Source: Sphingosinicella sp. LHD-64 (GTDB lineage: Bacteria > Pseudomonadota > Alphaproteobacteria > Sphingomonadales > Sphingomonadaceae). Taken from it: a DNA stretch of 64,000 nucleotides. How positions within the stretch are numbered: position 1 is the first letter of the stretch; every line of letters begins with the position of its first letter. The notes under the pieces are model-generated. The model worked only from the letters and a program-made list of their open reading frames with translations, was not told the DNA's origin and did no database searches. Made by a program: the position numbers and the translations under genes. The stretch is from assembly GCF_031157375.1 (NCBI RefSeq), contig NZ_JAVIFV010000001.1:1116001-1180000 (forward strand), in the 5' to 3' direction. This document shows positions 1 through 64,000 of the stretch, piece after piece.

Positions 1-589
1 GCACCGCGCTGTCGCCATGGCCGCCGGTCGGCTGATTCCAGCTCGCCAGCGCGGTACGCACGCCGCGCTCATAGAGCTGGATGCAGCTGTCGTCGCCCGG
101 TCCCGGATCGCAGGCCGGATAGTTCTGCGTCGCCGGACGCGGCGTCAGATCGAGCGCCGCCGTCTGGACCGGCGCAGCGGTCGTCGTCGCCTCGCCCACC
201 GTGGTGGTGGTGTCCATCGTGTCGACCGGCGCGCCGGTGCCTGCCGGATCGTCCGTCGCGACCGGATCGGTCTGGTCGACCGGGATCGTCGGCTGCGGCG
301 GCATCGGGTCCGCCGGCGGAGTCGCCTGCGGATCGGCAGAGGCATAGCTGTCGCCGACAGCGCCGTCCATCTTGCCGGGGTCTTCGCCGTACCAGTCGGT
401 ATAGCTGTCTGCCTCGGACAGGGGTGCCGCATCCTTGGCGAGCACCGGGCCGAAGCCTTCGTTCACGGTCGCGTCATATGGCTTTGCGGCATCCACGTCC
501 GCGCCATAAGGATCCTGCGCGAGCGCGACGCCCGCAAGCGCCGACGAGCCGAGCAGCAGGGCCGCAGCCCCGATCTTCAACCTGTTCAT
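1..589 (-). CDS. Secreted low-complexity protein, unknown function (cut by window edge)
   Basis: The ATG at 589 is preceded by GGAGG at good spacing and followed by a clear signal peptide (hydrophobic core about residues 7-23, likely cut after ALA at about residue 24). About 196 codons are visible and no stop is reached before base 1. The mature part is rich in Asp, Pro, Thr and Ala up to about residue 145, then becomes more ordered around CDPGPGDDSC. I do not recognise a family. The export signal and composition suggest a periplasmic or surface protein. It lies downstream of gspN on the same strand but 135 bases away, so it need not belong to the secretion operon. Confidence 0.7.
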   Translation of the reverse strand, partial: MNRLKIGAAALLLGSSALAGVALAQDPYGADVDAAKPYDATVNEGFGPVLAKDAAPLSEADSYTDWYGEDPGKMDGAVGDSYASADPQATPPADPMPPQPTIPVDQTDPVATDDPAGTGAPVDTMDTTTTVGEATTTAAPVQTAALDLTPRPATQNYPACDPGPGDDSCIQLYERGVRTALASWNQPTGGHGDSAV

Positions 590-724
590 TTTGGCCTCCA
601 TACCTTTCCGGCGCGCCCCTCAAAGGCCACCGGGCGAAAGCCCCCACGCCCGCACTGGTGAGAAGTGCAGTGTATGCGATGAACGGCCGAACGCCGGTTT
701 TTCTCCCTCCGCGCGCTCGGGCGG

Positions 725-1441
725 TCAGAAGCGGCCGTCGATTCGGCGCAGCGCGAGGCCGTTCGCCTCCTGGAATCCCGCGGCCACCAGGCGACCGCGC
801 AGCGCCTCGTCGGTCGGCCGGATCGACAGGTCGGCGCGAAAGCGGCCGTCGGCGAAGAGCCTCAGCTCCAGCCGCTCCATGCCGGTCTGGCTGGCGAGCG
901 GCAGCAGCACGGCATCACCCGCGCACGAGGCGGTGCCGGCGAAGCCGGAGGGCAGGCCGATCCCCGCCACTTCGCCTGCCAGGGTTGCCCGCACATTGCC
1001 CTCGGCGCGGGCGCACTGGCCGTTGGCGAAGCCGGCGGACACGTCGTCCGCCTCGATCATCGCGACCGGCAGCGGCGCGAACAGCGCGCCGACGCGCAGC
1101 TGCCCGGTCGCGTCGTCGACGCCGAAGGCATGGCGCGACAGGGTGATGGCGCCGCGGAACGGGTTGGCCTCGTCGTCGCGGCGGAGCGAGACCCGGGCCC
1201 GGCCGAGAAGAAGTGGCAGGCTGTTGAGGCGCGCGGTGACGTCGCCGACCGGCACCGGACCGAGCTGCGCCTCCCTGAGGCCGCCGAACCAGATGCTCCC
1301 GGTCGCCTCGCGCGCTACCAGCCCGCGCGCCGCGAAGCCGAACCAGTCGGCGGCAAGCCGGAGCGGCAGCAAAGCGAGCAAGGCGAAGGCGAAGGCGCCG
1401 AGGAAGAAGGCCGTCCGGCCCATCGGCAGGCGGATCCTCAT
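725..1441 (-). CDS. gspN: Type II secretion system protein N
   Basis: 238 residues, a normal length for GspN. An N-terminal membrane anchor (about residues 9-29, rich in Ala, Leu and Phe) is followed by a periplasmic beta-rich domain with two cysteines (around 150-190). GspN is an accessory inner-membrane protein of the type II secretion system; it is not present in every system. The ATG at 1441 overlaps the gspM stop as ATGA, showing translational coupling. It is the last gene of the gsp operon. A longer upstream extension of the frame is only the antisense-like shadow of gspM and was not used. Confidence 0.85.
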   Translation of the reverse strand: MRIRLPMGRTAFFLGAFAFALLALLPLRLAADWFGFAARGLVAREATGSIWFGGLREAQLGPVPVGDVTARLNSLPLLLGRARVSLRRDDEANPFRGAITLSRHAFGVDDATGQLRVGALFAPLPVAMIEADDVSAGFANGQCARAEGNVRATLAGEVAGIGLPSGFAGTASCAGDAVLLPLASQTGMERLELRLFADGRFRADLSIRPTDEALRGRLVAAGFQEANGLALRRIDGRF

Positions 1442-1917
1442 GGCCGCGGCCCCGCATTGAAACCGGCCTCGACGAAGATCGTCCGGTCCTGGTTGATGCG
1501 GGCGCGCAGGCTCCCGACCGCCACGCCTTGCGCCTCGAGCCCGCGCACCCAGCCCAGCACCGCCTGCGGCCGCCCCGCCTCGATCGTGATCGTCGCCTGC
1601 GTCGGACTCTGCGTCACGATGCGCGCATTGGGGAAGCCCGCATCGGCAGCGGTGCGCGCCAGCAGGCTGTCGATCGGCAACGGCAACGGCGCGCCCGGCC
1701 GCGCCACCTGACCGGCGGCCACGGCGCGCGCCTTGGCCTCCGCGAGCGCCACCACCGCCTCGCCGTGCCGCCGCTCCGCATCGGCGCGCAGATCGGAGAG
1801 CGGGCGCAGCACCGCGAGCCAGACCAGCACGATCGCGATCAGCGCGAACATGACGAGCAGCATCCGCTGCTCGCGGGTCGAGCGTCCCCGCCACCAGAGC
1901 TTGAAGCGCTCGCTCAT
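1438..1917 (-). CDS. gspM: Type II secretion system protein M
   Basis: 159 residues: a short basic cytoplasmic N-terminus, one transmembrane helix (about 19-38), a short coiled-coil-like Ala/Glu stretch (about 45-70) and a small periplasmic domain with a ferredoxin-like pattern. GspM pairs with GspL in the inner-membrane platform that couples the ATPase GspE to the pseudopilus. The start at 1917 overlaps the gspL stop as ATGA, and its own stop overlaps gspN. Assignment rests on size, topology and position between gspL and gspN, since the family is poorly conserved in sequence. Confidence 0.85.
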   Translation of the reverse strand: MSERFKLWWRGRSTREQRMLLVMFALIAIVLVWLAVLRPLSDLRADAERRHGEAVVALAEAKARAVAAGQVARPGAPLPLPIDSLLARTAADAGFPNARIVTQSPTQATITIEAGRPQAVLGWVRGLEAQGVAVGSLRARINQDRTIFVEAGFNAGPRP

Positions 1918-2957
1918 GACGGCCGCACCGTCAGCTCGGCGGTCGGCCGCCCGCCCGCCGCGGTCGGCTCGCCGCCCTCGACCGTCAGGCCGCTCGCCTC
2001 GGCGCGCGTGCGGAACGCTGCGAAGGTCGCGGCATTGTCCATCGTCACACTGGCGTTGAGGCTGCCGTCGGACCGGTACTCGATCCGCGCCAGCTCCAGG
2101 TTCGGCGTCGCGCGCACCGCCTCGAACAATCGCGTCGCGACGGGGCCGAAGCCGGGATTGGCGGTCCGGCGCTGCCCCGGCGCCTCCAGCGTGGCGAGCT
2201 CCGTCTCCAATCGATTGGCGGCGAAGGTATAGCGCAGGATCGCCAAGATCTGCACCGCGAGGGTCAGGATCACGAGCAGCGCGGCAAGGGCGACGACGCG
2301 CCGCTTCCACCCGGTATCGACCTTCCACTGCCGGCGTCGTGCGAACGCGCCCTGGCGCAGGTCGACGGGCGGCGCGGCAAGCACCGCGGGCAATCCGTCG
2401 GCAAAACGACGCGGATCCAGCGGCACGACCGGCATGTCACCGGTCACCGCCTCGGCCAGATCCGGCTCGAGCGTGAAGGCGGCGGCCGGGGCGCGAAAAT
2501 CGGCAAGCCCGTCATGGTCGCGCCTGAGATAGCCGGTCTCGGGCGGGACGATCAGCAGCGGCTCCGGCACGATCGTGACGGGATCGACACCCCGCGCCTC
2601 CGCTTCCGCGAGCCACTCGACCATCCGCGCGGCCGGCACCAGCGCCACCGGCGTCTGTCTCGATTCCGGCCGGCCGACAGCGACATGCATGTCGGTGAGC
2701 GGGGTTGCGCTGGCGTCGGCCAGCATCAGCCGCGCCGCCGCGGCCGCCTGCGCAGGGGCAAGCCCGTCCGGCAGCTCCAGCCAGTGCACTGTCGCCGCCG
2801 TCCCCGGCACGGCCAGCGCCGCTGGTCCGGCCGGCAGGGCATCCGCCTCGCCATGCGCGACGACACCCGTCGCGCCGATCCGGCGCCACGACCAGCCGTC
2901 GGCGAAGACGAGCAGCCGCTCGCCGGTCGCTGTCTCGTCAGTTGGTGATGTCGGCAT
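1914..2957 (-). CDS. gspL: Type II secretion system protein L
   Basis: 347 residues. The N-terminal 215 or so form the cytoplasmic actin-like domain that recruits GspE; a basic stretch leads into one transmembrane helix (about 220-243), followed by a periplasmic ferredoxin-like domain that would contact GspM. The ATG at 2957 lies inside the end of gspG, overlapping it by 20 bases, and gives the usual short N-terminus before the LLVFADGWSW strand. In most operons gspH, gspI, gspJ and gspK separate gspG from gspL; here there is no room for them. Confidence 0.88.
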   Translation of the reverse strand: MPTSPTDETATGERLLVFADGWSWRRIGATGVVAHGEADALPAGPAALAVPGTAATVHWLELPDGLAPAQAAAAARLMLADASATPLTDMHVAVGRPESRQTPVALVPAARMVEWLAEAEARGVDPVTIVPEPLLIVPPETGYLRRDHDGLADFRAPAAAFTLEPDLAEAVTGDMPVVPLDPRRFADGLPAVLAAPPVDLRQGAFARRRQWKVDTGWKRRVVALAALLVILTLAVQILAILRYTFAANRLETELATLEAPGQRRTANPGFGPVATRLFEAVRATPNLELARIEYRSDGSLNASVTMDNAATFAAFRTRAEASGLTVEGGEPTAAGGRPTAELTVRPS

Positions 2958-3432
2958 TTTCGCCGTCGCCGCCCGCGCGGCCATCGGCGCCGAGCGAGGA
3001 GATCAGGAACGGCTTCCCGTCAGGTCCCGGTGCCGCATATTGATACGGCCGGTTCCACGGATCGTTCGGTAGGCGCCTCAGATAATTGCCCGCCATCAGG
3101 GCCTGCAGTCCCTCGTCGGTCGTCGGAAACCTGAGATTGTCGAGCCGGTACATGTCGATGCCCTGCTCGAGCGTCGCGATGTCCGCCCGCGCTTTCGTTA
3201 CTGCGGCCCGATCGGCGGCCGGCATCACGTTGATGATGACGATGGTCGCGAGCAGGCCGATGATGACGATGACGACCATCATCTCGACGAGGGTGAAGCC
3301 GCCTTCCCGCTCGCGCCACGTCTCGTCACCCCGGCGAAGGCCGGGGTCTCGGCGCGGCTTCGCTCGGCGCCTTTCCGGTCTGAGATCCCGGCCTGCTCCG
3401 GGATGACGGAAGGGGTCTAGGCGGGACAGCAT
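2938..3432 (-). CDS. gspG: Type II secretion major pseudopilin with repeat-extended leader
   Basis: 164 residues. The prepilin signal is REGG/FTLVEMMVVIVIIGLL: cleavage by GspO after Gly45 would leave Phe1 and the invariant Glu5 (Glu50 of the precursor). The C-terminus has the typical LGADGRAGG and ENADI calcium-loop motifs, so the mature protein is complete. The oddity is the leader, about 45 residues instead of the usual 6-20: residues 9-37 are encoded by an in-frame copy of the dispersed REP-like repeat (about 3324-3409). Removing it would leave a normal 16-residue leader. The ATG at 3432 overlaps the gspF stop (TGATG). An internal start after the repeat cannot be excluded, but no ATG or GTG is well placed. 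Confidence 0.9.
   Translation of the reverse strand: MLSRLDPFRHPGAGRDLRPERRRAKPRRDPGLRRGDETWREREGGFTLVEMMVVIVIIGLLATIVIINVMPAADRAAVTKARADIATLEQGIDMYRLDNLRFPTTDEGLQALMAGNYLRRLPNDPWNRPYQYAAPGPDGKPFLISSLGADGRAGGDGENADITN
3324..3409 (-). repeat. REP-like palindromic repeat, in-frame copy inside gspG
   Basis: The unit begins CGTCACCCCGGCGAAGGCC and ends with the inverted partner GCTCCGGGATGACGG. The same arms occur intergenically at about 12717, 17990, 23984 and 29514. Read on the minus strand it encodes HPGAGRD...DPGLRRGDE, a signature seen when such repeats are translated. It falls wholly within the 5' end of gspG without breaking the frame. Confidence 0.85.
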
Positions 3433-4655
3433 CACATTCCTCCGGCGAGCGTATCGAGTTGCAAGATGGGAAGCAGGATCGACAGGACGATGACCGCGAC
3501 GACCACGCCCATCACGATGATGATCGCGGGCTCGAGCAGCGCCAAGGCGGTCGAGGTAAAGGCGTCGAACTCGCGCTCCAGATAGTCGGCGGCGCGTTCC
3601 AGCATCATGTCGAGCCGTCCCGAGGCCTCGCCGCTGGCGGCAAGGTAGACGAGCAAGGGCGGAAACACGCCCGCCTTCCGGAGCGCGCCCGACAGGCTGC
3701 CGCCGGTGCGCACCGTCTCGGCAATATCGGCGCTGGCGGCGCGCAGCACGCGGTTGTGCACCGTGCTCGTGGTCAGCTTCAGGCCTTCCAGCAGCGGCAG
3801 CCGGCTTGCGATCATCGTCGAGAGCGTGCGCGCCAGCCGTGCCGCATGGAGGTCGCGGATCAGCCGCCCGATGATCGGCAGCTTGAGCAGGAAGGCGTCG
3901 AACTTCATCCGGATCCCCTCCTCCTTGAGCGCGCGCGATCCGAGGAAGACGGCGCCGGCGAGCGCGATCAGCAGCGCCCACCACCAGTTGGAGAGGAAGT
4001 TCGAAATCCCGATGACGATCCGGGTGAGCAGCGGCAATTGCTGCCCCACGTCCTGGAACTGCTCGACCACCTTGGGCACGACGAAGATCATCAGCGCGAA
4101 CACGACGAAGGCCGCCACGAAGGCCAGGATGATCGGGTAAGCCAGTGTCGAAAGCACCTTGCCGCGCACCTGCGCCTGCCGCTCGAGCAGATTGGCGAGC
4201 CGTTCCAGGATCGACGGCAGCGTCCCCGAGCCCTCGCCCGCTGCGACCATCGCGCGGTAGAGCGGCGGGAAGCTCTTCGGCTCGCGCCCCATCGCGTCGG
4301 CGAGCCGCCGTCCTTCGACCACGCCCGAATGGACGTTGGTCAGGATGCGCTGCACCTCTTCGCGCTCGGACTGGCGCGAGAGCGTCCGGAGCGCCTCCTC
4401 GAGCGGCGCCACCTGCACCAGGGTCGCGAGCTGGCGCGTGAACAGGGTGAGCTGCTTGGCCCCGAGCTTCCTGCGCGCGAGCAGCCCTCGTGACAGCAGA
4501 GACGGGGAAGATGCGCCCGCGCCCGGACCCATGCCGACGGGGTAAATTCCGCGCGCCAGCAACAAGGTGGTCGCATCGCTTTCCGAGCTGGCCTGCACCG
4601 AGCCGCGCCGCTCACGGCCGGCCTTGTCGATGCCGACATAGGCGAAGTCAGGCAT
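3432..4655 (-). CDS. gspF: Type II secretion inner-membrane platform protein F
   Basis: 407 residues, the usual GspF/PilC length. Two homologous cytoplasmic four-helix domains (about 70-170 and 270-370) alternate with three membrane segments: YPIILAFVAAFVVFALMIF (about 173-193), a Trp-rich helix near 220-240, and a C-terminal helix (about 375-398). The LASGEASGRLDMMLERAA-like motif in the second domain is characteristic. It is the polytopic core of the assembly platform and contacts GspE and GspL. The ATG at 4655 overlaps the gspE stop by 8 bases. Confidence 0.95.
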   Translation of the reverse strand: MPDFAYVGIDKAGRERRGSVQASSESDATTLLLARGIYPVGMGPGAGASSPSLLSRGLLARRKLGAKQLTLFTRQLATLVQVAPLEEALRTLSRQSEREEVQRILTNVHSGVVEGRRLADAMGREPKSFPPLYRAMVAAGEGSGTLPSILERLANLLERQAQVRGKVLSTLAYPIILAFVAAFVVFALMIFVVPKVVEQFQDVGQQLPLLTRIVIGISNFLSNWWWALLIALAGAVFLGSRALKEEGIRMKFDAFLLKLPIIGRLIRDLHAARLARTLSTMIASRLPLLEGLKLTTSTVHNRVLRAASADIAETVRTGGSLSGALRKAGVFPPLLVYLAASGEASGRLDMMLERAADYLEREFDAFTSTALALLEPAIIIVMGVVVAVIVLSILLPILQLDTLAGGM

Positions 4656-6162
4656 CGACGGCCTCGTGCCGCGACACGCGCACGGCCTCCTCCGGGCTGG
4701 TCATGCCCTCCAGCACCAGCGCCCGCGCCGATCCGGCCAGGGTCGAGGAGGCGCGGAAGGCGTGCGCAGCGATCGCGGCTTCCTCGCCGCCCGCGTTGAT
4801 CAGCTGCCGAATCGTCTCGTCCACGCGCACCGCCTCGAACAGGCCGATCCGCCCCTTATAGCCGCTGTTGCCGCAGGCCGCACAGCCGCGCGGCTCCCAG
4901 ACGATCGTCCCGGCCTTGATGCCGAGCAGCCCGGCGAGCGATCCCGCGGCCTCGACCGGTGTCCGGCATTCCGGACACAGCCGCCGCACCAGCCGCTGCG
5001 CCATCACCGCGCGCAGCGTCGAGGCAATCAGGAACGGCTCGACCTTCATGTCGCGCAGGCGCGTGATCGCGCCGATCGAATCGTTGGTGTGGACGGTCGA
5101 GAGCACGAGATGCCCGGTCAGCGCCGATTGCACGGCGATGTCCGCCGTCTCGCGGTCGCGAATTTCGCCGACCATCACCGTGTCGGGATCCTGGCGCAGG
5201 ATCGCGCGCAGCCCCGCGGCGAAGGTGAGGCCGACCTGCGGATTGATCTGGGTCTGGCCAACCCCGTCGACCGCATATTCGACCGGGTCTTCGACGGTCA
5301 GGATGTTGCGGCTGCCGTCGTTGAGCAGCTTCAGGCCCGCGTAAAGCGTCGTCGTCTTGCCCGATCCGGTCGGCCCGGTGACCAGCACGATTCCGTTCGG
5401 TTCGCTGAGCGCGTCGGTGAACAGCCGCTTCACTGCCGCGTCCATGCCGAGCTGGTCGAGGTCGATCCCGGCATTCTCCTTGTCGAGGATGCGCAGCACC
5501 ACCCGCTCGCCCGCCCGGCTCGGCAGGGTCGAGACGCGCACGTCGATCAGCTTGCCGCCCAGCGTCAGGCCGATGCGCCCGTCCTGCGGCAGCCGCCGCT
5601 CGGCGATGTCGAGGCGCGCCATGACCTTGACCCGGCTAACCACCACCGGCGCGACGTGGGGCGGCATCCGCAGCGTCTCGCGCAGCACGCCGTCCATACG
5701 CATCCGGACGACCAGCCCCGTCTCGTAGGGCTCGATATGGATGTCCGAGACGCCCTGACGCGCGGCGTCGGCGATGATGCCGTTGATCAGGCGAATGGCC
5801 GGCGCATCGTCCGACGTGTCGAGCAGGTCGTCCGCGCCCTGCACGGCCGCGGCCAGATGGCCGAGATCGTCATCGAAGCCCAGCGAATCCGCCGCATGGG
5901 CCGCTGTCCCCGCCCCGGCGCCATAATGATCGGAGAGCAGCCTGTCGAAGGCTGGTGCGTCGACCTTCGTCACTCCGAACGGCCGCGCCAGGAAGCGTCG
6001 CAGCTCGATCAACGCCTTCGGATCGGCGCCTTCGCGCATCGCGACGTCGAGCCGGCCGTCGGTCTCGCCGGTCGCGACGAAGCCATGCCGCCGCGCGAAC
6101 GCATAAGGTACGGAGACCAGCGCCTCGGCCGGGGCAGGGTCTTCGCCGCGGGCGATCTTCAT
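4648..6162 (-). CDS. gspE: Type II secretion ATPase E
   Basis: 504 residues. The N-terminal domain (about 1-100) binds GspL. The ATPase core has Walker A GPTGSGKT (263-270), the Asp box near EDPVEY, Walker B with VMVGEIRD (about 329-336) and the His box SALTGHLVLSTVHTND. A zinc-binding CPEC (396-399) and CAAC (427-430) pair forms the CM domain typical of GspE. This cytoplasmic motor drives pseudopilus growth. The ATG at 6162 overlaps the gspD stop as ATGA. Confidence 0.96.
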   Translation of the reverse strand: MKIARGEDPAPAEALVSVPYAFARRHGFVATGETDGRLDVAMREGADPKALIELRRFLARPFGVTKVDAPAFDRLLSDHYGAGAGTAAHAADSLGFDDDLGHLAAAVQGADDLLDTSDDAPAIRLINGIIADAARQGVSDIHIEPYETGLVVRMRMDGVLRETLRMPPHVAPVVVSRVKVMARLDIAERRLPQDGRIGLTLGGKLIDVRVSTLPSRAGERVVLRILDKENAGIDLDQLGMDAAVKRLFTDALSEPNGIVLVTGPTGSGKTTTLYAGLKLLNDGSRNILTVEDPVEYAVDGVGQTQINPQVGLTFAAGLRAILRQDPDTVMVGEIRDRETADIAVQSALTGHLVLSTVHTNDSIGAITRLRDMKVEPFLIASTLRAVMAQRLVRRLCPECRTPVEAAGSLAGLLGIKAGTIVWEPRGCAACGNSGYKGRIGLFEAVRVDETIRQLINAGGEEAAIAAHAFRASSTLAGSARALVLEGMTSPEEAVRVSRHEAVDA

Positions 6163-8327
6163 TGCGGCTCCGTCGGCGCCGCCGCGCTCGGCGGCACGTC
6201 GGTCGGCGTCACCACCTGGTCCTGCGGCTGGGGCGGCGTCACGCTTGGCGGCGTCGCGCCCATATAGTCGCGCACCAGCTCGTCGATCGAAGGCTCGCGG
6301 TCGGGATGGGCGAGCATCTGCCGGCCGCGGATATAGTCGTAGCGCCGGGCGCTCATCGCCCGCGCTTCCGCCGCGGTGCGGATGATGGTCGGACGGATGA
6401 ACACCATCAGGTTGGTGCGGCTCCGGTCGCGGCTACGCGCGCGGAACAGCTCGCCGATCAGCGGGATGTCACCGAGCAAGGGCACCCGCTCCAGCGTCCG
6501 CCGGTCGTTCTCGTCCAGCAGGCCGCCGATGCCGACGATCTCGCCGTCGTCGACGGTGATCGTCGTCTCGATCTCGCGCTTGTTGAGGATGATCTCGGGA
6601 TTGGCGCTGGAGACGGTGCCGGCGATCGAGCTCACCTCCTGGCGGAGATCGAGCTTGATCGAGCCGCCGGCATTGATCTGCGGCCGCACCTCGAGCGTGA
6701 TGCCGACATTCTGCCGTTGCACCGTGCGGAACGCATTGTCGAAATTCTGGGAGAGCGATTCACCGGTGGTGATCGGGATTTCCTGGCCGACCAGGAAATA
6801 GGCCTCCTCATTGTCGAGCGTCATGATCGACGGGGTCGAGAGCAGGTTCGACTGATTGTCGGCCTGCACCGCATTGACGATCGCCCCGAAGATCGCATTG
6901 CCGCTGCGGATCGCGCCACCGCCGAGGATGCCGCGCGCGCCGACCAGCGAGTTGACCGCCGCCTCGGTCAGCGACTGGGCGACGCCTTCCAGCCCACCGG
7001 GCGTGTCGTCATCGTCATCGTCATCGTCGTCATTGTTGTTGTCACGGATCAGCTCGTTGGCCGCGATCGCGCCGGCGACGGCGTTCATGTTCGGCGCAAT
7101 GTTCGAATAATTGGTCACCGCGAACGGGATGTTCGATCCGCGCAGGCCCGCAAGGAAGAGCTGGACGCCGAGCTGGCGGGCGGCGCCTTCCGAAATCTCG
7201 GCGATCACCGCCTCGACCAGCACCTGCTGGCGCCGCACGTCGAGCTGGCGGACGACCTCGCCCAGGGTCCGTTGCACGTCCGGCGTCGCCGCGATCACGA
7301 TCGCATTGGCGCCGGCGAAGCGGGTGACAACCGCGTTGCGTGCGACGATCGGCGCCTGGCCGGTCGGCGCGCCGCCGCTCGCGGCCGGTGCGGGGGTGGC
7401 GGTCGAGCTGTCGCCGGTCATCGTCCGGTTGCCGCCGCCGGTGCCGTTGGTCCCGCCGATCATGGTCGAAGGCGAGCGGCCGCGCCGCTGCGGTGTCGGC
7501 GCCGGCTCGGTCGGCGTCTGGCCGAGCAGGGTCTGCAGCACCGGCAGCAGCTGCTCGGCATCGGCATGTTCGAGGAAGACGACGCGGATCTCGCTGCCGC
7601 TGGCGGCACGCCGATCGAGGTCCTGGGCGATGCCGGCGAGCTGGCTCACCGAAGCGGCATCGCCGCGCAGCGCGATCGAGTTGGCGCTGTCGATCGGCAC
7701 CACCGACACGCCTTCCGGCGCCAGATCGGCGAGCGCCGCGGCGATCTCGCGCGCGCCGGCATTGTCGAGACCGACGACGCGGGTGACGCCGCTGTCGACG
7801 TCGATCTGGGCCAGCGCCTGGCGCACCCGGCGGACGTTGTCGGCGAAGTCGGAGACGATGATGGAGTTGCGGCTGGCGGTGATCGATCCGTCGCGGCTGA
7901 CCAGCGGCCGCAGCGCCTCGATCGCCTGCGCCGCCTCGATCCGCCGGACGCGCAGGATTTCGGTGACGAAGCCCGACGGGCTCGCCCGGCCCGAGCCGCC
8001 GAGCGGCGCCGAGGCCGAGGCGCCGGCGACCGGCTGGATGCGCAGCGCGCCGCCCGCGGACGGCACCGCGACATAGCCGCTGGCGCGCAGCGTCGAGAGG
8101 AACAGCTCGAAATATTCGGAGCGGCTCAAGGGCCGTTCCGTCACCACCGAGACGCGGCCCTGCACCGCCGGATCGATGATCATCGTCCGGCCAGTGACGC
8201 GCGAGGCGTCCTGGATGAAGGCGCGCACGTCCGCCTCGCGCAGGTTCAGCACATATTGCGCCGAGGCCGGGGCGACGGGTGTGACGGCAGCGGCGGAGAG
8301 CGCCAGGGCAATGAGGAAACGCTTCAC
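6159..8327 (-). CDS. gspD: Type II secretion outer-membrane secretin D
   Basis: 722 residues with a signal peptide (cleavage near residue 23, after ASA). N0 and N1-N3 ring domains are followed by the C-terminal secretin domain with the signature VPLLGDIPLIGELFR. The start codon is GTG at 8327, seven bases after the gspC stop. Between the N3 and secretin regions the protein carries Asn430-432 followed by a run of Asp at about 433-441, encoded by a GAT/GAC tandem repeat near 7006-7041. Such an acidic tract is unusual in a secretin and could vary in length by replication slippage. GspD forms the outer-membrane channel. Confidence 0.95.
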   Translation of the reverse strand: MKRFLIALALSAAAVTPVAPASAQYVLNLREADVRAFIQDASRVTGRTMIIDPAVQGRVSVVTERPLSRSEYFELFLSTLRASGYVAVPSAGGALRIQPVAGASASAPLGGSGRASPSGFVTEILRVRRIEAAQAIEALRPLVSRDGSITASRNSIIVSDFADNVRRVRQALAQIDVDSGVTRVVGLDNAGAREIAAALADLAPEGVSVVPIDSANSIALRGDAASVSQLAGIAQDLDRRAASGSEIRVVFLEHADAEQLLPVLQTLLGQTPTEPAPTPQRRGRSPSTMIGGTNGTGGGNRTMTGDSSTATPAPAASGGAPTGQAPIVARNAVVTRFAGANAIVIAATPDVQRTLGEVVRQLDVRRQQVLVEAVIAEISEGAARQLGVQLFLAGLRGSNIPFAVTNYSNIAPNMNAVAGAIAANELIRDNNNDDDDDDDDDTPGGLEGVAQSLTEAAVNSLVGARGILGGGAIRSGNAIFGAIVNAVQADNQSNLLSTPSIMTLDNEEAYFLVGQEIPITTGESLSQNFDNAFRTVQRQNVGITLEVRPQINAGGSIKLDLRQEVSSIAGTVSSANPEIILNKREIETTITVDDGEIVGIGGLLDENDRRTLERVPLLGDIPLIGELFRARSRDRSRTNLMVFIRPTIIRTAAEARAMSARRYDYIRGRQMLAHPDREPSIDELVRDYMGATPPSVTPPQPQDQVVTPTDVPPSAAAPTEPQ

Positions 8328-8331
8328 CTGT

Positions 8332-9156
8332 CTAGAACCTCATACGGATCGGGACGGCGCGGCCGCCGCGGTCGACCATCACGGTCGCGTTGCCGCCCGA
8401 CTGGGCGATGATCGATTGCGCCTGCTCGGCCGAGACGACGCGCTGGCCGTTAACCGAGACGATGACGTCGCCGGGCTGGAGGCCGGCGGCGCGGAACGCC
8501 CGCCCGCCGTCGCCGCCCGGCGTGACGATGAGCCCGGTCACCCCGCTCTCGCCGACGCGCGGATCGAAGTTCAGCGGCACGGAAGCGGTGGGTGCCGCGT
8601 TGACGGTCGGCACCGGCTGAACCGGCGCATTGGACTGCGGGGGCGGGGCCGGCTGGGTCGGCTGACCGCCAGCGCCCGTCGGTACGGGCTGAGATTGATC
8701 GAGGAAGATCTGCTCGCGGGTGCCGGTGCGGTCGATGGTGACGCTGTCGAAGCCGACCTCGGCGAGGGTCACGCCCGGCATGATCTCCTCGCCGACCAGG
8801 AAGCTGCGCTGGCTGCCGTCGGGAAGCGCGATGATCGCCGAGCCGCGCCCGGTCGCCCGGTCCTCGCGCACGCCGAACAGCTGGAGGTTGAGCCCGGTCA
8901 CCACCGCGGGCGCGGTATCGGTCAGCCGGAAGAAGGGATCGAAATCGCCCAGCGCGCCAGCTGCCGGCGCCGCGGCGAGGGTGCTCGGCGGCTTCCAGTC
9001 GCCGATCGGGCCGACCGGCGTCACCAGTGCCCAGACCAGCCGCGCTGCTTGCACCGCCAGGAGCGCGAGCAGGATCAGCTCGAGCGCCGTGAAGACGGTG
9101 ACCCGGGGCAGCCGGGCAAGCAGCCGCTCCGCGCGCGGATTCACCTGCCAGCGCAT
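8332..9156 (-). CDS. gspC: Type II secretion protein C
   Basis: 274 residues: a short cytoplasmic N-terminus, one transmembrane helix (about 21-45), a homology-region domain (about 65-160) that meets the secretin N0 domain, a Pro/Gln-rich linker (about 165-195) and a C-terminal PDZ domain with GLQPGDVIVSVNGQ. GspC links the inner-membrane platform to GspD. It is the first gene of the operon; the 274 bases between it and gspO contain no gene and presumably hold the promoter, although I see no convincing -35/-10 pair. Confidence 0.93.
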   Translation of the reverse strand: MRWQVNPRAERLLARLPRVTVFTALELILLALLAVQAARLVWALVTPVGPIGDWKPPSTLAAAPAAGALGDFDPFFRLTDTAPAVVTGLNLQLFGVREDRATGRGSAIIALPDGSQRSFLVGEEIMPGVTLAEVGFDSVTIDRTGTREQIFLDQSQPVPTGAGGQPTQPAPPPQSNAPVQPVPTVNAAPTASVPLNFDPRVGESGVTGLIVTPGGDGGRAFRAAGLQPGDVIVSVNGQRVVSAEQAQSIIAQSGGNATVMVDRGGRAVPIRMRF

Positions 9157-9430
9157 GTAACGAACCGAGTCCCTCCCCGAACAAGCCAGAAGCGGCCACT
9201 ATGTCCGCCCTGTGACTCAAATAAGACAGCGCAGCGACGCCCCATCGCCTTGAAATGGATGCGGGAAACGCGCCCCTCTCACGCCCGGAGTCGTGCCGGC
9301 GGGACGTTCACAGCTTTTCGGAAGGGGCGCAAGGGGGAGGAAAAGGTCGGGGCGACGCCTCTAGGGGAAAAACGCCGCCCTCAAGCGTCAGCCGGTAGCA
9401 CAGGCAAGATGGACGGAGCCTGAATGCTGG

Positions 9431-10231
9431 CTACTGGATTCCGAAGAGCGGCCTCGTGGCCACGATCAGCCAGATCGGCCAGCCGGCCAGCGCCAGGAAA
9501 GTGCCGAGCGGCAACCGCGTCGTTGCCCCCACGGCTTCGCCCCGCGCCCGCATCAGCAACACCGACGCGAGTCCGATCAGCCCTGCGCCGAGCAGCACGA
9601 ACGGCAGGTGAAACGCGCCAACCCAGGCACCGAGGGCGCCGAACAGCTTGGGATCGCCGCCGCCCAGCCCCTCGCGCCCTCTGAGCGACCGGTAGCCGAG
9701 CGCGATCAGCGCGAGTCCGCCCCAGCCGATCGCCGCCCCGGCGAGTCGTTCGACCAAAAGCGGTCCCAGCCCCGTCCAAGCCACGACCAGTCCGAGCGGG
9801 ATCAGCGGCAGCGTCAGCCGGTCGGGCAACCAGTGATGCTCGAGGTCGAGCAGGGCGACGAGCAGCAGCCACCAGCCGAGCAGGGCACTGACCAGTCCGA
9901 GCGGCAGCGAGTGGGCCAGGAAGGAGACGACACCGATCAGCGCCGCCGCCAGCTCCACGGCGAGATGCCGGGGATCGATCCGCGCCGCGCAGCGCCGGCA
10001 ACGCCCGCGTGCAAGCAGATAGGACAGGACCGGCACGAGCTCGGCCGGCCCCAGCGCCGCATCGCAGGCGTCGCAATGCGACCGCCCGGTCATCGCGCCG
10101 CGCCCCTGCGGCCAGCGGATCAGGATGGTGGCGAGAAAGCTCCCGGCAATCGCGCCGAGCACAAGCCCCGCCGCGCCGCGTACCAGCGGATCGGCGGCCC
10201 ACGGTCCCAAGTCTGCGAAAAACCCCGCCAC
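9431..10231 (-). CDS. gspO: Prepilin peptidase / N-methyltransferase
   Basis: 266 residues, polytopic. Near the N-terminus the cytoplasmic loop has the paired CDAC and CRRC cysteines that bind zinc. The two catalytic aspartates of the type IV prepilin peptidase family appear as DLEHHWLPD and GGGDPKLF. It would cleave the GG/F site of GspG on the cytoplasmic face and methylate the new N-terminus. The start is GTG at 10231. It is upstream of gspC on the same strand but separated by 274 bases, so it may have its own promoter. Confidence 0.93.
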   Translation of the reverse strand: MAGFFADLGPWAADPLVRGAAGLVLGAIAGSFLATILIRWPQGRGAMTGRSHCDACDAALGPAELVPVLSYLLARGRCRRCAARIDPRHLAVELAAALIGVVSFLAHSLPLGLVSALLGWWLLLVALLDLEHHWLPDRLTLPLIPLGLVVAWTGLGPLLVERLAGAAIGWGGLALIALGYRSLRGREGLGGGDPKLFGALGAWVGAFHLPFVLLGAGLIGLASVLLMRARGEAVGATTRLPLGTFLALAGWPIWLIVATRPLFGIQ

Positions 10232-10275
10232 GACCCCCGCTTAGAAGGGGCCGGGGCGGGGTTCAACGTTCCAGC

Positions 10276-10302
10276 CGTCATCCCGTCGCAGGCGGGATGA
10301 CG
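10276..10302. repeat. Short palindromic repeat (compact REP form)
   Basis: Arms CGTCATCCCG and CGGGATGACG around a seven-base loop. The arms match the outer ends of the longer REP-like units elsewhere in the window, so this looks like a deletion form of the same element. It sits between two co-directional genes, gspO and the TPR gene. Confidence 0.7.
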
Positions 10303-10309
10303 AGTGAAT

Positions 10310-10678
10310 TCAGTTCCGCACCTGCGCGGTCTCGTACCGTGCCAGCGCCTCACGGGCGAGGTCCCGGGTCGAGACCCAGCGGCCGCCGATCGTCTCGACC
10401 TGGCTGTGCCGGTTCGACGCGAGCGCCGCCCGCCAGGCGGTCAGCGCCTCGCTGGTGCGGCCGGTCTGCATGTAGACGGCGCCGAGGTTGATCAGCCGGG
10501 CCGGATCGTCCGCCTCAAGCTGCGAGGTCCTGAGCAGCGCCTCGGCCCGGTTCCAGTCGCCCCGGTCGATCGCCGCGACGGCCAGGCTGCCGCGCGGAAA
10601 TCCCTCCTCGACCGCCTGGGCGGACGCCGCCGCCGGCACCATGGCCAGCGCCGCGGCGAGAACTGCAAATCCCTTCAT
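10310..10678 (-). CDS. Small exported TPR-containing protein
   Basis: 122 residues. The ATG at 10678 is preceded by a strong GGAGG; a signal peptide follows (hydrophobic to about residue 20, cleavage near ASA-Q). The mature part contains one or two TPR-like helical hairpins with the pattern RLINLGAVYMQTGRTSEAL. A periplasmic scaffold role is plausible but the partner is unknown. A longer frame upstream of the chosen start lacks a ribosome site and overlaps the predicted promoter. Confidence 0.75.
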   Translation of the reverse strand: MKGFAVLAAALAMVPAAASAQAVEEGFPRGSLAVAAIDRGDWNRAEALLRTSQLEADDPARLINLGAVYMQTGRTSEALTAWRAALASNRHSQVETIGGRWVSTRDLAREALARYETAQVRN

Positions 10679-10713
10679 GTCACCCTCCAATCCCGAATTC
10701 TTGCTTGCCCGGA

Positions 10714-10742
10714 AAATTACAGTTCCGTGACTCTTGGCGCAA
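10714..10742 (-). promoter_or_regulatory. Candidate promoter of the TPR gene
   Basis: On the minus strand TTGCGC (10742-10737) is followed after exactly 17 bases by TAATTT (10719-10714), about 35 bases before the start codon. The surrounding 150 bases are visibly AT-richer than the genes. Confidence 0.4.
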
Positions 10743-10864
10743 ACTTTTATGACGATTTCGGGTTGCAAAGATGACAATCATGTTTCGCAGTTGTTACGTT
10801 TGCACGCACGACGACGCATCACCCGCCGCGCCGACGAGCTGAAATTGCTAGATTCTGTAGTTGT

Positions 10865-11707
10865 TTAGCTCTGAACGACGCTTAAGATTCGCTGCGCCTG
10901 CACGAGATGCGGGCGATCGATCATCCTGCCGTCGAGCGACAGCGCCCCGGCGCCGGGATTGGCTGCGAACGCAGCGACGACCGACTCGGCATGGGCGATC
11001 TCGGCCGCGCTGGGGGTGAAAGCGGCGTTGATCACCTCGACCTGTGCTGGGTGAATCGCCATCATGCCGGTGAAGCCGTCCCGCCGCGCCCGCGCCGCAT
11101 AGGCGGCGAGGCCCTCCAAATCCTTGAACGCCGGGTAGACCGTCTCGATCGGCGCCACATTGGCCGCCGCCGCGCCGAACAGCGTGAGCGAACGGGCGAC
11201 TTCATAGGGCGGCGTGAAACGCCCGTCCGGTTCCCGGCTCGTTGCCGCGCCGATCGCCGCCGGCAGGTCCTCTGCTCCCCAGGTCAGCGCCGCCAGCCGC
11301 TTCGCCCCGCCATAGGAACCGAGCCCGAAGATCGCCGCCGGCGTCTCGGTCGCGATCGCCATCACCTTGGCGGTCGCATCGCCGCGCTCGGTCAGCCGCC
11401 GCGCCAGCTCGGCCACGCTCGCCCCGCCTTCCGACTTGGGCAGCACGATCCCGTCGGGTCGCCCGGAAAGGATGGCGTCGAGGTCCTTCTCATTCCCCGC
11501 GCCGTCGAGCGGATTCACCCGCACCCAGAGGTTCGCCGCCGGATGCGCGGCGAGGAAAGCCGCGACCGCCAGTCGCGCTTCCGGCTTCGCCGCCGGCGCC
11601 ACCGCATCCTCGAGGTCGAGGATCAGCGCGTCGGCGCCGAGACCCAGCGCCTTTTCCATCCGGTCCGGCCGGTCGCCGGGCACGAAGAGCATCGATCGCA
11701 GCTTCAT
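10865..11707 (-). CDS. CitE/HpcH-family acyl-CoA lyase, likely 3-hydroxyacyl-CoA lyase of leucine catabolism
   Basis: 280 residues, a TIM-barrel of the CitE/HpcH family. Visible motifs are LFVPGDRPDRM at the N-terminus, LILDLEDAV, VRVNPLDG, GIVLPKSE and ATETPAAIFGL carrying the conserved metal-ligand acidic residues, and IHPAQVEVIN near the C-terminus. Family members cleave citryl-, malyl-, citramalyl- or HMG-type CoA esters. It is the last gene of a leucine degradation cluster that has no recognisable HMG-CoA lyase of the usual type. The Mycobacterium tuberculosis homologue Rv2498c, also next to a MaoC and methylcrotonyl-CoA carboxylase genes, is known to act in leucine catabolism. I infer the same role here; citramalyl-CoA or malyl-CoA lyase activity remains possible. 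Confidence 0.8.
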   Translation of the reverse strand: MKLRSMLFVPGDRPDRMEKALGLGADALILDLEDAVAPAAKPEARLAVAAFLAAHPAANLWVRVNPLDGAGNEKDLDAILSGRPDGIVLPKSEGGASVAELARRLTERGDATAKVMAIATETPAAIFGLGSYGGAKRLAALTWGAEDLPAAIGAATSREPDGRFTPPYEVARSLTLFGAAAANVAPIETVYPAFKDLEGLAAYAARARRDGFTGMMAIHPAQVEVINAAFTPSAAEIAHAESVVAAFAANPGAGALSLDGRMIDRPHLVQAQRILSVVQS

Positions 11708-11763
11708 GGCCGCGCACCCTCCATGCAGCGCGCCCCGAGGGCAAGCCGATTCTGCCAGGCTCG

Positions 11764-12297
11764 CTAGAAGCGCCCGCGGAACACGAAGTCGCGCGCCTCG
11801 CCCGCATTGCGATGGCAGGCCGCGCACCAGCCGGAATGGCCGGGCGGGACGAGATGGCTGCGGTCGGTGCGGTAGCGCACATATTCCCATTCGCCGCTGC
11901 GCACGTCGCCATAGGCGGCGCCGAACCCTTCGCCGCGCCGCATCACGTCGATCTGGAAGAGCTCGCCGGCCCGCGGCTGCCCCTCGGCGTACCGCCACTC
12001 CGCGACGAACACGGAGCCATAGGGATAGGGCAGGTTGGCGCGGTCGGTCACCGAAGCCGCCTGTTCGTTCGCATAGACGACCAGAACCTGCGCCGCGTTC
12101 ACCGGCGTGGTGCGCAGACGGGTAAAGCTGGTGCGGTAGTCGGCCGGCAGCCCGACCCGATCCTCGGTCGGCCCGATCTTGGGTTCCCCACCCTCGTTCA
12201 TGTCCTGGGCGCCGAGCCCGGCGAACAGCAACAGGGCGATCCCCGCCCGCCTCAGCCGGGCTGGCGCTGCATCAGCGCGGTGCGCTCCATCACGCAT
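11764..12297 (-). CDS. Cytochrome P460 family c-type heme protein
   Basis: 177 residues with an N-terminal basic region and hydrophobic stretch (about 17-31) acting as signal or anchor. The body shows the P460 pattern (LPADYRTSF, VYANEQAA, YPYGSVFVAEW) and ends with a c-type heme site, CAACH, near residue 160. Family members bind heme in the periplasm and some oxidise hydroxylamine or bind NO; whether this one has the cross-linking lysine cannot be judged. The start is uncertain: the ATG at 12297 overlaps the maoC end by 46 bases, and no ATG, GTG or TTG lies closer to the hydrophobic stretch. Its presence inside a leucine operon is unexplained. Confidence 0.75.
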   Translation of the reverse strand: MRDGAHRADAAPARLRRAGIALLLFAGLGAQDMNEGGEPKIGPTEDRVGLPADYRTSFTRLRTTPVNAAQVLVVYANEQAASVTDRANLPYPYGSVFVAEWRYAEGQPRAGELFQIDVMRRGEGFGAAYGDVRSGEWEYVRYRTDRSHLVPPGHSGWCAACHRNAGEARDFVFRGRF

Positions 12298-12704
12298 ATC
12301 AGTTCGTCCCGCTGGTTGAACATGCGATGCTCGAAGGTGACGATGCCCGCGTCCGGCCGCGAATTGGAGTCCTTGAGCGCAACCACCTCGGTCTCGGCGC
12401 GCAGCGTGTCGCCGATGAAGACCGGCTTGGGCATCCGTACCTTGTCGTAGCCCAGATTTGCGACGAGCGTCCCCAACGTGGTGTCGCCGACCGACAGGCC
12501 GACGAGCAAGGCGAAGGTGAAGGTGCCATTGACGACGATCCTCCCGAACTCGGTCGCCTCGGCATAGGTCTCGTCGAGATGGAGCGGCTGCGGATTGTGG
12601 GTGAGCGTCGAGATCAGCAGGTTGTCCGTTTCGGTGACGGTCCGGTGCGGCTGGTGGCGGAGCGTGTCACCCAGCGTCCACTGCTCGTAATAGCGGCCGG
12701 GCAC
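12252..12704 (-). CDS. MaoC-family hydratase
   Basis: 150 residues with a single hot-dog fold of the MaoC type. The motif NPQPLHLDETYA holds the Asp/His pair used by R-specific enoyl-CoA hydratases, followed by FGRIVVNGTFTFALLVGL. The start is GTG at 12704, just after a REP-like repeat. Placed between methylcrotonyl-CoA carboxylase and a CitE-type lyase, it is a good candidate for the hydration of 3-methylglutaconyl-CoA, replacing the crotonase-type LiuC. This is inferred from gene order, not from substrate-specific residues. Confidence 0.8.
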   Translation of the reverse strand: MPGRYYEQWTLGDTLRHQPHRTVTETDNLLISTLTHNPQPLHLDETYAEATEFGRIVVNGTFTFALLVGLSVGDTTLGTLVANLGYDKVRMPKPVFIGDTLRAETEVVALKDSNSRPDAGIVTFEHRMFNQRDELICVMERTALMQRQPG

Positions 12705-12716
12705 GACGGTTACACC

Positions 12717-12800
12717 GTCGCCCCGGCGAACGCCGGGGTCTCGTGGAGAAGGGCCGCGACGTTTTGACCTGAGAGCCCGGCCTTCGCCGGGATGACGAGA
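12717..12800. repeat. REP-like palindromic repeat
   Basis: Starts CGTCGCCCCGGCGAACGCC and ends CCTTCGCCGGGATGACGAG, the same arms as the copies at 3324, 17990 and 23984. It fills the gap between mccA and maoC and could affect transcript stability within the cluster. Confidence 0.85.
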
Positions 12801-12807
12801 AATGCCA

Positions 12808-14712
12808 TCACCCGCCCTCCTTCTCGATCCGCACCAGTAGCGCGCCTTCGCTCACCTGTGCGCCGGCCTCGGCATTGAGCTCCGCCACCTTGCCATCGAA
12901 CGGCGCGGCGAGGCTATGCTCCATCTTCATCGCCTCGAGCGTCAGCAGCTTCTGCCCCTTGGTCACGACATTCCCCGCCGCCACCTCCAGCGCGATGATC
13001 TTGCCAGGCATGGGGGAGACGATCGCGCCGTCGCCGGCCGCGGCGCCACCTTCGGCGCGGGACGGGCCATAGCCGAGCCGGAACGTCTGCCCGCGCTCAG
13101 TGAGGATCAGGTGCGGGATGTCGCCACCAACCCGCTGCCAATGATACCCGACGCCCTCGATCGCCCGGTCGATGCGCCCGCTCAATCGACAACCATTTAG
13201 CGAGAAATCGACCACCGTCTGCGGATCGGCATTGAGTCGAAAGCCCCAGGGGCCAGGCTGAATGAGATCGGGATCGGCCCACTCCCGCAGCGCCTTGCGG
13301 TCTTTCTCGCCGGCAGCCGCCGCATCGAGCACCGCCTGCGACGGCTCCGCCAACGGCATCAGCTCATCGCCGCTACGTGCGATCAGGCCGGTATCTACGT
13401 CTCCCATTCGAAAGGCCTCCGCTTCGAGGCATTCGTAGAGGAAGCCACCATTGGTCTTCACCGGCGCAACGTGACTACCGGCCAAGGCGCCGAGCAACCG
13501 CTCCCGCGCGGCCTCGCGGTCATGGCCCCAGGCGATCAGCTTGGCGATCATCGGGTCGTAGAAGGGAGAGATGCGGTCTCCCTGCTCCACGCCCGTGTCG
13601 ATCCGCGCCCGATCGTCCAGCAGGAACTGCTCGAGCGTTCCCGTGGAGGGCAGAAAGCCGCTGGCCGGATCCTCGGCATAAAGCCGCGCCTCCATCGCCC
13701 AGCCGTCGATCGACAGCTCCTCCTGACGCTTCGGCACGGGCTCCCCGCTCGCCACGCGAAGCTGCCATTCGACCAGGTCCTGCCCGGTGATCTCCTCCGT
13801 CACCGGATGCTCGACCTGGAGGCGCGTGTTCATTTCCATGAACCACACCCGATCGCCGCGTAGGCCCTCGCTGGCGTCGGCGATGAACTCGATCGTCCCC
13901 GCACCGACATAGTCCACCGCCTTCGCTGCGCGTACCGCTGCACCGCAGACAACCTCGCGCAGCGCCCAGTCGAAACCCGGTGCCGGCGCCTCCTCGATCA
14001 CCTTTTGGTGACGGCGCTGGAGCGAGCAATCGCGCTCGAACAGGTGGACGACGTTACCGTGCGTGTCGCCGAACACCTGCACTTCGATATGGCGCGGACG
14101 CAGGATATATTTCTCGATCAGCACCCGGTCGTCGCCGAACGAGGACGCCGCCTCGCGTTTGCACGAGAGAAGCGCGTCGGCGAAGTCCCTCGCCGCATCG
14201 ACCCGCCGCATCCCCTTGCCGCCGCCGCCCGCGACCGCCTTGATCAGCACCGGATAGACGATCGCGTCCGCCTCCGCCTTGAGGCGTGCCGGGTCCTGAT
14301 TCTCGCCGAGATAGCCCGGCGTCACCGGCACGCCGGCATCCGCCATCAATTTCTTCGCCGCGTCCTTGAGGCCCATGGCGGTGATCGAGGCCGGCTTCGG
14401 CCCCACCCAGATCAGCCCGGCGTCGATGACGGCCTGCGCGAAGGCCGCATTTTCGCTCAGGAAGCCGTAACCCGGATGGATCGCTTCAGCGCCAGTGGCC
14501 TTGGCCGCTACAATAATCTTCTCCCCGACGAGATAGCTTTCCCGTGCCGGCGAGGGTCCGATATGCACCGCTTCGTCCGCTTCGCGCACATGCAGCGCCT
14601 TGGCGTCGGCATCGGAATAGACCGCCACAGTCCGGATCCCGAGTCGCCGCGCGGTGCGGATCACCCGGCAGGCAATCTCGCCCCGGTTGGCGATGAGCAG
14701 GGATGTCAGCAT
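12808..14712 (-). CDS. mccA: Methylcrotonyl-CoA carboxylase, biotin-containing alpha subunit
   Basis: 634 residues in the order biotin carboxylase (about 1-450, with GGGGKGMRRV as the ATP-binding loop and EMNTRLQVEHPVTE), a linker/BT domain, and a C-terminal biotinyl domain in which EAMKMEH places the biotinylated lysine at 596. The single-chain architecture is shared by methylcrotonyl-, propionyl- and acetyl-CoA carboxylase alpha subunits. The neighbouring isovaleryl-CoA dehydrogenase and MccB-type carboxyltransferase make methylcrotonyl-CoA the likely substrate. It works with the product of mccB in leucine degradation. Confidence 0.92.
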   Translation of the reverse strand: MLTSLLIANRGEIACRVIRTARRLGIRTVAVYSDADAKALHVREADEAVHIGPSPARESYLVGEKIIVAAKATGAEAIHPGYGFLSENAAFAQAVIDAGLIWVGPKPASITAMGLKDAAKKLMADAGVPVTPGYLGENQDPARLKAEADAIVYPVLIKAVAGGGGKGMRRVDAARDFADALLSCKREAASSFGDDRVLIEKYILRPRHIEVQVFGDTHGNVVHLFERDCSLQRRHQKVIEEAPAPGFDWALREVVCGAAVRAAKAVDYVGAGTIEFIADASEGLRGDRVWFMEMNTRLQVEHPVTEEITGQDLVEWQLRVASGEPVPKRQEELSIDGWAMEARLYAEDPASGFLPSTGTLEQFLLDDRARIDTGVEQGDRISPFYDPMIAKLIAWGHDREAARERLLGALAGSHVAPVKTNGGFLYECLEAEAFRMGDVDTGLIARSGDELMPLAEPSQAVLDAAAAGEKDRKALREWADPDLIQPGPWGFRLNADPQTVVDFSLNGCRLSGRIDRAIEGVGYHWQRVGGDIPHLILTERGQTFRLGYGPSRAEGGAAAGDGAIVSPMPGKIIALEVAAGNVVTKGQKLLTLEAMKMEHSLAAPFDGKVAELNAEAGAQVSEGALLVRIEKEGG

Positions 14713-14734
14713 GACGCCGTCCGCGACCGATCGA

Positions 14735-15187
14735 TCATTCCCCGCACCCTTCCGTCCTTTGCGTCCAGGTCACGTTCTGCACCTTCCAGGCGCCATTCTC
14801 GCGGACCAGATCGAAATGGTTGACCCCGCAGTGCCGGCGCCGGCCGTCCACCAGGAAGTCATACTGTCCCCACACCATCGCGATGTCGCCATCGATCCGG
14901 ACGAGCGGATCGGGCATCCGCTCCTCCAGCCGCTCGGCGCCTGGGCGGATGCCGCCGGCGAAGTCGGCCCAACTCATCCGGCGAAAGCTGCGCGTGCCGT
15001 CCGGCCGCTCGACGACCACCGCCGCCGCGCCATCGCCGCGCACCTGGGCCAGGATCGCCTGCCCGTCACGCGCGGTGAGCCCGGCGAACATCGCATCGAT
15101 CGGCGCCATCACCGCGGCTTCGTCGCTCTGGGCGACAGCCGCCGCCGGAGCGACAAACAGAGCGAGTGCAAAAAGCAAAGACCGCAT
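14735..15187 (-). CDS. Exported NTF2-like/SnoaL-like protein
   Basis: 150 residues with a signal peptide (cleavage after AVAQ, about residue 20) and an NTF2-like cone fold (DEAAVMAPIDAMFAGLTARD at the first helix, and the terminal strand WKVQNVTWT). Such proteins are often called DUF4440 or SnoaL-like. AGGAGG precedes the ATG at 15187 at good spacing. It is inserted between the two carboxylase subunit genes. No catalytic assignment can be made; a periplasmic protein in this operon is unexpected. Confidence 0.75.
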   Translation of the reverse strand: MRSLLFALALFVAPAAAVAQSDEAAVMAPIDAMFAGLTARDGQAILAQVRGDGAAAVVVERPDGTRSFRRMSWADFAGGIRPGAERLEERMPDPLVRIDGDIAMVWGQYDFLVDGRRRHCGVNHFDLVRENGAWKVQNVTWTQRTEGCGE

Positions 15188-15197
15188 TGTCGTCCTC

Positions 15198-16793
15198 CTA
15201 CATCCTGAACACGCCGAACTTCGCCCGCTCCGGAATAGGCGCATTCAAAGTCGCGGAGAAAGCCAGCCCCAGCACATCCCGCGTCTGGGCCGGATCGATG
15301 ATGCCGTCGTCCCACAGCCGCGCGGTGGCGTGATAGGGATTGCCCTCGTCCTCGTAGCGCTGACGGACCGGGGCCTTGAACGCCTCGGCCTGCTCCGGCG
15401 TCCAGCTGTCGGCATCCTTGTGCACCGTCGCCAGCACGCTGGCCGCCTGCTCGCCGCCCATCACGCTGATCCGGCTGTTCGGCCAGGTGAACAGGAACCG
15501 CGGCGAATAGGCCCGCCCGCACATGCCGTAATTGCCGGCGCCGAAGCTGCCGCCGATCAGGACGGTGATCTTCGGCACGCTCGCCGTCGCCACCGCGGTC
15601 ACCAGCTTGGCGCCGTTCTTGGCGATCCCCTCCGCCTCATACTTCCCGCCGACCATGAAGCCCGAGATGTTCTGGAGGAACAGCAGGGGCACGCGGCGCT
15701 GGCACGCCAGCTCGATGAAATGCGCGCCCTTCAGTGCGCTTTCCGAAAACAGGATGCCGTTGTTCGCCAGGATCGCGACCGGGATGCCCCAGATGCGCGC
15801 GAAGCCGCAGACGAGCGTGCTCCCGTAGAGCGGCTTGAACTCGTGAAATTCGCTGCCGTCGACGATCCGCGCGATGATCTCGTGCACATCGTAGGGCGTG
15901 CGGACGTCATCCGGGATCACCCCGTACAGCCCTTCGGGATCGAGCTTCGGCGCCACCGGCTCGGCGAGGTCGATGTCGACCTCCTTCACCGTGTTCAGCC
16001 GCGCCACGATGTCGCGCACGATGCTGAGCGCATGCTCGTCATTCTCGGCGAGATGATCGACCACGCCGCTCTTGCGTGCATGCAGGTCGCCGCCGCCCAG
16101 ATCCTCGGCCGAAATCACCTCGCCCGTCGCCGCCTTCACCAGCGGCGGGCCGCCAAGGAAGATCGTGCCCTGATTGCGGACGATCACCGTCTCGTCGCTC
16201 ATCGCCGGCACATAGGCGCCGCCCGCGGTGCAGCTCCCCATCACGCAGGCGATCTGCGCCAGCCCCGCGGCCGACATCTGCGCCTGGTTGTAGAAGATGC
16301 GCCCGAAATGCTCGCGGTCGGGGAAGACTTCGGCCTGGTGCGGCAGGTTCGCGCCGCCCGAGTCGACGAGATAGGCCGACGGCAGCCGGTTCTGCAGCGC
16401 AATCTCCTGCGCACGCAGATGCTTCTTCACCGTCATCGGATAATAGGTGCCGCCCTTCACCGTCGCGTCGTTGCAGACGATCATCGTCTCGCGCCCCGAC
16501 ACCCGGCCGATCCCGGCGATCATCCCGGCCGCCGGCACTTCGCCGCCATAGAGGTCGCAGGCCGCCAGCTGCCCGATCTCGAGAAAGGGCGAACCCGGAT
16601 CGAGCAGCCGCTCCACCCGTTCACGCGGCAGCAGCTTGCCCCGGCTCACATGCCGCTCGCGAGACTTCTCGTTCCCGCCCAGCGCCGTCTCGGCGACCCT
16701 GGCGCGCAGCTCTTCCGCAAGCCCCCGATTGTGCGCGGCGTAGGCGCGGAAGGTCTCGCCGTTTTCGTCCAGCTTCGACGTGAGCTGGGTCAC
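15198..16793 (-). CDS. mccB: Methylcrotonyl-CoA carboxylase, carboxyltransferase beta subunit
   Basis: 531 residues, the usual MccB length. Two crotonase-like carboxyltransferase halves are visible: the acyl-CoA side ([27 protein letters not shown]) and the carboxybiotin side ([27 protein letters not shown]). The NYGMCGRAY signature favours methylcrotonyl- over propionyl-CoA carboxylase. The GTG start at 16793 overlaps the stop of the isovaleryl-CoA dehydrogenase gene as GTGA; the open frame upstream of it is only a shadow of that gene. Confidence 0.94.
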
Positions 16794-17947
16794 GCCCCGG
16801 CCCCGATCAGCTCGCGCCCGATCAGCATCCGCCGGATCTCGTTCGTGCCCGCGCCAATGTCGAGCAGCTTCGCGTCGCGGAAATAGCGCTCGACCGGCCA
16901 GTCTTTGGTATAGCCCGCACCGCCCAGCGCCTGGATCGCCTCGCCGGCAACCTTCAGCGCATTCTCGCTCGCGTAGAGGATCGCGCCGGCCGCGTCGAAG
17001 CGGGTCGTCTTGCCCGCGTCGCACGCCCTGGCGACCTGGTAGACATAGGCGCGCGCCGAGTTCAGCGCGACATACATGTCGGCGACCTTGGCCTGCATCA
17101 GCTGGAACGATCCGATCGCCTGCCCGAACTGTTTCCTCTCGCGCACATAGGGCAGCACGACGTCGAGGCAGGCCTGCATGATGCCGAGCTGGATGCCGGC
17201 GAGCACGGTCCGCTCATAGTCGAGCCCGCTCATCAGCACGCCGACCCCGCCGTTCAGCGGCCCCATCACATTCTCTTCCGGCACCTCGCAGTCGTCGAAG
17301 ATCAGCTCGGCGGTCGGTGACCCGCGCATCCCCATCTTGTCGAGCTTCTGGCCGATCGCGAAGCCGGGCATGTCCTTCTCGATGAGGAAGGTGGTGATCC
17401 CGCGCGATCCCTCGCCGGTCTTCGCATAGACCACCAAAGTGTCCGCATAGGCCGCGTTGGTGATCCAGAACTTGGTGCCGTTGAGGACGTAGCGGTCGCC
17501 CTTCTTCTCGGCCTTCAGCTTCATCGAGACGACGTCGCTGCCCGCCCCGGCTTCCGACATCGCGAGGCTGCCGACATGCTCGCCCGAAATCAGCTTGGGG
17601 AGATATTTCGCCTTCTGCTCGGCATTGGCCCAGCGGCGGATCTGGTTGACGCAGAGGTTCGAATGCGCGCCGTAGCTCAGCCCGATCGAGGCCGACGCCC
17701 GCGCCACCTCCTCCTGCGCCACGACATGCTCGAGATAGCCGAGCCCGAGCCCGCCATCCTCCTCCGCCACGGTGATCCCGTGCAGCCCGAGCGCGCCCAT
17801 CTCGGGCCACAGCTCGGTCGGGAACCAGTCCTCCGCGTCGATCCGCGCGGCCAGCGGCGCGATCCGCTCGCTGGCAAAACGCTGCGTCGTGTCGCGGATC
17901 GTGTCGGCCATCTCGCCGAGCGCAAAATCGAGGCCCAGTTCGGACAT
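16790..17947 (-). CDS. ivd: Isovaleryl-CoA dehydrogenase
   Basis: 385 residues, FAD-dependent acyl-CoA dehydrogenase. Signatures include [13 protein letters not shown], the FWITNAA flavin loop, [10 protein letters not shown] and ERKQFGQAI. The putative catalytic glutamate lies in [11 protein letters not shown], the position used by isovaleryl-CoA dehydrogenases rather than the C-terminal position of short- and medium-chain enzymes. It converts isovaleryl-CoA to 3-methylcrotonyl-CoA, the substrate of the carboxylase encoded downstream. The ATG at 17947 follows an AGGGAGAGG ribosome site. It is the first gene of the cluster. Confidence 0.93.
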
Positions 17948-17989
17948 CTTCCTCTCCCTGTTCCGTCCGGTGCGCATCCCGTTCCGGAT

Positions 17990-18072
17990 CGTCACCCCGG
18001 CGAAGGCCGGGGTCCAGCCCTGACAGGGATCTTTTGTTCGGGTCTGGGTACCGGCCTTCGCCGGTATGGCGA
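17990..18072. repeat. REP-like palindromic repeat
   Basis: Arms CGTCACCCCGGCGAAGGCC and GGCCTTCGCCGGTATGGCG. It lies in the 5' untranslated region of ivd, between that gene and the shared ivd/lysR control region. Confidence 0.8.
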
Positions 18073-18130
18073 AGCGGTTTTCGGACCCGATATCCTCGCG
18101 CCCATAGCGCAACCGGCATCATCGTAAAAA

Positions 18131-18159
18131 TTGAAAGATCGATGGCATTATCATAGGAT
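18131..18159 (+). promoter_or_regulatory. Candidate lysR promoter, predicting a leaderless message
   Basis: TTGAAA at 18131-18136 and TAGGAT at 18154-18159 are separated by 17 bases. Transcription would then begin near 18166, the A of the LysR start codon. The -10 lies inside the palindrome at 18151-18169. Confidence 0.45.
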
Positions 18160-18169
18160 GATCCTATGA
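18151..18169. promoter_or_regulatory. 19-bp palindrome over the lysR start, likely operator
   Basis: Perfect inverted repeat with arms TCATAGGAT and ATCCTATGA around one base. It covers both the candidate -10 box and the ATG of the LysR gene. LysR proteins bind dyads of this size between divergent genes and commonly repress their own synthesis. Confidence 0.7.
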
Positions 18170-19029
18170 TCAGCCGCACCCACCTCCGCCAGTTCCTCGC
18201 CGTGGTCGACGCCGGCAACTTCACACGCGCGGCGCTGCAGATCAACGTCGCCCAGCCGACCCTCTCCGCCGGCATCGCCGAGCTGGAAAAGCGACTCGGC
18301 ACCCGACTCTTCGCCCGCTCCAACCGCCGCGTCCAGCTGACCGAGGCCGGCAATCGCCTGCTCGCTCACGCCCGGGCGATCGAGCGCGAGTTCCATCTCG
18401 CCGAGGAGAGCGTCACCGGCATCGCCCCGCCGCTCCGCGCTGTCCGCCTCGGCGTGCTCGCCACCGTCTCCACTGCCTTCCTCGAAACCGGGCTCGGCGC
18501 CTGTGCCGGCCCCGAGCCCGCCGAGATCACCGAAGGCAGCGAGCGCGAGCTTTCCAGCGCGATCGCCGCCGGCCGCCTCGATCTCGCCCTCACCCTGATC
18601 CGCCCCGGCGAGACCCGGCCGGCCGAGCCGCTCTGGCAGGAGGGCTATTGCCTCGCCTTGCCCCTCACCCATCGCCTCGCCGGCCGCGCCGAGGTGGCGC
18701 CCGAGGAGGTCGCCGGCGACACGATGATCGCCCGCCGGTCCTGCGAAGCGCTCGCCGAGACCAGCCGCTTCTTCACCGAGCGCGGCGTGCGCCCACCCTT
18801 CAGCTTCCGCTCGCCCAATGACGACCGCGCGCTCGCCATGGTCCGCGCCGGCCAGGGCATCACCGTCATCCCCGCCAGCCTCGCCGGCCCCGGCCTCGCC
18901 ACCCCGGCGCTCGCCGGCTTCCCACTCATGCGCACCATCGGCCTGCTTCACGCGCCGAATTGGCCGAGGGACCATCCACTGGCGCAAGCGTTCCGCTCCG
19001 CAGCGGAAGGCAACGTCGCTAGGATTTGA
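18166..19029 (+). CDS. LysR-family regulator divergent from the leucine cluster
   Basis: 287 residues. The N-terminal winged helix-turn-helix (about 1-60) has the typical LRQFLAVVDAGNFTRAA and VAQPTLSAGIAELEKRLG motifs; a linker helix and the periplasmic-binding-like effector domain follow. The gene is divergent from ivd with a shared 218-base region, which makes the leucine cluster its most likely target. The start is fixed by the normal LysR N-terminus. The only ribosome-site-like AGGA lies inside the start-codon palindrome, so translation may depend on leaderless initiation. Confidence 0.9.
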   Translation: MISRTHLRQFLAVVDAGNFTRAALQINVAQPTLSAGIAELEKRLGTRLFARSNRRVQLTEAGNRLLAHARAIEREFHLAEESVTGIAPPLRAVRLGVLATVSTAFLETGLGACAGPEPAEITEGSERELSSAIAAGRLDLALTLIRPGETRPAEPLWQEGYCLALPLTHRLAGRAEVAPEEVAGDTMIARRSCEALAETSRFFTERGVRPPFSFRSPNDDRALAMVRAGQGITVIPASLAGPGLATPALAGFPLMRTIGLLHAPNWPRDHPLAQAFRSAAEGNVARI

Positions 19030-19051
19030 ACAAGCCGCCGTCGCTGCCTAT

Positions 19052-19174
19052 GTGCGTCCTTCGATACGGGCCTTCGCCTGGCTCAGTCCCTACTCAGGAT
19101 GAGCGGGAAAGACCCAAACCCGCTCATCCTGAGTAGCCGGTGAGCTTGTCGAACCGGCGTATCGAAGGACGCAC
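19052..19174. repeat. Long imperfect palindromic repeat
   Basis: Outer arms GTGCGTCCTTCGATAC (19052-19067) and GTATCGAAGGACGCAC (19159-19174) are exact inverses. An inner pair, CTACTCAGGATGAGCGGG and CCCGCTCATCCTGAGTAG, lies at 19090-19107 and 19119-19136. The element fills the gap between lysR and the thiolase gene and can fold into one long hairpin; it may also stop lysR transcription. Confidence 0.85.
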
Positions 19175-19190
19175 ATCGCTGGAGCCCGCC

Positions 19191-20384
19191 ATGACCGCCG
19201 CATCCGATCCCGTCGTCATCCTCTCCTACGCCCGCACCCCGATGGGCAGCTTTCAGGGCAGCCTCGCCGGCGCCTCGGCGATCGATCTCGGCGCCACCGC
19301 GGTGAAGGCAGCCGTCGAGCGCGCCGGTGTGAACGGAGACGACATCGAACGCATCTACATGGGCTGCGTCCTCCCCGCCGGCCTCGGCCAGGCTCCGGCG
19401 CGTCAAGCCGCGCTCAAGGCGGGCCTGCCCAATTCGGTCGAGGCGACCACCGTCAACAAGATGTGCGGCTCGGGCATGCAGACCGTCATCATGGGCGCCG
19501 AGGCGCTCGCCGCCGGCAGCGTCGACTATATCGTCGCGGGCGGCATGGAGAGCATGACCAACGCCCCCTACATCCTGCAGAAGCATCGGGGCGGCGCCCG
19601 CATGGGCCACGACCGGGTCATGGACCACATGTTCCTCGACGGCCTCGAGGACGCCTACGAACCCGGCCGCGCCATGGGCACCTTCGCCGAGGACACCGCC
19701 CAGGAATACCAGTTCACCCGCGCGGCGCAGGACGATTACGCCATCGCCTCGCTGACCCGCGCCCAGGCCGCCCAGACCTCCGGCGCCTTCGACCGCGAGA
19801 TCGTCGCCGTCGAGGTCGCGACCCGCAAGGGCAGCGAAACGGTCGCGCAGGACGAGCAGCCGCCCAAGGGCAATGCCGAGAAGATCCCGACCCTGAAGCC
19901 CGCTTTCGCGAAAGACGGCACGATCACCGCGGCCAATGCCAGCTCGATCAGCGACGGCGCCGCCGCCCTCGTCCTCACCCGCCAGAGCGTCGCGGACGCG
20001 GCCGGCCTGAAGCCCGTCGCCCGCATCGTCGCGACCGCCGCCCACGCCCACCTGCCCGCCAAGTTCACCACCGCCCCCGTGAACGCCATGCAGAAGGTCC
20101 TCGACAAGGCGGGCTGGAGCGTCGCCGACGTCGAGCTGTTCGAGGTCAACGAGGCCTTCGCCGCCGTCGCCATGATCGCGATGCGCGACCTCAATATTCC
20201 CCACGACAGGATCAACGTGAACGGCGGCGCCACCGCTTTGGGACACCCGATCGGCGCGTCCGGCGCCCGCATCCTCGCCACCCTGATCGCCGCCCTCCAG
20301 AACCGCGGCGGCAGGAAGGGCGTGGCGAGCCTCTGCATCGGCGGCGGCGAGGCGACGGCGGTGGCGGTGGAGTTGGTGGACTAG
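19191..20384 (+). CDS. Acetyl-CoA C-acetyltransferase (thiolase)
   Basis: 397 residues, the usual biosynthetic/degradative thiolase length. The nucleophile is Cys92 in NKMCGSGMQ; the other catalytic residues are His352 in ALGHPIGASG and Cys382 in CIGGGEA. It would cleave acetoacetyl-CoA to two acetyl-CoA, the last step after HMG-CoA-type lyase action, which fits the adjacent leucine cluster. It is on the opposite strand from that cluster. GGAG about seven bases upstream of the ATG at 19191 supports the start. Confidence 0.93.
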   Translation: MTAASDPVVILSYARTPMGSFQGSLAGASAIDLGATAVKAAVERAGVNGDDIERIYMGCVLPAGLGQAPARQAALKAGLPNSVEATTVNKMCGSGMQTVIMGAEALAAGSVDYIVAGGMESMTNAPYILQKHRGGARMGHDRVMDHMFLDGLEDAYEPGRAMGTFAEDTAQEYQFTRAAQDDYAIASLTRAQAAQTSGAFDREIVAVEVATRKGSETVAQDEQPPKGNAEKIPTLKPAFAKDGTITAANASSISDGAAALVLTRQSVADAAGLKPVARIVATAAHAHLPAKFTTAPVNAMQKVLDKAGWSVADVELFEVNEAFAAVAMIAMRDLNIPHDRINVNGGATALGHPIGASGARILATLIAALQNRGGRKGVASLCIGGGEATAVAVELVD

Positions 20385-20392
20385 ACGAGGCA

Positions 20393-21139
20393 ATGGTCTC
20401 CAGCGCAGCCGCCATAAACCGCCTGCTGGAGAAGCTTGAGCGGCTTCGCCGATTGGATCGCCGGCGCGACTATTTCGGCGCGGGCGGGCGAGCGGGACAT
20501 GGGTACGAGATTGTTCCGGTCGATCCGGGCGCGGTGACTGCACGGGAGGCGGCGCTCGGCTACAGCTTCCCCGCTGAATATCGCGACTGGCTGTTGCAGG
20601 TCGGATGTGGCGCCGGCCCGGGCTACGGCCTGATGCCGCTCGACGATGCCGGCCCGGTTGATTGGCATGACGCGAATCCGCGCGCGCATGGTGGTGATGT
20701 CGCCCGCGTCGAGGACATCACTCTGGCCCATGTGGCCGCAATTCACCCGAAGCGCAGCGACGTACCCGACTATCAGTACGCATCCTATGCTCATATCTCG
20801 GCTGACAGTGTCGACCACTTCCTCGCCGTCTCGGATGTCGGCTGTGGCGGCTATGCCGGCATGATTGTTGCCGGTCCGCTACGCGGCAAGGTGTTCACGA
20901 CAAGCTGCGAGGTTGCTGAACCCCGCACGGCGCTGTGCGCGCTGTGGCCAGAAGGCGTATACGTCCGGACATCCAATCGTCGCGAGGTGATAATTGAACC
21001 GGGCAACCTGTTTGGATTCTTCGATTGGTATGAGGACTGGCTCGATCGCGGAATAAAGGACTATTCTGGAGGCCGCGGGCTGCCCTTCATTGGCACCGTC
21101 CTCGCGCGTGCTCGAGCGAAGGTTCAGAAAGACGGCTGA
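20393..21139 (+). CDS. SUKH (SMI1/KNR4) domain protein
   Basis: 248 residues. A basic N-terminal helix is followed by the SUKH core: AREAALGYSFPAEYRDWLL, then GYGLMPLDDA, the usual opening of SMI1/KNR4 domains. In bacteria many SUKH proteins are immunity proteins against polymorphic nuclease toxins, but others are housekeeping. No toxin or secretion marker is adjacent. The second half uses more A/T-ending codons than its neighbours, which hints at a separate origin. It starts eight bases after the thiolase stop, so it may simply be read through from that gene. Confidence 0.75.
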   Translation: MVSSAAAINRLLEKLERLRRLDRRRDYFGAGGRAGHGYEIVPVDPGAVTAREAALGYSFPAEYRDWLLQVGCGAGPGYGLMPLDDAGPVDWHDANPRAHGGDVARVEDITLAHVAAIHPKRSDVPDYQYASYAHISADSVDHFLAVSDVGCGGYAGMIVAGPLRGKVFTTSCEVAEPRTALCALWPEGVYVRTSNRREVIIEPGNLFGFFDWYEDWLDRGIKDYSGGRGLPFIGTVLARARAKVQKDG

Positions 21140-21249
21140 GCGGAACGAGGGCTGCTTCCGCCCGGGCACGCCCCGTCCCGCCGGCCGCTGACACTGCCAT
21201 GCCAGCGCCCCCGAGGTCTGAGAATCGCGAACGGCTGAGGCGGGGCCGG

Positions 21250-22182
21250 TCAGGCCGCCCAACCCTCGTCCTGCTCGGTGCGTGCCACGCGCGCGAGACG
21301 GGTCAGCCGATCGGCGAGGAAGTCCATCACCACCCGGACACGCGGCGTGTGACGCAGCCGCTCCGTGGTCAGCAGCCACAGCTCCGCCGGATCGCCGGCG
21401 ATCGGCTCCAGGCAGCGGACCAGTTCGGGGTCGCGGTCGGCAAGGAAGCTCGGCAGCACCGCGAGGCCCGCGCCGGCGCGCACCGCGGCGAGCAGGCCGG
21501 TGCCGGAGCTGTGCTGGATCGTCACCGCCTCCTCGAGCCGGTGCCGCCGCAGCCAGGCGCGGTACATCGGCCAGATCTTCTCGCCGCCGCCGCCGATGAT
21601 CGGATGCTGGCGCAGGTCCGCCGCGCTGCGGGGGCGCGCATGGGCGGCGGCATAGTCGCGGCTGCAGTAGAGCGTCCACGGATCGGGCGCGATCCGCCGG
21701 CCGACCAGGCTCCTGTCCTCCGGCATGCCGTAGACGCCGCGCAGCGCCACGTCCGCCTCGCCGGCGCCGAGGTCGCGCGGCAGGTCCGCGGTGTCGAGCT
21801 GGACGCGCAGGCCCGGATGGGCGGCGTGCAGGTCGCGGAGGATCGGCGGCGCGATGGTGACCGCGTAGAGCTCCAGCATGGTGACGCAGACGCTGCCGCT
21901 CGCGTCGCGCGACTGGGCGCCGGCCGCCTCGGCGAAAGCGGCGGCGGCCGCCTCCATCGCCTCGGCCCGCGCGACCAGCGCCTCGCCGGCCGGAGTCGGC
22001 GCATAGCCGGCCTGCCGCCGCTCGAAGAGGATCAGGCCCAGCTTCTCCTCGAACGCAGCGATTCGCCGCGCCACCGTCGTCTGGCTGACCCTCAGCGCCC
22101 TGCCCGCGCCCAGCGTGCTGCCGGTCCGCGCTACGGCGAGGAAATATTTGAGATCGTCCCAGTCGAGCGATGCGGCGGCCAT
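21250..22182 (-). CDS. LysR-family regulator divergent from urcA-like gene
   Basis: 310 residues. The helix-turn-helix region reads DLKYFLAVARTGSTLGAG and VSQTTVARRIAAFEEKLG, followed by a substrate-binding-like domain. The ATG at 22182 gives the normal start; the frame extending upstream to 22332 crosses the intergenic control region and is not coding. It faces an UrcA-family gene across 161 bases that include a perfect inverted repeat. The effector is unknown. Confidence 0.88.
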   Translation of the reverse strand: MAAASLDWDDLKYFLAVARTGSTLGAGRALRVSQTTVARRIAAFEEKLGLILFERRQAGYAPTPAGEALVARAEAMEAAAAAFAEAAGAQSRDASGSVCVTMLELYAVTIAPPILRDLHAAHPGLRVQLDTADLPRDLGAGEADVALRGVYGMPEDRSLVGRRIAPDPWTLYCSRDYAAAHARPRSAADLRQHPIIGGGGEKIWPMYRAWLRRHRLEEAVTIQHSSGTGLLAAVRAGAGLAVLPSFLADRDPELVRCLEPIAGDPAELWLLTTERLRHTPRVRVVMDFLADRLTRLARVARTEQDEGWAA

Positions 22183-22215
22183 GGCCTTTCCCCTGCGCCG
22201 GGTGCTGCGCCCCGT

Positions 22216-22237
22216 CATTCTGCACTTTCGCAGAATG
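22216..22237. promoter_or_regulatory. Inverted repeat between lysR and urcA-like gene
   Basis: Exact arms CATTCTGC and GCAGAATG separated by six bases. Its location in the divergent intergenic region and its size are typical of LysR regulator binding sites. A second, weaker dyad (TTGC...GCAA) lies near 22256. Confidence 0.55.
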
Positions 22238-22343
22238 GTCGTGCAATATCGCTGATTGCGTTTCGATATGCAACTTATGTAGAAGGCAGGCAATGCCAGC
22301 GCTGGTTGATTCCCCGATACCGACCAACCCAAGGGAGACAGCC

Positions 22344-22667
22344 ATGAAGACCCTCGCCTTTGCCGCCACGCTTGCGGCCGCCCTCTCCGCCGTCCCTGTC
22401 TTCGCGCAGGACGGCGCCGACCGCCGGATCGCGATCCAGCATGCCGATCTCGACCTCGCCGCCGCGGCGGGTCAGGCGGCGCTGGACCTGCGCCTCCTCC
22501 ACGCCGCGCGCACCGCCTGCGGCACGCCGTCGCCGGCCAATGCCCGGGGCCGCGCCCGGAGCGACGCCTGCGTCGCGGACGTGACCGCTGCCGCCGCGCC
22601 GCAGCGGGCCGCGCTCATCGCGCTGGCCCAGCGCCAGGCCGCCCAGCCCGCCCTCGCCAGCCGGTGA
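22344..22667 (+). CDS. UrcA family protein
   Basis: 107 residues. A signal peptide (cleavage after VFAQ, about residue 20) is followed by the UrcA pattern: IQHADLDLAAAAGQAALDLRL and a later cysteine pair (ACGT and DACV) expected to form a disulfide. UrcA proteins are common small periplasmic proteins of sphingomonads and relatives, with no known activity. The start at 22344 has AAGGGAGA upstream. Expression is probably controlled by the divergent LysR gene. Confidence 0.8.
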   Translation: MKTLAFAATLAAALSAVPVFAQDGADRRIAIQHADLDLAAAAGQAALDLRLLHAARTACGTPSPANARGRARSDACVADVTAAAAPQRAALIALAQRQAAQPALASR

Positions 22668-22680
22668 GGGCGGAGCCCCG

Positions 22681-23055
22681 TCAGAGCAGTCCCAACTCGC
22701 GAAAGCTGCGGCAGTCCGCGCCGGCGAAGATCAGGTGATCGTGCAGCCGGATATCGAGCGCGCCGGCGGTCTCGGCCAGCCGGCGCGTCGCCCGGATGTC
22801 GGCGCGGCTCGGGCGCGGATCGCCGCTCGGATGGTTATGTGCGATCACCAGTCCGCGCGCGTCGAGCGCAAGAGCCGCCCCGATGATTGCGCGCATCGGA
22901 AACAGGACCGAATCCTCGTTGTCCACCGGCCCTTCATCGAGTCCGATCATCCGCCGCTCGACGTCCAGATGAAGCACGACGAGCTTCTCTCCGCCGGCGT
23001 CGACGAAGAGCGGCCGAAGCAACTCGGCCGCTATGCGGGCATTGTCGACGATCAC
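22681..23055 (-). CDS. Short RadC-type JAB domain protein
   Basis: 124 residues. The JAB/MPN metallo-motif is complete in outline: AHNHPSGDPRPSRADI with two histidines, a later Asp in LHDHLIF, and an upstream acidic residue. Full-length RadC proteins are about 220 residues with an N-terminal helix-hairpin-helix region; that region is missing here. The start is a GTG at 23055. Although RadC proteins are named for DNA repair their function is unsettled. This could be a stand-alone JAB peptidase or a truncated radC. Confidence 0.7.
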   Translation of the reverse strand: MIVDNARIAAELLRPLFVDAGGEKLVVLHLDVERRMIGLDEGPVDNEDSVLFPMRAIIGAALALDARGLVIAHNHPSGDPRPSRADIRATRRLAETAGALDIRLHDHLIFAGADCRSFRELGLL

Positions 23056-23181
23056 GCCTGCTCACTGCCATCGCAGGCACTCGGTGCAGCAAGCAACTAC
23101 ATCGGCTTCGGTTGATTCGAGGTCCATTTCGGAGGAAACCGGGTGGCGTCCGACGGCTTAACAAGCCATAAACTTGGCGCA

Positions 23182-23976
23182 ATGCAGCCCTATCTCAACC
23201 TGCTCCAGCTGATCCTCGACGAGGGCGTCGCACAGGAGGACCGCACCGGCGTCGGCACCCGCTCGGTCTTCGGTCACCAGATGCGCTTCGACCTTGCGAA
23301 GGGTTTCCCCTTGCTCACCACCAAGAAGCTGCACCTGCGCTCGATCATCATCGAGCTGCTCTGGTTCCTGAAGGGCGACACCAATGTGCGCTGGCTGCAG
23401 GAGCAGAAGGTCAGCATCTGGGACGAATGGGCGTCCGAAGACGGCGATCTCGGCCCGGTCTATGGCAAGCAGTGGCGCCATTGGGAGACACCGGACGGGC
23501 GCGAGATCGACCAGATCGCCGGCCTGATCGACCTCATCAGGCGCGACCCCGGCTCGCGCCGCCAGATTGTCACGGCCTGGAACCCGGCCGACCTGCACAG
23601 GATGGCGCTGTCGCCCTGCCACTGCCTGTTCCAGACCCAGGTCGCGGGCGGCAAGCTCCACCTGCAGCTCTACCAGCGCAGCGCCGACGTGTTCCTGGGT
23701 GTCCCCTTCAACATCGCGAGCTACGCGCTCCTCACCCACATGCTTGCCCAGCAATGCGGGCTGGAGCCCGGCACGTTCGTCTGGACCGGCGGCGACTGCC
23801 ACCTTTATTCCAACCATCTCGACCAGGCCCGCGAGCAGCTGACCCGCGCCCCGCGCCCGCTGCCGAAGCTCACCATCCTGCGTCGCCCCGGCGCGATCGA
23901 CGAATATCGCTACGAGGATTTCGAGATCACCGGCTACGACCCGCATCCGCACATCAAGGCCGAGGTGGCGGTTTGA
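23182..23976 (+). CDS. thyA: Thymidylate synthase
   Basis: 264 residues, identical in length to the Escherichia coli enzyme. The catalytic Cys146 is in SPCHC; the RRDPGSRR phosphate-binding arginines and the [11 protein letters not shown] folate-site segment are present. It methylates dUMP using methylene-tetrahydrofolate, and its product dihydrofolate is recycled by the folA product downstream. The ATG at 23182 aligns with the standard N-terminus. Confidence 0.96.
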
Positions 23977-23983
23977 CGCGAGG

Positions 23984-24066
23984 CGTCACCCCGGCGAAGG
24001 CCGGGGTCTCGTCGAGACCCACCGCGCCCTTCCGACCCGAGATCCCGGCCTTCGCCGGGACGACGA
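23984..24066. repeat. REP-like palindromic repeat
   Basis: Arms CGTCACCCCGGCGAAGGCC and GGCCTTCGCCGGGACGACG. It occupies almost the whole gap between thyA and folA. Confidence 0.85.
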
Positions 24067-24073
24067 GAGACAG

Positions 24074-24562
24074 ATGTTGAGCCGGCCCGAAATCACCCTG
24101 GTCGTCGCGCGGGCGGACAACGGGGTGATCGGCAAGGACGGGGCGCTTCCCTGGCACCTTCCGGCCGACCTCAGGCATTTCAAGCAGGTCACCATGGGCA
24201 CGCCGATGGTCATGGGCCGCAAGACGTTCGAGAGCCTGCCCGGCCTGCTGCCCGGCCGGCGCCATATCGTGCTGACCCGCGATCCCGTCTGGCAGGCGGA
24301 CGCCGCCGAGGTGGCGCGAACGCCGGAGGAGGCGATGGCCCTCGCCAACGCGGAGCAGGTGTCGATCATCGGCGGCGCGGAGATTTTCGCGCTGTTCGAG
24401 CCGCTCGCTGATGCGGTCGAGCTGACCGAAGTGCATCTCGATGCGGAGGGCGACACGGTGATGCCGCCGTTCGGCCCACACTGGCGCGAAGTGTCGCGCG
24501 AGGACCATCCGGCCGCCGACGGGCGCCCCGCCTACAGCTTCGTCCGGCTCGAACGCGCATAG
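24074..24562 (+). CDS. folA: Dihydrofolate reductase
   Basis: 162 residues. Hallmarks are ITLVVARADNGVIGKDGALPWHLPAD, containing the active-site Trp and Asp, then VMGRKTFESLP for NADPH binding, and SIIGGAEIF. It reduces dihydrofolate to tetrahydrofolate. Pairing with thyA is the classical thymidylate-cycle arrangement. The ATG lies eight bases after the REP-like repeat. Confidence 0.95.
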   Translation: MLSRPEITLVVARADNGVIGKDGALPWHLPADLRHFKQVTMGTPMVMGRKTFESLPGLLPGRRHIVLTRDPVWQADAAEVARTPEEAMALANAEQVSIIGGAEIFALFEPLADAVELTEVHLDAEGDTVMPPFGPHWREVSREDHPAADGRPAYSFVRLERA

Positions 24563-24598
24563 CTAGGCAGGGCGTCCGGCGCTTCCTATAGAGACGCC

Positions 24599-25537
24599 AT
24601 GGAGCGTCTGGACGGGGGCTCGGCGGTTCCGGCCCATCTGCGCGGCGGCATCGTCGCGCTCGGCAATTTCGACGGGTTTCACAAGGGCCACCAGGCGGTG
24701 GTGGGCCGCGCCGTCAGCCGCGCCCGCGCCGAGGGGCGGCCGGCTTTGGTCGCCACCTTCGATCCGCATCCGGTGCGCTTCTTCAAGCCGGACGTGCCGC
24801 CCTTTCGCCTCACCACGCTCGACCAGCGCGAGCGGCTGTTCGCCGGAGCGGGGGCGGATGCGATGCTGGTGTTCCATTTCGACGCGACCCTCGCCGCGGT
24901 GCCCGCGCCCGAATTCGTCGCCGACCATCTGATCGGCCGGATCGGCGCGGCCGGCGTCGTCACCGGCGAGGACTTCACCTTCGGCAAGGGCCGCGGCGGC
25001 AATGTCGAGGTGCTGAAATTGCTCGGCCAGGCCAACCGCATTTCGGTCGACGCCGTCGCGCCGGTCGCGGACGGCGGGGAGCCGGTCTCCTCCAGCCGCA
25101 TCCGCGAGGCGCTGCAGGCCGGCGACTGTGCCACAGCGACCGCCCTCCTCACCCGGCCCTTCGCAATCGAGGGCGTGGTCGAGCATGGCGACAAGCGCGG
25201 ACGCGAGCTCGGCTATCCCACCGCGAACCTGGGCCTCGGCCAGTATCTTCGCCCGCGCTTCGGCGTCTATGCGGTGCGGGGGACGCTGCCGGACGGGCGC
25301 GTGCTCGACGGGGTCGCCAATCTCGGTACCCGGCCGATGTTCGACGCGAAGGAGCTGCTTGAGCCTTTCTTCTTCGACTTCTCCGGCGACCTCTATGGCC
25401 AGCGGATCGAGGTCCGGCTCATCGCCTTCCTGCGCGACGAGGCAAGCTTCGACGGGCTGGACGCGCTGACCGCGCAGATCGCCCGCGATGTTCTCGCCGC
25501 GAAGGCCGCGCTTGCCGCCGCCGGCCCCCTCGCCTAA
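24599..25537 (+). CDS. ribF: Bifunctional riboflavin kinase / FAD synthetase
   Basis: 312 residues. The N-terminal FAD synthetase domain has the nucleotidyl-transfer motif GNFDGFHKGH (about 23-32) and VSSSRIREAL; the C-terminal riboflavin kinase domain has HGDKRGRELGYPTAN and GVANLGTRP. It makes FMN and then FAD in the cytoplasm. The order ribF-ileS-lspA, seen here with only 11 bases between ribF and ileS, is conserved in many proteobacteria. Confidence 0.95.
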   Translation: MERLDGGSAVPAHLRGGIVALGNFDGFHKGHQAVVGRAVSRARAEGRPALVATFDPHPVRFFKPDVPPFRLTTLDQRERLFAGAGADAMLVFHFDATLAAVPAPEFVADHLIGRIGAAGVVTGEDFTFGKGRGGNVEVLKLLGQANRISVDAVAPVADGGEPVSSSRIREALQAGDCATATALLTRPFAIEGVVEHGDKRGRELGYPTANLGLGQYLRPRFGVYAVRGTLPDGRVLDGVANLGTRPMFDAKELLEPFFFDFSGDLYGQRIEVRLIAFLRDEASFDGLDALTAQIARDVLAAKAALAAAGPLA

Positions 25538-25548
25538 GTCGCCCCGCA

Positions 25549-28500
25549 ATGTCCGAAAAACCCGATTACAGAGACACCGTCTTCCTGCCGAAGACGGACT
25601 TCCCGATGAAGGCCGGCCTCGCGCAGAAGGAGCCGGCCATCCTTGCGCGCTGGACGCAGGAGCAGCTCTACGAGCGGCTCCGCGACGCGCGGAAGGACCG
25701 CAAGCGCTTCATCCTCCACGACGGCCCGCCCTACGCCAATGGCGACATCCATATGGGCCATGCGATGAACAAGATCCTGAAGGACATCATCGTCCGTTCG
25801 GCGACGCTCCGCGGCTTCGATGCGCCCTACATCCCGGGCTGGGACTGCCACGGCCTGCCGATCGAATGGAAGGTCGAGGAGGAGTATCGCAAGAAGAAGC
25901 TCGACAAGGACGAGGTGCCGGTCGCCCGGTTCCGCGCCGAATGCCGCGCCTATGCCGACAAATGGGTCGGCGTGCAGATGGAGCAGTTCCAGCGCCTCGG
26001 CGTGATGGGCGAGTGGGACGATCCCTATCTCACCATGAAGTACGAGGCCGAGGCGACGATCGCCGGCGAATTGCTCAAGTTCGCCGAGAGCGGCCAGCTC
26101 TACCGCGGCGCCAAGCCGGTGATGTGGTCCCCGGTCGAGAAGACCGCCCTGGCCGACGCCGAGGTGGAATATGAGGACATCACGTCGACCCAGATCGACG
26201 TGGCGTTCGAGATCGTCGAGAGCCCGATCCCGGAGCTGGTCGGCGCCCATGCGGTGGTGTGGACGACAACGCCGTGGACGATCCCGGTCAACCAGGCGAT
26301 CGCCTATGGGCCTGAGGTTGAGTACGAAGTGCTCCACGTTCGTGAGAAAGACCTGCCGCCGGACGGCAGCAGATCGTGGATGGCAGGGAAGCGCTACTTG
26401 GTCGCAACTGACCTAGTGGGGGCATTTCATAAACGCTCCGGGATCGTCTTGGCGGACGATTGGGACGATGAGTACACCGGCTTCAAAGGCTCCGACCTCG
26501 CCGGAACCGTCGCCCGCCACCCCATGCACCATCTCGGCGGGTTCTTCGCGAAGGCCCGCCCGTTCCTGCCGGGCGAGTTCGTCACCACCGATGCGGGCAC
26601 GGGCCTCGTCCATATGTCGCCGGACCATGGCGAGGACGATTTCGAGCTGTGCAAGGCGCACGGCATCGATCCCGTCTTCGCGGTCGAGGGCGATGGCAAG
26701 TATCGCGCCGACTGGCTCTGGCTGGGCGGCCAGGGCAGCGTCATCAACACCAAGTTCAACGCGCCCGACGGCCCGATCTGCACGGACCTGCGCGAGGTCG
26801 GCGGCCTGCTCGCCGCCAGCGCGGACTTCCGGCACAGCTATCCGCACAGCTGGCGCTCCAAGGCGAAGGTCATCTTCCGCTGCACGCCGCAATGGTTCAT
26901 TCCGATGGACAAGCCTGCTCCCTCTCCCCTGCGGGGAGAGGGATGGGGTGAGGGGGAGCGAGCCGCAGGCGAGCGTCCGGCGTCCGAGCTCAATCTCGAT
27001 CCGCAGAACCCCCTCACCCAACCCCCTCCCCCCGGGGGAGAGGGCTTTACGCTGCGGAAAACCGCCCTCAAGGCGATCGACGACACGCGCTGGGTGCCGG
27101 AGAAATCGAGGAACCGCATCCGGTCCATGGTCGAGGGGCGCCCGGACTGGGTGATCAGCCGCCAGCGCGCCTGGGGCGTGCCGATCGCGCTCTATCTCCA
27201 CAAGCAGACCGGCGCGTACCTCAGGGACGCGGACGTCAACGCCCGCATCGTCGCGGCCTTCCGCGAGGGCGGCGCCGACGCCTGGTTCCAGGCGGACCAT
27301 CAGGCATTGCTCGGCAACGGCTACAAGCTCGACGAGTACGAGCCGCAGAACGACATCCTCGACGTCTGGTTCGATAGCGGCTCGACCCACGCTTATGTGA
27401 TCGAGGCGCGTTACGGCACGGGCGCGCGCGCCGACCTCTATCTCGAAGGCTCCGACCAGCATCGCGGCTGGTTCCAGTCCTCGCTGCTGGAGTCGAGCGG
27501 CACGCGCGGCGTCGCGCCCTATCACGGCGTGCTCACCCACGGGTTCGCACTGGACGGCCAAGGCCGCAAGATGTCCAAGTCGGTCGGCAACGTGGTCGAT
27601 CCGCTCGCGATCATCCGCGACAACGGCGCCGACATATTGCGCCTGTGGGTCGCCTCGACCGACTATTTCGAGGACGTGCGGATCGGCAAGGAGGTGCTCG
27701 CCGGCACGTCCGACGCCTACCGCAAGCTCCGCAACACGTTCCGCTACCTGCTCGGCGCGCTCGACGGGTACACGGACGCCGAAGCCGTGCCGGTCGCGGA
27801 GATGCCGGAGCTGGAGCGCTGGGTGCTGCACCGCCTCACCATGCTCGACGCGGAGCTGAAGGAGGCGGCCGAGGGCTACGAGTTCAACCGCTACACGCGG
27901 GCGCTCCAGGCCTTCGCCAATGACGACTTGTCGGCCTTCTTCTTCGATATCCGCAAGGACAGCCTCTACTGCGACGTCGGCCCGAAGCTGCCCGAGGGCA
28001 CGCTGAAGCGCCGCGCCTACCGCACCGTGCTCCACCATGTGTTCGAGGCGCTGGTCCGCTGGGTGAACCCGATCCTCTGCTTCACCGCCGAGGAGGTCTG
28101 GCAGGCCCGCTATCCCGCCGGCGGATCGGTCCATATGCTCGATTGGCCGGAGGTGGATGCCGGCTGGCGGGACGAGGCGCTGGCCGCGAAATGGGACCGG
28201 ATCCGGTCGAGCCGCGTGCGTGTCACTGAAGCGATCGAGCCGCTGCGCCGCGAAAAGGTGATCGGCTCCAGCCTGGAGGCGCAGGTGTCCTATCCCGGTT
28301 TGGAACGGGACGTCCCCGATGCCGACCTTGCCGAACTCACCGAAATCTACATTGTGTCGGAGGTGACGAATGGCTCCGGAGACACGATCGCGGTGACGCC
28401 GACCGAGAACAACAAATGCGGCCGGTGCTGGCGCTATCTGCCGGAGGTCGAGGAAGACGGCGATCTCTGCAAAAGGTGCGACGAGGTGGTGAATGGCTGA
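25549..28500 (+). CDS. ileS: Isoleucyl-tRNA synthetase with a repeat-derived insertion
   Basis: 983 residues, longer than the usual 930-945. The class I signatures HMGH (68-71) and KMSKS (674-678) are present, as are the editing CP1 domain and the C-terminal zinc finger CGRC (957-960) / CKRC (974-977). After IPMDK and before TLRKTALKAID lies an unexpected segment, residues about 456-500, encoded by a palindromic repeat at 26914-27048. Removing it restores the family pattern. A stretch near 26310-26475 uses unusual codons (AGA, CTA, TTG, ACT). The gene overlaps lspA by eight bases. Confidence 0.95.
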   Translation: MSEKPDYRDTVFLPKTDFPMKAGLAQKEPAILARWTQEQLYERLRDARKDRKRFILHDGPPYANGDIHMGHAMNKILKDIIVRSATLRGFDAPYIPGWDCHGLPIEWKVEEEYRKKKLDKDEVPVARFRAECRAYADKWVGVQMEQFQRLGVMGEWDDPYLTMKYEAEATIAGELLKFAESGQLYRGAKPVMWSPVEKTALADAEVEYEDITSTQIDVAFEIVESPIPELVGAHAVVWTTTPWTIPVNQAIAYGPEVEYEVLHVREKDLPPDGSRSWMAGKRYLVATDLVGAFHKRSGIVLADDWDDEYTGFKGSDLAGTVARHPMHHLGGFFAKARPFLPGEFVTTDAGTGLVHMSPDHGEDDFELCKAHGIDPVFAVEGDGKYRADWLWLGGQGSVINTKFNAPDGPICTDLREVGGLLAASADFRHSYPHSWRSKAKVIFRCTPQWFIPMDKPAPSPLRGEGWGEGERAAGERPASELNLDPQNPLTQPPPPGGEGFTLRKTALKAIDDTRWVPEKSRNRIRSMVEGRPDWVISRQRAWGVPIALYLHKQTGAYLRDADVNARIVAAFREGGADAWFQADHQALLGNGYKLDEYEPQNDILDVWFDSGSTHAYVIEARYGTGARADLYLEGSDQHRGWFQSSLLESSGTRGVAPYHGVLTHGFALDGQGRKMSKSVGNVVDPLAIIRDNGADILRLWVASTDYFEDVRIGKEVLAGTSDAYRKLRNTFRYLLGALDGYTDAEAVPVAEMPELERWVLHRLTMLDAELKEAAEGYEFNRYTRALQAFANDDLSAFFFDIRKDSLYCDVGPKLPEGTLKRRAYRTVLHHVFEALVRWVNPILCFTAEEVWQARYPAGGSVHMLDWPEVDAGWRDEALAAKWDRIRSSRVRVTEAIEPLRREKVIGSSLEAQVSYPGLERDVPDADLAELTEIYIVSEVTNGSGDTIAVTPTENNKCGRCWRYLPEVEEDGDLCKRCDEVVNG
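26914..27048 (+). repeat. 135-bp palindromic repeat inserted in frame in ileS
   Basis: Left side CTCCCTCTCCCCTGCGGGGA and GGATGGGGTGAGGG; right side CCCTCACCCAACCCC and CCCGGGGGAGAGGG, forming long inverted arms. It is exactly 45 codons and encodes PSPLRGEGWGEG...NPLTQP, a translated signature of repeats found between genes in many proteobacteria. It is unrelated in sequence to the repeat in gspG. Confidence 0.85.
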
Positions 28501-29077
28501 AGTCGAAACCACGCCGGAGGCCGTGGAGGCCGCGCCCCCGACGCCGCCAGTGGCCACGCCGGACGACTGGAAGCTGAAGCGCAACCGCTCGGTCGCCTTC
28601 GTCATCGCCTTCCTGATCTTCGTCTTCGACCAGGCGACGAAATGGGTCGTCACCTATCCGCTGAACCTCGAGAACCAGCCGGGGCAGACGATCTCGATCA
28701 CCTCCTTCTTCGACCTGCACTGGGTCGAGAATACCGGCGTGTCGCTCGGCCTGCTCTCCGCAGGGAGCGAGGGCGGGCGCTGGCTGCTGGTCGCGATGAC
28801 CGCGGGAATCGCCCTGTTCGTCGCGATCTGGCTGTGGCGGGAGCGGCGGCGCGACGATTCGATCGCGCTGGCGATGATTCTGGGCGGCGCGCTCGGCAAT
28901 ATCCTCGATCGGGTCCGCTTCGGCTATGTGGTCGACTTCGCAGACCTTCACTTCGGCGAATGGCGGCCCTTTTTGGTCTTCAATGTCGCCGACGCCGCGA
29001 TTACCATCGGCGTGCTGTTGCTGCTTGTCCGCGCGCTCCTGATGCGCGATGGCAAGGACAAGAAGAAGGAAGCCTAA
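28493..29077 (+). CDS. lspA: Lipoprotein signal peptidase (signal peptidase II)
   Basis: 194 residues, with an extra hydrophilic N-terminus of about 28 residues before the first of four membrane helices. The family motifs are FDQATKW, ENTGVSLGL, GNILDRVRFGYVVDF with the first catalytic Asp, and FNVADAAI with the second. It cleaves prolipoproteins such as the one encoded immediately downstream. Translation is coupled to ileS by the eight-base overlap. Confidence 0.95.
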   Translation: MAEVETTPEAVEAAPPTPPVATPDDWKLKRNRSVAFVIAFLIFVFDQATKWVVTYPLNLENQPGQTISITSFFDLHWVENTGVSLGLLSAGSEGGRWLLVAMTAGIALFVAIWLWRERRRDDSIALAMILGGALGNILDRVRFGYVVDFADLHFGEWRPFLVFNVADAAITIGVLLLLVRALLMRDGKDKKKEA

Positions 29078-29080
29078 TCC

Positions 29081-29494
29081 ATGCGTCTGTCCCCCCTCGT
29101 CCTGACGGCAAGCGCCGCCGCCCTCCTCGCCGGCTGCGCCAGCGGCGGCGGTCCGTTCAACCGCAACCGCCCCGACGAGTTCGCCGTCGCCCGCAACCCG
29201 CAGCTCGTCGTGCCGCCGGAATTTTCGCTGACTCCGCCGCGCCCGGGCGAGGCCGATGTCGGCGCCGATCCGCGCGCCGCGGCGCTCCAGGCCCTGTTCG
29301 GCGGCCCGCAGCCGCGCAGCGCGGTCGAGAGCAACCTGCTCCAGCAGGCCGGATCGGAGCGCGCGGCCTTGGGCGCCCGCTCGGTCGCCGGCGACCCGCA
29401 GACGGCGGTGGTCAACCGCGGCCAGCTCGTCCAGACCATGCTTCAGCTGCCGCAGGGCGACGGCCAGGAAGCCTCGGTCCAGACCCCGCAATAG
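29081..29494 (+). CDS. DUF3035 lipoprotein, BamF-like
   Basis: 137 residues. The lipobox LLAGC puts the lipidated cysteine at position 19. The rest matches the DUF3035 pattern, with RPDEFAVARNPQLVVPPEF after a short linker. In alphaproteobacteria this family includes BamF, a subunit of the outer-membrane beta-barrel assembly complex. It starts three bases after lspA and should be co-transcribed with it. Confidence 0.8.
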   Translation: MRLSPLVLTASAAALLAGCASGGGPFNRNRPDEFAVARNPQLVVPPEFSLTPPRPGEADVGADPRAAALQALFGGPQPRSAVESNLLQQAGSERAALGARSVAGDPQTAVVNRGQLVQTMLQLPQGDGQEASVQTPQ

Positions 29495-29513
29495 CGCCCG
29501 GCTGGCTTCAAGC

Positions 29514-29612
29514 CGTCACCCCGGCGAAGCATGTCCTGAGCGACGCCGCAGGCGGCGTCGAAGGGGCCGGGGTCCAGATTGGGACTGGATACCGGCCTTC
29601 GCCGGTATGACG
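29514..29612. repeat. REP-like repeat carrying a second nested palindrome
   Basis: Outer arms CGTCACCCCGGCGAAG and CCTTCGCCGGTATGACGG belong to the REP-like family. Between them lies CCTGAGCGACGCC...GGCGTCGAAGG, a different palindrome. It follows the BamF-like gene directly. Confidence 0.75.
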
Positions 29613-29666
29613 GACTGGGTTGGCTACTGGATAGCTAGAGCATGATCAGCTTAGCCTGAAACATCT

Positions 29667-29750
29667 CGTCATTGCGAGGAGCGAAGCGACGAAGCAATCC
29701 AGCCTGACTCAAAGGCCGCACTGGATTGCTTCGCTGCGCTCGCAATGACG
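29667..29750. repeat. Palindromic repeat of the CGTCATTGCGAG type
   Basis: Outer arms CGTCATTGCGAG and CTCGCAATGACG, inner arms GAAGCAATCCAG and CTGGATTGCTTC. A second copy lies at 31105-31187. The two copies flank the porin and the small unknown gene. Confidence 0.88.
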
Positions 29751-29773
29751 ATGCAGCTTAAGATGATCGCGCT

Positions 29774-30499
29774 CTAGAACCGCACCGTCAGCGACGCGGC
29801 GAGCCCGGCATCGGCGCCGGGCGCGGCCAGATCGGTGTCGATGTAGCGCAGACCCAAGTAGGTCGCCGGAATCCCTTCGATCTGGACGTGGTAATCGGCG
29901 CCCAGCGACCAGATCCAGTAGCTGCCATAGGCGCCCCAGTCCTGATGCCCCGCCTGCGCGGTGAAGCTCCACGGCCGGAACGGCACCGCGACCTCCACCT
30001 GTCCGAACAGGTAGAGCATGTCCTCGTCGCCGGTCGCCCGTTGCGCCGGGGCGTAGCGGGCGCCGGCGCTCAGCGTCACCGGGCCGATCAGATAGCCGAG
30101 CGAGGCATAGGGCTCGACATAGTCGGTGGCGCCCTCGCCGCCCGCGAAGACATAATAGGTGAGGCCCGCGTCGAGATCGAAGCCGCCGCCGAGATTGGTC
30201 CGCCAGCCGGCATAGAGATCGAATTCGGCGTCACCGAGGTCGCCGAAACCGGGATCGCGGGCGCGGAAGGACTCGGTGCCCTTGAGCGTCGTCGCCCGCA
30301 GGCCGGCATAGACTCCGCTGCCGTGCGAGAGGGTGAGTGCCGCCTGCCCCGCCGGATCCTCGTCGGAGCGCGAGACGCCGCGGAAGCGATAGTCGGTGAG
30401 AAACACCGCCTCCGCCGACAGATCGACGCTGGCCGGTTCCTGGGCGATGGCGGGCACGGCAATGCAGAGCAGGGTGAGAGCAGCGATGGTCCTGAACAT
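29774..30499 (-). CDS. TorF-family putative outer-membrane porin
   Basis: 241 residues. A signal peptide (cleavage after AIAQ, about residue 19) precedes a beta-barrel: repeated amphipathic strands such as DYRFRGVSRSDEDPAG, LYAGWRT and a final strand ending in Phe, as expected for BAM recognition. The RGVSRSD motif is characteristic of the Gcw/TorF putative porin family. Substrate is unknown. The ATG at 30499 is chosen because the signal peptide starts there. Confidence 0.82.
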   Translation of the reverse strand: MFRTIAALTLLCIAVPAIAQEPASVDLSAEAVFLTDYRFRGVSRSDEDPAGQAALTLSHGSGVYAGLRATTLKGTESFRARDPGFGDLGDAEFDLYAGWRTNLGGGFDLDAGLTYYVFAGGEGATDYVEPYASLGYLIGPVTLSAGARYAPAQRATGDEDMLYLFGQVEVAVPFRPWSFTAQAGHQDWGAYGSYWIWSLGADYHVQIEGIPATYLGLRYIDTDLAAPGADAGLAASLTVRF

Positions 30500-30541
30500 C
30501 ACCAGGGGCGTGCCCGAGCACGGCGGCGGGCGCAACCGCCG

Positions 30542-30690
30542 TTAGAGATCGTTTGGAAATGCGCTGGCGTGAGTCGACTGGTGGTGGTTTCGAGAACCGG
30601 CGCGCAGCGGACATGAATGTCCGTGAACACCGGAAGCGCAGAAACCGCCGCCAGACGGCCGCGCCAGTAGCATTCACGAACGATCTCTTA
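30542..30690. repeat. About 150-bp imperfect palindrome, MITE-like
   Basis: Termini TTAGAGATCGTT and AACGATCTCTTA are inverted, and the two halves remain alignable to the centre, GGACAT-GA-ATGTCC. No coding potential is seen. It occupies most of the 228 bases between the porin and the next gene and has the form of a small non-autonomous element or a large hairpin. Confidence 0.7.
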
Positions 30691-30727
30691 GCGTTTCCTT
30701 AGCGCTGCCCGGTTAGCCTCGCGCGCC

Positions 30728-31078
30728 ATGACGCATCAGGCGCCCCCCTCCCCCGCCCCGTTCGGCGCCGATCCGGGCCGGCAGGCCGCGCAATTGTGCG
30801 AAGTGCTGCGGCTGGTCGAGCGAATCGCCGGACGGACGAGCGCACGCGGAGATGCGGCGCTCGACGAGGCCGCCCGCCTCAGCATCGCCTATGACTGCGC
30901 TGCGCCGATCGCCCAGCGCCGGTTCGACGCCCGCGCGGCTGAGGCAGCGGCGTGGGCCGCGGCGGGGGTCGAGGCCTTGCTGGCCGCCGGAGAGGCGACA
31001 CCGCCGCGCGCCGCCGCGGAGCGGCTCGCCATTTCGATCGAGGCCGCACTGGCCGACCTGTCGGAACTGCTCTGCTAG
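30728..31078 (+). CDS. Small alpha-helical protein of unknown function
   Basis: 116 residues, Ala-rich and predicted almost entirely helical, with no signal peptide or membrane segment. It opens with a Pro-rich stretch and contains two cysteines outside any recognisable motif. The frame has the codon use of its neighbours and ends just before a palindromic repeat, but no clear ribosome site precedes the ATG. No family is recognised, so it is listed as probable only. Confidence 0.5.
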   Translation: MTHQAPPSPAPFGADPGRQAAQLCEVLRLVERIAGRTSARGDAALDEAARLSIAYDCAAPIAQRRFDARAAEAAAWAAAGVEALLAAGEATPPRAAAERLAISIEAALADLSELLC

Positions 31079-31104
31079 GATCGCCCCCGATACTAAAGAA
31101 ATTT

Positions 31105-31187
31105 GTCATTGCGAGCGAAGCGAAGCAATCCAGCGCAGCCGTCGAGTCAGACTGGATTGCTTCGTCGCTATGCTCCTCGCAATGACG
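31105..31187. repeat. Palindromic repeat of the CGTCATTGCGAG type, second copy
   Basis: Arms GTCATTGCGAGCGAAG and CTCCTCGCAATGAC with inner GAAGCAATCCAG and CTGGATTGCTTC. It lies between the small unknown gene and the convergent metC, where a hairpin could end both transcripts. Confidence 0.88.
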
Positions 31188-31208
31188 ATCTTGATTTGAC
31201 GCAAAAAC

Positions 31209-32387
31209 CTAGTCGTAGCGAGCCAAGCCGGCCGCCAGGTCGACAATCAGATCGTCCGGGTGCTCCAGCCCGATGTGGAGCCGCACGATCGGGCCGGCCC
31301 AGTCGCGGGTGCTGGCGGTGCGGGTCGGGGCGGCCGGGCAAACGAGGCTTTCGAAGCCGCCCCAGCTGTAGCCGATGCCGAACAGTTCGAGAGAGTCGAT
31401 CAGGCGGGCAGCTGCCGCGTCGTCACCGCCGTCCAGCACGAACGCGAACAGCCCGGTCGCGCCCTTGAAGTCGCGTGTCCAATGTTCGTGGCCGGGGCAA
31501 TCCGGCAGCGCCGGATGCAGCACCTGAGCGACCTGCGGCTGGTCCTTCAGCCAGCGCGCGACCTTGAGGCCGTTCTCCTCGTGCCGCCGCAGGCGCACGT
31601 CGAGGGTGCGCAGGCCCCTCAGCGCCAGCCAGGCATCGTCCGGGCTCGCCGTCTGGCCGAGCACCTTGCTCGCCTGCTGCAGCCGCTGGGCAAAGGGTTC
31701 AGTGCAGGTGACGGAACCCAGCATCAGGTCGGCATGGCCACCGATATATTTGGTGCAGGCGAGGATCGAGAGGTCCACCCCGGCGGGAATCGCGGGAAAG
31801 AAGAGCGGTGTCGCCCAGGTGTTGTCGATCAGGGTGGCCAGGCCGCGTTCCTTCGCCACCGCGCAGATCGCGGGCACGTCCTGCACCTCGAAAGTGAGCG
31901 AGCCGGGGCTTTCGAGGAAGATCGCCTTGGTCTTGTCGCCGATCAGGCTCGCGATGTCGGCGCCAATCAGTGGATCGTAATAGCGGGTCGTGACGCCGAA
32001 ACGCTTGAGCAGGGTGTTGCAGAGCGCGCGGGTCGGCCCGTAGGTGCTGTCGACCATCAGCAGCTCGTCGCCCGCCTCCAGCACCGCGAGCAGGGCGGCG
32101 GCGACCGCGCCCGAGCCGGACGGATAGAGGTGCGTCGCCGCGGCGCCGGGCTCCAGTTCGGTCAGCGCCTCGCGCAGCGCCCAGCTCGTCGGCGTGCCGC
32201 TGCGGCCATATTGGAGCGTGCCCATGCGCGGCGGCTCGGCGGCTTGCATGTCCGCGACGCTGTCGAACAGGATCGTGGAGGCACGCCAGACCGGCGGATT
32301 GACGATGCCGCCCCCGTTTTCGAGATGGGTCCATTCCCGGCGGCGCCCGGCCTCGATCAGCCGCGTCTCGGGCTTGTGCTCGCTCAT
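31209..32387 (-). CDS. metC: Cystathionine beta-lyase
   Basis: 392 residues, PLP-dependent Cys/Met metabolism family. The PLP lysine is predicted at 213 in ACTKYIGGHADLM; YGRSGTPTSWALREAL and FLESPGSLTFEVQD are typical of cystathionine beta-lyases. It releases homocysteine, pyruvate and ammonia from cystathionine. Its start overlaps the sseA stop as ATGA, which ties it to sulfur metabolism in the same operon. A gamma-lyase activity cannot be fully excluded. Confidence 0.9.
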   Translation of the reverse strand: MSEHKPETRLIEAGRRREWTHLENGGGIVNPPVWRASTILFDSVADMQAAEPPRMGTLQYGRSGTPTSWALREALTELEPGAAATHLYPSGSGAVAAALLAVLEAGDELLMVDSTYGPTRALCNTLLKRFGVTTRYYDPLIGADIASLIGDKTKAIFLESPGSLTFEVQDVPAICAVAKERGLATLIDNTWATPLFFPAIPAGVDLSILACTKYIGGHADLMLGSVTCTEPFAQRLQQASKVLGQTASPDDAWLALRGLRTLDVRLRRHEENGLKVARWLKDQPQVAQVLHPALPDCPGHEHWTRDFKGATGLFAFVLDGGDDAAAARLIDSLELFGIGYSWGGFESLVCPAAPTRTASTRDWAGPIVRLHIGLEHPDDLIVDLAAGLARYD

Positions 32388-33226
32388 GCCGCTCCCTTCG
32401 CCTTGGGGGTTTCGGGATCGGCACCCCATTCGGACCAGCTCCCGTCATACAGGCGCACGTCCGTTTTGCCGAGCAGTCGCGCGCCGAACAGCAGCACCGC
32501 CGCCGTCACGCCCGACCCGCAGGTGGTGATGAGCGGCCGATCCAGATCCACACCTGCGCCTTCGAACACGGCGCGCAGATCGTCGCCGCGCTTCATCCTG
32601 TTGTCAGGGTTGAAGAGCTGGCCCTGCGGCAGGTTGCGCGAGCCGGGGATATGGCCGGAGGCGAGACCGGCGCGGGGCTCGGCCTCCTCGCCGGCGAAGC
32701 GCGCCGCCGAGCGCGCGTCGAGGATCTGGTGACGGGGATCGCCGACGAGGCTGGCGACGAGCGCCTTGTTTGCCACCGCCGCTTCGTCGCGCACCGGCGT
32801 GAAGTGCCCGCGGGCGGGCTCAGGCACGCCGCTCTCGACCGGGCGACCTTCCGCCGTCCATTTCTGGAAGCCGCCATCGAGCACTGCGACATGGCGCGCG
32901 CCGAAGGTCTTCAGCATCCACCAGGCGCGAAAGGCGCTGTGCAGCGGCGAATTGTCGTAGACGACGATCCGGCTCGAATCGCCGATCCCGAGCGCGCGGA
33001 CGCGGCTCGCGAACAGATGCTCGCCCGGCAGCATGTGCGGCAGCGGGCTCTCCGGATCGGAAATCGCGTCGATGTCGAAACGGGCGGCGCCGGGAATGTG
33101 CGCGGCCGCATATTCGGCGCGGACATCGCGGCCCGAGGCGGGCAGGAAGCCGGTCGCGTCGAGCACGCGCAGATCCGGCGCGCCGAGTTCGGCCGCAAGC
33201 CAGTCGGTGGAAACGAGGAGGTCCAT
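32384..33226 (-). CDS. sseA: 3-mercaptopyruvate sulfurtransferase
   Basis: 280 residues with two rhodanese domains. The inactive N-terminal domain has VYDNSPLHSAFRAWWML; the active-site cysteine is Cys236 in the loop CGSGVTA of the C-terminal domain, the form typical of mercaptopyruvate rather than thiosulfate sulfurtransferases. It transfers sulfur from 3-mercaptopyruvate. It precedes metC with an overlapping start. Confidence 0.93.
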   Translation of the reverse strand: MDLLVSTDWLAAELGAPDLRVLDATGFLPASGRDVRAEYAAAHIPGAARFDIDAISDPESPLPHMLPGEHLFASRVRALGIGDSSRIVVYDNSPLHSAFRAWWMLKTFGARHVAVLDGGFQKWTAEGRPVESGVPEPARGHFTPVRDEAAVANKALVASLVGDPRHQILDARSAARFAGEEAEPRAGLASGHIPGSRNLPQGQLFNPDNRMKRGDDLRAVFEGAGVDLDRPLITTCGSGVTAAVLLFGARLLGKTDVRLYDGSWSEWGADPETPKAKGAA

Positions 33227-33247
33227 GACGGGCCTCCTAGCCCGCTC

Positions 33248-34975
33248 CTAGCCGAAGGTGAAGGCGAAGGCTTCGACGCCCGGATCGAGGAACTCGATCT
33301 CGAACAGGCGCTCGCCGATCGCCCCCTGCTGGCGAACGAGCTGATAGAGCCGCTGGTTGGTGACGGTGCCGTTGCCCGCCGCGTCGACGTCCATGCCCGC
33401 GGCCGCACCGGGCGCCTGCCCGTCGATCGTGATCCGGAAGCGGACCGGCCGGCCGGTGGCGCTGCCGAGCACGAGATGGAGATCGCGGGCATGGAAGCGG
33501 AAGGCGATCCCGCCGCCCGCAGCGTTCGACCGGGAATTCTGCCGCTGCACCGTCCAGTTGCCGGCCAGCGACCACTGGTTCAGCGCCATCGTGCCGGGCA
33601 GGTAGGTGGTCGGCCGGTCGCGGACCAGGCCGCCGGGCGAGACGAAATGCTCGGCCCGGACATAGCCGAGATAGGTTTCGGGCGAACGTAGGGTCTCGCG
33701 CGCCGCCTGCATACCCACACCCTGGGCCGCCACCGCTCCGGCCATCGGCGCAGGCGTGCGGCCGGCCTCCTCAAGGAGTTGCCGGATAACCCGCTCCGAT
33801 TGATCGTAATTGCCCTCGCCGAAATGATGGTAGCGCACCCGGCCCCGGGCATCGATGAAGTAGTGGGCCGGCCAGTAGCGATTGTCGAACGCGCGCCAGA
33901 CCGCATAATCGTTGTCGATCGCGACCGGGTAGCGGATGCCGAGATCGGCGATCGCGCGGCGGACGTTGGCGACGTCGCGCTCGAACGCGAATTCGGGGGC
34001 GTGGACGCCGATGATCACCAGCCCGTCGTCGCGGTAGCGCTCGTCCCACGCTTTCACATAGGGAATGGCGCGCAGGCAGTTGATGCAGGAATAGGTCCAG
34101 AAATCGATCAGCACGACCTTGCCGCGCAGCTGCTCGCGGGTCAGCGGGTTCGAGTTGAGCCATTCGGTGATGCCGTCGAACGACGGCAGATGGCCTTCCA
34201 CCGGCAGGTCCAGCCGCCCGCCTCGCTCGGCGAGTTCAGTCGAGCCGCGCGGCATGTCCATGCCGAGCCGGCCGGCGAGGCTGTGCTCGATCGCCTCGGT
34301 CTGGGCCGTCGAGAGACGGGCGAGATAGGTGGTGTCGAGCCCGAGCGCGATGGCGCCGACGCCGATCAGCACCAGCAACCCGAGCCCGCGCCGCACCCAT
34401 TCGCCGGCGCCGAGCGAGCGCTTCATGAAGGCCAACACCCGCCCGCCGATAAGCAGCGCCAGCGCCAGAGATGTCGCCGCGCCCAATGCGTAGGCGAAGA
34501 GCAGCACGGTGGTGCTGACGCTGGCGCCGTTGAGCGCCGCGCCGGTCAGGATCAGGCCGAGGATCGGCCCGGCGCAGGGCGCCCAGAGCAGGCCGGTCGC
34601 GACGCCGAGCAACAGCGCGCCGCCGATGCTCTCCCGCCCTTCGTCGGCGCGGTTCGACAGGCGCGCGCCGAGCCGGACCAGCGGCTGCATCGCGCGGTCG
34701 GCGATGGCGGGAAACAGCAGGGTAAGCCCGAAGAGGCCGAGCAGCAGGATCGCCGCCCAGCGCCCCGCCTGATTGGCCTGCACCGCCCAGCCGCCGCCCA
34801 CCGCAGCCAGCGTCGCCACACCCGCGAAGGTCACCGCCATGCCGGCGAGCAGCGGCAGGCCGCTTCTCAGGAAGGAACGGTTGGCGCGGGCGAAGACGAA
34901 GGGAAGGACGGGCAGGATGCAGGGGCTGACGATGGTCAGCACCCCGCCGAGATAGGCCACGAGGAAGAGGAGCAC
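33248..34975 (-). CDS. DipZ-like fusion: CcdA membrane domain, thioredoxin and C-terminal beta-sandwich
   Basis: 575 residues in three parts. The N-terminal CcdA/DsbD-type membrane domain (about 1-225, six or more helices) carries the cysteines SPCILP and APCAGP that relay electrons across the membrane. A periplasmic TlpA-like thioredoxin follows, with the active site CINC (Cys297, Cys300). The last 130 or so residues form a beta-sandwich seen in DipZ proteins. The architecture matches DipZ of mycobacteria and suggests delivery of reductant to periplasmic thiols. The start is GTG at 34975. Confidence 0.9.
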   Translation of the reverse strand: MLLFLVAYLGGVLTIVSPCILPVLPFVFARANRSFLRSGLPLLAGMAVTFAGVATLAAVGGGWAVQANQAGRWAAILLLGLFGLTLLFPAIADRAMQPLVRLGARLSNRADEGRESIGGALLLGVATGLLWAPCAGPILGLILTGAALNGASVSTTVLLFAYALGAATSLALALLIGGRVLAFMKRSLGAGEWVRRGLGLLVLIGVGAIALGLDTTYLARLSTAQTEAIEHSLAGRLGMDMPRGSTELAERGGRLDLPVEGHLPSFDGITEWLNSNPLTREQLRGKVVLIDFWTYSCINCLRAIPYVKAWDERYRDDGLVIIGVHAPEFAFERDVANVRRAIADLGIRYPVAIDNDYAVWRAFDNRYWPAHYFIDARGRVRYHHFGEGNYDQSERVIRQLLEEAGRTPAPMAGAVAAQGVGMQAARETLRSPETYLGYVRAEHFVSPGGLVRDRPTTYLPGTMALNQWSLAGNWTVQRQNSRSNAAGGGIAFRFHARDLHLVLGSATGRPVRFRITIDGQAPGAAAGMDVDAAGNGTVTNQRLYQLVRQQGAIGERLFEIEFLDPGVEAFAFTFG

Positions 34976-34988
34976 CGGTCGCCTTTCG

Positions 34989-35768
34989 CTACATCACGCC
35001 CGGGAAAGCGCCCCCGTCGATTAACAGGCTCTGACCCGTGATGTAGCCGGCCTGCGCCGAGCAGAGAAAGGCGCAGGCGGCACCGAATTCGGCCGGGCTG
35101 CCGAACCGTTTGGCCGGGATCGCCTCTTCGCTGGCGCGTCGGACTTCGGCCGGATCGCGCCCGCTCTGCTTCGCCGTATTCGCGACCAGGGCCGTGATCC
35201 GATCGGTGTCGAACGAGCCCGGCAGCAGGTTGTTGATCGTCACATTGGCGTGCGCCACCGACCGCGCCACGCCGGCGACGAAGCCGGTGAGGCCGGCGCG
35301 GGCGCCACTCGACAGGTCGAGCCCGGCCCGCGGCGCCTTCACCGAGGCCGAGGTGACGTTGACGATCCGGCCGAAGCGCCGTTCGATCATCCCGTCGATC
35401 ACCGCCTGGATGAGCTGGATCGGCGCGATCATGTTGGCCTCGACCCCGGCAATCAGGCCGTCATGGTCGATCGCCCGGAAATCGCGCGGCGGCGGGCCGC
35501 CATTGTTGTTGACCAGGATGTCGACCTGCGGGAGCGCCGCGACCAGCGCCGCCCGCCCAACGGGGCTCGACACGTCGGCCGCCACCGCGATCACCTCGGC
35601 GCCGGTTTCCGCCGCGATCTCGTCGCGGACGCGGGCAAGCCGCTCCTCGTCCTGCCCGTTGATCACCACCCGCGCCCCGGCCCCGGCCAGCGCCGTCGCG
35701 CAGGCGCGCCCGAGACCGCGGCTCGAGGCGCAGACCAGCGCGTTCCTGCCGGCGAGGCCGAGGTCCAT
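34989..35768 (-). CDS. SDR-family protein lacking the YxxxK catalytic pair
   Basis: 259 residues with a Rossmann fold: the NAD(P) motif ASSRGLGRA near residue 15, NNNGG in strand 4 and a C-terminal ITGQSLLIDGG. The catalytic Ser is present in NVTSAS, but where classical enzymes have YxxxK this one has SSGAR (Tyr to Ser, Lys to Arg). It therefore belongs to an SDR subgroup that may not catalyse the usual reduction. It sits four bases upstream of neither motif-linked partner but in tight array with the S10 peptidase and DipZ genes. Confidence 0.85.
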   Translation of the reverse strand: MDLGLAGRNALVCASSRGLGRACATALAGAGARVVINGQDEERLARVRDEIAAETGAEVIAVAADVSSPVGRAALVAALPQVDILVNNNGGPPPRDFRAIDHDGLIAGVEANMIAPIQLIQAVIDGMIERRFGRIVNVTSASVKAPRAGLDLSSGARAGLTGFVAGVARSVAHANVTINNLLPGSFDTDRITALVANTAKQSGRDPAEVRRASEEAIPAKRFGSPAEFGAACAFLCSAQAGYITGQSLLIDGGAFPGVM

Positions 35769-35772
35769 GGGG

Positions 35773-37287
35773 TCAGCGCGCCCGGATGAAGTCGCGGATG
35801 TCCTGGCTGAGCTTCACCCGGTCCTCGTCGCGCACGTACATCATATGGCCGGAGCCGTAATATTCGTAGCGGATCCGGTCGGTCGGGATGCCGGTGCGCG
35901 ACAGCGAATATTCGGCGGCGAAGAAGGGCGTGGCGAAATCGTAATAGCCCTGGCCGACGAAGATCCTGAGGCCGCTGTTCTCGCGCAGGCCCCGGCCGAT
36001 ATAGGGCGCGACGTTGAGATAGGCGTCGCTGTCCCGGCCCTGGCCGAGCCGCCAGTCCCACGGGCTCACCTGGCCGATCGTCACATAGGCGCGGTCGGTG
36101 CGGAAGCGCAGGTCCTCGCGCAGATACTGGTTGATCGCGGCGGTATAGCCGCCGTCGATGCCGTAGAAGCTGGGATCGTTGTCCGGCTCCTCGCCGGCAT
36201 TGTCATAGTCGCGGCCGGTGTAGCGGCTGTCGAGCCGGCCGACGGTGAGGCCGCGGTCGCGCAGCAGCTCCTTGTAGAACCGCCCCGGCAGCACGCGCAG
36301 GTCGGCCCGCTCCAGATAGTCCTCGGACAGGCCGGTGAAGCGGGCGAGCTCGCGGCGCACCGAGGCGCGTTCCTCGGCGGGCAGCGCGCTGCCCTGCAGC
36401 AGGGCGTGGGCGTAGGGCCCCATCGCGAAGCGGCGCGCTTCGGCGGTGAACTCCTCGACCGAGGCCGCCTGCGCCTTGCCGTGATAGAGCGCGGTCGCAG
36501 CCATCGACGGCAGGTTCAGCATGTAGGTGAGCTCGTTGCCCGGCGTGTCGGCACCCGCGGCGAAATCGAGGATGGTCGAGATCAGGATGACGCCGTTCAG
36601 CGACACGTCGTTGAATCGCCCCTCGAGCTGGTTCAGCACGGCCGCCGAGCGGGTCGTGCCGTAGCTCTCGCCGCCCAGGAACTTGGGCGCGTTCCAGCGG
36701 TCATTCTCGTTGAGCCAAAGGCGGATGAACTGCGCGACCGACTCCGCATCCTTGGTCACGCCCCAGAAGTCCTGCGGGTTGGTGTCGCCGAGCGCGTGGG
36801 AGAAGCCGGTGCCGACCGGATCGATGAAGACGATGTCGGTGACGTCGAGCAGGCTGTCGGGATTGTCGACGATCGGGAAGGGCGGCGCGCCGTCGTCGGT
36901 GCCGTCGGAGGGAATGGCGACGCGCTTCGGGCCGAAAGCGCCCATGTGCAGCCAGACCGATCCCGAGCCCGGGCCGCCGTTGAACAGGAAGGTGACCGGG
37001 CGATTGGGATCGCGCGGCTCGCGCACATAGGCGGTCGAGAAGATCGCGGCGCGCGGCGTCCCGTCCTCGGCGCGCAGGAAGGTTTCGCCGGCGGTGGCCG
37101 TATAGGTGATGCGCTGCCCGCCGAAGGTGCCGGTGTGACGGGTGACCGAGACGACCGGCTCGCGGTCCGCCGGCGGCCCCTTGGGCGTCGCCCTCTCGGT
37201 ATTCGGGCGCTCCTGGGCGGTCACGGCGCCGGCAAGGCTGGTGGCGACGGCGAGTGCGGCAACAATGGCAAGGCTGCGCTTCGACAA
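35773..37287 (-). CDS. Exported S10-family serine peptidase
   Basis: 504 residues with a signal peptide (cleavage after VTAQ, about residue 25). The alpha/beta-hydrolase core has an oxyanion region FLFNGGPGSG, the nucleophile Ser208 in GGESYGTT, a likely catalytic Asp in GYYDFATPF and His481 in GSGHMMY. This is the serine carboxypeptidase (S10) pattern common in sphingomonads and xanthomonads. It would act in the periplasm or outside the cell. The start is a TTG at 37287 with GGGAGAG upstream; no ATG allows the signal peptide. Confidence 0.88.
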   Translation of the reverse strand: MSKRSLAIVAALAVATSLAGAVTAQERPNTERATPKGPPADREPVVSVTRHTGTFGGQRITYTATAGETFLRAEDGTPRAAIFSTAYVREPRDPNRPVTFLFNGGPGSGSVWLHMGAFGPKRVAIPSDGTDDGAPPFPIVDNPDSLLDVTDIVFIDPVGTGFSHALGDTNPQDFWGVTKDAESVAQFIRLWLNENDRWNAPKFLGGESYGTTRSAAVLNQLEGRFNDVSLNGVILISTILDFAAGADTPGNELTYMLNLPSMAATALYHGKAQAASVEEFTAEARRFAMGPYAHALLQGSALPAEERASVRRELARFTGLSEDYLERADLRVLPGRFYKELLRDRGLTVGRLDSRYTGRDYDNAGEEPDNDPSFYGIDGGYTAAINQYLREDLRFRTDRAYVTIGQVSPWDWRLGQGRDSDAYLNVAPYIGRGLRENSGLRIFVGQGYYDFATPFFAAEYSLSRTGIPTDRIRYEYYGSGHMMYVRDEDRVKLSQDIRDFIRAR

Positions 37288-37309
37288 GAGACTCTCCCTG
37301 TTTCGTTCG

Positions 37310-38362
37310 TTATCGGGCTGGCGGCCGCTTCATGTAGAACTCGCTGTAATAGGCCGAGGCGAAGGCCGCCGCGGGGACCGCGACGATGGCGCCCAAAAGG
37401 CCGAAAGCCAGGGCAAATGCAAGCGTGAAGAAGATGATCAGCACCGGATGGAGCTGCATCGTCGCACCGCGGATCTTGGGCGCGACGACGCTGCCCAGGA
37501 TCTCGTTGCTGACCGCGTAGAAGACCGCGATCCAGACCGCCGTCATCGGGCTCTGGCCGAGCGCCAGCACGACCGGCGGAAAGGCCATCACGTAGCCGCC
37601 GATGCGCGGGATGAAATCGGCGAAGAAGGCGAGCGCCGCCCAGACCAGCGCGCCCGGCACCTCCATCAGCGTCAGGAAGACGAACACGGCGATCGCCTGC
37701 AGCGCCCCCACGACGAGGCTGGCCCGCGCCCAGCCGATCACCGAGCGCGCGGCGCGGCGATAGGCACGCACGCCGGCGGCGCGGTGCTCGTAGGGAAGGC
37801 TGCCGATATAGCCCTGCACGATCGGCTTGGGATCGAGCACGATATAGGCGATGGTGCTGAAGAAGATCAGCATCAGCGCGATGAAGCCCAGGAGGGAGAG
37901 CGAGGCGGCACCCACGCCGGCGAACAGGTTGACCGCGGTGGCCGCGAAGTCGCCGCCCGCCCCGCCGAGGCGGACGAAATGCTGGAGGTCGGGATAGTTT
38001 GAGAGAAGCTCGGCGACCTGATTCTCGATCTGCACGATGAATCGCGGCAGCCCGTTCACCAGCGACACGATCTGCGCGATCAGCCGCGGGATCACCAGCC
38101 AGCCGAGCAAGAGGATCGTCCCGAAGAACAGCAGCAGGGTGACCGTCCCCGCCATGCGGTGGGACAGGCCGCGCCGCTTGAACCATTGCACCGGCGCGGA
38201 GAGCGCGATGCCGACCACCGCGGCGAAGAACAGCAGCAGGATCGCGCCGGAAATCTGGTAGAGGAACCAGAGCGCGACGACCGCGGTGCCGGCCGCCAGC
38301 ACCAGCCCCGTCACCGGGATGATCGGGCGGGGTCGTACGGGCTGCGGCGGCGGATCGGCCAT
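37310..38362 (-). CDS. AI-2E family membrane transporter
   Basis: 350 residues with about eight membrane helices, including pairs near residues 14-55 and a C-terminal cluster (about 215-335) with PRIGGYVMAFPPVVLAL and a motif ending PAAAFASAYY. These fit the AI-2E (UPF0118/PerM) family, whose members include Na+/H+ antiporters and putative export proteins; the actual substrate is unknown. It is the first gene of a six-gene run ending with metC. Confidence 0.85.
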   Translation of the reverse strand: MADPPPQPVRPRPIIPVTGLVLAAGTAVVALWFLYQISGAILLLFFAAVVGIALSAPVQWFKRRGLSHRMAGTVTLLLFFGTILLLGWLVIPRLIAQIVSLVNGLPRFIVQIENQVAELLSNYPDLQHFVRLGGAGGDFAATAVNLFAGVGAASLSLLGFIALMLIFFSTIAYIVLDPKPIVQGYIGSLPYEHRAAGVRAYRRAARSVIGWARASLVVGALQAIAVFVFLTLMEVPGALVWAALAFFADFIPRIGGYVMAFPPVVLALGQSPMTAVWIAVFYAVSNEILGSVVAPKIRGATMQLHPVLIIFFTLAFALAFGLLGAIVAVPAAAFASAYYSEFYMKRPPAR

Positions 38363-38492
38363 GTCGACGCGCTTAGCGCAAGCCGGCGCGGCTGCGAATT
38401 CCCTTTATGCGGCCGACTGCTGCGGCAGCGGCGCGTCGCCGACGGGGCCTCTTCATAGTTCGAGAGTCTGCTTTGGGTGGAAAGCGGACGTC

Positions 38493-38517
38493 CGATTGTT
38501 GGATATATGTAGGATTT
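38493..38517 (+). repeat. Direct repeat, left copy, flanking the tailspike islet
   Basis: Begins CGATTGTTGGATA and ends AGGATTT. The copy at 40007-40031 matches at 22 of 25 positions. A shared TAGTTCGAGAG lies upstream of both (38456 and 39935). Confidence 0.7.
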
Positions 38518-38557
38518 GCGTGCGTAACTCGGATCGCCTCTAACTCAGGAGGCAGTC

Positions 38558-39904
38558 ATGTACGTTACAGAAGCACAGCTTGCCGCATCCGACGGTTCGT
38601 CTCTCGTCGGCTTTTTTCAAACTGGCATGGGCGCTGTTGTGCGCTCAGTCGAAGATCGTCTCAGGGATGCCGTTCTTGCGACCGACTACGGCGCTGATCC
38701 GACCGGAGGCATGGATAGCACAACTGCTCTGCAGGATGCCTTAGCGACCGGCAGGAATGTTGTATTTCCCGACGGCAATTATCGTTGCCAAGGCATTGAG
38801 GTTGATACAGATTATCAGTGCCTGATCGGTCTCGGCAAGGTCCAGATCATCAAGAACGCGAACGGTACCCTGATCGAACTCAAGAAGCGCGGCAACAAGT
38901 GCATCGGGATTACTTTCGATGGCGAAGGCACTACCTACTCGGGCGACAACATCGTCTGTTCTGGCGATGAGGCTCAGTTTGTCGGCTGCGATTCTCTGGA
39001 CGCTCGCTACCGTGCACTCAAGGGCTCGGGGACGGCAACGGCGGTTTTTGGAGGCCTCTGGCAGGTGTCGACCGCCTATGCCTCAGCCGGATACGAGTTC
39101 GAGTTCGACGGATCGGGAAACCAGTATAATGTATTGATCGGCATCGGTACATCTCAGCCATCGGGCGGGATCTTGGTCAGTGGCGGCGCAAGTCTCGCGG
39201 TTTCCGACAGCCAGTTCGGCAAGCTCGCGACACGCACCGATGGCGGAATCAGATGCACCGGAAACCGCATCGGTGGGGCGGTCACGATCTATGGCTCGTT
39301 TGCATCATTCGACGGCAACAACTTCGCCGACACATCGATCACGATCGGCGACGGGACCAACGGCATTTCCGGCATCCGCTGGGGCCCGACGAACATCGTC
39401 GCGAACGATACCAACTTCACAATATCCGCGCTTGTCTCGAGATCCAGTTTCTACCTTCATCAGGTTTATGGAACGCAGGGAGCGACGGTCACGATCAACT
39501 CCCGGGACAATGCGATCTGGCACCCGCGTATCGCGTTCACACCACAGTTTCTTGCGAGTGGCAGCCCGTCAGTTGGTTCAGGATCGCGCATTGGCTTCTA
39601 TTCGCGCGCCGGTTACGATGTGTTTGTCGACTTTCGGATCGCATTCGGTACCGGAATGAACTTCGGGTCAGGCAATGCGCGCGTCCAGCTGCCGTTCGCA
39701 TCTGTCGCACGAGTTATCGGCAGGGCTTTCGCCGACGTCGCTGGAACCCACTATAACTTGCTCCTGAACATAGGGGCCTCGGATGACGACGCATACATCC
39801 AGCTCAACCAGTCAACCGTTACACCGGCGACCGGAAGCGTGCCCGGCCCATGGGCGAGTGGGTCCTACATCGAAGGGAGCATCGCCTACACCGCCGCGCC
39901 CTGA
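38558..39904 (+). CDS. Phage tailspike-like protein with pectate-lyase-type beta-helix
   Basis: 448 residues. After SSLVGFFQTGMGAVVRSVED and the stretch RLRDAVLATDYGADPTGGMD the protein becomes a repetitive beta-strand region (residues about 60-320), the usual opening and body of phage tailspikes and pectate-lyase-3 fold depolymerases. The C-terminal 100 residues look like a separate trimerisation or receptor domain. It has no signal peptide. Base composition is visibly less GC-rich than the flanks. AGGAGG precedes the ATG. No other phage gene is nearby. A cell-associated carbohydrate-active protein is the alternative. Confidence 0.75.
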   Translation: MYVTEAQLAASDGSSLVGFFQTGMGAVVRSVEDRLRDAVLATDYGADPTGGMDSTTALQDALATGRNVVFPDGNYRCQGIEVDTDYQCLIGLGKVQIIKNANGTLIELKKRGNKCIGITFDGEGTTYSGDNIVCSGDEAQFVGCDSLDARYRALKGSGTATAVFGGLWQVSTAYASAGYEFEFDGSGNQYNVLIGIGTSQPSGGILVSGGASLAVSDSQFGKLATRTDGGIRCTGNRIGGAVTIYGSFASFDGNNFADTSITIGDGTNGISGIRWGPTNIVANDTNFTISALVSRSSFYLHQVYGTQGATVTINSRDNAIWHPRIAFTPQFLASGSPSVGSGSRIGFYSRAGYDVFVDFRIAFGTGMNFGSGNARVQLPFASVARVIGRAFADVAGTHYNLLLNIGASDDDAYIQLNQSTVTPATGSVPGPWASGSYIEGSIAYTAAP

Positions 39905-39951
39905 GCCAAGCTGCAGCGCGGAAAGAAACGCAGCTAGTTCGAGAGCAATCT

Positions 39952-39977
39952 GCTCCCGCTTCGGCGGGGGCTTTTTT
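39952..39977 (+). terminator. Intrinsic terminator of the tailspike-like gene
   Basis: Stem GCTCCCGC / GCGGGGGC with a TTCG tetraloop, followed by TTTTTT. One G-T pair interrupts the stem. Confidence 0.88.
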
Positions 39978-40006
39978 GTCCGCAATGGGTCGAGAGCCGC
40001 TGTTCT

Positions 40007-40031
40007 CGATTGTTGGATACAAATAGGATTT
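40007..40031 (+). repeat. Direct repeat, right copy, flanking the tailspike islet
   Basis: Begins CGATTGTTGGATA and ends AGGATTT; differs from the left copy at three central positions. Confidence 0.7.
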
Positions 40032-40222
40032 CGTCCGACATGCTCGCCCGCGACTCGGGCCTGCTCCCGGGTCGGCGGCTCTTTGATTTGTTCGTTTCGA
40101 CGCTCCGCGCAGTCTGACAACGTCGGGAGGGCGTCTCCTTGGTGACCGCGAACATTGGGAACATTCGCGCCCGGCCCGCCGCGGGCTAGGCGCGCGGCGC
40201 CTCCCCCGCTAGGGAGCGCGCC

Positions 40223-42475
<2,253 letters not shown>

Positions 42476-42579
42476 CCCCGTAGCCATGGTGGACCGCTGA
42501 GGCGGCGAGGCGGTCCGTCCGGTCAGTGCCCACGCGGTGCCGGATCGCCTCTTCGTCCGCCATGACGCAAGGGGGAAGA

Positions 42580-43044
42580 ATGCTGAAACCGTTTCTCGCC
42601 GGCACGCTCGCGGCCGGCACGCTCGACATCCTGTTCGCGGCCATCCTGACCCTGGCCTATGGCCGCGCGCCCGCGAACATGCTCCGCTACGTCGCCTCCG
42701 GCCCGTTCCCGCCGGCGACCGAATGGGGCGCCGCCGGCGCCGCGCTCGGCCTTGCCGTCCACTTCACGCTGATGGCGGTCATGGTCGCCGCCTATGTCTT
42801 CGCCGCGACGCGGATGCCGGCGCTCACCGCCCAGCCGCTGAAATGGGGCGTGATCTACGGCCTCGTCACCTATGCCCTGATGAACCTCGTCGTCGTGCCG
42901 ATGCGCTGGCCGGCCGCCTTCCCGCCGTCGGCCATGTCGATCGCGACCCAGCTCTTCGCCCATATCGTCCTGGTCGGCCTGCCCATCGCCTGGATCACGG
43001 CCAGCATGCTCAGGAGCCGCGTCGCCGCCGCCCTCCCCGCCTGA
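42580..43044 (+). CDS. Four-helix inner-membrane protein, unknown function
   Basis: 154 residues with four predicted membrane helices (about 7-25, 50-72, 85-105 and 122-142). The second ATG (42580) is preferred over the one at 42562 because GGGGGA lies just before it and the first has no ribosome site. Motifs do not identify a family with certainty; it resembles small uncharacterised membrane proteins annotated in other alphaproteobacteria. It is not obviously linked to purL. Confidence 0.7.
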   Translation: MLKPFLAGTLAAGTLDILFAAILTLAYGRAPANMLRYVASGPFPPATEWGAAGAALGLAVHFTLMAVMVAAYVFAATRMPALTAQPLKWGVIYGLVTYALMNLVVVPMRWPAAFPPSAMSIATQLFAHIVLVGLPIAWITASMLRSRVAAALPA

Positions 43045-43102
43045 ACGACCCTCCTCCCGCCGCCGCCGAAATGACGGTATGATGACGGCGGGGGAGAGGA
43101 TC

Positions 43103-43516
43103 ATGACTGCTGGCTATTCCGGTACGCCCTTGGCGCGGAAGCTGTCGCTCAAGGACGGCATGCGCGTCTGGTGGGAGGAGATGCCGTCCAGCGTGCGCGC
43201 GGAGATCGAAAGCCATGGCCTCGATCTCCAGCATTTGATCTGGCACGAGGCGCCGATCGACGCCGCCCATGTCTTCGTCACCGGCCGCGAGGAGCTGGAA
43301 TCGGCGATCGCCCGCCTCCATCCCCTGCTGGCCCCGGACGGCTTCCTCTGGGTCTCCTGGCCCAAGCAGGCCTCGAAGGTCCCGACCGACGTCACCGAGG
43401 ACGCGATTCGCGAGGTCGCCCTGCCGACCGGCCTGGTCGACGTGAAGGTCTGCGCGGTCGACGACATCTGGTCCGGCCTCAAGCTCGTCGTCCGCCGCGC
43501 GCTCCGGCAGGAGTGA
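43103..43516 (+). CDS. DUF3052 family protein
   Basis: 137 residues, no export signal. The pattern GYSGTPLARKLSLKDGMRV at the N-terminus and LWVSWPKQASKVPTDVTED in the middle are typical of DUF3052 proteins, whose role is unknown. A GGAGAGG ribosome site precedes the ATG at 43103; an in-frame ATG at 43079 lacks one. Confidence 0.8.
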   Translation: MTAGYSGTPLARKLSLKDGMRVWWEEMPSSVRAEIESHGLDLQHLIWHEAPIDAAHVFVTGREELESAIARLHPLLAPDGFLWVSWPKQASKVPTDVTEDAIREVALPTGLVDVKVCAVDDIWSGLKLVVRRALRQE

Positions 43517-43532
43517 AAATCAGTCGCGGGAG

Positions 43533-43555
43533 ATATTGCGAACGTGTCGCATTAT
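43533..43555. promoter_or_regulatory. 23-bp near-perfect palindrome upstream of bfd, candidate iron-regulator site
   Basis: Arms ATATTGCGA and TCGCATTAT, with one mismatched pair, separated by ACGTG. It lies 18 bases before the bfd start, where promoter elements are expected. A Fur-type or Irr-type regulator is the natural candidate given the genes it precedes, but it does not match a textbook Fur box. Confidence 0.5.
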
Positions 43556-43572
43556 CGCTACTTCCGATCGTG

Positions 43573-43743
43573 ATGATCGTTTGTGTCTGCAACGCGATTC
43601 GGGAAACCGAGGTCCGCCAGGCCGCCCGCGATGGTGCGTCCTGCCCGACCAGCGCCTATCGCTGCTTCGGCCGCAAGCCGCGCTGCGGCCAGTGCTTCAC
43701 CTTTGCGCGCGAGATCATCGACTCCGAACGCGCCGCCGCCTGA
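43573..43743 (+). CDS. bfd: Bacterioferritin-associated ferredoxin
   Basis: 56 residues, a [2Fe-2S] protein. Cysteines at positions 4 and 6 (CVC) and the later CGQC pair near 38-41 are the cluster ligands of the BFD domain. Bfd reduces bacterioferritin to release stored iron; the bfr gene follows 183 bases downstream. It is normally induced by iron shortage, and the palindrome upstream would fit such control. Confidence 0.92.
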   Translation: MIVCVCNAIRETEVRQAARDGASCPTSAYRCFGRKPRCGQCFTFAREIIDSERAAA

Positions 43744-43818
43744 GCGGCGGTTTTCGCACAATCAGGAATGACTTGCGTTCGCGCATGAGTGCCGGATTCC
43801 GCCTTCAGATCAGAACGC

Positions 43819-43843
43819 AAATGCTTAGCAAGAACGAGCATTT
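43819..43843. other. Small hairpin between bfd and bfr
   Basis: Arms AAATGCT and AGCATTT around an 11-base loop, followed by two further T residues. It could weakly terminate bfd transcription or act in the bfr control region. The AT-rich bases from here to 43900, with TATAAC near 43892, probably include the bfr promoter. Confidence 0.4.
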
Positions 43844-43926
43844 TTCGCAGTTTTCCGCCATTTTTCTGGTGCCTTTTCGGATCACCTTGCGTTATAACCG
43901 GGCATACCCAATCGGAGGCTGCACCC

Positions 43927-44406
43927 ATGAAGGGCGACGACAAGGTCATCGAGTTCCTGAATGAGACGCTCAAGAACGAGCTGACCGCGATCAACCAGTA
44001 CTGGTTGCACTACCGCATGCTCGACAATTGGGGCGTGAAGCGGCTTGCCGATTACGAGCGGCACGAATCGATCGACGAGATGAAGCATGCCGACCGGCTC
44101 GCCGAGCGCATCCTGTTCCTCGAAGGCCTGCCCAATTTCCAGATGCTCGGCCGCCTGCGCATCGGCGAGACCGTCGAGGAGTGCCTGCGCGCCGACCTCG
44201 AGCTCGAGCGGGAGGCGGTCGGCCAGCTCAAGAATGCGATCGAGCATTGCGAGCAGGTTCGCGACTACAAGAGCCGCGAGCTGTTCGAGGACATCCTAGA
44301 GAGCGAGGAGGAGCATATCGACTTTCTCGAGACCCAGTTCGAGATGATCGACCGGATGGGCCTGCAGAACTACATTCAGCTCAACTCGCGCCCGCCGGAG
44401 GAATAG
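43927..44406 (+). CDS. bfr: Bacterioferritin
   Basis: 159 residues. All ferroxidase ligands are at the Escherichia coli positions: Glu18, Glu51, His54, Glu94, Glu127 and His130. Met52, which ligates heme between two subunits, is also present. Twenty-four subunits would form an iron-storage shell, from which Bfd mobilises iron. GGAGG-like sequence (CGGAGG) precedes the ATG at 43927. Confidence 0.96.
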
Positions 44407-44511
44407 GGCCCGCCGCGCAGCCGCCCGAACCCGCGTTTCGCCCATTTTCCGATGGTGCGCGCGAGGCCGGTTCGGCTATCCAGCGCAAAACCGCCGGGAG
44501 ACCGACGCGCG

Positions 44512-45798
44512 ATGACCCCTGCCAGCATGGCCGCCATCCCTCTCCCGGACGTCGACGCCGCGGAACGCGACACGCCGGGGCGCATCGCCGCGCTGGACAT
44601 CGTTCGCGGCGTGGCGGTGATGGGCATCCTGGCGATGAACATCGTCGGCTTCGGGATGCCGTTCGCGGCCTATATGAACCCGCTCGCTTATGGCACGCCG
44701 AGCGACGCCGACCTCGCCTCCTGGCTGCTCAGCTTCATCTTCATCGACGGGAAGATGCGCGGCCTCTTCTCCTTCCTGTTCGGGGCCAGCACCTTGCTGG
44801 TGATCGAGCGGGCCACGGCGTCCGGTGCGTCGGCGGCCTCGATCCATTACCGGCGGATGTTCTGGCTGCTGCTGTTCGGCCTGGCCCATTTCTACCTGAT
44901 CTGGTTCGGCGACATCCTCGTCGCCTATGCGCTGTGCGGCATGGTCCTGTTCCTCTTCCGCGATCTGGCGCCGCGGGGGCTGGTGCTCTGGGGCATCGGC
45001 CTGCTGGTGGTGCAAATGCTGTTCCTCGGCAGCTTCGGGGCCAGTGCCCTCTACATGAGCACCCATGCCGCCACGCTCGACGCCGAGACGGCGAGACAAT
45101 GGCAGGAGCTGCAACAGCAATTCGGCCCGCAGCGCGGGACCCACCTTGCCGACAATCTGGCACTGCACCTCGGACCATGGGCCGGCCTCGTCCACCACCG
45201 GCTCTTCGAGCAAGGTGCGAACCCATTCATCCAGGTCCTGTTCTTCGGCGCCGAGACGATCGCCTACATGCTGTTCGGCATGGCCGCGCTGAAGAGCGGC
45301 TTCTTCCGGGGCGAATGGCAGCCCGCCCGGTACCGCAAGATCGCGCTGGTCGGCCTCGCTATCGCCGTCCCGGTCTATGCCGCCATGGCCTGGCTGGTCG
45401 CCTCGCACGATTTCGACGTGGGCTGGGTGATCGCCGTCGCCTTCGCCGCGACCGTCCCGTTCCGCCCGGTGATGATCTACGCCTATGCCGCGCTGATCAT
45501 CCTCCTGACCCGCAACGGCGGCGCACTGGTCGAGCGGATTGCGGCGGCCGGACGCGCGGCGTTCACCAACTATCTCGGCACGTCGCTCCTGATGACGACC
45601 CTGTTCTACGGCTACGGCCTCGGCCTCTATGGCTCGCTGAGCCGGATCGCGCTGTGGATCCCGGTGATCGCGACCTGGGCACTGATGCTGCTCTGGTCGA
45701 AGCCCTGGCTCGAACGCTTCCGCTACGGCCCGTTCGAATGGCTGTGGCGCAGCCTCGCCCGCTGGGAGTTCCAGCCGATGCGCCGGGCGCCGACTTAG
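44512..45798 (+). CDS. DUF418 family membrane protein
   Basis: 428 residues with about ten membrane helices. The opening RIAALDIVRGVAVMGILAMN and the motif SFLFGAS...RRMFWLLLFGL are characteristic of the DUF418/YeiB family, as is the C-terminal FTNYLGTSLLMT and the final PFEWLWRSL. YeiB-like proteins are inner-membrane proteins of unsettled function, possibly in acyl transfer or export. The ATG at 44512 is preferred although the GGGAG upstream is rather far; 44527 is an alternative. Confidence 0.85.
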   Translation: MTPASMAAIPLPDVDAAERDTPGRIAALDIVRGVAVMGILAMNIVGFGMPFAAYMNPLAYGTPSDADLASWLLSFIFIDGKMRGLFSFLFGASTLLVIERATASGASAASIHYRRMFWLLLFGLAHFYLIWFGDILVAYALCGMVLFLFRDLAPRGLVLWGIGLLVVQMLFLGSFGASALYMSTHAATLDAETARQWQELQQQFGPQRGTHLADNLALHLGPWAGLVHHRLFEQGANPFIQVLFFGAETIAYMLFGMAALKSGFFRGEWQPARYRKIALVGLAIAVPVYAAMAWLVASHDFDVGWVIAVAFAATVPFRPVMIYAYAALIILLTRNGGALVERIAAAGRAAFTNYLGTSLLMTTLFYGYGLGLYGSLSRIALWIPVIATWALMLLWSKPWLERFRYGPFEWLWRSLARWEFQPMRRAPT

Positions 45799-45808
45799 GG
45801 TACCGACC

Positions 45809-46261
45809 CTAGAGCCGGCCAAATTCCTGGTTGCTGGGCCCGCGGCCGAAGGTGCGGCGGCGCTGGGCGAGCGGATTGGTCTCGCGCTCCAGAAGATCGA
45901 TGGTGCGCAGATACATCGGCCTGAGCTTCGCGACCTCCGGCACGATATGGTCGGGGAACAGCTGCGCCTCGACCGCGCGGCGTGCCGCGACCTCGATCTC
46001 CTCGGCGAGCCGGCTCAGCATCTCCGCGCCGAACTGACGCGCCTCCGACTTCATCGTATGGGCCGGAAGCACCAGGGCGGTCGCGTCACGGTCGTGCATC
46101 GCCGCCTCGATCCTTGCCACGGCCTTTTCGCCGTCCTCGCGAAAATAGCCGAGGATGCGCACGAAATTGGCGCCGAGCTCCGCGCGTACGCGCTGGAACT
46201 CCGCCCAGTCCACGAGCTGATCGGATGCGCCCTGCAACGCCGATATTCCTTCTTCGTCCAC
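45809..46261 (-). CDS. Single-domain Hpt phosphotransfer protein
   Basis: 150 residues, predicted all helical. The phosphoacceptor motif is AHTMKSEARQFG, where His is the acceptor and Lys two residues later is conserved in Hpt domains. No kinase or receiver domain is attached. In alphaproteobacteria such proteins relay phosphate, for example towards CtrA-type regulators; the partner here is unknown. The start is uncertain: a GTG at 46261 is used because no better codon exists, and no ribosome site is visible. Confidence 0.75.
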   Translation of the reverse strand: MDEEGISALQGASDQLVDWAEFQRVRAELGANFVRILGYFREDGEKAVARIEAAMHDRDATALVLPAHTMKSEARQFGAEMLSRLAEEIEVAARRAVEAQLFPDHIVPEVAKLRPMYLRTIDLLERETNPLAQRRRTFGRGPSNQEFGRL

Positions 46262-46335
46262 GTGAAGCGGAGCTTTAGTGGCGCCAAGTAAACATGCGGT
46301 TGACGCGCAGCCGACGAAAGGCCGCGACTTGGCGG

Positions 46336-47694
46336 TTACTGGCGGAACGGGTTGCGGGACGCCCGGGCGGCAAGGCGCACCGGCACGGCGCCAAAGCCGA
46401 GCTCGCGCCGGATCCCGTTCACCAGATAGCGCAGGTAGGAGTCCGGCAGCTGATCGACCCGGTTGCCGAACAGGACGAAGCTCGGCGGCCGGGTGTTTAC
46501 CTGGGTGATGTATCTGAGCTTGATCCGCTTGCCGCCGGGCGCCGGCGGCGGGTTCTTCTCGACCACCTCCTCGAACCAGCGGTTGAGCTGGCCCGTCGAC
46601 ACCCGCTTCGACCAGATCTCGCGCATCTCGAACGCGGCGGCGACGAGTTGGTCGATCCCCTTGCCGGTCTTGCCCGAGACGGTGAGCACCGGCACGCCCC
46701 GCGCCTGGGACAGGCCCTCGTCGAGCGCCGCCTTGATGCCGTTGAACAGGGCGCTGGCATTTTCCGCCACGTCCCATTTGCTGATCGCGATGATCAGCGC
46801 GCGGCCTTCCTGGATCACGTTGTCGGCGATCCTGAGGTCCTGCGCCTCCAGCCCGCGTGTTCCGTCGAGCAGCAGCACGACCACCTCGGCGAAGTCGACC
46901 GCACGACGGGCGTCGGCGACGGAAAGCTTCTCCAGCTTGTCCTCGACCTTCGCCTTCTTGCGCATGCCGGCCGTGTCGATCAGGCGCACCGCGCGCGCCG
47001 TCCCGTCCCCGGCCGGCCAGGACCAGTCGATCGCGATCGAATCGCGGGTGATCCCGGCCTCCGGCCCGGTGATCAGCCGGTCCTGCCCCAGCATCCGGTT
47101 GATCAGCGTCGACTTGCCCGCATTGGGCCGGCCGACGATGGCGAGCTTGAGCGGCGCATCGCCCTCCGGCGTCTCCTCGTCGTCGATCTCCTCGCGCTCC
47201 ACGAACGGGCGCAGATGCTCGAACAGATCGACGACGCCCTCGCCATGCTCGGCGCTGATCGCGATCGGCTCGCCAAGCCCCAGGCTGTAGGCTTCCAGCA
47301 GCCCGGCCTCGCCGGCGCGTCCCTCGGCCTTGTTGCCGGCGAGGATGACCGGCGTCGTCTCGGAGCGCAGCCAGCGGGCGATCTCCTCGTCGAGCGGGGT
47401 CGTGCCGGCGCGCGCGTCGATCAGGAAGAGCGCGGCATCCGCCTCGCGCACCGCCGCGATCGTCTGCGCGCGCATCCGGCCGGGCAGCGTCTCGGCATCC
47501 TCGTCCTCGTAGCCGGCGGTGTCGATCACCCGGAATTCGAGGCCGAGCAACGTCGCGTCGCCCTCGCGCCGGTCGCGCGTCACCCCCGGCCGATCGTCGA
47601 CGAGCGCGAGCTTCCTCCCAACCAGCCGGTTGAAAAGGGTCGACTTGCCGACATTCGGCCGGCCGACGATCGCGATGGTGGGCAGCCTGGCCAT
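46336..47694 (-). CDS. der: Ribosome-assembly GTPase Der (EngA)
   Basis: 452 residues with two tandem GTPase domains. G1 motifs are GRPNVGKST near residue 11 and GRPNAGKST near 190; the G3 motifs are DTAGYED and DTAGMRK. The C-terminal KH-like domain reads VNTRPPSFVLFGNR. Der acts in 50S subunit maturation. It follows bamB and a YfgM-like gene, an order conserved in many proteobacteria. The long frame continuing upstream of 47694 is a shadow of bamB. Confidence 0.96.
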   Translation of the reverse strand: MARLPTIAIVGRPNVGKSTLFNRLVGRKLALVDDRPGVTRDRREGDATLLGLEFRVIDTAGYEDEDAETLPGRMRAQTIAAVREADAALFLIDARAGTTPLDEEIARWLRSETTPVILAGNKAEGRAGEAGLLEAYSLGLGEPIAISAEHGEGVVDLFEHLRPFVEREEIDDEETPEGDAPLKLAIVGRPNAGKSTLINRMLGQDRLITGPEAGITRDSIAIDWSWPAGDGTARAVRLIDTAGMRKKAKVEDKLEKLSVADARRAVDFAEVVVLLLDGTRGLEAQDLRIADNVIQEGRALIIAISKWDVAENASALFNGIKAALDEGLSQARGVPVLTVSGKTGKGIDQLVAAAFEMREIWSKRVSTGQLNRWFEEVVEKNPPPAPGGKRIKLRYITQVNTRPPSFVLFGNRVDQLPDSYLRYLVNGIRRELGFGAVPVRLAARASRNPFRQ

Positions 47695-47714
47695 AAGCCG
47701 CTGCCCTTGCCCCG

Positions 47715-49127
47715 TTACCTCCAGGCGGTCAACCGGCCGGTGTCGTCGAGGATGTAGAGCGTGTTGTTCGCCACAACTGGCGGCAAGGAGATCAGCGTCC
47801 GCGGACCGCCGGTCGAGAAGAACGCGCCGAGCCCGCTCTGCGGCTGCATTTCCGTCGTCGAAATGACAGAGCCGTCTGTGGGCGACACATTCACCATCTG
47901 GCCGAGCGAGTTCACCAGTAGCAGCCGGTTGCCGGCCAGGATCGGGCCGCGCCAGAAGATCTGGTCCTGACCCGGCCGCACCCGGACCTCGCCGGTCCGG
48001 CGGTCCGGATCGCTGCGACGCTCCGGCCTGCGGAAGGCGGGAAGCTGCGCGATCCAGCGGATGCGGCCCGAGGAGCGGGCGACGGCGAGCAGCTGGGCGC
48101 GGTCGGTCACGACGAACACCCACTCGCCGGCCACCCAGGGCGTCGAGAGGCCGGCGATGTTGAGCTCCCAGGCGCGCTGGCCGGTGATCAGCTCGACCGC
48201 GACCATGCGGCCGCCCTGGCCGACCGCGAACACCCGGCCATTGTCGATCACCGGATCGGCATCGACGTCGGACAGGGTGCCGACCGTGGTGGAGACGCCG
48301 GTGCGCGACAGCGCGTCCTGCCACACCACCTGGCCGTTCTCGTAGCGATAGGCGGTCAGCTCGCCCGAGGAGAAACCAGCGACGACGGTGCTCTGCGCCA
48401 CGGCCGGCGCCGCGGTGCCGAACACGCCGGCAAGCTCGAACGAACCCGATCCGGTCCAGCGCGTATCGCCATTCTCCGGGTTGAGCGCGTAGAGCTGGTT
48501 GTCCTGGCTGATGACATAGATGGCATCGGCACCGATCGAAGGGGCGCCGCGCAGCGGGCCGCCCGGCTTCTTGATCCAGGCGACCTCGCCAGTGGCCGCA
48601 TTGAGCGCCGCCGCGTCACCGGCGCCGTTCGTCACATAAACGCGACCATTGTCGAAGGCGACGCCGCCGCCGAACAAGGTCTCGCGCGGGGAGTTCTCGC
48701 CGCGAACCTGACGTTCCCAAATTTGCGCGCCGGTATCGGCACTGAAGGCGCGCACCATCGCACGGGTGTCGATCGTATAGACGCGCCCCTCGGCGACCAC
48801 GGGCTCGGCGGCCAGGCGCGCCCGGTTGCTGCTGCCGTCACCGATGCTGACGCTCCATGCCTGGCTGATCGTATCCGGCAGCGCGACATGGATCATCACA
48901 TGGGCGGCATTGCCGCCCGGCTGCGGCCAATCCGTGTTGGCGACCGCCATCGGCACGGTGACCGGCACGTCGGCGAGGCTCGGATCGGCCTCGACCTGGC
49001 CTTCGCGGCCCAGCACCGGAATGCGTTCGCCCACCGTCGGCGTGGTCGGCCCGCGTTCTCTTCCCCCCAGCATGCCGCAGCCGGCGAGCAGGCTGGCGGC
49101 GGTCAACGCGACGACAAGACGCTTCAT
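47715..49127 (-). CDS. bamB: Outer-membrane assembly lipoprotein BamB
   Basis: 470 residues. The lipobox LLAGC gives the acylated cysteine at about residue 17. Eight WD/PQQ-like beta-propeller blades follow, each with the AxNxxTGExxW-type turn, for example ALNAATGEVAW and ALNPENGDTRW. BamB aids BamA in inserting outer-membrane proteins. It is longer than the 390-residue enterobacterial protein because of an extra loop rich in Arg and Asp near residues 360-385. The start overlaps the preceding stop as ATGA. Confidence 0.92.
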   Translation of the reverse strand: MKRLVVALTAASLLAGCGMLGGRERGPTTPTVGERIPVLGREGQVEADPSLADVPVTVPMAVANTDWPQPGGNAAHVMIHVALPDTISQAWSVSIGDGSSNRARLAAEPVVAEGRVYTIDTRAMVRAFSADTGAQIWERQVRGENSPRETLFGGGVAFDNGRVYVTNGAGDAAALNAATGEVAWIKKPGGPLRGAPSIGADAIYVISQDNQLYALNPENGDTRWTGSGSFELAGVFGTAAPAVAQSTVVAGFSSGELTAYRYENGQVVWQDALSRTGVSTTVGTLSDVDADPVIDNGRVFAVGQGGRMVAVELITGQRAWELNIAGLSTPWVAGEWVFVVTDRAQLLAVARSSGRIRWIAQLPAFRRPERRSDPDRRTGEVRVRPGQDQIFWRGPILAGNRLLLVNSLGQMVNVSPTDGSVISTTEMQPQSGLGAFFSTGGPRTLISLPPVVANNTLYILDDTGRLTAWR

Positions 49128-49915
49128 TCGGCTTTTTCCCTCGTTGCGGGCGAATTGGTGGTGGGCGGAGGCGCGGCAGGCGCGGACGCCGGGGCGGCGG
49201 TGGGCGCTGACGGGGCGCCGGCAGGTCCGGCCGCCGGCTCGGGCAGCGCGTTGACGCCGAGCGAGCCGGCCATCTGCGCCGTGCGGGTGCGGATCGACGG
49301 CGGCACGGTATCGTCCTGCGCGATCTGGCCGAACAGCGGACCGGCCCGGTTCGGCTGGTTCATCTTCATATAGGCGATGCCGACCATCTCGCCGGCCGTG
49401 CCGAACCAGGGCTGGCCCGGCCGGGCCAGTGGCTGGAGGCGCTGGATGACCACCTGCGGCTGCAGCGAATCGAATTCGAGCGCGGTCTGGCGGACCAGGG
49501 CGGCCTGCCGGTAGGTCTCGTCGAAATCCTGGTTGTCCGCGATGCTCTTCAGCGTCGCGATCGCCGCACGATTGTTGTTGGCGCCGATCTCGGCATTGGC
49601 CCGCGCGAACAGGGCGGCGACGCGGTAGCCCTCGATGTCGCTCTTCGCGAGCTCTTCGATCTTGGGCTGGGCGGCGTTGCGGTTGCCGCTCTCGGCCGCA
49701 TTGAGCGCCTCGAGCAGGGTCTCGCCCTGCTTGCCGGCCTGCTCGGCCTGGCGGTGCTGCCACCAGATCCAGCCGCCGATCGCGCCCAGGAACAGCACGA
49801 CCCCGGCGATGATCGCCCAGCCGTAGCGGGTGACGAACGTGTTGATCCGCTCCTTGCGAAGTTCCTCGTCCACTTCCCGGACGAATGTCTCGCCATCACT
49901 CGGCTTGATCGCCAA
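49124..49915 (-). CDS. YfgM-like membrane-anchored TPR protein
   Basis: 263 residues: a cytoplasmic N-terminus, one transmembrane helix (about 35-55, ending GWIWWQHR), a periplasmic TPR-like domain and a Pro/Ala-rich tail. YfgM-type proteins work with SecYEG and the periplasmic chaperones and sit next to bamB in many genomes. The TTG at 49915 is preferred over a TTG at 49921 because GGAG then lies eight bases upstream and the N-terminus becomes the usual MAIKPSD. Confidence 0.82.
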   Translation of the reverse strand: MAIKPSDGETFVREVDEELRKERINTFVTRYGWAIIAGVVLFLGAIGGWIWWQHRQAEQAGKQGETLLEALNAAESGNRNAAQPKIEELAKSDIEGYRVAALFARANAEIGANNNRAAIATLKSIADNQDFDETYRQAALVRQTALEFDSLQPQVVIQRLQPLARPGQPWFGTAGEMVGIAYMKMNQPNRAGPLFGQIAQDDTVPPSIRTRTAQMAGSLGVNALPEPAAGPAGAPSAPTAAPASAPAAPPPTTNSPATREKAE

Positions 49916-50049
49916 CCTCAAGTCTCCACTGTTCGAGGGTACCTTGCGGCGCCCGTCCTAACCCTGCCTGAACGACGCCCGCCGGACGCGCCGGCCGGCG
50001 CATCGCCATGGCGCTCCTTACCGATGCCCGCCGCGAAGGGAAAGACCCC

Positions 50050-50904
50050 TCACTTGGCGCGGTAGGTCTGGTCGGCGGTCGGAAAGGCACGGCGGCGCAC
50101 CTCGTCGGCATAGGCTGCGGCCGCGGCGCCGACCCGCGTCGCGAGGTCGTCATAACGCTTCACGAAGCGCGGCGTGCGCTCGAACATGCCCAGCATGTCG
50201 TCGATCACCAGGATCTGCCCGTCGCACTCGGCCGAGGCGCCGATGCCGATCACCGGGCAGGAGACCGCGGCCGTCACTTCGTTGGCCACGGTCTCGATCA
50301 CGCCCTCGACGACGATCGAGAAGGCGCCGGCGGCGGCGATCGCCCTGGCGTCGTCGATGATCTGGGCATGCTCGGCATTGCCCTTGCCGCGCGCGCCATA
50401 GCCGCCGAGCGCGTTCACCGCCTGCGGCGTCAGCCCGACATGGCCGATCACCGGGATGCCGCGCGCGGTGAGGAAGGCGACCGTCTCCGCCATCGCTTCG
50501 CCGCCCTCCAGCTTTACCGCCGCGCAGCCGGTTTCCTTGAGCACGCGCGACGCGCTCTCGAACGCCTGGGCCGGGCTCGCCTCGTAGGCGCCGAACGGCA
50601 TGTCGACCGCGACCAGCGCGTGCCATGAGCCGCGCACCACCGCCGCGCCATGCGCGCACATCATGTCGAGGCTGACCGGGATGGTCGACGGCAGGCCGTA
50701 GATCACCTGCCCCAGGCTGTCGCCGACGAGCAGCAGGTCGCAATGCGGATCGAGCAATTGCGCCATCCGCATCGTGTAGGCGGTGAGCGCGACGATCGGC
50801 TCCTTGCCCTTGCGGTCGCGGAGCGCCGGCACGGTGAGCCGCTTCATCGGCGCCGGGCTCGGCGTCGCGCGGCTCGTCGCGGTGTCGATCGTATAGGTGG
50901 ACAT
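50050..50904 (-). CDS. panB: 3-methyl-2-oxobutanoate hydroxymethyltransferase
   Basis: 284 residues, TIM-barrel. Motifs are [27 protein letters not shown] with the metal-binding Asp, PFGAYEASP and [16 protein letters not shown]; the catalytic Glu lies in VVEGVIE. It transfers a hydroxymethyl group from methylene-tetrahydrofolate to ketoisovalerate, the first step of pantothenate synthesis. It starts 40 bases after trpA and may be read from the trp transcript. Confidence 0.95.
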
Positions 50905-50943
50905 GAAGGCGAGGCTTAGTCGATCCGGCGCAAGCTGGCAAAG

Positions 50944-51744
50944 CTATGCCGCCTCCCTGATCCGCGTCGCTTCCTTCATCGCCGCGATGAACGCCCGCAG
51001 CGCGGGAAGCGGATCGGCGTGCTTGGCGAGCAGGTCGACGATCGCCGAACCGCAGATCACCCCCGCGGCGCCTGCCGCCAGCGCCGCGCGGACATGCTCC
51101 GGCCGCGAGATGCCGAAACCGAAGACCGGCGGCGGCGCATTGTTCGTCAGGAGCGCATCCAGCATATCGGCATGATCGAACTCCGCCGCGCGGTCGGCGC
51201 CGGTCACCCCGGCCCGCGCCACGCAATAGGTGTAGCCGCCGCCCCGCCGCGCGATCGCCGCCAGCCGCTCGGGCGGGGTGTTGGCGGCGGCGATCAGCAC
51301 CGGATCGAGCCCGTGCAGCCGGGCCGAAGATGCGAAGGGCTCCGCCTCCAGCAGCGGCACGTCGGCGACCAGCACGCTGTCGGCGCCCGCCGCCGCGGCC
51401 CTCGCATAGAAGGCGTCGCGGCCGCGTGCGACGACGAGATTGGCGTAGGTGAGGATGCCCACTGGCACGTTCGGGTGGCGCGCCCGGAAGCCGGCGATGA
51501 GATCGAAGCAATCCGCCGGCGTCACGCCCTTGGCGAGCGCACGGGTCGCCGCCGCCTGGATGACCGGCCCGTCGGCGACGGGATCGGAGAAGGGAATGCC
51601 GACCTCGATCATGTCCGCCCCGCCCTCGACCAGCGCATCGAGGATCGCTGCGGACCGGGCAAGATCCGGATCGCCGAGCATGATGAAGGCGCCGAACGCC
51701 CCCTCCCCGCTTAGCCGGTCGAACATCGTCGCGTAGCGGCTCAT
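50944..51744 (-). CDS. trpA: Tryptophan synthase alpha subunit
   Basis: 266 residues. The alpha-subunit signature GGADMIEVGIPFSDPVADGP contains the catalytic Glu and Asp; GGGYTYCVARAGVTG is the flexible loop 6 region. It cleaves indole-glycerol phosphate and channels indole to TrpB. The ATG at 51744 overlaps the trpB stop (TAATG). Confidence 0.96.
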   Translation of the reverse strand: MSRYATMFDRLSGEGAFGAFIMLGDPDLARSAAILDALVEGGADMIEVGIPFSDPVADGPVIQAAATRALAKGVTPADCFDLIAGFRARHPNVPVGILTYANLVVARGRDAFYARAAAAGADSVLVADVPLLEAEPFASSARLHGLDPVLIAAANTPPERLAAIARRGGGYTYCVARAGVTGADRAAEFDHADMLDALLTNNAPPPVFGFGISRPEHVRAALAAGAAGVICGSAIVDLLAKHADPLPALRAFIAAMKEATRIREAA

Positions 51745-52916
51745 TACGGCAACTCCAGCAGGCGCTGCGCCTGTTCCATGTCCTTGTCCCCGCGCCCGGA
51801 GAGGTTGACGACCAGCACCGGATTGTCGGTCGCCGCCTCGGCCAGCTTCAGTGCGTGCGCCAGCGCATGGGCCGATTCGAAGGCGCAGATGATCCCCTCG
51901 CCCGCGGCGAGCGCCTGGAAGGCGGCGAGCGCCTCCGCATCCGTCGCGCCGACATATTCCGCGCGGCCGCTGTCCCTGAGATGGGCGTGCTCCGGCCCGA
52001 CCGCGGGATAGTCGAGGCCCGCCGATACCGACCAACTCTCGCTGATCTGCCCGTCCGCATCCTGCAGTACGTAGGTCTCCGCCCCGTGCAGGATACCGGG
52101 CCGGCCGCGCAGCAGGGTCGCGCCGTGCTGGTCGCCGTCCAACCCCTTGCCGGCCGGCTCGACTCCGATCAGCTTCACCTCGGCGTCGGGCGCGAAATCC
52201 GCGAAGATGCCCATCGCGTTCGAGCCGCCGCCGACGCAGGCGATCACCGCGTCTGGCAACCGGCCTTCCTCGTCCAGAATCTGCGCCCGCGCCTCCTCGC
52301 CGATCACCCGCTGGAAATCGCGCACGATCGTCGGGAACGGATGCGGTCCTGCTACGGTGCCGAGCAGATAGTGGGTGTCGGCGAAGCTCGCCGTCCAGTC
52401 GCGCAACGCCTCGTTGATCGCATCCTTGAGCCCGCGCTGCCCGCTTTCCACGGGAACCACCTCGGCGCCCATCAGCCGCATCCGGAACACGTTGAGCTTC
52501 TGCCGCTCGACGTCATGCGCGCCCATGTAGATGCAGGTCCTGAGCCCGAACAACGCCCCGGCGAGCGCCGTCGCCACGCCATGCTGGCCGGCGCCAGTCT
52601 CGGCGATCAGCCGGGTCTTGCCCATCCGCCGGGCGAGCAGTGCCTGCCCCAGCACCTGATTGGTCTTGTGCGCCCCACCATGAAGCAGGTCCTCGCGCTT
52701 CAGGTAGATGCACGCCCTGCCCGTACCGAGGTTGCGGCAACGGGTCAGCGGCGTCGGCCGTCCGGCATATTTGCGCAGCAGCGTGTCGAGTTCGACGCGG
52801 AAGCCGGGATCGTCCTGCGCGTCGATGAAGGCCGCATCGAGCTCCTCCAGCGCGGGCACCAGGATTTCCGGCACATAGGCGCCGCCATAGGCGCCGAACC
52901 GGCCGCGATTCAGCAT
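51744..52916 (-). CDS. trpB: Tryptophan synthase beta subunit
   Basis: 390 residues. The PLP lysine is in the HKTNQVLG motif (about residue 85), and the phosphate loop is GGGSNAMG. It joins indole and serine to form tryptophan. The ATG at 52916 overlaps the trpCF stop by seven bases. The length and sequence are those of the standard TrpB1 type. Confidence 0.97.
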
Positions 52917-54322
52917 GGCGCGATCTCCCCGCGCACCGCCGGCCGCAGCGCCCCGAAAAAGGCTGCGAGCTTGCCCGCGTCCTTGACGCCCGGCGCGCTT
53001 TCGACACCCGAGCTGACATCCAGCGCCCAGGCGCCGACCTTCGACGCTGCGGCGGCATTGTCCGGATTGAGACCGCCGGCCAGAAGGCCCGATTCCAGGT
53101 CCTCACGTCCATGCACGCGCGCCCAATCGAACGCGACGCCGGTCCCGCCGGAGCGGCCCGCCACTTGGGTGTCGAAGATCGTCCGATCGGCATTCATCCG
53201 CGGCGCCGGCACGTCCCGACCCACCGCGCCAGCCGCCCACACCTCGACGCCCTCCGGCAGCGAATTCTTGAGCCCGGCGATATAGTCGCCATCCTCCTCG
53301 CCATGGAGCTGGACCGTATCGAGTTCGAGCACCCGCGCCGTCCGTGCCACCTGCATCAGCTTCTCGTTCCGGAACACGCCGACCGTCTCCAACCCGCGCG
53401 CCTTCGCCGCCGCAACCGCCGGCTCGGCCTCAGCCGTTGTCACCGCGCGCGGCGTGCCGGGCACCAGGATGGCACCGGCATAGCTCGCGCCCGCCTTCGC
53501 CGCCGCCTCGACGCTCGCCGTGTCGCGCAGCCCGCAGACCTTCACCCGCCCGAAGGCGAGCGCCCGTGCGGCCTGCGCCGGGCTGGGCGCACGCATCAGC
53601 GACGAACCGACCAGGAAAGCATCGGCAAAAGGCGCCAGCCGCTCGACATCGGCGCGGTCGGCGATCCCCGATTCGGCGACGAGCACACGGTCCCCGGGTA
53701 CCAGATGGGCAAGCCGCTCGGTGGTGGCGAGATCGACCTCGAGCGTCCGCAAATCCCGGTTGTTGATGCCGATGACCGGCGCGCCGAGCGCGACCGCGCG
53801 GCGCAGTTCGGTCTCGTCATGCGCCTCGACCAGCGCATCCATCCCCAGGACTTCAGCCTCGCGCAGCACCTCGGCCGCCTCTGCGTCGTCGAGCACCGAG
53901 AGCATCACCAGCACCGCATCGGCGCCGGCCAGCCGCGCCTCGACCACCTGGCGCGGATCGATCACGAAATCCTTGGCAAGGATCGGTCCGTCGAACACCC
54001 GCCGCACCGCGCGAAGGTCGTCGAGCGAGCCGCCGAAGAACGGCGCGTCGGTGAGCACGCTGATCGCCGAGGCGGCGCCGGCATAGGCGCACGCGATCCC
54101 TGCCGGATCGGCATCCGGCCGGATCGCCCCGCCGGAGGGCGATGCCTTCTTGACCTCCATGACGAAACGGGCACCCTTCTGTCCAAGCACCTGCTTCAGG
54201 CTCCGCCGCGTCGGCTCCGCTCGGCCGCGCAGGTCGCCGATCAAGGCCGCACCGAGCCGGGCGGCGACATCACGCCGCTTGAGGGCGAGAATCTCGCCGA
54301 GAACGCCGCCGGGTTCACGCAT
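52910..54322 (-). CDS. trpCF: Fused indole-glycerol-phosphate synthase / phosphoribosylanthranilate isomerase
   Basis: 470 residues comprising two TIM-barrels. Residues about 1-258 are TrpC, with [13 protein letters not shown] carrying the first catalytic Lys and [11 protein letters not shown] near the end. From about 262 the TrpF domain begins with KVCGLRD (catalytic Cys) and ends LDVSSGVE, with [10 protein letters not shown] between. The two are joined without a linker of any length, in the order of the Escherichia coli TrpC protein. Most alphaproteobacteria carry separate trpC and trpF. The ATG at 54322 overlaps the trpD stop by eight bases. Confidence 0.94.
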
Positions 54323-55382
54323 GGGTCGTGACTTCGGCGAGACGCTTGAGCCGCTCGAACGGCGCGCCGGACGCGATCGTGCGCAGCGCCAGCGCGACGC
54401 CACTGCGCAAATCCTCGGCCAGACCCGCCGTCATCAGCAACGCGCCGGCATTGAGCGCGACCGCATGGGTTTCCGCAACCTCCCCGCGCCCGGTGAGCAG
54501 CGCCGTCAACCGTGCTGCATTCTCCTCGGGCCCGCCGCCGCTGAGCGCCGAAAGCGGCGCCCGTCGTAGATTGGCGTCCTCCGGCGCGAAGGTGAAACGC
54601 TCCAACCGGCCGTCATCGACCCGCACCGCCTCGGTCGCCTCGTGCAGCGCCACCTCGTCGAGGCCGCCGCCATGGACGACCATCGCCCGCCGGACGCCGA
54701 GCGCCACCAGCACCTCGGCGACCGGCTGCAGCAACCCGCCATCGGCGACGCCGAGCAGCTGCACCGGCGGCTCGGCCGGGTTCACGCAGGGGCCGAGCAC
54801 GTTCATGATCGTGCGCACCTTGAGCGCGCGCCGCACCGGCCCGGCATGGCGCAGGCCCGGATGATAGTCCGGCGCGAACAGGAAGCAGACGCCCGCCTCG
54901 TCGAGCGCGCGGCGCGAGGTTTCGGCCGGCACGCTCAGTTGCACGCCCAGAAACTCCAGCACGTCGGCCGAACCGCAGCGCGAGGTGACCGATCGGTTGC
55001 CATGCTTCGCCACCGGCAGCCCCGCCGCCGCTGATACGAAGGCGACCGCCGTCGACAGGTTGATCGTGCCCGAACCGTCGCCGCCGGTGCCGCAGCTGTC
55101 GGCGAAGAGATAGTCCGGCCGCGCGAACGGCAGGTCGGCGGCGCGCAGCGCGCGGGCCGCGCCGATCAGCTCGTCGGCGGTCTCGCCCTTCACCTTGAGC
55201 GCGACCAGCAACGCCGCGATCGACGGTTCGGAGAGCTGGCCGGCGACAAGCGCGCCGAACAGCTGCTCGGCCTCGCCTTGCGAGAGCGAGCGGCCGGCGA
55301 AGAGGCTACTGAGCGCCTCCTCGACCGGATCGGCGGCGGGAAGCGGGTCGATCTGGAGCGCGGGGGCGGCGGTCATGTACAT
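54315..55382 (-). CDS. trpD: Anthranilate phosphoribosyltransferase
   Basis: 355 residues. The PRPP-binding region is DSCGTGGDGSGTINLST, followed by KHGNRSVTSRCGSADVLE. It joins anthranilate and PRPP. It is the first structural gene of the operon; trpE and trpG are not adjacent. AGGA seven bases upstream supports the ATG at 55382, though the ATG at 55376 is close by. Its expression is expected to depend on the attenuator at 55416-55442. Confidence 0.95.
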   Translation of the reverse strand: MYMTAAPALQIDPLPAADPVEEALSSLFAGRSLSQGEAEQLFGALVAGQLSEPSIAALLVALKVKGETADELIGAARALRAADLPFARPDYLFADSCGTGGDGSGTINLSTAVAFVSAAAGLPVAKHGNRSVTSRCGSADVLEFLGVQLSVPAETSRRALDEAGVCFLFAPDYHPGLRHAGPVRRALKVRTIMNVLGPCVNPAEPPVQLLGVADGGLLQPVAEVLVALGVRRAMVVHGGGLDEVALHEATEAVRVDDGRLERFTFAPEDANLRRAPLSALSGGGPEENAARLTALLTGRGEVAETHAVALNAGALLMTAGLAEDLRSGVALALRTIASGAPFERLKRLAEVTTHA

Positions 55383-55415
55383 GGCGTGGTCCTGTCAGGC
55401 TGGGGTTGGGCGCAA

Positions 55416-55442
55416 GAAAAAGCCCGCCGGAAGCGGCGGGCT
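55416..55442 (-). terminator. trp attenuator terminator
   Basis: On the minus strand the stem AGCCCGCCG / CGGCGGGCT closes a four-base loop and runs into TTTTT. It lies between the leader peptide stop and trpD. An alternative hairpin at 55468-55482 (GGCTCT / AGAGCC) sits directly after the leader stop codon and could act as the pause or antiterminating structure. Confidence 0.88.
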
Positions 55443-55483
55443 CTGTGGTCTTCGAGTGGGGACTTGGGGCTCTTAGAGAGCCG

Positions 55484-55600
55484 TCACCATCGATACAGGC
55501 GCGCCGCGGCGGGATCGCTCCACCACCAACGCCATGCATGCGCCGCCGCAGCCGCCGGACGGGCGGTCAGGTCACCGAAACGGGACGCGGTCGCGTTCAT
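55484..55600 (-). CDS. trpL: trp operon leader peptide
   Basis: 38 codons. Residues 23-27 are WRWWW and the last residue is again Trp, five Trp in a peptide this short. The stop codon is 42 bases upstream of a strong intrinsic terminator that precedes trpD. This is the classical arrangement for ribosome-mediated attenuation: when charged tRNA-Trp is scarce the ribosome stalls on the WWW codons and the terminator cannot form. The long N-terminal part before the Trp cluster (22 residues) and the missing ribosome site are unusual. In Sinorhizobium the trpL message is leaderless and its product acts in trans, which may be relevant here. Confidence 0.85.
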   Translation of the reverse strand: MNATASRFGDLTARPAAAAAHAWRWWWSDPAAARLYRW

Positions 55601-55607
55601 GCCCTTA

Positions 55608-55636
55608 TGATTTCCGATTTCACTGCGCCGCGTCAA
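55608..55636 (-). promoter_or_regulatory. Candidate trp operon promoter
   Basis: TTGACG on the minus strand (55636-55631) lies just past the stop codon of the upstream gene. A 17-base spacer leads to AAATCA (55613-55608). Transcription would then begin within a few bases of the trpL ATG at 55600. Confidence 0.5.
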
Positions 55637-55638
55637 CC

Positions 55639-57837
55639 CTATTTCACGATCAGGAGCTGCGCATCGCCTTCGCGGTGGACGACGGCGGTGGTCACGTCCG
55701 CACCGACCCGCGACAGCGACAGGTCCAGCCGCGAGCCCGCCACCCGCACGCCGCCGAGCGACAGATGGTCGATGAAGGCGGGCAGGCTGGGATTGTGGAG
55801 CAGCACGCAATTGTTGGCGTCGTCGAGCGTCAGGCCGGTCGCCGCGGCGACCAGCGCGAAGGGCGCCGCGGCGGCCCAGGCCTGGGGCGAGCAGGCGACC
55901 GGATAGGCGGTCGGGCCGCGCTTGCGCCGCCGGGTAAAGCCGCAGAACAGCTCCGGCAGGCGCCGGAACTCGTCATAGATCGCCGCCTCGATCAGCCCCT
56001 GGAAGATCCTCAGCACCGCGTCCTTGTGACCGTAACGCGCCAGGCCGAGCGCGATCAGCGCGTTGTCGTGCGGCCAGACCGAACCGTTGTGATAGGACAT
56101 CGGATTGTAGCGCGCCTCGCCCTGCGCGATCGTGCGCACGCCCCAGCCCGAGAAGAAGTCCCGCCCGGTGAACAGCCGCGCCATCCGCGCTGCGCGCTCC
56201 GGATCGGCGATCCCGGCGAACAGCGCGTGACCGGCATTGGAGGAGCGCACGCGACAGGGCTGCTTGCGCCCGTCGAGCGCCAGCGCATAGCAGCCCAGCT
56301 CATCGACCCAGAACCGGTCCTCGAAGCGCTGCTGCAGCACCTCGGCCTCTTCCGCCAGGCTGTGCGCCAGGTCCGCCTCGCCGAGCGCTTGGGCGATTCC
56401 CGCCGCGCCGCGCTTGGCGGCAAACACATAGGCCTGCACCTCGCAAAGCGCGATCGGCCCTTCGGCGGCGCGGCCGTCGGCATGGAAGACCGAATCGAAG
56501 CTGTCCTTCCAGCCCTGGTTGGCAAGACCCCGGTCGGTCATCCGGGCATATTCGATGAAGCCGTCGCCGTCGATGTCGCCCCATCGGTCGATCCAGCCCA
56601 GGGCCGCGTGCAGGTTCGGCCAGATCTCGCGGATCGTCGCCAGGTCGCCCGAACGGTCCAAGTAGAGCCCGGCGAGCAGGACGAAAAGCGGCGTCGAATC
56701 GACCGAGCCGTAATAGCGGCGGAACGGCACCTCGCCGAGCATCGCCATCTCGCCGCCGCGCATCTCGTGGAGGATCTTGCCGGGCTGCGCGTCCGCCGCC
56801 TCGTCCACCTCGGTCGCCTGGGTCAGCGCGAGCGCCTTCAGCACGCCCTTGGCGATGTCCGGCGCGATCCACAGCAGCTCGATCGCGGTGATCAGTCCGT
56901 CGCGGCCGAAGATGGTGCTGTACCAGGGAACACCCGCATAGGGGTACAAGCCGTAGGGCGTCTCGGTCAGCAGCATGTCGATGTCGGAGACCGAGCGGTC
57001 GATCACCGTGTCGAAGAGTTCGTTGGAGCTGGCCACCCCGCCCTGCCGCTCGACCCGGTCGCGGCTCGCCTGCCGCACCGCGCGATAGGCGGGAATGAGC
57101 TCGGGCAGGTCGAGCTGATCCTCGCCATCCAGGCCGCAGATGGTCTTCATCACCACGTGGAGCCGCTCGGTTTCTGAGAAATCGAGGTCCCATCGGGCAC
57201 CCCGCGCGGTCAGCTCTTCCGGCGGCGGATCGAACTGGACGGTGGCAGTGCGTATCACCGCATCGAGGCCGTAATAGGTGAAGCGGACGCGGCGGTCGTC
57301 CAGCCGCTCGGTGGTGAGGCTCCCGCGCCGCGCGCGGATCTCGCCGCGCACCTCGAACAGGTCGGCGAAGTCCGAACCGAAGGCGATCTCGAACGGGATC
57401 GGGTGCGGGATCGGGTTGAACCGCCGCAGCCGGAAGCGCTCGTAGCAGGTGCAGTCGTGCAGGAACTTCAGGCGCCCCAGATGGATGCTATCGCGCTGCA
57501 GCCGAACATGGCCCTCGGCGTCATGCAGGTCGGCATTTGCGAGGTCGACGACCAGCGCGCCATTGTCGTCGAGCACGACCGAGCCGAGCAGCAGCGGGTC
57601 CATCCCGCCGAGCTTCACCTGGAGGTGCGAGAGGAACCGCGTGTCCCGATAGAACAGGCCGTCCGGCCCACCCTCGCCGCCACGGCAATCGCCCTGCTTG
57701 TCGAACACGCCGAACAGGTCGCCCTGCTTCAGGGTCCTCAGCGTCCGCTCGACGAGCGATTTGGTCGCCTCGATATGATAGCTCTCGAGGGCCGGCGGCG
57801 CGCCGGTCCAGCCGGCCTTGAGGGCGATCTCGTTCAT
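55639..57837 (-). CDS. Amylo-alpha-1,6-glucosidase family protein (MGH1-type)
   Basis: 732 residues. An N-terminal beta-sandwich (about 35-260, with GGPDGLFYRDTRFLSHLQV) is followed by an (alpha/alpha)6 barrel. The barrel has YPYAGVPWYSTIFGRDGLIT and NQGWKDSFDSVFHADG, and a later SYHNGSVWPHDNAL. These are the conserved acidic-residue regions of glycogen-debranching-enzyme-like GH63/GH133-related proteins widespread in soil bacteria. The exact substrate is not known. Its start overlaps the glycosyltransferase stop as ATGA, so both act in one pathway, perhaps trehalose- or glucan-related. Confidence 0.85.
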   Translation of the reverse strand: MNEIALKAGWTGAPPALESYHIEATKSLVERTLRTLKQGDLFGVFDKQGDCRGGEGGPDGLFYRDTRFLSHLQVKLGGMDPLLLGSVVLDDNGALVVDLANADLHDAEGHVRLQRDSIHLGRLKFLHDCTCYERFRLRRFNPIPHPIPFEIAFGSDFADLFEVRGEIRARRGSLTTERLDDRRVRFTYYGLDAVIRTATVQFDPPPEELTARGARWDLDFSETERLHVVMKTICGLDGEDQLDLPELIPAYRAVRQASRDRVERQGGVASSNELFDTVIDRSVSDIDMLLTETPYGLYPYAGVPWYSTIFGRDGLITAIELLWIAPDIAKGVLKALALTQATEVDEAADAQPGKILHEMRGGEMAMLGEVPFRRYYGSVDSTPLFVLLAGLYLDRSGDLATIREIWPNLHAALGWIDRWGDIDGDGFIEYARMTDRGLANQGWKDSFDSVFHADGRAAEGPIALCEVQAYVFAAKRGAAGIAQALGEADLAHSLAEEAEVLQQRFEDRFWVDELGCYALALDGRKQPCRVRSSNAGHALFAGIADPERAARMARLFTGRDFFSGWGVRTIAQGEARYNPMSYHNGSVWPHDNALIALGLARYGHKDAVLRIFQGLIEAAIYDEFRRLPELFCGFTRRRKRGPTAYPVACSPQAWAAAAPFALVAAATGLTLDDANNCVLLHNPSLPAFIDHLSLGGVRVAGSRLDLSLSRVGADVTTAVVHREGDAQLLIVK

Positions 57838-58898
57838 GCCGCCACGGTCATCGAGTCTCCGAACAGGGCGCCGCGCGTGTCGGCACCGAGAGCCTGATAG
57901 AGCGCGACATAGTCTCGCGCCATGCGATCGGCGGTGAAGCGTTCCTCGAACGCGGTCCGCACGAGCCTGCGCGACAGCGAGGCCGCCGCATCGACCGCAG
58001 CCACCGCCTCGTCGATGCTCTCGACCAGGAAGCCGCTGCGGCCATGCTCGATCACCTCGGGCGTGGAGCCGTTGCGCCAGGCGATGACCGGCGTCCCCGC
58101 CGCCATCGCCTCGATCATCACCAGCCCGAACGGCTCCGGCCAGTCGATCGGGAAAAGCAGCGCGCGCGCATTGCCGAGGAAGTCCGGTTTCTCCGCATCG
58201 CCGATCTCGCCGATGAATTCGACCGCCGGATCGTCCAGCAGCGGCTTGATCCGCTCCTCGAAATAGGCGGTGTCCGCGCGATCGACCTTGGCGGCGATCT
58301 TCAGCTTCATGCCCGCACGGCGCGCGATCTCGATGGCGCGGTCGGGGCGCTTCTCGGGCGATATGCGCCCGATGAAGGCGAGATAGTCGCCGGCGCCCTC
58401 GCCGAACGGGATCAGGTTCCGGGGCATGCCGTGGTGCACCGTGCTGACGAAGTTCGCATGGGCGATGGGGAGGCGCTGGTTGTCCGAGATCGACACCAGG
58501 TTCATCTCGGGAAAGGTCCGGTAGGCCGGCCAGAAATCGGGAAAGTCCTGCCGCCCGTGCAGCGTGGTGAGGCATTTGCCCGTCATGTGCCGGAACGTCG
58601 GGAAGTGGAGGAAATCGATGTGGAAATGGAGGATGTCGAAATCGTCGGCGCGGACGAGGACGCGATCGAGCATCGCGAGCAGGCTGGCCAGGTGATCGTT
58701 GATTCCGCTCAGCCTCAGGCCAGTCGGGGCGCAGGGAACGAGCCGGGCCGAGGTGACCGAATCGCCGGCGGCGAACAATGTGACGTCATGGCCCTGGTCG
58801 ACCAAAGCCTCGGTGAGCCACCAGATGACCCGCTCGGTGCCGCCATAGAGCTTCGGCGGTACGGCTTCCGCCAGCGGCGCGATATGGGCGATGCGCAC
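57834..58898 (-). CDS. GT4-family glycosyltransferase
   Basis: 354 residues, GT-B fold. The N-terminus has IAPLAEAVPPKLYGGTERV, the glycine-rich loop of GT4 enzymes; the C-terminal domain shows FIGRISPEKRPDRAIEIA and the nucleotide-sugar motif EPFGLVMIEAMAAGTPVIA. It would transfer a sugar from a nucleotide donor; donor and acceptor are unknown. The GTG at 58898 has AGGAGGG upstream. It is translationally coupled to the debranching-enzyme-like gene. Confidence 0.88.
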   Translation of the reverse strand: MRIAHIAPLAEAVPPKLYGGTERVIWWLTEALVDQGHDVTLFAAGDSVTSARLVPCAPTGLRLSGINDHLASLLAMLDRVLVRADDFDILHFHIDFLHFPTFRHMTGKCLTTLHGRQDFPDFWPAYRTFPEMNLVSISDNQRLPIAHANFVSTVHHGMPRNLIPFGEGAGDYLAFIGRISPEKRPDRAIEIARRAGMKLKIAAKVDRADTAYFEERIKPLLDDPAVEFIGEIGDAEKPDFLGNARALLFPIDWPEPFGLVMIEAMAAGTPVIAWRNGSTPEVIEHGRSGFLVESIDEAVAAVDAAASLSRRLVRTAFEERFTADRMARDYVALYQALGADTRGALFGDSMTVAA

Positions 58899-59020
58899 AA
58901 GACCCTCCTTCGAAACGCGCCTGACGGGAGCCGGGCGGCTCGCCACCGGGAAAGAACGAAGCGTCTCGGGAGCGGGTTCCGCGAAACCTTGCTGCAATGC
59001 ACAACGATCGTCAAGGACAA

Positions 59021-59689
59021 TCAGGAATAGAAAATATGCAGCCCGATCTGCGTGTTGCGCTCCAGCCGCCGGCCCCAGCCGGGCGCCACATAATTGGCAT
59101 GGTACCAGAGCACGTCGCGCGGCAGCAGCCGCAACTCGCCGGCCTGCGCGATCCGCGCCACTGCGACCGCGCGGCGCCACGCGGAGGTCCGCCGGTCGGC
59201 GCGGGGAATGACGCCGCGGCGCACGAAGGAGAATTGCCAGGGCTGGGTGACGACGGCGCAGATGGTGATCGGATAGAGGCCGGACCGGGTGCGGTTCAGC
59301 ACCACCTCGGCGACGGCGAGTTGGCCTTCGAGCGGTTCGCCCTGCGCTTCGAAATAGACGGCGCTGGCAAGGCAGTCCTGCTCGGCATTGGCAGTTTCGA
59401 CGCCCTCATGCTCCTCCACCAGTTCGGGGAGCGGCGGCGCCGGCAGCTCGTCCGGTACCTGCGAGAGATGGACGGCGAGACGGGCATCGTCGCCCGCCGG
59501 GTCGGCCGGCGTCTCGTCGTTGAGTCCGAGCTCGGTGATGTCCGCGCCCGTCGTCGCATGGGCGAGATAGGAGGTGACCGCGGCCGGCGGGGCATCGCCC
59601 TGCCAGGCGCTCAATGGCCCGCCCCAGAGCAGGGCCGCAAGGCCGAACGCCGCCGCGGCAAGCCCCGCGGCGCGAAACGATCGCTGCAT
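59021..59689 (-). CDS. SleB-type cell wall hydrolase
   Basis: 222 residues. An uncleaved or cleaved signal (hydrophobic about 6-27) is followed by an acidic linker and the Hydrolase_2 domain starting at CLASAVYFEAQGEPLEGQ, which holds the likely catalytic glutamate, and LAVAEVVLNR. The end of the domain has a Trp/Tyr-rich region with RLLPRDVLWYHANYV. The family cleaves peptidoglycan glycan strands; outside spore-formers it is common in alphaproteobacteria. The ATG at 59689 is used; no strong ribosome site is visible. Confidence 0.85.
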   Translation of the reverse strand: MQRSFRAAGLAAAAFGLAALLWGGPLSAWQGDAPPAAVTSYLAHATTGADITELGLNDETPADPAGDDARLAVHLSQVPDELPAPPLPELVEEHEGVETANAEQDCLASAVYFEAQGEPLEGQLAVAEVVLNRTRSGLYPITICAVVTQPWQFSFVRRGVIPRADRRTSAWRRAVAVARIAQAGELRLLPRDVLWYHANYVAPGWGRRLERNTQIGLHIFYS

Positions 59690-59905
59690 TATATCCGCAT
59701 CCAGTGCGGCGGGCGGTCCCCATTCGGATGCGCTCCACGCACCCGGTCCATACGCTCGCCGACTTGCACCGGCCACTCCGCACTGCGTCAGCGGCACCCG
59801 CTCGTTGAAACTGTTGGCGTGGACCTGTCCACCGGTGTCCGCAGAGTCAAATGTTATGCTGCAGTGCAACGATGAATCGAGCCAGGGCCGGGGCGAACCG
59901 TGGAA

Positions 59906-60415
59906 CTACGGTAGCGTGTTGCCCTCCGCAGGGACCTGATGCGTCACGCCGGAGACCAGCCGGACCCGCGCGCTCGGAACCCAGCCGGCCGCGCACGGCC
60001 CCGGATAGGCGCGCCGGCGCGGCACCGGCGCCGAGACGCCGCAGCGCGCCGCCGCCTCACCGCCCGAATCGTAGACGATGCCGAACCAGCGCTGGTCCTG
60101 GCTGCGCGCGCAGATGAAGAATTCGGCGCCGGCTTCGAGATAGTCGATCTCCTCATTGGCCTCGAACGGCGCGGCGCGGACCGGCACCGCCTCCGCGCTG
60201 CTGCGCTCACGTACCGCGCCCCGCGCGTTGCAGGCGGCGAAGTTCGGGCCGAGTTCGCCGATCCGGACCGGCATCACCGTATCGCGCAGCACCGTCTCAT
60301 TGTCGGCGGCGCGGACATAGGGCGGGGTGGTCGATCCCTGCACGTTCGGATCCGGCGCCCGCTCGCCGCACCCGGCGAGCAGCAAGGCCGCCACGAGTCC
60401 AAGTTGAGCCTTCAT
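59906..60415 (-). CDS. Lipoprotein of unknown function, SH3-like
   Basis: 169 residues. The lipobox LLLAGC places the lipidated cysteine at 16. The body has the pattern MPVRIGELGPNFAACNARG and EEIDYLEAGAEFFICARS, similar to an SH3-like periplasmic domain, with four to five cysteines that may form disulfides. No partner is known. It is divergent from the EVE gene across 51 bases. Confidence 0.7.
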   Translation of the reverse strand: MKAQLGLVAALLLAGCGERAPDPNVQGSTTPPYVRAADNETVLRDTVMPVRIGELGPNFAACNARGAVRERSSAEAVPVRAAPFEANEEIDYLEAGAEFFICARSQDQRWFGIVYDSGGEAAARCGVSAPVPRRRAYPGPCAAGWVPSARVRLVSGVTHQVPAEGNTLP

Positions 60416-60466
60416 CGCCTCTGGTCTAGTCAATCGCCCGAGCGAACGCGAGTGGGAGCCGATGCG

Positions 60467-60865
60467 ATGGCCAAATGGCTGATGAAGTCCGAACCCGAGG
60501 TTTACAGCTGGGACGACCTCAGTCGGGACAAAGCGACCGACTGGGACGGGGTCCGCAACAATGCCGCCCGCCTGCATCTGCGCGCGATGAAGCCCGGCGA
60601 CCAGGCGTTCTTCTACCATTCGGGCGACGTGAAGGCGGTGGTCGGGATCATGAAGGTCACCGGCGCGGGCAAGCCGGACGGCGAGGACGGCGCCTGGGTC
60701 AAGGTCCCGGTCGCGCCGGTGAAGCCGCTCAATCCCGTCACCCTCAAGGACATCAAGGCCGAGCCGAAGCTTGCTGAGATGGAGCTGGTCCGCCAGTCCC
60801 GTCTCTCCGTCTCGCCGGTGCGCGACGAGGAATGGGCGCTGGTGCTGAAGATGGCCGGAGCCTGA
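60467..60865 (+). CDS. EVE domain protein
   Basis: 132 residues, the whole length of a bacterial EVE protein. It opens with WLMKSEPEVYSWDDL and contains RNNAARLHLRAMKPGDQAFFYHS, the two strongest signatures of the domain. EVE is a PUA-like fold thought to bind modified bases in RNA or DNA. GGGAG precedes the ATG at 60467. Confidence 0.93.
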   Translation: MAKWLMKSEPEVYSWDDLSRDKATDWDGVRNNAARLHLRAMKPGDQAFFYHSGDVKAVVGIMKVTGAGKPDGEDGAWVKVPVAPVKPLNPVTLKDIKAEPKLAEMELVRQSRLSVSPVRDEEWALVLKMAGA

Positions 60866-60867
60866 GC

Positions 60868-61179
60868 GTGGGCGGGCTCGGCCGCCTCGCTCTCGTTGCG
60901 GCGCTGGCTGTGGCCGCCGCGGCGCCTGTCCTGTCCCAATCGCGGCCGGCGCGCTGGCATCTGACACCGGACGGTTACGGCCCGGTCAGGATCGGCATGA
61001 CCCGCGCCCAGGTCGAGCGGGCGCTCGCCGTGCGCCTGCGCGGCACGCCGCTGGAGGAGGGTCCGGACGCCTGCATCCAGATGTCCGCCGTGCGCGGTTT
61101 TCCCGGCCTCAGCTTCATGTTCGAGGCGCGGCGCCTCACCCGCATCTCCGCCATCCAATATATCGAGGGCTGCGCCTAG
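60868..61179 (+). CDS. Small exported protein of unknown function
   Basis: 103 residues from a GTG two bases after the EVE stop. A signal peptide (hydrophobic 6-20, cleavage near VLSQ) precedes a short domain with LTPDGYGPVRIGMTRAQVE, a pattern seen in small periplasmic proteins, and two cysteines that could pair. Co-translation with the EVE gene is likely. No function can be assigned. Confidence 0.65.
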   Translation: MGGLGRLALVAALAVAAAAPVLSQSRPARWHLTPDGYGPVRIGMTRAQVERALAVRLRGTPLEEGPDACIQMSAVRGFPGLSFMFEARRLTRISAIQYIEGCA

Positions 61180-61272
61180 GACTATTCCGCTTCGCTGGCG
61201 CACATGCCAGCGAGATGCGTCAGCCGGCCGATCATGACGAGAGTCATGTGACAGCGACCCCGTTGCCGCGTA

Positions 61273-62448
61273 ATGTCCGGGCTCAGGAGCGAACGATCGG
61301 TGCGCATGTCGGACCCACCGGCCCGGGGAACATTGCTCGTGCAGATCGGCTGCACGATGCTGATCGCCGCCGCGGGCTTGCGGGCCTATTGCGCGGGCGC
61401 GATCGACCACGCGCCGCTCACGCAAGCTCCGAACTGGGCGCTCAACTGGACGGCTGGCTACCTGGTCTTCATCGCCGCTTATTCGGGCTCTCATCTGCGC
61501 GCCGCCGGGGCGGGGACACGCATCGCCCTGCTCCTCATCCAGAGCCTGTCGGCGACCTATCTTCTGTGGCTCTATCCCAATTTCATCGTCACGGTTCTGT
61601 TCGTGGTCACCGCCTGGCGGATCGCCTGGACGCTCCCCCTTGGCCCCGCATTGGGCGCGATCGCGGTCCAATCCGCTGTTCTTGCCGGCCTCAAATATCT
61701 GGGACCGGCTCAGGAGATGTCGCCGCTCGTCCTGGTGACCACCGGCGCATTCGAGCTGTTCGCGGTCAGCGTCGCCCATCTCGCCCGGAACGAGACCGTG
61801 GCGAAGGAGCAGCTGGAGCGGACCAATGCGCAGCTCCGCACGACCCAGGCCTTCCTCACCGAGAACGCGCAGATGGCCGAGCGCCTGCGCCTGTCGCGCG
61901 ACCTCCATGATGCACTTGGCCACAACCTTACCAGCCTCGCCATCCGCCTCGACGTCGCGGGCCGCATGGCGCGCGGCGAGGCGGGAGATCATATCCGCAC
62001 GGCACGCCGTCTCGCCTCCGGTCTCCTCGACGACGTTCGTGACGTGGTCGCAAACGCACGCGTCGCGCCGGTCGACCTCAAGGCCCGTCTCGTTGCGATC
62101 GTCGCGGCGGTCGATACGCTCGACGTGCGCCTCAACTTTTCTGGCGCATTGAGCGCGGTCGACGGTTCGAGGGCCGATGTGATCATCCGCTGCGTTCAGG
62201 AGCTGATCACCAACGCCTAGCGCCATGCCGGGGCCAGCGAGCTCGTCATCGACATCAGCCAGGCCGGCAGCGAGCTCCAGGTCGCCGCCAGAGACAATGG
62301 TCGCGGTGGCGAGGTCGTCGAGGGTCGGGGATTGACCGGGATGCGCGAGCGCTTCGAGCTTCTGGGCGGTCGGTTCCGCCACGTCACCGTGCCGGGCAAG
62401 GGCTTCGGCATCTATGCCGCCGTTCCGTCCCTTGGGAGCCGGGCATGA
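61273..62448 (+). pseudogene. NarL-type sensor histidine kinase interrupted by an amber codon
   Basis: The frame encodes five or six membrane helices (about 20-175), a HisKA_3 dimerisation domain with the phosphoacceptor His212 in SRDLHDALGHNL, and the start of an HATPase domain. At 62218-62220 a TAG falls in the N-box, between ELITNA and RHAGASELV. The same frame then continues undisturbed through DNGRGG and GLTGMRERFELLGG to a TGA at 62448 that overlaps the regulator ATG as ATGA. Length and overlap show the ancestral gene was complete (391 sense codons or so). Without readthrough the product lacks ATP binding. The start could also be the ATG at 61306. Confidence 0.85.
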
Positions 62449-63083
62449 TCCGCGTCTGCCTGGCCGACGATCAGGCGCTCGTGCGCAACGGCATCGGCGC
62501 CCTGCTTAGATTCTTCGATGACATCGATGTCGTCGCCGAGGCCGAGGATGGCGATGCTGCGATCGAGGCCGTGCTGCGCCATTCGTGCGACGTTCTCCTT
62601 CTCGACATCCGCATGCCGGGCAAAAACGGGCTGCAAGTGATCGACGTGCTCGCGGGGCGCGATGCGTTGCCCCCCACCCTCCTCCTGACGACGTTTCAGG
62701 ACGATGCGGTGCTGGTGGCCGGAATCCGGGCCGGGGCCCGCGGCTTCCTGCTCAAGGGGGTCACGGCCGAGATCCTGGTCGATGCCATCAGGACGCTCGC
62801 CACCGGCGGTACCTATCTGTTCGCGCCGCTGGCGGCGGCCCCGGCGCCCGACGGCAAGGCGAGCTGGCGCGATGACATGCTCGATTGCCCCGACCCGCTC
62901 ACCACACGCGAGCGCGACGTGCTGACGCTGATGACGAGCGGAATCTCCAACGCCGAGATCGCCCGGGCGCTTTCGCTGCGGGAGGGGACGGTTCGCAACC
63001 ATGTGTCCAACATTCTCTCGAAGCTGGGCGTCGGCGATCGGACCAAAGCCGTGCTGGTGGCGCTTGAGCGCCGCCTTGCCTGA
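62445..63083 (+). CDS. NarL/LuxR-type response regulator
   Basis: 212 residues. The receiver domain has the acidic pair DD at 8-9, the phosphoacceptor Asp54 in LLLDIRMPG and Lys at about 104 in FLLKG. The LuxR-type helix-turn-helix has LTTRERDVLTLMTSG, NAEIARALSLREGTV and VSNILSKLGVGDRTKA. It is the partner of the kinase immediately upstream, whose stop it overlaps. With the kinase truncated it may be inactive, cross-regulated or phosphorylated by small-molecule donors. Confidence 0.94.
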   Translation: MIRVCLADDQALVRNGIGALLRFFDDIDVVAEAEDGDAAIEAVLRHSCDVLLLDIRMPGKNGLQVIDVLAGRDALPPTLLLTTFQDDAVLVAGIRAGARGFLLKGVTAEILVDAIRTLATGGTYLFAPLAAAPAPDGKASWRDDMLDCPDPLTTRERDVLTLMTSGISNAEIARALSLREGTVRNHVSNILSKLGVGDRTKAVLVALERRLA

Positions 63084-63110
63084 AGTGCCTTCGAGCGACT
63101 CTCGCTATGA

Positions 63111-63653
63111 TCAGGACGGCGATGACGGGTCCGCGCCGACCCGAGTCCATGTGCCGTCGCGCCGAACAAACGCGCCGTTGTCGGTGTGCCAGCCCACGTC
63201 GATCCATCGCCCGTCGCGGCGGACGAATATTTCGGTGCCGCGCCCCGAAAACGTCCCGGACCTCTCGGCGGTGGCGGTTCCGAAGACATAGGTGAAGTAG
63301 AGTATGGCCACGTCCCCGAAGATCTGAATCTCGGTTCGCGGGAACTCCAGTCGCGTGATTCGCGTCCCTTGCCGCTGCATGCCGCGCGCCAGGGCGATCA
63401 GCTGATCCCGATTCTCCCAGTTTTCCTGATGCGGCTGGATCGCGATCACTTCCGGGCCCAGCAACCGTTCCAGCCGAGCCGGATCATCGCTGAAGAAGCT
63501 GCGCCACGCGGTTTCGCGGGCGACGAGGAGTTCCGCGCGCTGTTCACCGGTGACCGCAACAGACTCCATCCTCGATGAAGCGGTCTCGCTGTCTCCGCTC
63601 ATCTGCAGGAGCCCCGCACCAAGCAAGGCCATGGCCGTCACGAAATTCCGCAT
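63111..63653 (-). CDS. Exported NTF2-like (DUF4440) protein
   Basis: 180 residues. A hydrophobic N-terminus (about 4-18) suggests export. The NTF2-like core is visible in LLVARETAWRSFFSDDPARL and the strands ending DGRWIDVGWHTDNG. GGGAG seven bases before the ATG at 63653 supports the start. It is convergent with the response regulator gene. The ligand is unknown. Confidence 0.78.
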   Translation of the reverse strand: MRNFVTAMALLGAGLLQMSGDSETASSRMESVAVTGEQRAELLVARETAWRSFFSDDPARLERLLGPEVIAIQPHQENWENRDQLIALARGMQRQGTRITRLEFPRTEIQIFGDVAILYFTYVFGTATAERSGTFSGRGTEIFVRRDGRWIDVGWHTDNGAFVRRDGTWTRVGADPSSPS

Positions 63654-63911
63654 GCGTCTCTCCCGAGCCTTGCGAATTTGACTGCCGCAGATCGGACGGT
63701 CGCACGAAGATTGCCTCCCGGGATCGGTCCCGGCCAGTGACCACAGTCATGATGTCGTCACCTGAATCAATGATGGTGACTCGCAGAACTGCATTTCCGT
63801 TCGCAACGGGCACTCCAAGACACAGCATCGGCAGGGCTTCGGTATGGATGACAGCCTCGCGCGGCGTCCTTAGACTCGGATGGACTCGCACTGAAAACAA
63901 GGGAGGCTGCA

Positions 63912-64000
63912 ATGAAGATCGTGACGAGCCTGAGTTTCCAAGGCCAGTGCCGCGAGGCGTTCGAGTTCTACGCCAGGGTTTTGGGCGGCAAGATCACCGC
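63912..64000 (+). CDS. VOC-superfamily (PhnB-like) protein, 5' end only
   Basis: Twenty-nine codons before the window ends. The N-terminus MKIVTSLSFQGQCREAFEFY followed by ARVLGGKIT is typical of PhnB/YjdN-type members of the VOC (glyoxalase fold) superfamily. GGGAGG precedes the ATG. The 258 bases between it and the NTF2-like gene show no coding sequence and should contain both divergent promoters. Confidence 0.8.
   Translation, partial: MKIVTSLSFQGQCREAFEFYARVLGGKIT

Follow-up and report, generated by a model that had tools for sequence, protein, structure and literature searches.

A ribosome-mediated tryptophan attenuator very probably governs the trpD-trpCF-trpB-trpA unit in the 64-kb window, by which we mean the whole stretch of 64,000 nucleotides that was analysed. 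With it, the trpD half of the tryptophan pathway would very probably be switched on only when Trp is scarce, and each half of the pathway carries a predicted sensor of its own. The attenuator model is based on sequence, conservation, in silico folding and gene content; from these we infer Trp-dependent readthrough, the transcription start site and the order of evolutionary events. The features of the locus, in the direction of transcription, are as follows.

55636-55631, minus strand: promoter-like site TTGACG, starting 2 nt past the preceding gene's stop codon
55612-55607, minus strand: AATCAT, the best available -10-like match, weak, with a spacer of 18 bases from TTGACG
55600-55484, minus strand: leader ORF of 38 codons plus stop (ATG at 55600, UGA at 55486-55484), sense codons MNATASRFGDLTARPAAAAAHAWRWWWSDPAAARLYRW
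55534-55520, minus strand: WRWWW, codons 23-27 of the leader ORF
55507-55502, minus strand: GCGGCG (codons 32-33), predicted strand 2 of the antiterminator from ribosome-masked folding, its GCGG invariant in a 20-row alignment
55489-55487, minus strand: final leader codon, Trp
55482-55468, minus strand: small post-stop hairpin GGCTCT-CTA-AGAGCC, predicted tip of the antiterminator
55444-55419, minus strand: intrinsic terminator with an 11-bp stem, AGAGCCCGCCG-CTTC-CGGCGGGCTTT (5' arm 55444-55434, 3' arm 55429-55419)
55421-55417, minus strand: T-run TTTTT, the terminator end
54315..55382, minus strand: trpD, ATG at 55382, TIGR01245 over its cut-off (Pfam/NCBIfam)
52910..54325, minus strand: trpCF fusion, NF006945 over its cut-off (coordinates of the stretch that was profile-scanned; the listed frame opens at 54403)
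51744..52916, minus strand: trpB, TIGR00263 over its cut-off
50944..51747, minus strand: trpA, TIGR00262 over its cut-off
50050-50904, minus strand: panB, 39 nt downstream of trpA

The 38-codon frame with WRWWW and a terminal Trp named in the original prediction is present at 55600-55484, followed on the same strand by the hairpin after the stop, the T-run terminator and trpD, all as described; 101 nt separate the end of the leader ORF from the start of trpD. TTGACG is there as well; the proposed 17-base spacer would place AAATCA at the -10 position, and the best -10 match lies at 18 bases. No other frame in the window packs four or more Trp into five codons, and no other promoter-like match occurs in 55000-56200, where 0.1 would be expected. 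The leader RNA folds with a z value of -2.43, equalled by 3 of 200 shuffles. The upstream neighbour is a glycogen-debranching-enzyme-like gene on the minus strand, whose stop codon, with its last base at 55639, lies 39 nt ahead of the leader. On the downstream side, panB lies on the same strand as trpA and may share its message; the trpA-panB adjacency also occurs in locus L077.

The proposed switch was modelled by folding leaders with a ribosome stalled at the Trp cluster, with a ribosome at the stop codon, or with none, the RNA being hidden as far as 13 nt downstream of the first base in the A site. This was possible for 63 of 65 leaders (44 of trpD, 19 of aroF); the trpD leader of L006 and the aroF leader of L112 were dropped, as the script saw no terminator in them. 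In the leader of the window, a stall at the Trp cluster frees GCGGCG (55507-55502), whose partner CGCCGC (55438-55433) lies in the 5' arm of the terminator. Their pairing is predicted to build an extended, imperfect stem capped by the post-stop hairpin. Shuffled controls were needed because a longer stretch of free RNA pairs more in any case. Against these, the antiterminator of the window reached -12.0 kcal/mol compared to -3.4 ± 1.7 (0 of 40 shuffles as strong), and mean z values were -1.75 over the 44 trpD leaders and -2.25 over the 19 aroF leaders; single-leader values were modest, and one leader in each set was worse than its own shuffles (L059, L109). Moving the ribosome to the stop reduced the median gain from -7.6 to -0.9 for trpD leaders and from -9.1 to -2.1 for aroF leaders. 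Pairing of the terminator 5' arm was higher at the stall than at the stop by more than 0.1 in 43/44 trpD and 17/19 aroF leaders, and the reverse never occurred.

In the full leader RNA of the window at equilibrium, the terminator prevails when the ribosome occupies the last W of the cluster (0.93) and yields when it occupies the first (0.01). Without a ribosome, the whole RNA folds with the terminator (0.95). When the ribosome-free RNA is cut before strand 4, the 5' arm pairs upstream instead (0.75; mean of 0.63 over the trpD leaders). Given these equilibrium folds and the ribosome-free antiterminator, the switch would have to act during transcription. A protecting hairpin, one that would force termination when the leader goes untranslated, did not emerge clearly from the folds. 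An alignment of 20 leaders agrees with the pairing, in that GCGG and the terminator core are invariant. The same automatic 20-row alignment contained no double compensating changes, and its consensus fold consisted of the terminator and a three-pair stem.

Taken alone, the post-stop hairpin is weak (5 of 100 shuffles equally strong). Across 45 trpD leaders its mean energy was -5.3 against -4.2 for shuffles, with few individual leaders standing out, and it was rejected as an independent element; in the folding models it fits better as the antiterminator tip. The final Trp codon lies within the antiterminator stem and is therefore probably not the inducing stall site; a ribosome paused on it would be expected to promote termination.

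The following sequence of events can be proposed from these folds. Transcription would start at or just before the AUG of the leader. With ample Trp-tRNA, the ribosome would reach the UGA and cover strand 2 (55507-55502), so that the terminator at 55444-55419 stops transcription. With scarce Trp-tRNA, it would stall at WRWWW and leave strand 2 free to zip over the post-stop hairpin onto the CGCCGC of the terminator 5' arm, and RNA polymerase would continue into trpD.

The original prediction had pointed to the leader of relatives as a check on attenuation, and the claim of attenuation is well supported by both conservation and folding. The genus of the window comprises 26 genomes in our collection, 20 of which have readable DNA upstream of trpD (in G284 and G275 the contig ends before this region). 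All 20 carry a Trp leader with a terminator before trpD, counting the leaders of L087, L089 and L097, which were outside the hits of the first scan and were read separately. A terminal Trp is found in 19 of the 20; the frame of L094 is shifted. In the same genus, aroF was detected at high score in 20 of 26 genomes, and each of these 20 has a Trp leader before it (18/20 in a narrower scan). A second genus of the same family (g77; 71 genomes, 67 with a TrpD match) has the leader before trpD in 38 of 51 loci (25 of 31 plus 13 of a further 20) and before aroF in 23 of 23. Among the 13 trpD loci in which the scan found no leader, 11 have trpG directly upstream, that is, an unbroken aroF-trpE-G-D-CF-B-A operon, and the other two, in G226 (L232) and G234 (L229), retain a degenerate leader. 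Both of these still lie before trpD, with most of the Trp cluster lost and one terminator changed.

A leader-like call was defined as a short W..W frame followed by a hairpin ending in a T-run, and such a call arose once in 400 background tiles. Outside the two genera but within the family, the scan gave hits at 1/25 trpD, 0/20 trpG and 1/16 trpE loci, and in other Alphaproteobacteria at 0/24 trpD and 1/4 trpE loci, all these comparison genomes having been selected among the best TrpD matches and not by random sampling. The hits from within the family do not resemble leaders. The hit in locus L207, VFCGAVWRLWTL, might be a real leader.

Where the message starts was addressed through promoter spacing. 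TTGAC lies 34-41 nt before an in-frame ATG or GTG in 45/45 trpD leaders (0.8 with permuted motifs) and in 12/20 aroF leaders (0 with permuted motifs), with at least one match probably due to chance (L083, where it falls inside the frame). From this spacing, the start is predicted about 0-6 nt before the start codon of the leader. Shine-Dalgarno-like words 5-16 nt before the chosen start occur in 14/45 trpD leaders, in 0/20 aroF leaders and in 31/61 structural genes, and several relatives start their leaders with GTG. A nearly leaderless message, as originally proposed, is a prediction with which the promoter spacing of the 45 trpD leaders is consistent. Alternatively, transcription could start well upstream and the leader could be translated from an ordinary ribosome site, which we consider unlikely but worth keeping in view. 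The 14 trpD leaders with a Shine-Dalgarno-like word speak for an upstream start, as do the GTG starts of some relatives, GTG being a poor start codon in leaderless messages of Escherichia coli, and the leader frame of the window, which extends upstream without a stop as far as a TTG at 55810. TTGAC at the stated spacing in all trpD and most aroF leaders argues against it, together with the lack of Shine-Dalgarno-like words in the 20 aroF leaders compared to about half of the structural genes.

The remaining part of the pathway is encoded elsewhere in the same genome, which contains two chorismate-binding proteins. One of them is TrpE, with a DAHP synthase gene before it, TrpG after it and a score past the NF010079 cut-off; the other, longer and with a second domain, is taken for PabB. 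The DAHP synthase gene is presumably aroF, a name we assigned from its sequence. The aroF-trpE-trpG unit lies at ~1.036-1.039 Mb on contig 1, ~0.136 Mb from the trpD leader on the same contig (~1.1716 Mb), and aroF is preceded by a Trp leader, MTDGFSLPTSSHAAAWWRWQAICAPVWRWSSSL*, and its own terminator. Since aroF-trpE-trpG lies elsewhere with its own Trp leader, the pathway operon is split, with an attenuator on each half. The absence of trpE and trpG from an operon attenuated separately, as originally described, is thus borne out and extends to a second leader on the missing half.

As to the origin of the operon, full-length TrpD of the two genera, outside the closest genomes, is 56-66% identical to that of the window, and among the matches listed, that of other family members is 40-48% identical. 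A rapidly built tree of 75 TrpD sequences places both genera beside Kangiella, a single Endozoicomonas record and two proteobacterial MAGs (SH-aLRT 96), and joins other genera of the family to an alphaproteobacterial row (SH-aLRT 96); gammaproteobacteria are sparsely represented in it, and the residue make-up of the Kangiella rows was flagged as odd. The gene order of Kangiella is aroF-trpE-G-D-CF-B-A, and this order, including aroF, and the trpCF fusion are common to the two genera. Gene order, fusion and tree together suggest horizontal acquisition of a Kangiella-like operon, so the trpD unit would be the second half of a pathway operon that was probably acquired horizontally and split later. 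It is rather improbable that the operon is instead old in the two genera and was replaced in the other genera of the family, with no acquisition at all. That account gains from the sparse sampling of gammaproteobacteria, the speed of the tree and the flagged Kangiella rows, and it is opposed by the SH-aLRT of 96 for either grouping and by the presence of the same aroF-containing order and trpCF fusion in Kangiella.

Acquisition followed by breakage is how we read the forms that the operon takes among relatives, which are the following.

Intact, uninterrupted from aroF to trpD and led only at aroF: nine loci
Contiguous, the gap from trpG to trpD containing a leader: L084, L089 and L037
Divergent units, with a leader on each: L005
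Split, each half led: the genome of the window
The trpD unit alone

In L005 (G053, ~960-1460), the aroF-trpE unit and the trpD unit are divergently arranged; their two Trp leaders and two terminators point in opposite directions, from starts ~120 nt apart.

The reduced form was followed in 47 genomes, chosen for high completeness or for missing aroF. TrpE was found in 23; in the other 24, a search with the trpE family gave shorter matches of 202-257 bits in 16 and none in 8; the curated cut-off of this family is also missed by the TrpE of the window's genome. Nineteen of these 24 genomes have trpD, and 18 of the 19 keep the leader, that of the remaining one, G234, being degenerate. Three trpE-less genomes of the second genus (G145, G221 and G266; 3 of its 38 led trpD loci) have a trpD leader that is closest to an aroF leader, the case being weakest for G221 (70 vs 46). 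Such aroF-type leaders before trpD are as expected if aroF-trpE-trpG had been deleted. High completeness (99-100%) also singles out five genomes with neither a TrpD match nor TrpE, namely G129 and G186 in the genus of the window and G207, G209 and G216 in the second genus; TrpB is absent from G129 and G186 as well. By gene content, these five are probable Trp auxotrophs.

How a trpD unit might be fed without anthranilate synthase was examined through kynureninase (TIGR01814). In the second genus, it occurs in 12/15 genomes with trpD but without trpE (G236 falls below the cut-off) and in 1/23 with trpE (Fisher p 2.8e-6, 37 genomes), an association that is not significant in a paired test on the tree, with ~2 informative independent pairs. 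In the genus of the window, all tested genomes have kynureninase, whether trpE-less (4/4) or trpE-bearing (12/12), and there is therefore no link to trpE loss there. Tryptophan dioxygenase (PF03301) is present in 30/30 genomes and does not discriminate. The kynureninase gene of G258 is solitary and follows a gene for dCTP deaminase. Kynurenine may thus supply the anthranilate in place of anthranilate synthase in trpE-less genomes. A tentative reading of the whole series, which seems possible to us, is one leader per transcription unit: the attenuator module would follow every break of the acquired operon, standing before aroF where the operon is intact, appearing as an own-promoter leader at the trpG/trpD cut or before detached trpD, and being kept after loss of aroF-trpE-trpG, when the trpE-less trpD unit may use kynurenine-derived anthranilate.

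The original prediction also allowed the released leader RNA targets of its own, which a crude duplex test did not support. We doubt that the main product is a leader RNA or peptide released to act in trans in the manner of rnTrpL/peTrpL of Sinorhizobium meliloti, for which PMC7298713 provides the precedent. The aroF leader without its terminator paired with the trpCF start and with panB more strongly than any of 60 shuffles; as the test comprised 32 comparisons and unrealistic full-length duplexes, these two cases prove little. The sole such case for the trpD leader was its own downstream region, and with cis attenuators on both trp halves a link in trans is not needed.

It is barely credible that hairpin and T-run merely terminate the glycogen-debranching-enzyme-like gene, which shares the strand and stops 39 nt short of the leader, and that the Trp-rich frame arose by chance, for although terminators are common, the leader and its terminator recur before trpD in every readable genome of the genus and again before aroF, persist whatever the upstream neighbour (the divergent aroF unit in L005, trpG in L084 and L089), and contrast with a background of one call in 400 tiles. 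Conservation in relatives thus rules out a chance ORF beside an ordinary terminator.

Among known systems, the leader resembles the ribosome-mediated trp attenuator (trpL): a short ORF containing tandem Trp codons is combined with an antiterminator and a terminator that exclude each other, ahead of trp genes. Its clustered-Trp ORF lies directly before trp biosynthesis genes, an intrinsic terminator lies between this ORF and the first gene, and in silico an exclusive antiterminator is free at a Trp stall and hidden at the stop; apart from the protecting hairpin, the modelled leader would work like such an attenuator. Unlike trpL, it precedes trpD, and a second leader is found on the other half. 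The Rfam model RF00513 (Trp_leader) gave no match in 50000-64000 of the window up to E 5, nor in L001 or L034, and the leader is not a member of this model. Of eight related loci, the best reached 38.5 bits, in Kangiella, and the second genus got to 33.7, both short of the gathering score of 41; nothing exceeded a gathering score of Rfam in the stretches scanned. As these leaders score below the current model, such attenuators are probably missed in annotation.

A search of the attenuator literature, covering few subscription journals, turned up no article dealing with Trp leaders from Sphingomonadales or Kangiella. The comparative study of attenuators in proteobacteria by Vitreschak and colleagues (2004) may contain some of these findings. 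The mechanism is known; we describe new members of it, and neither these members nor the twin leaders nor the range of operon forms came up in the literature searched.

Kangiella, which supplies some of the nearest named relatives by TrpD from beyond the order, shares the gene order aroF-trpEGDCFBA and Trp leaders before aroF. Unlike in the genome of the window, its operon is unsplit and has two tandem leaders (6/6 loci). In these loci (L134-L139), the tandem leaders, each with a terminator, lie ~100-300 nt before aroF, the second leader of L135, L136 and L139 having been read by eye. A pair of attenuators for the same amino acid is thereby placed one behind the other; in Salmonella, mgtCBR is a known case of tandem attenuators.

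A genome with two attenuated trp units has also been predicted in Corynebacterium diphtheriae, with candidate attenuators before both trp operons, trpB1EDGC and trpB2A (PMC1262725). That species differs in phylum and in the split of its genes, and our related genomes display one operon whole, led internally, split and reduced. Detachment deprives genes of a regulator that acts in cis, and since all these forms exist among relatives, the regain of cis-control by detached genes is directly testable. A parallel within the Alphaproteobacteria is S. meliloti, which likewise has trp genes in more than one operon and a leader message starting at the AUG (PMC7298713), as predicted here. There, the detached trpDC is controlled in trans by rnTrpL, whereas the detached half studied here has a putative cis attenuator of its own.
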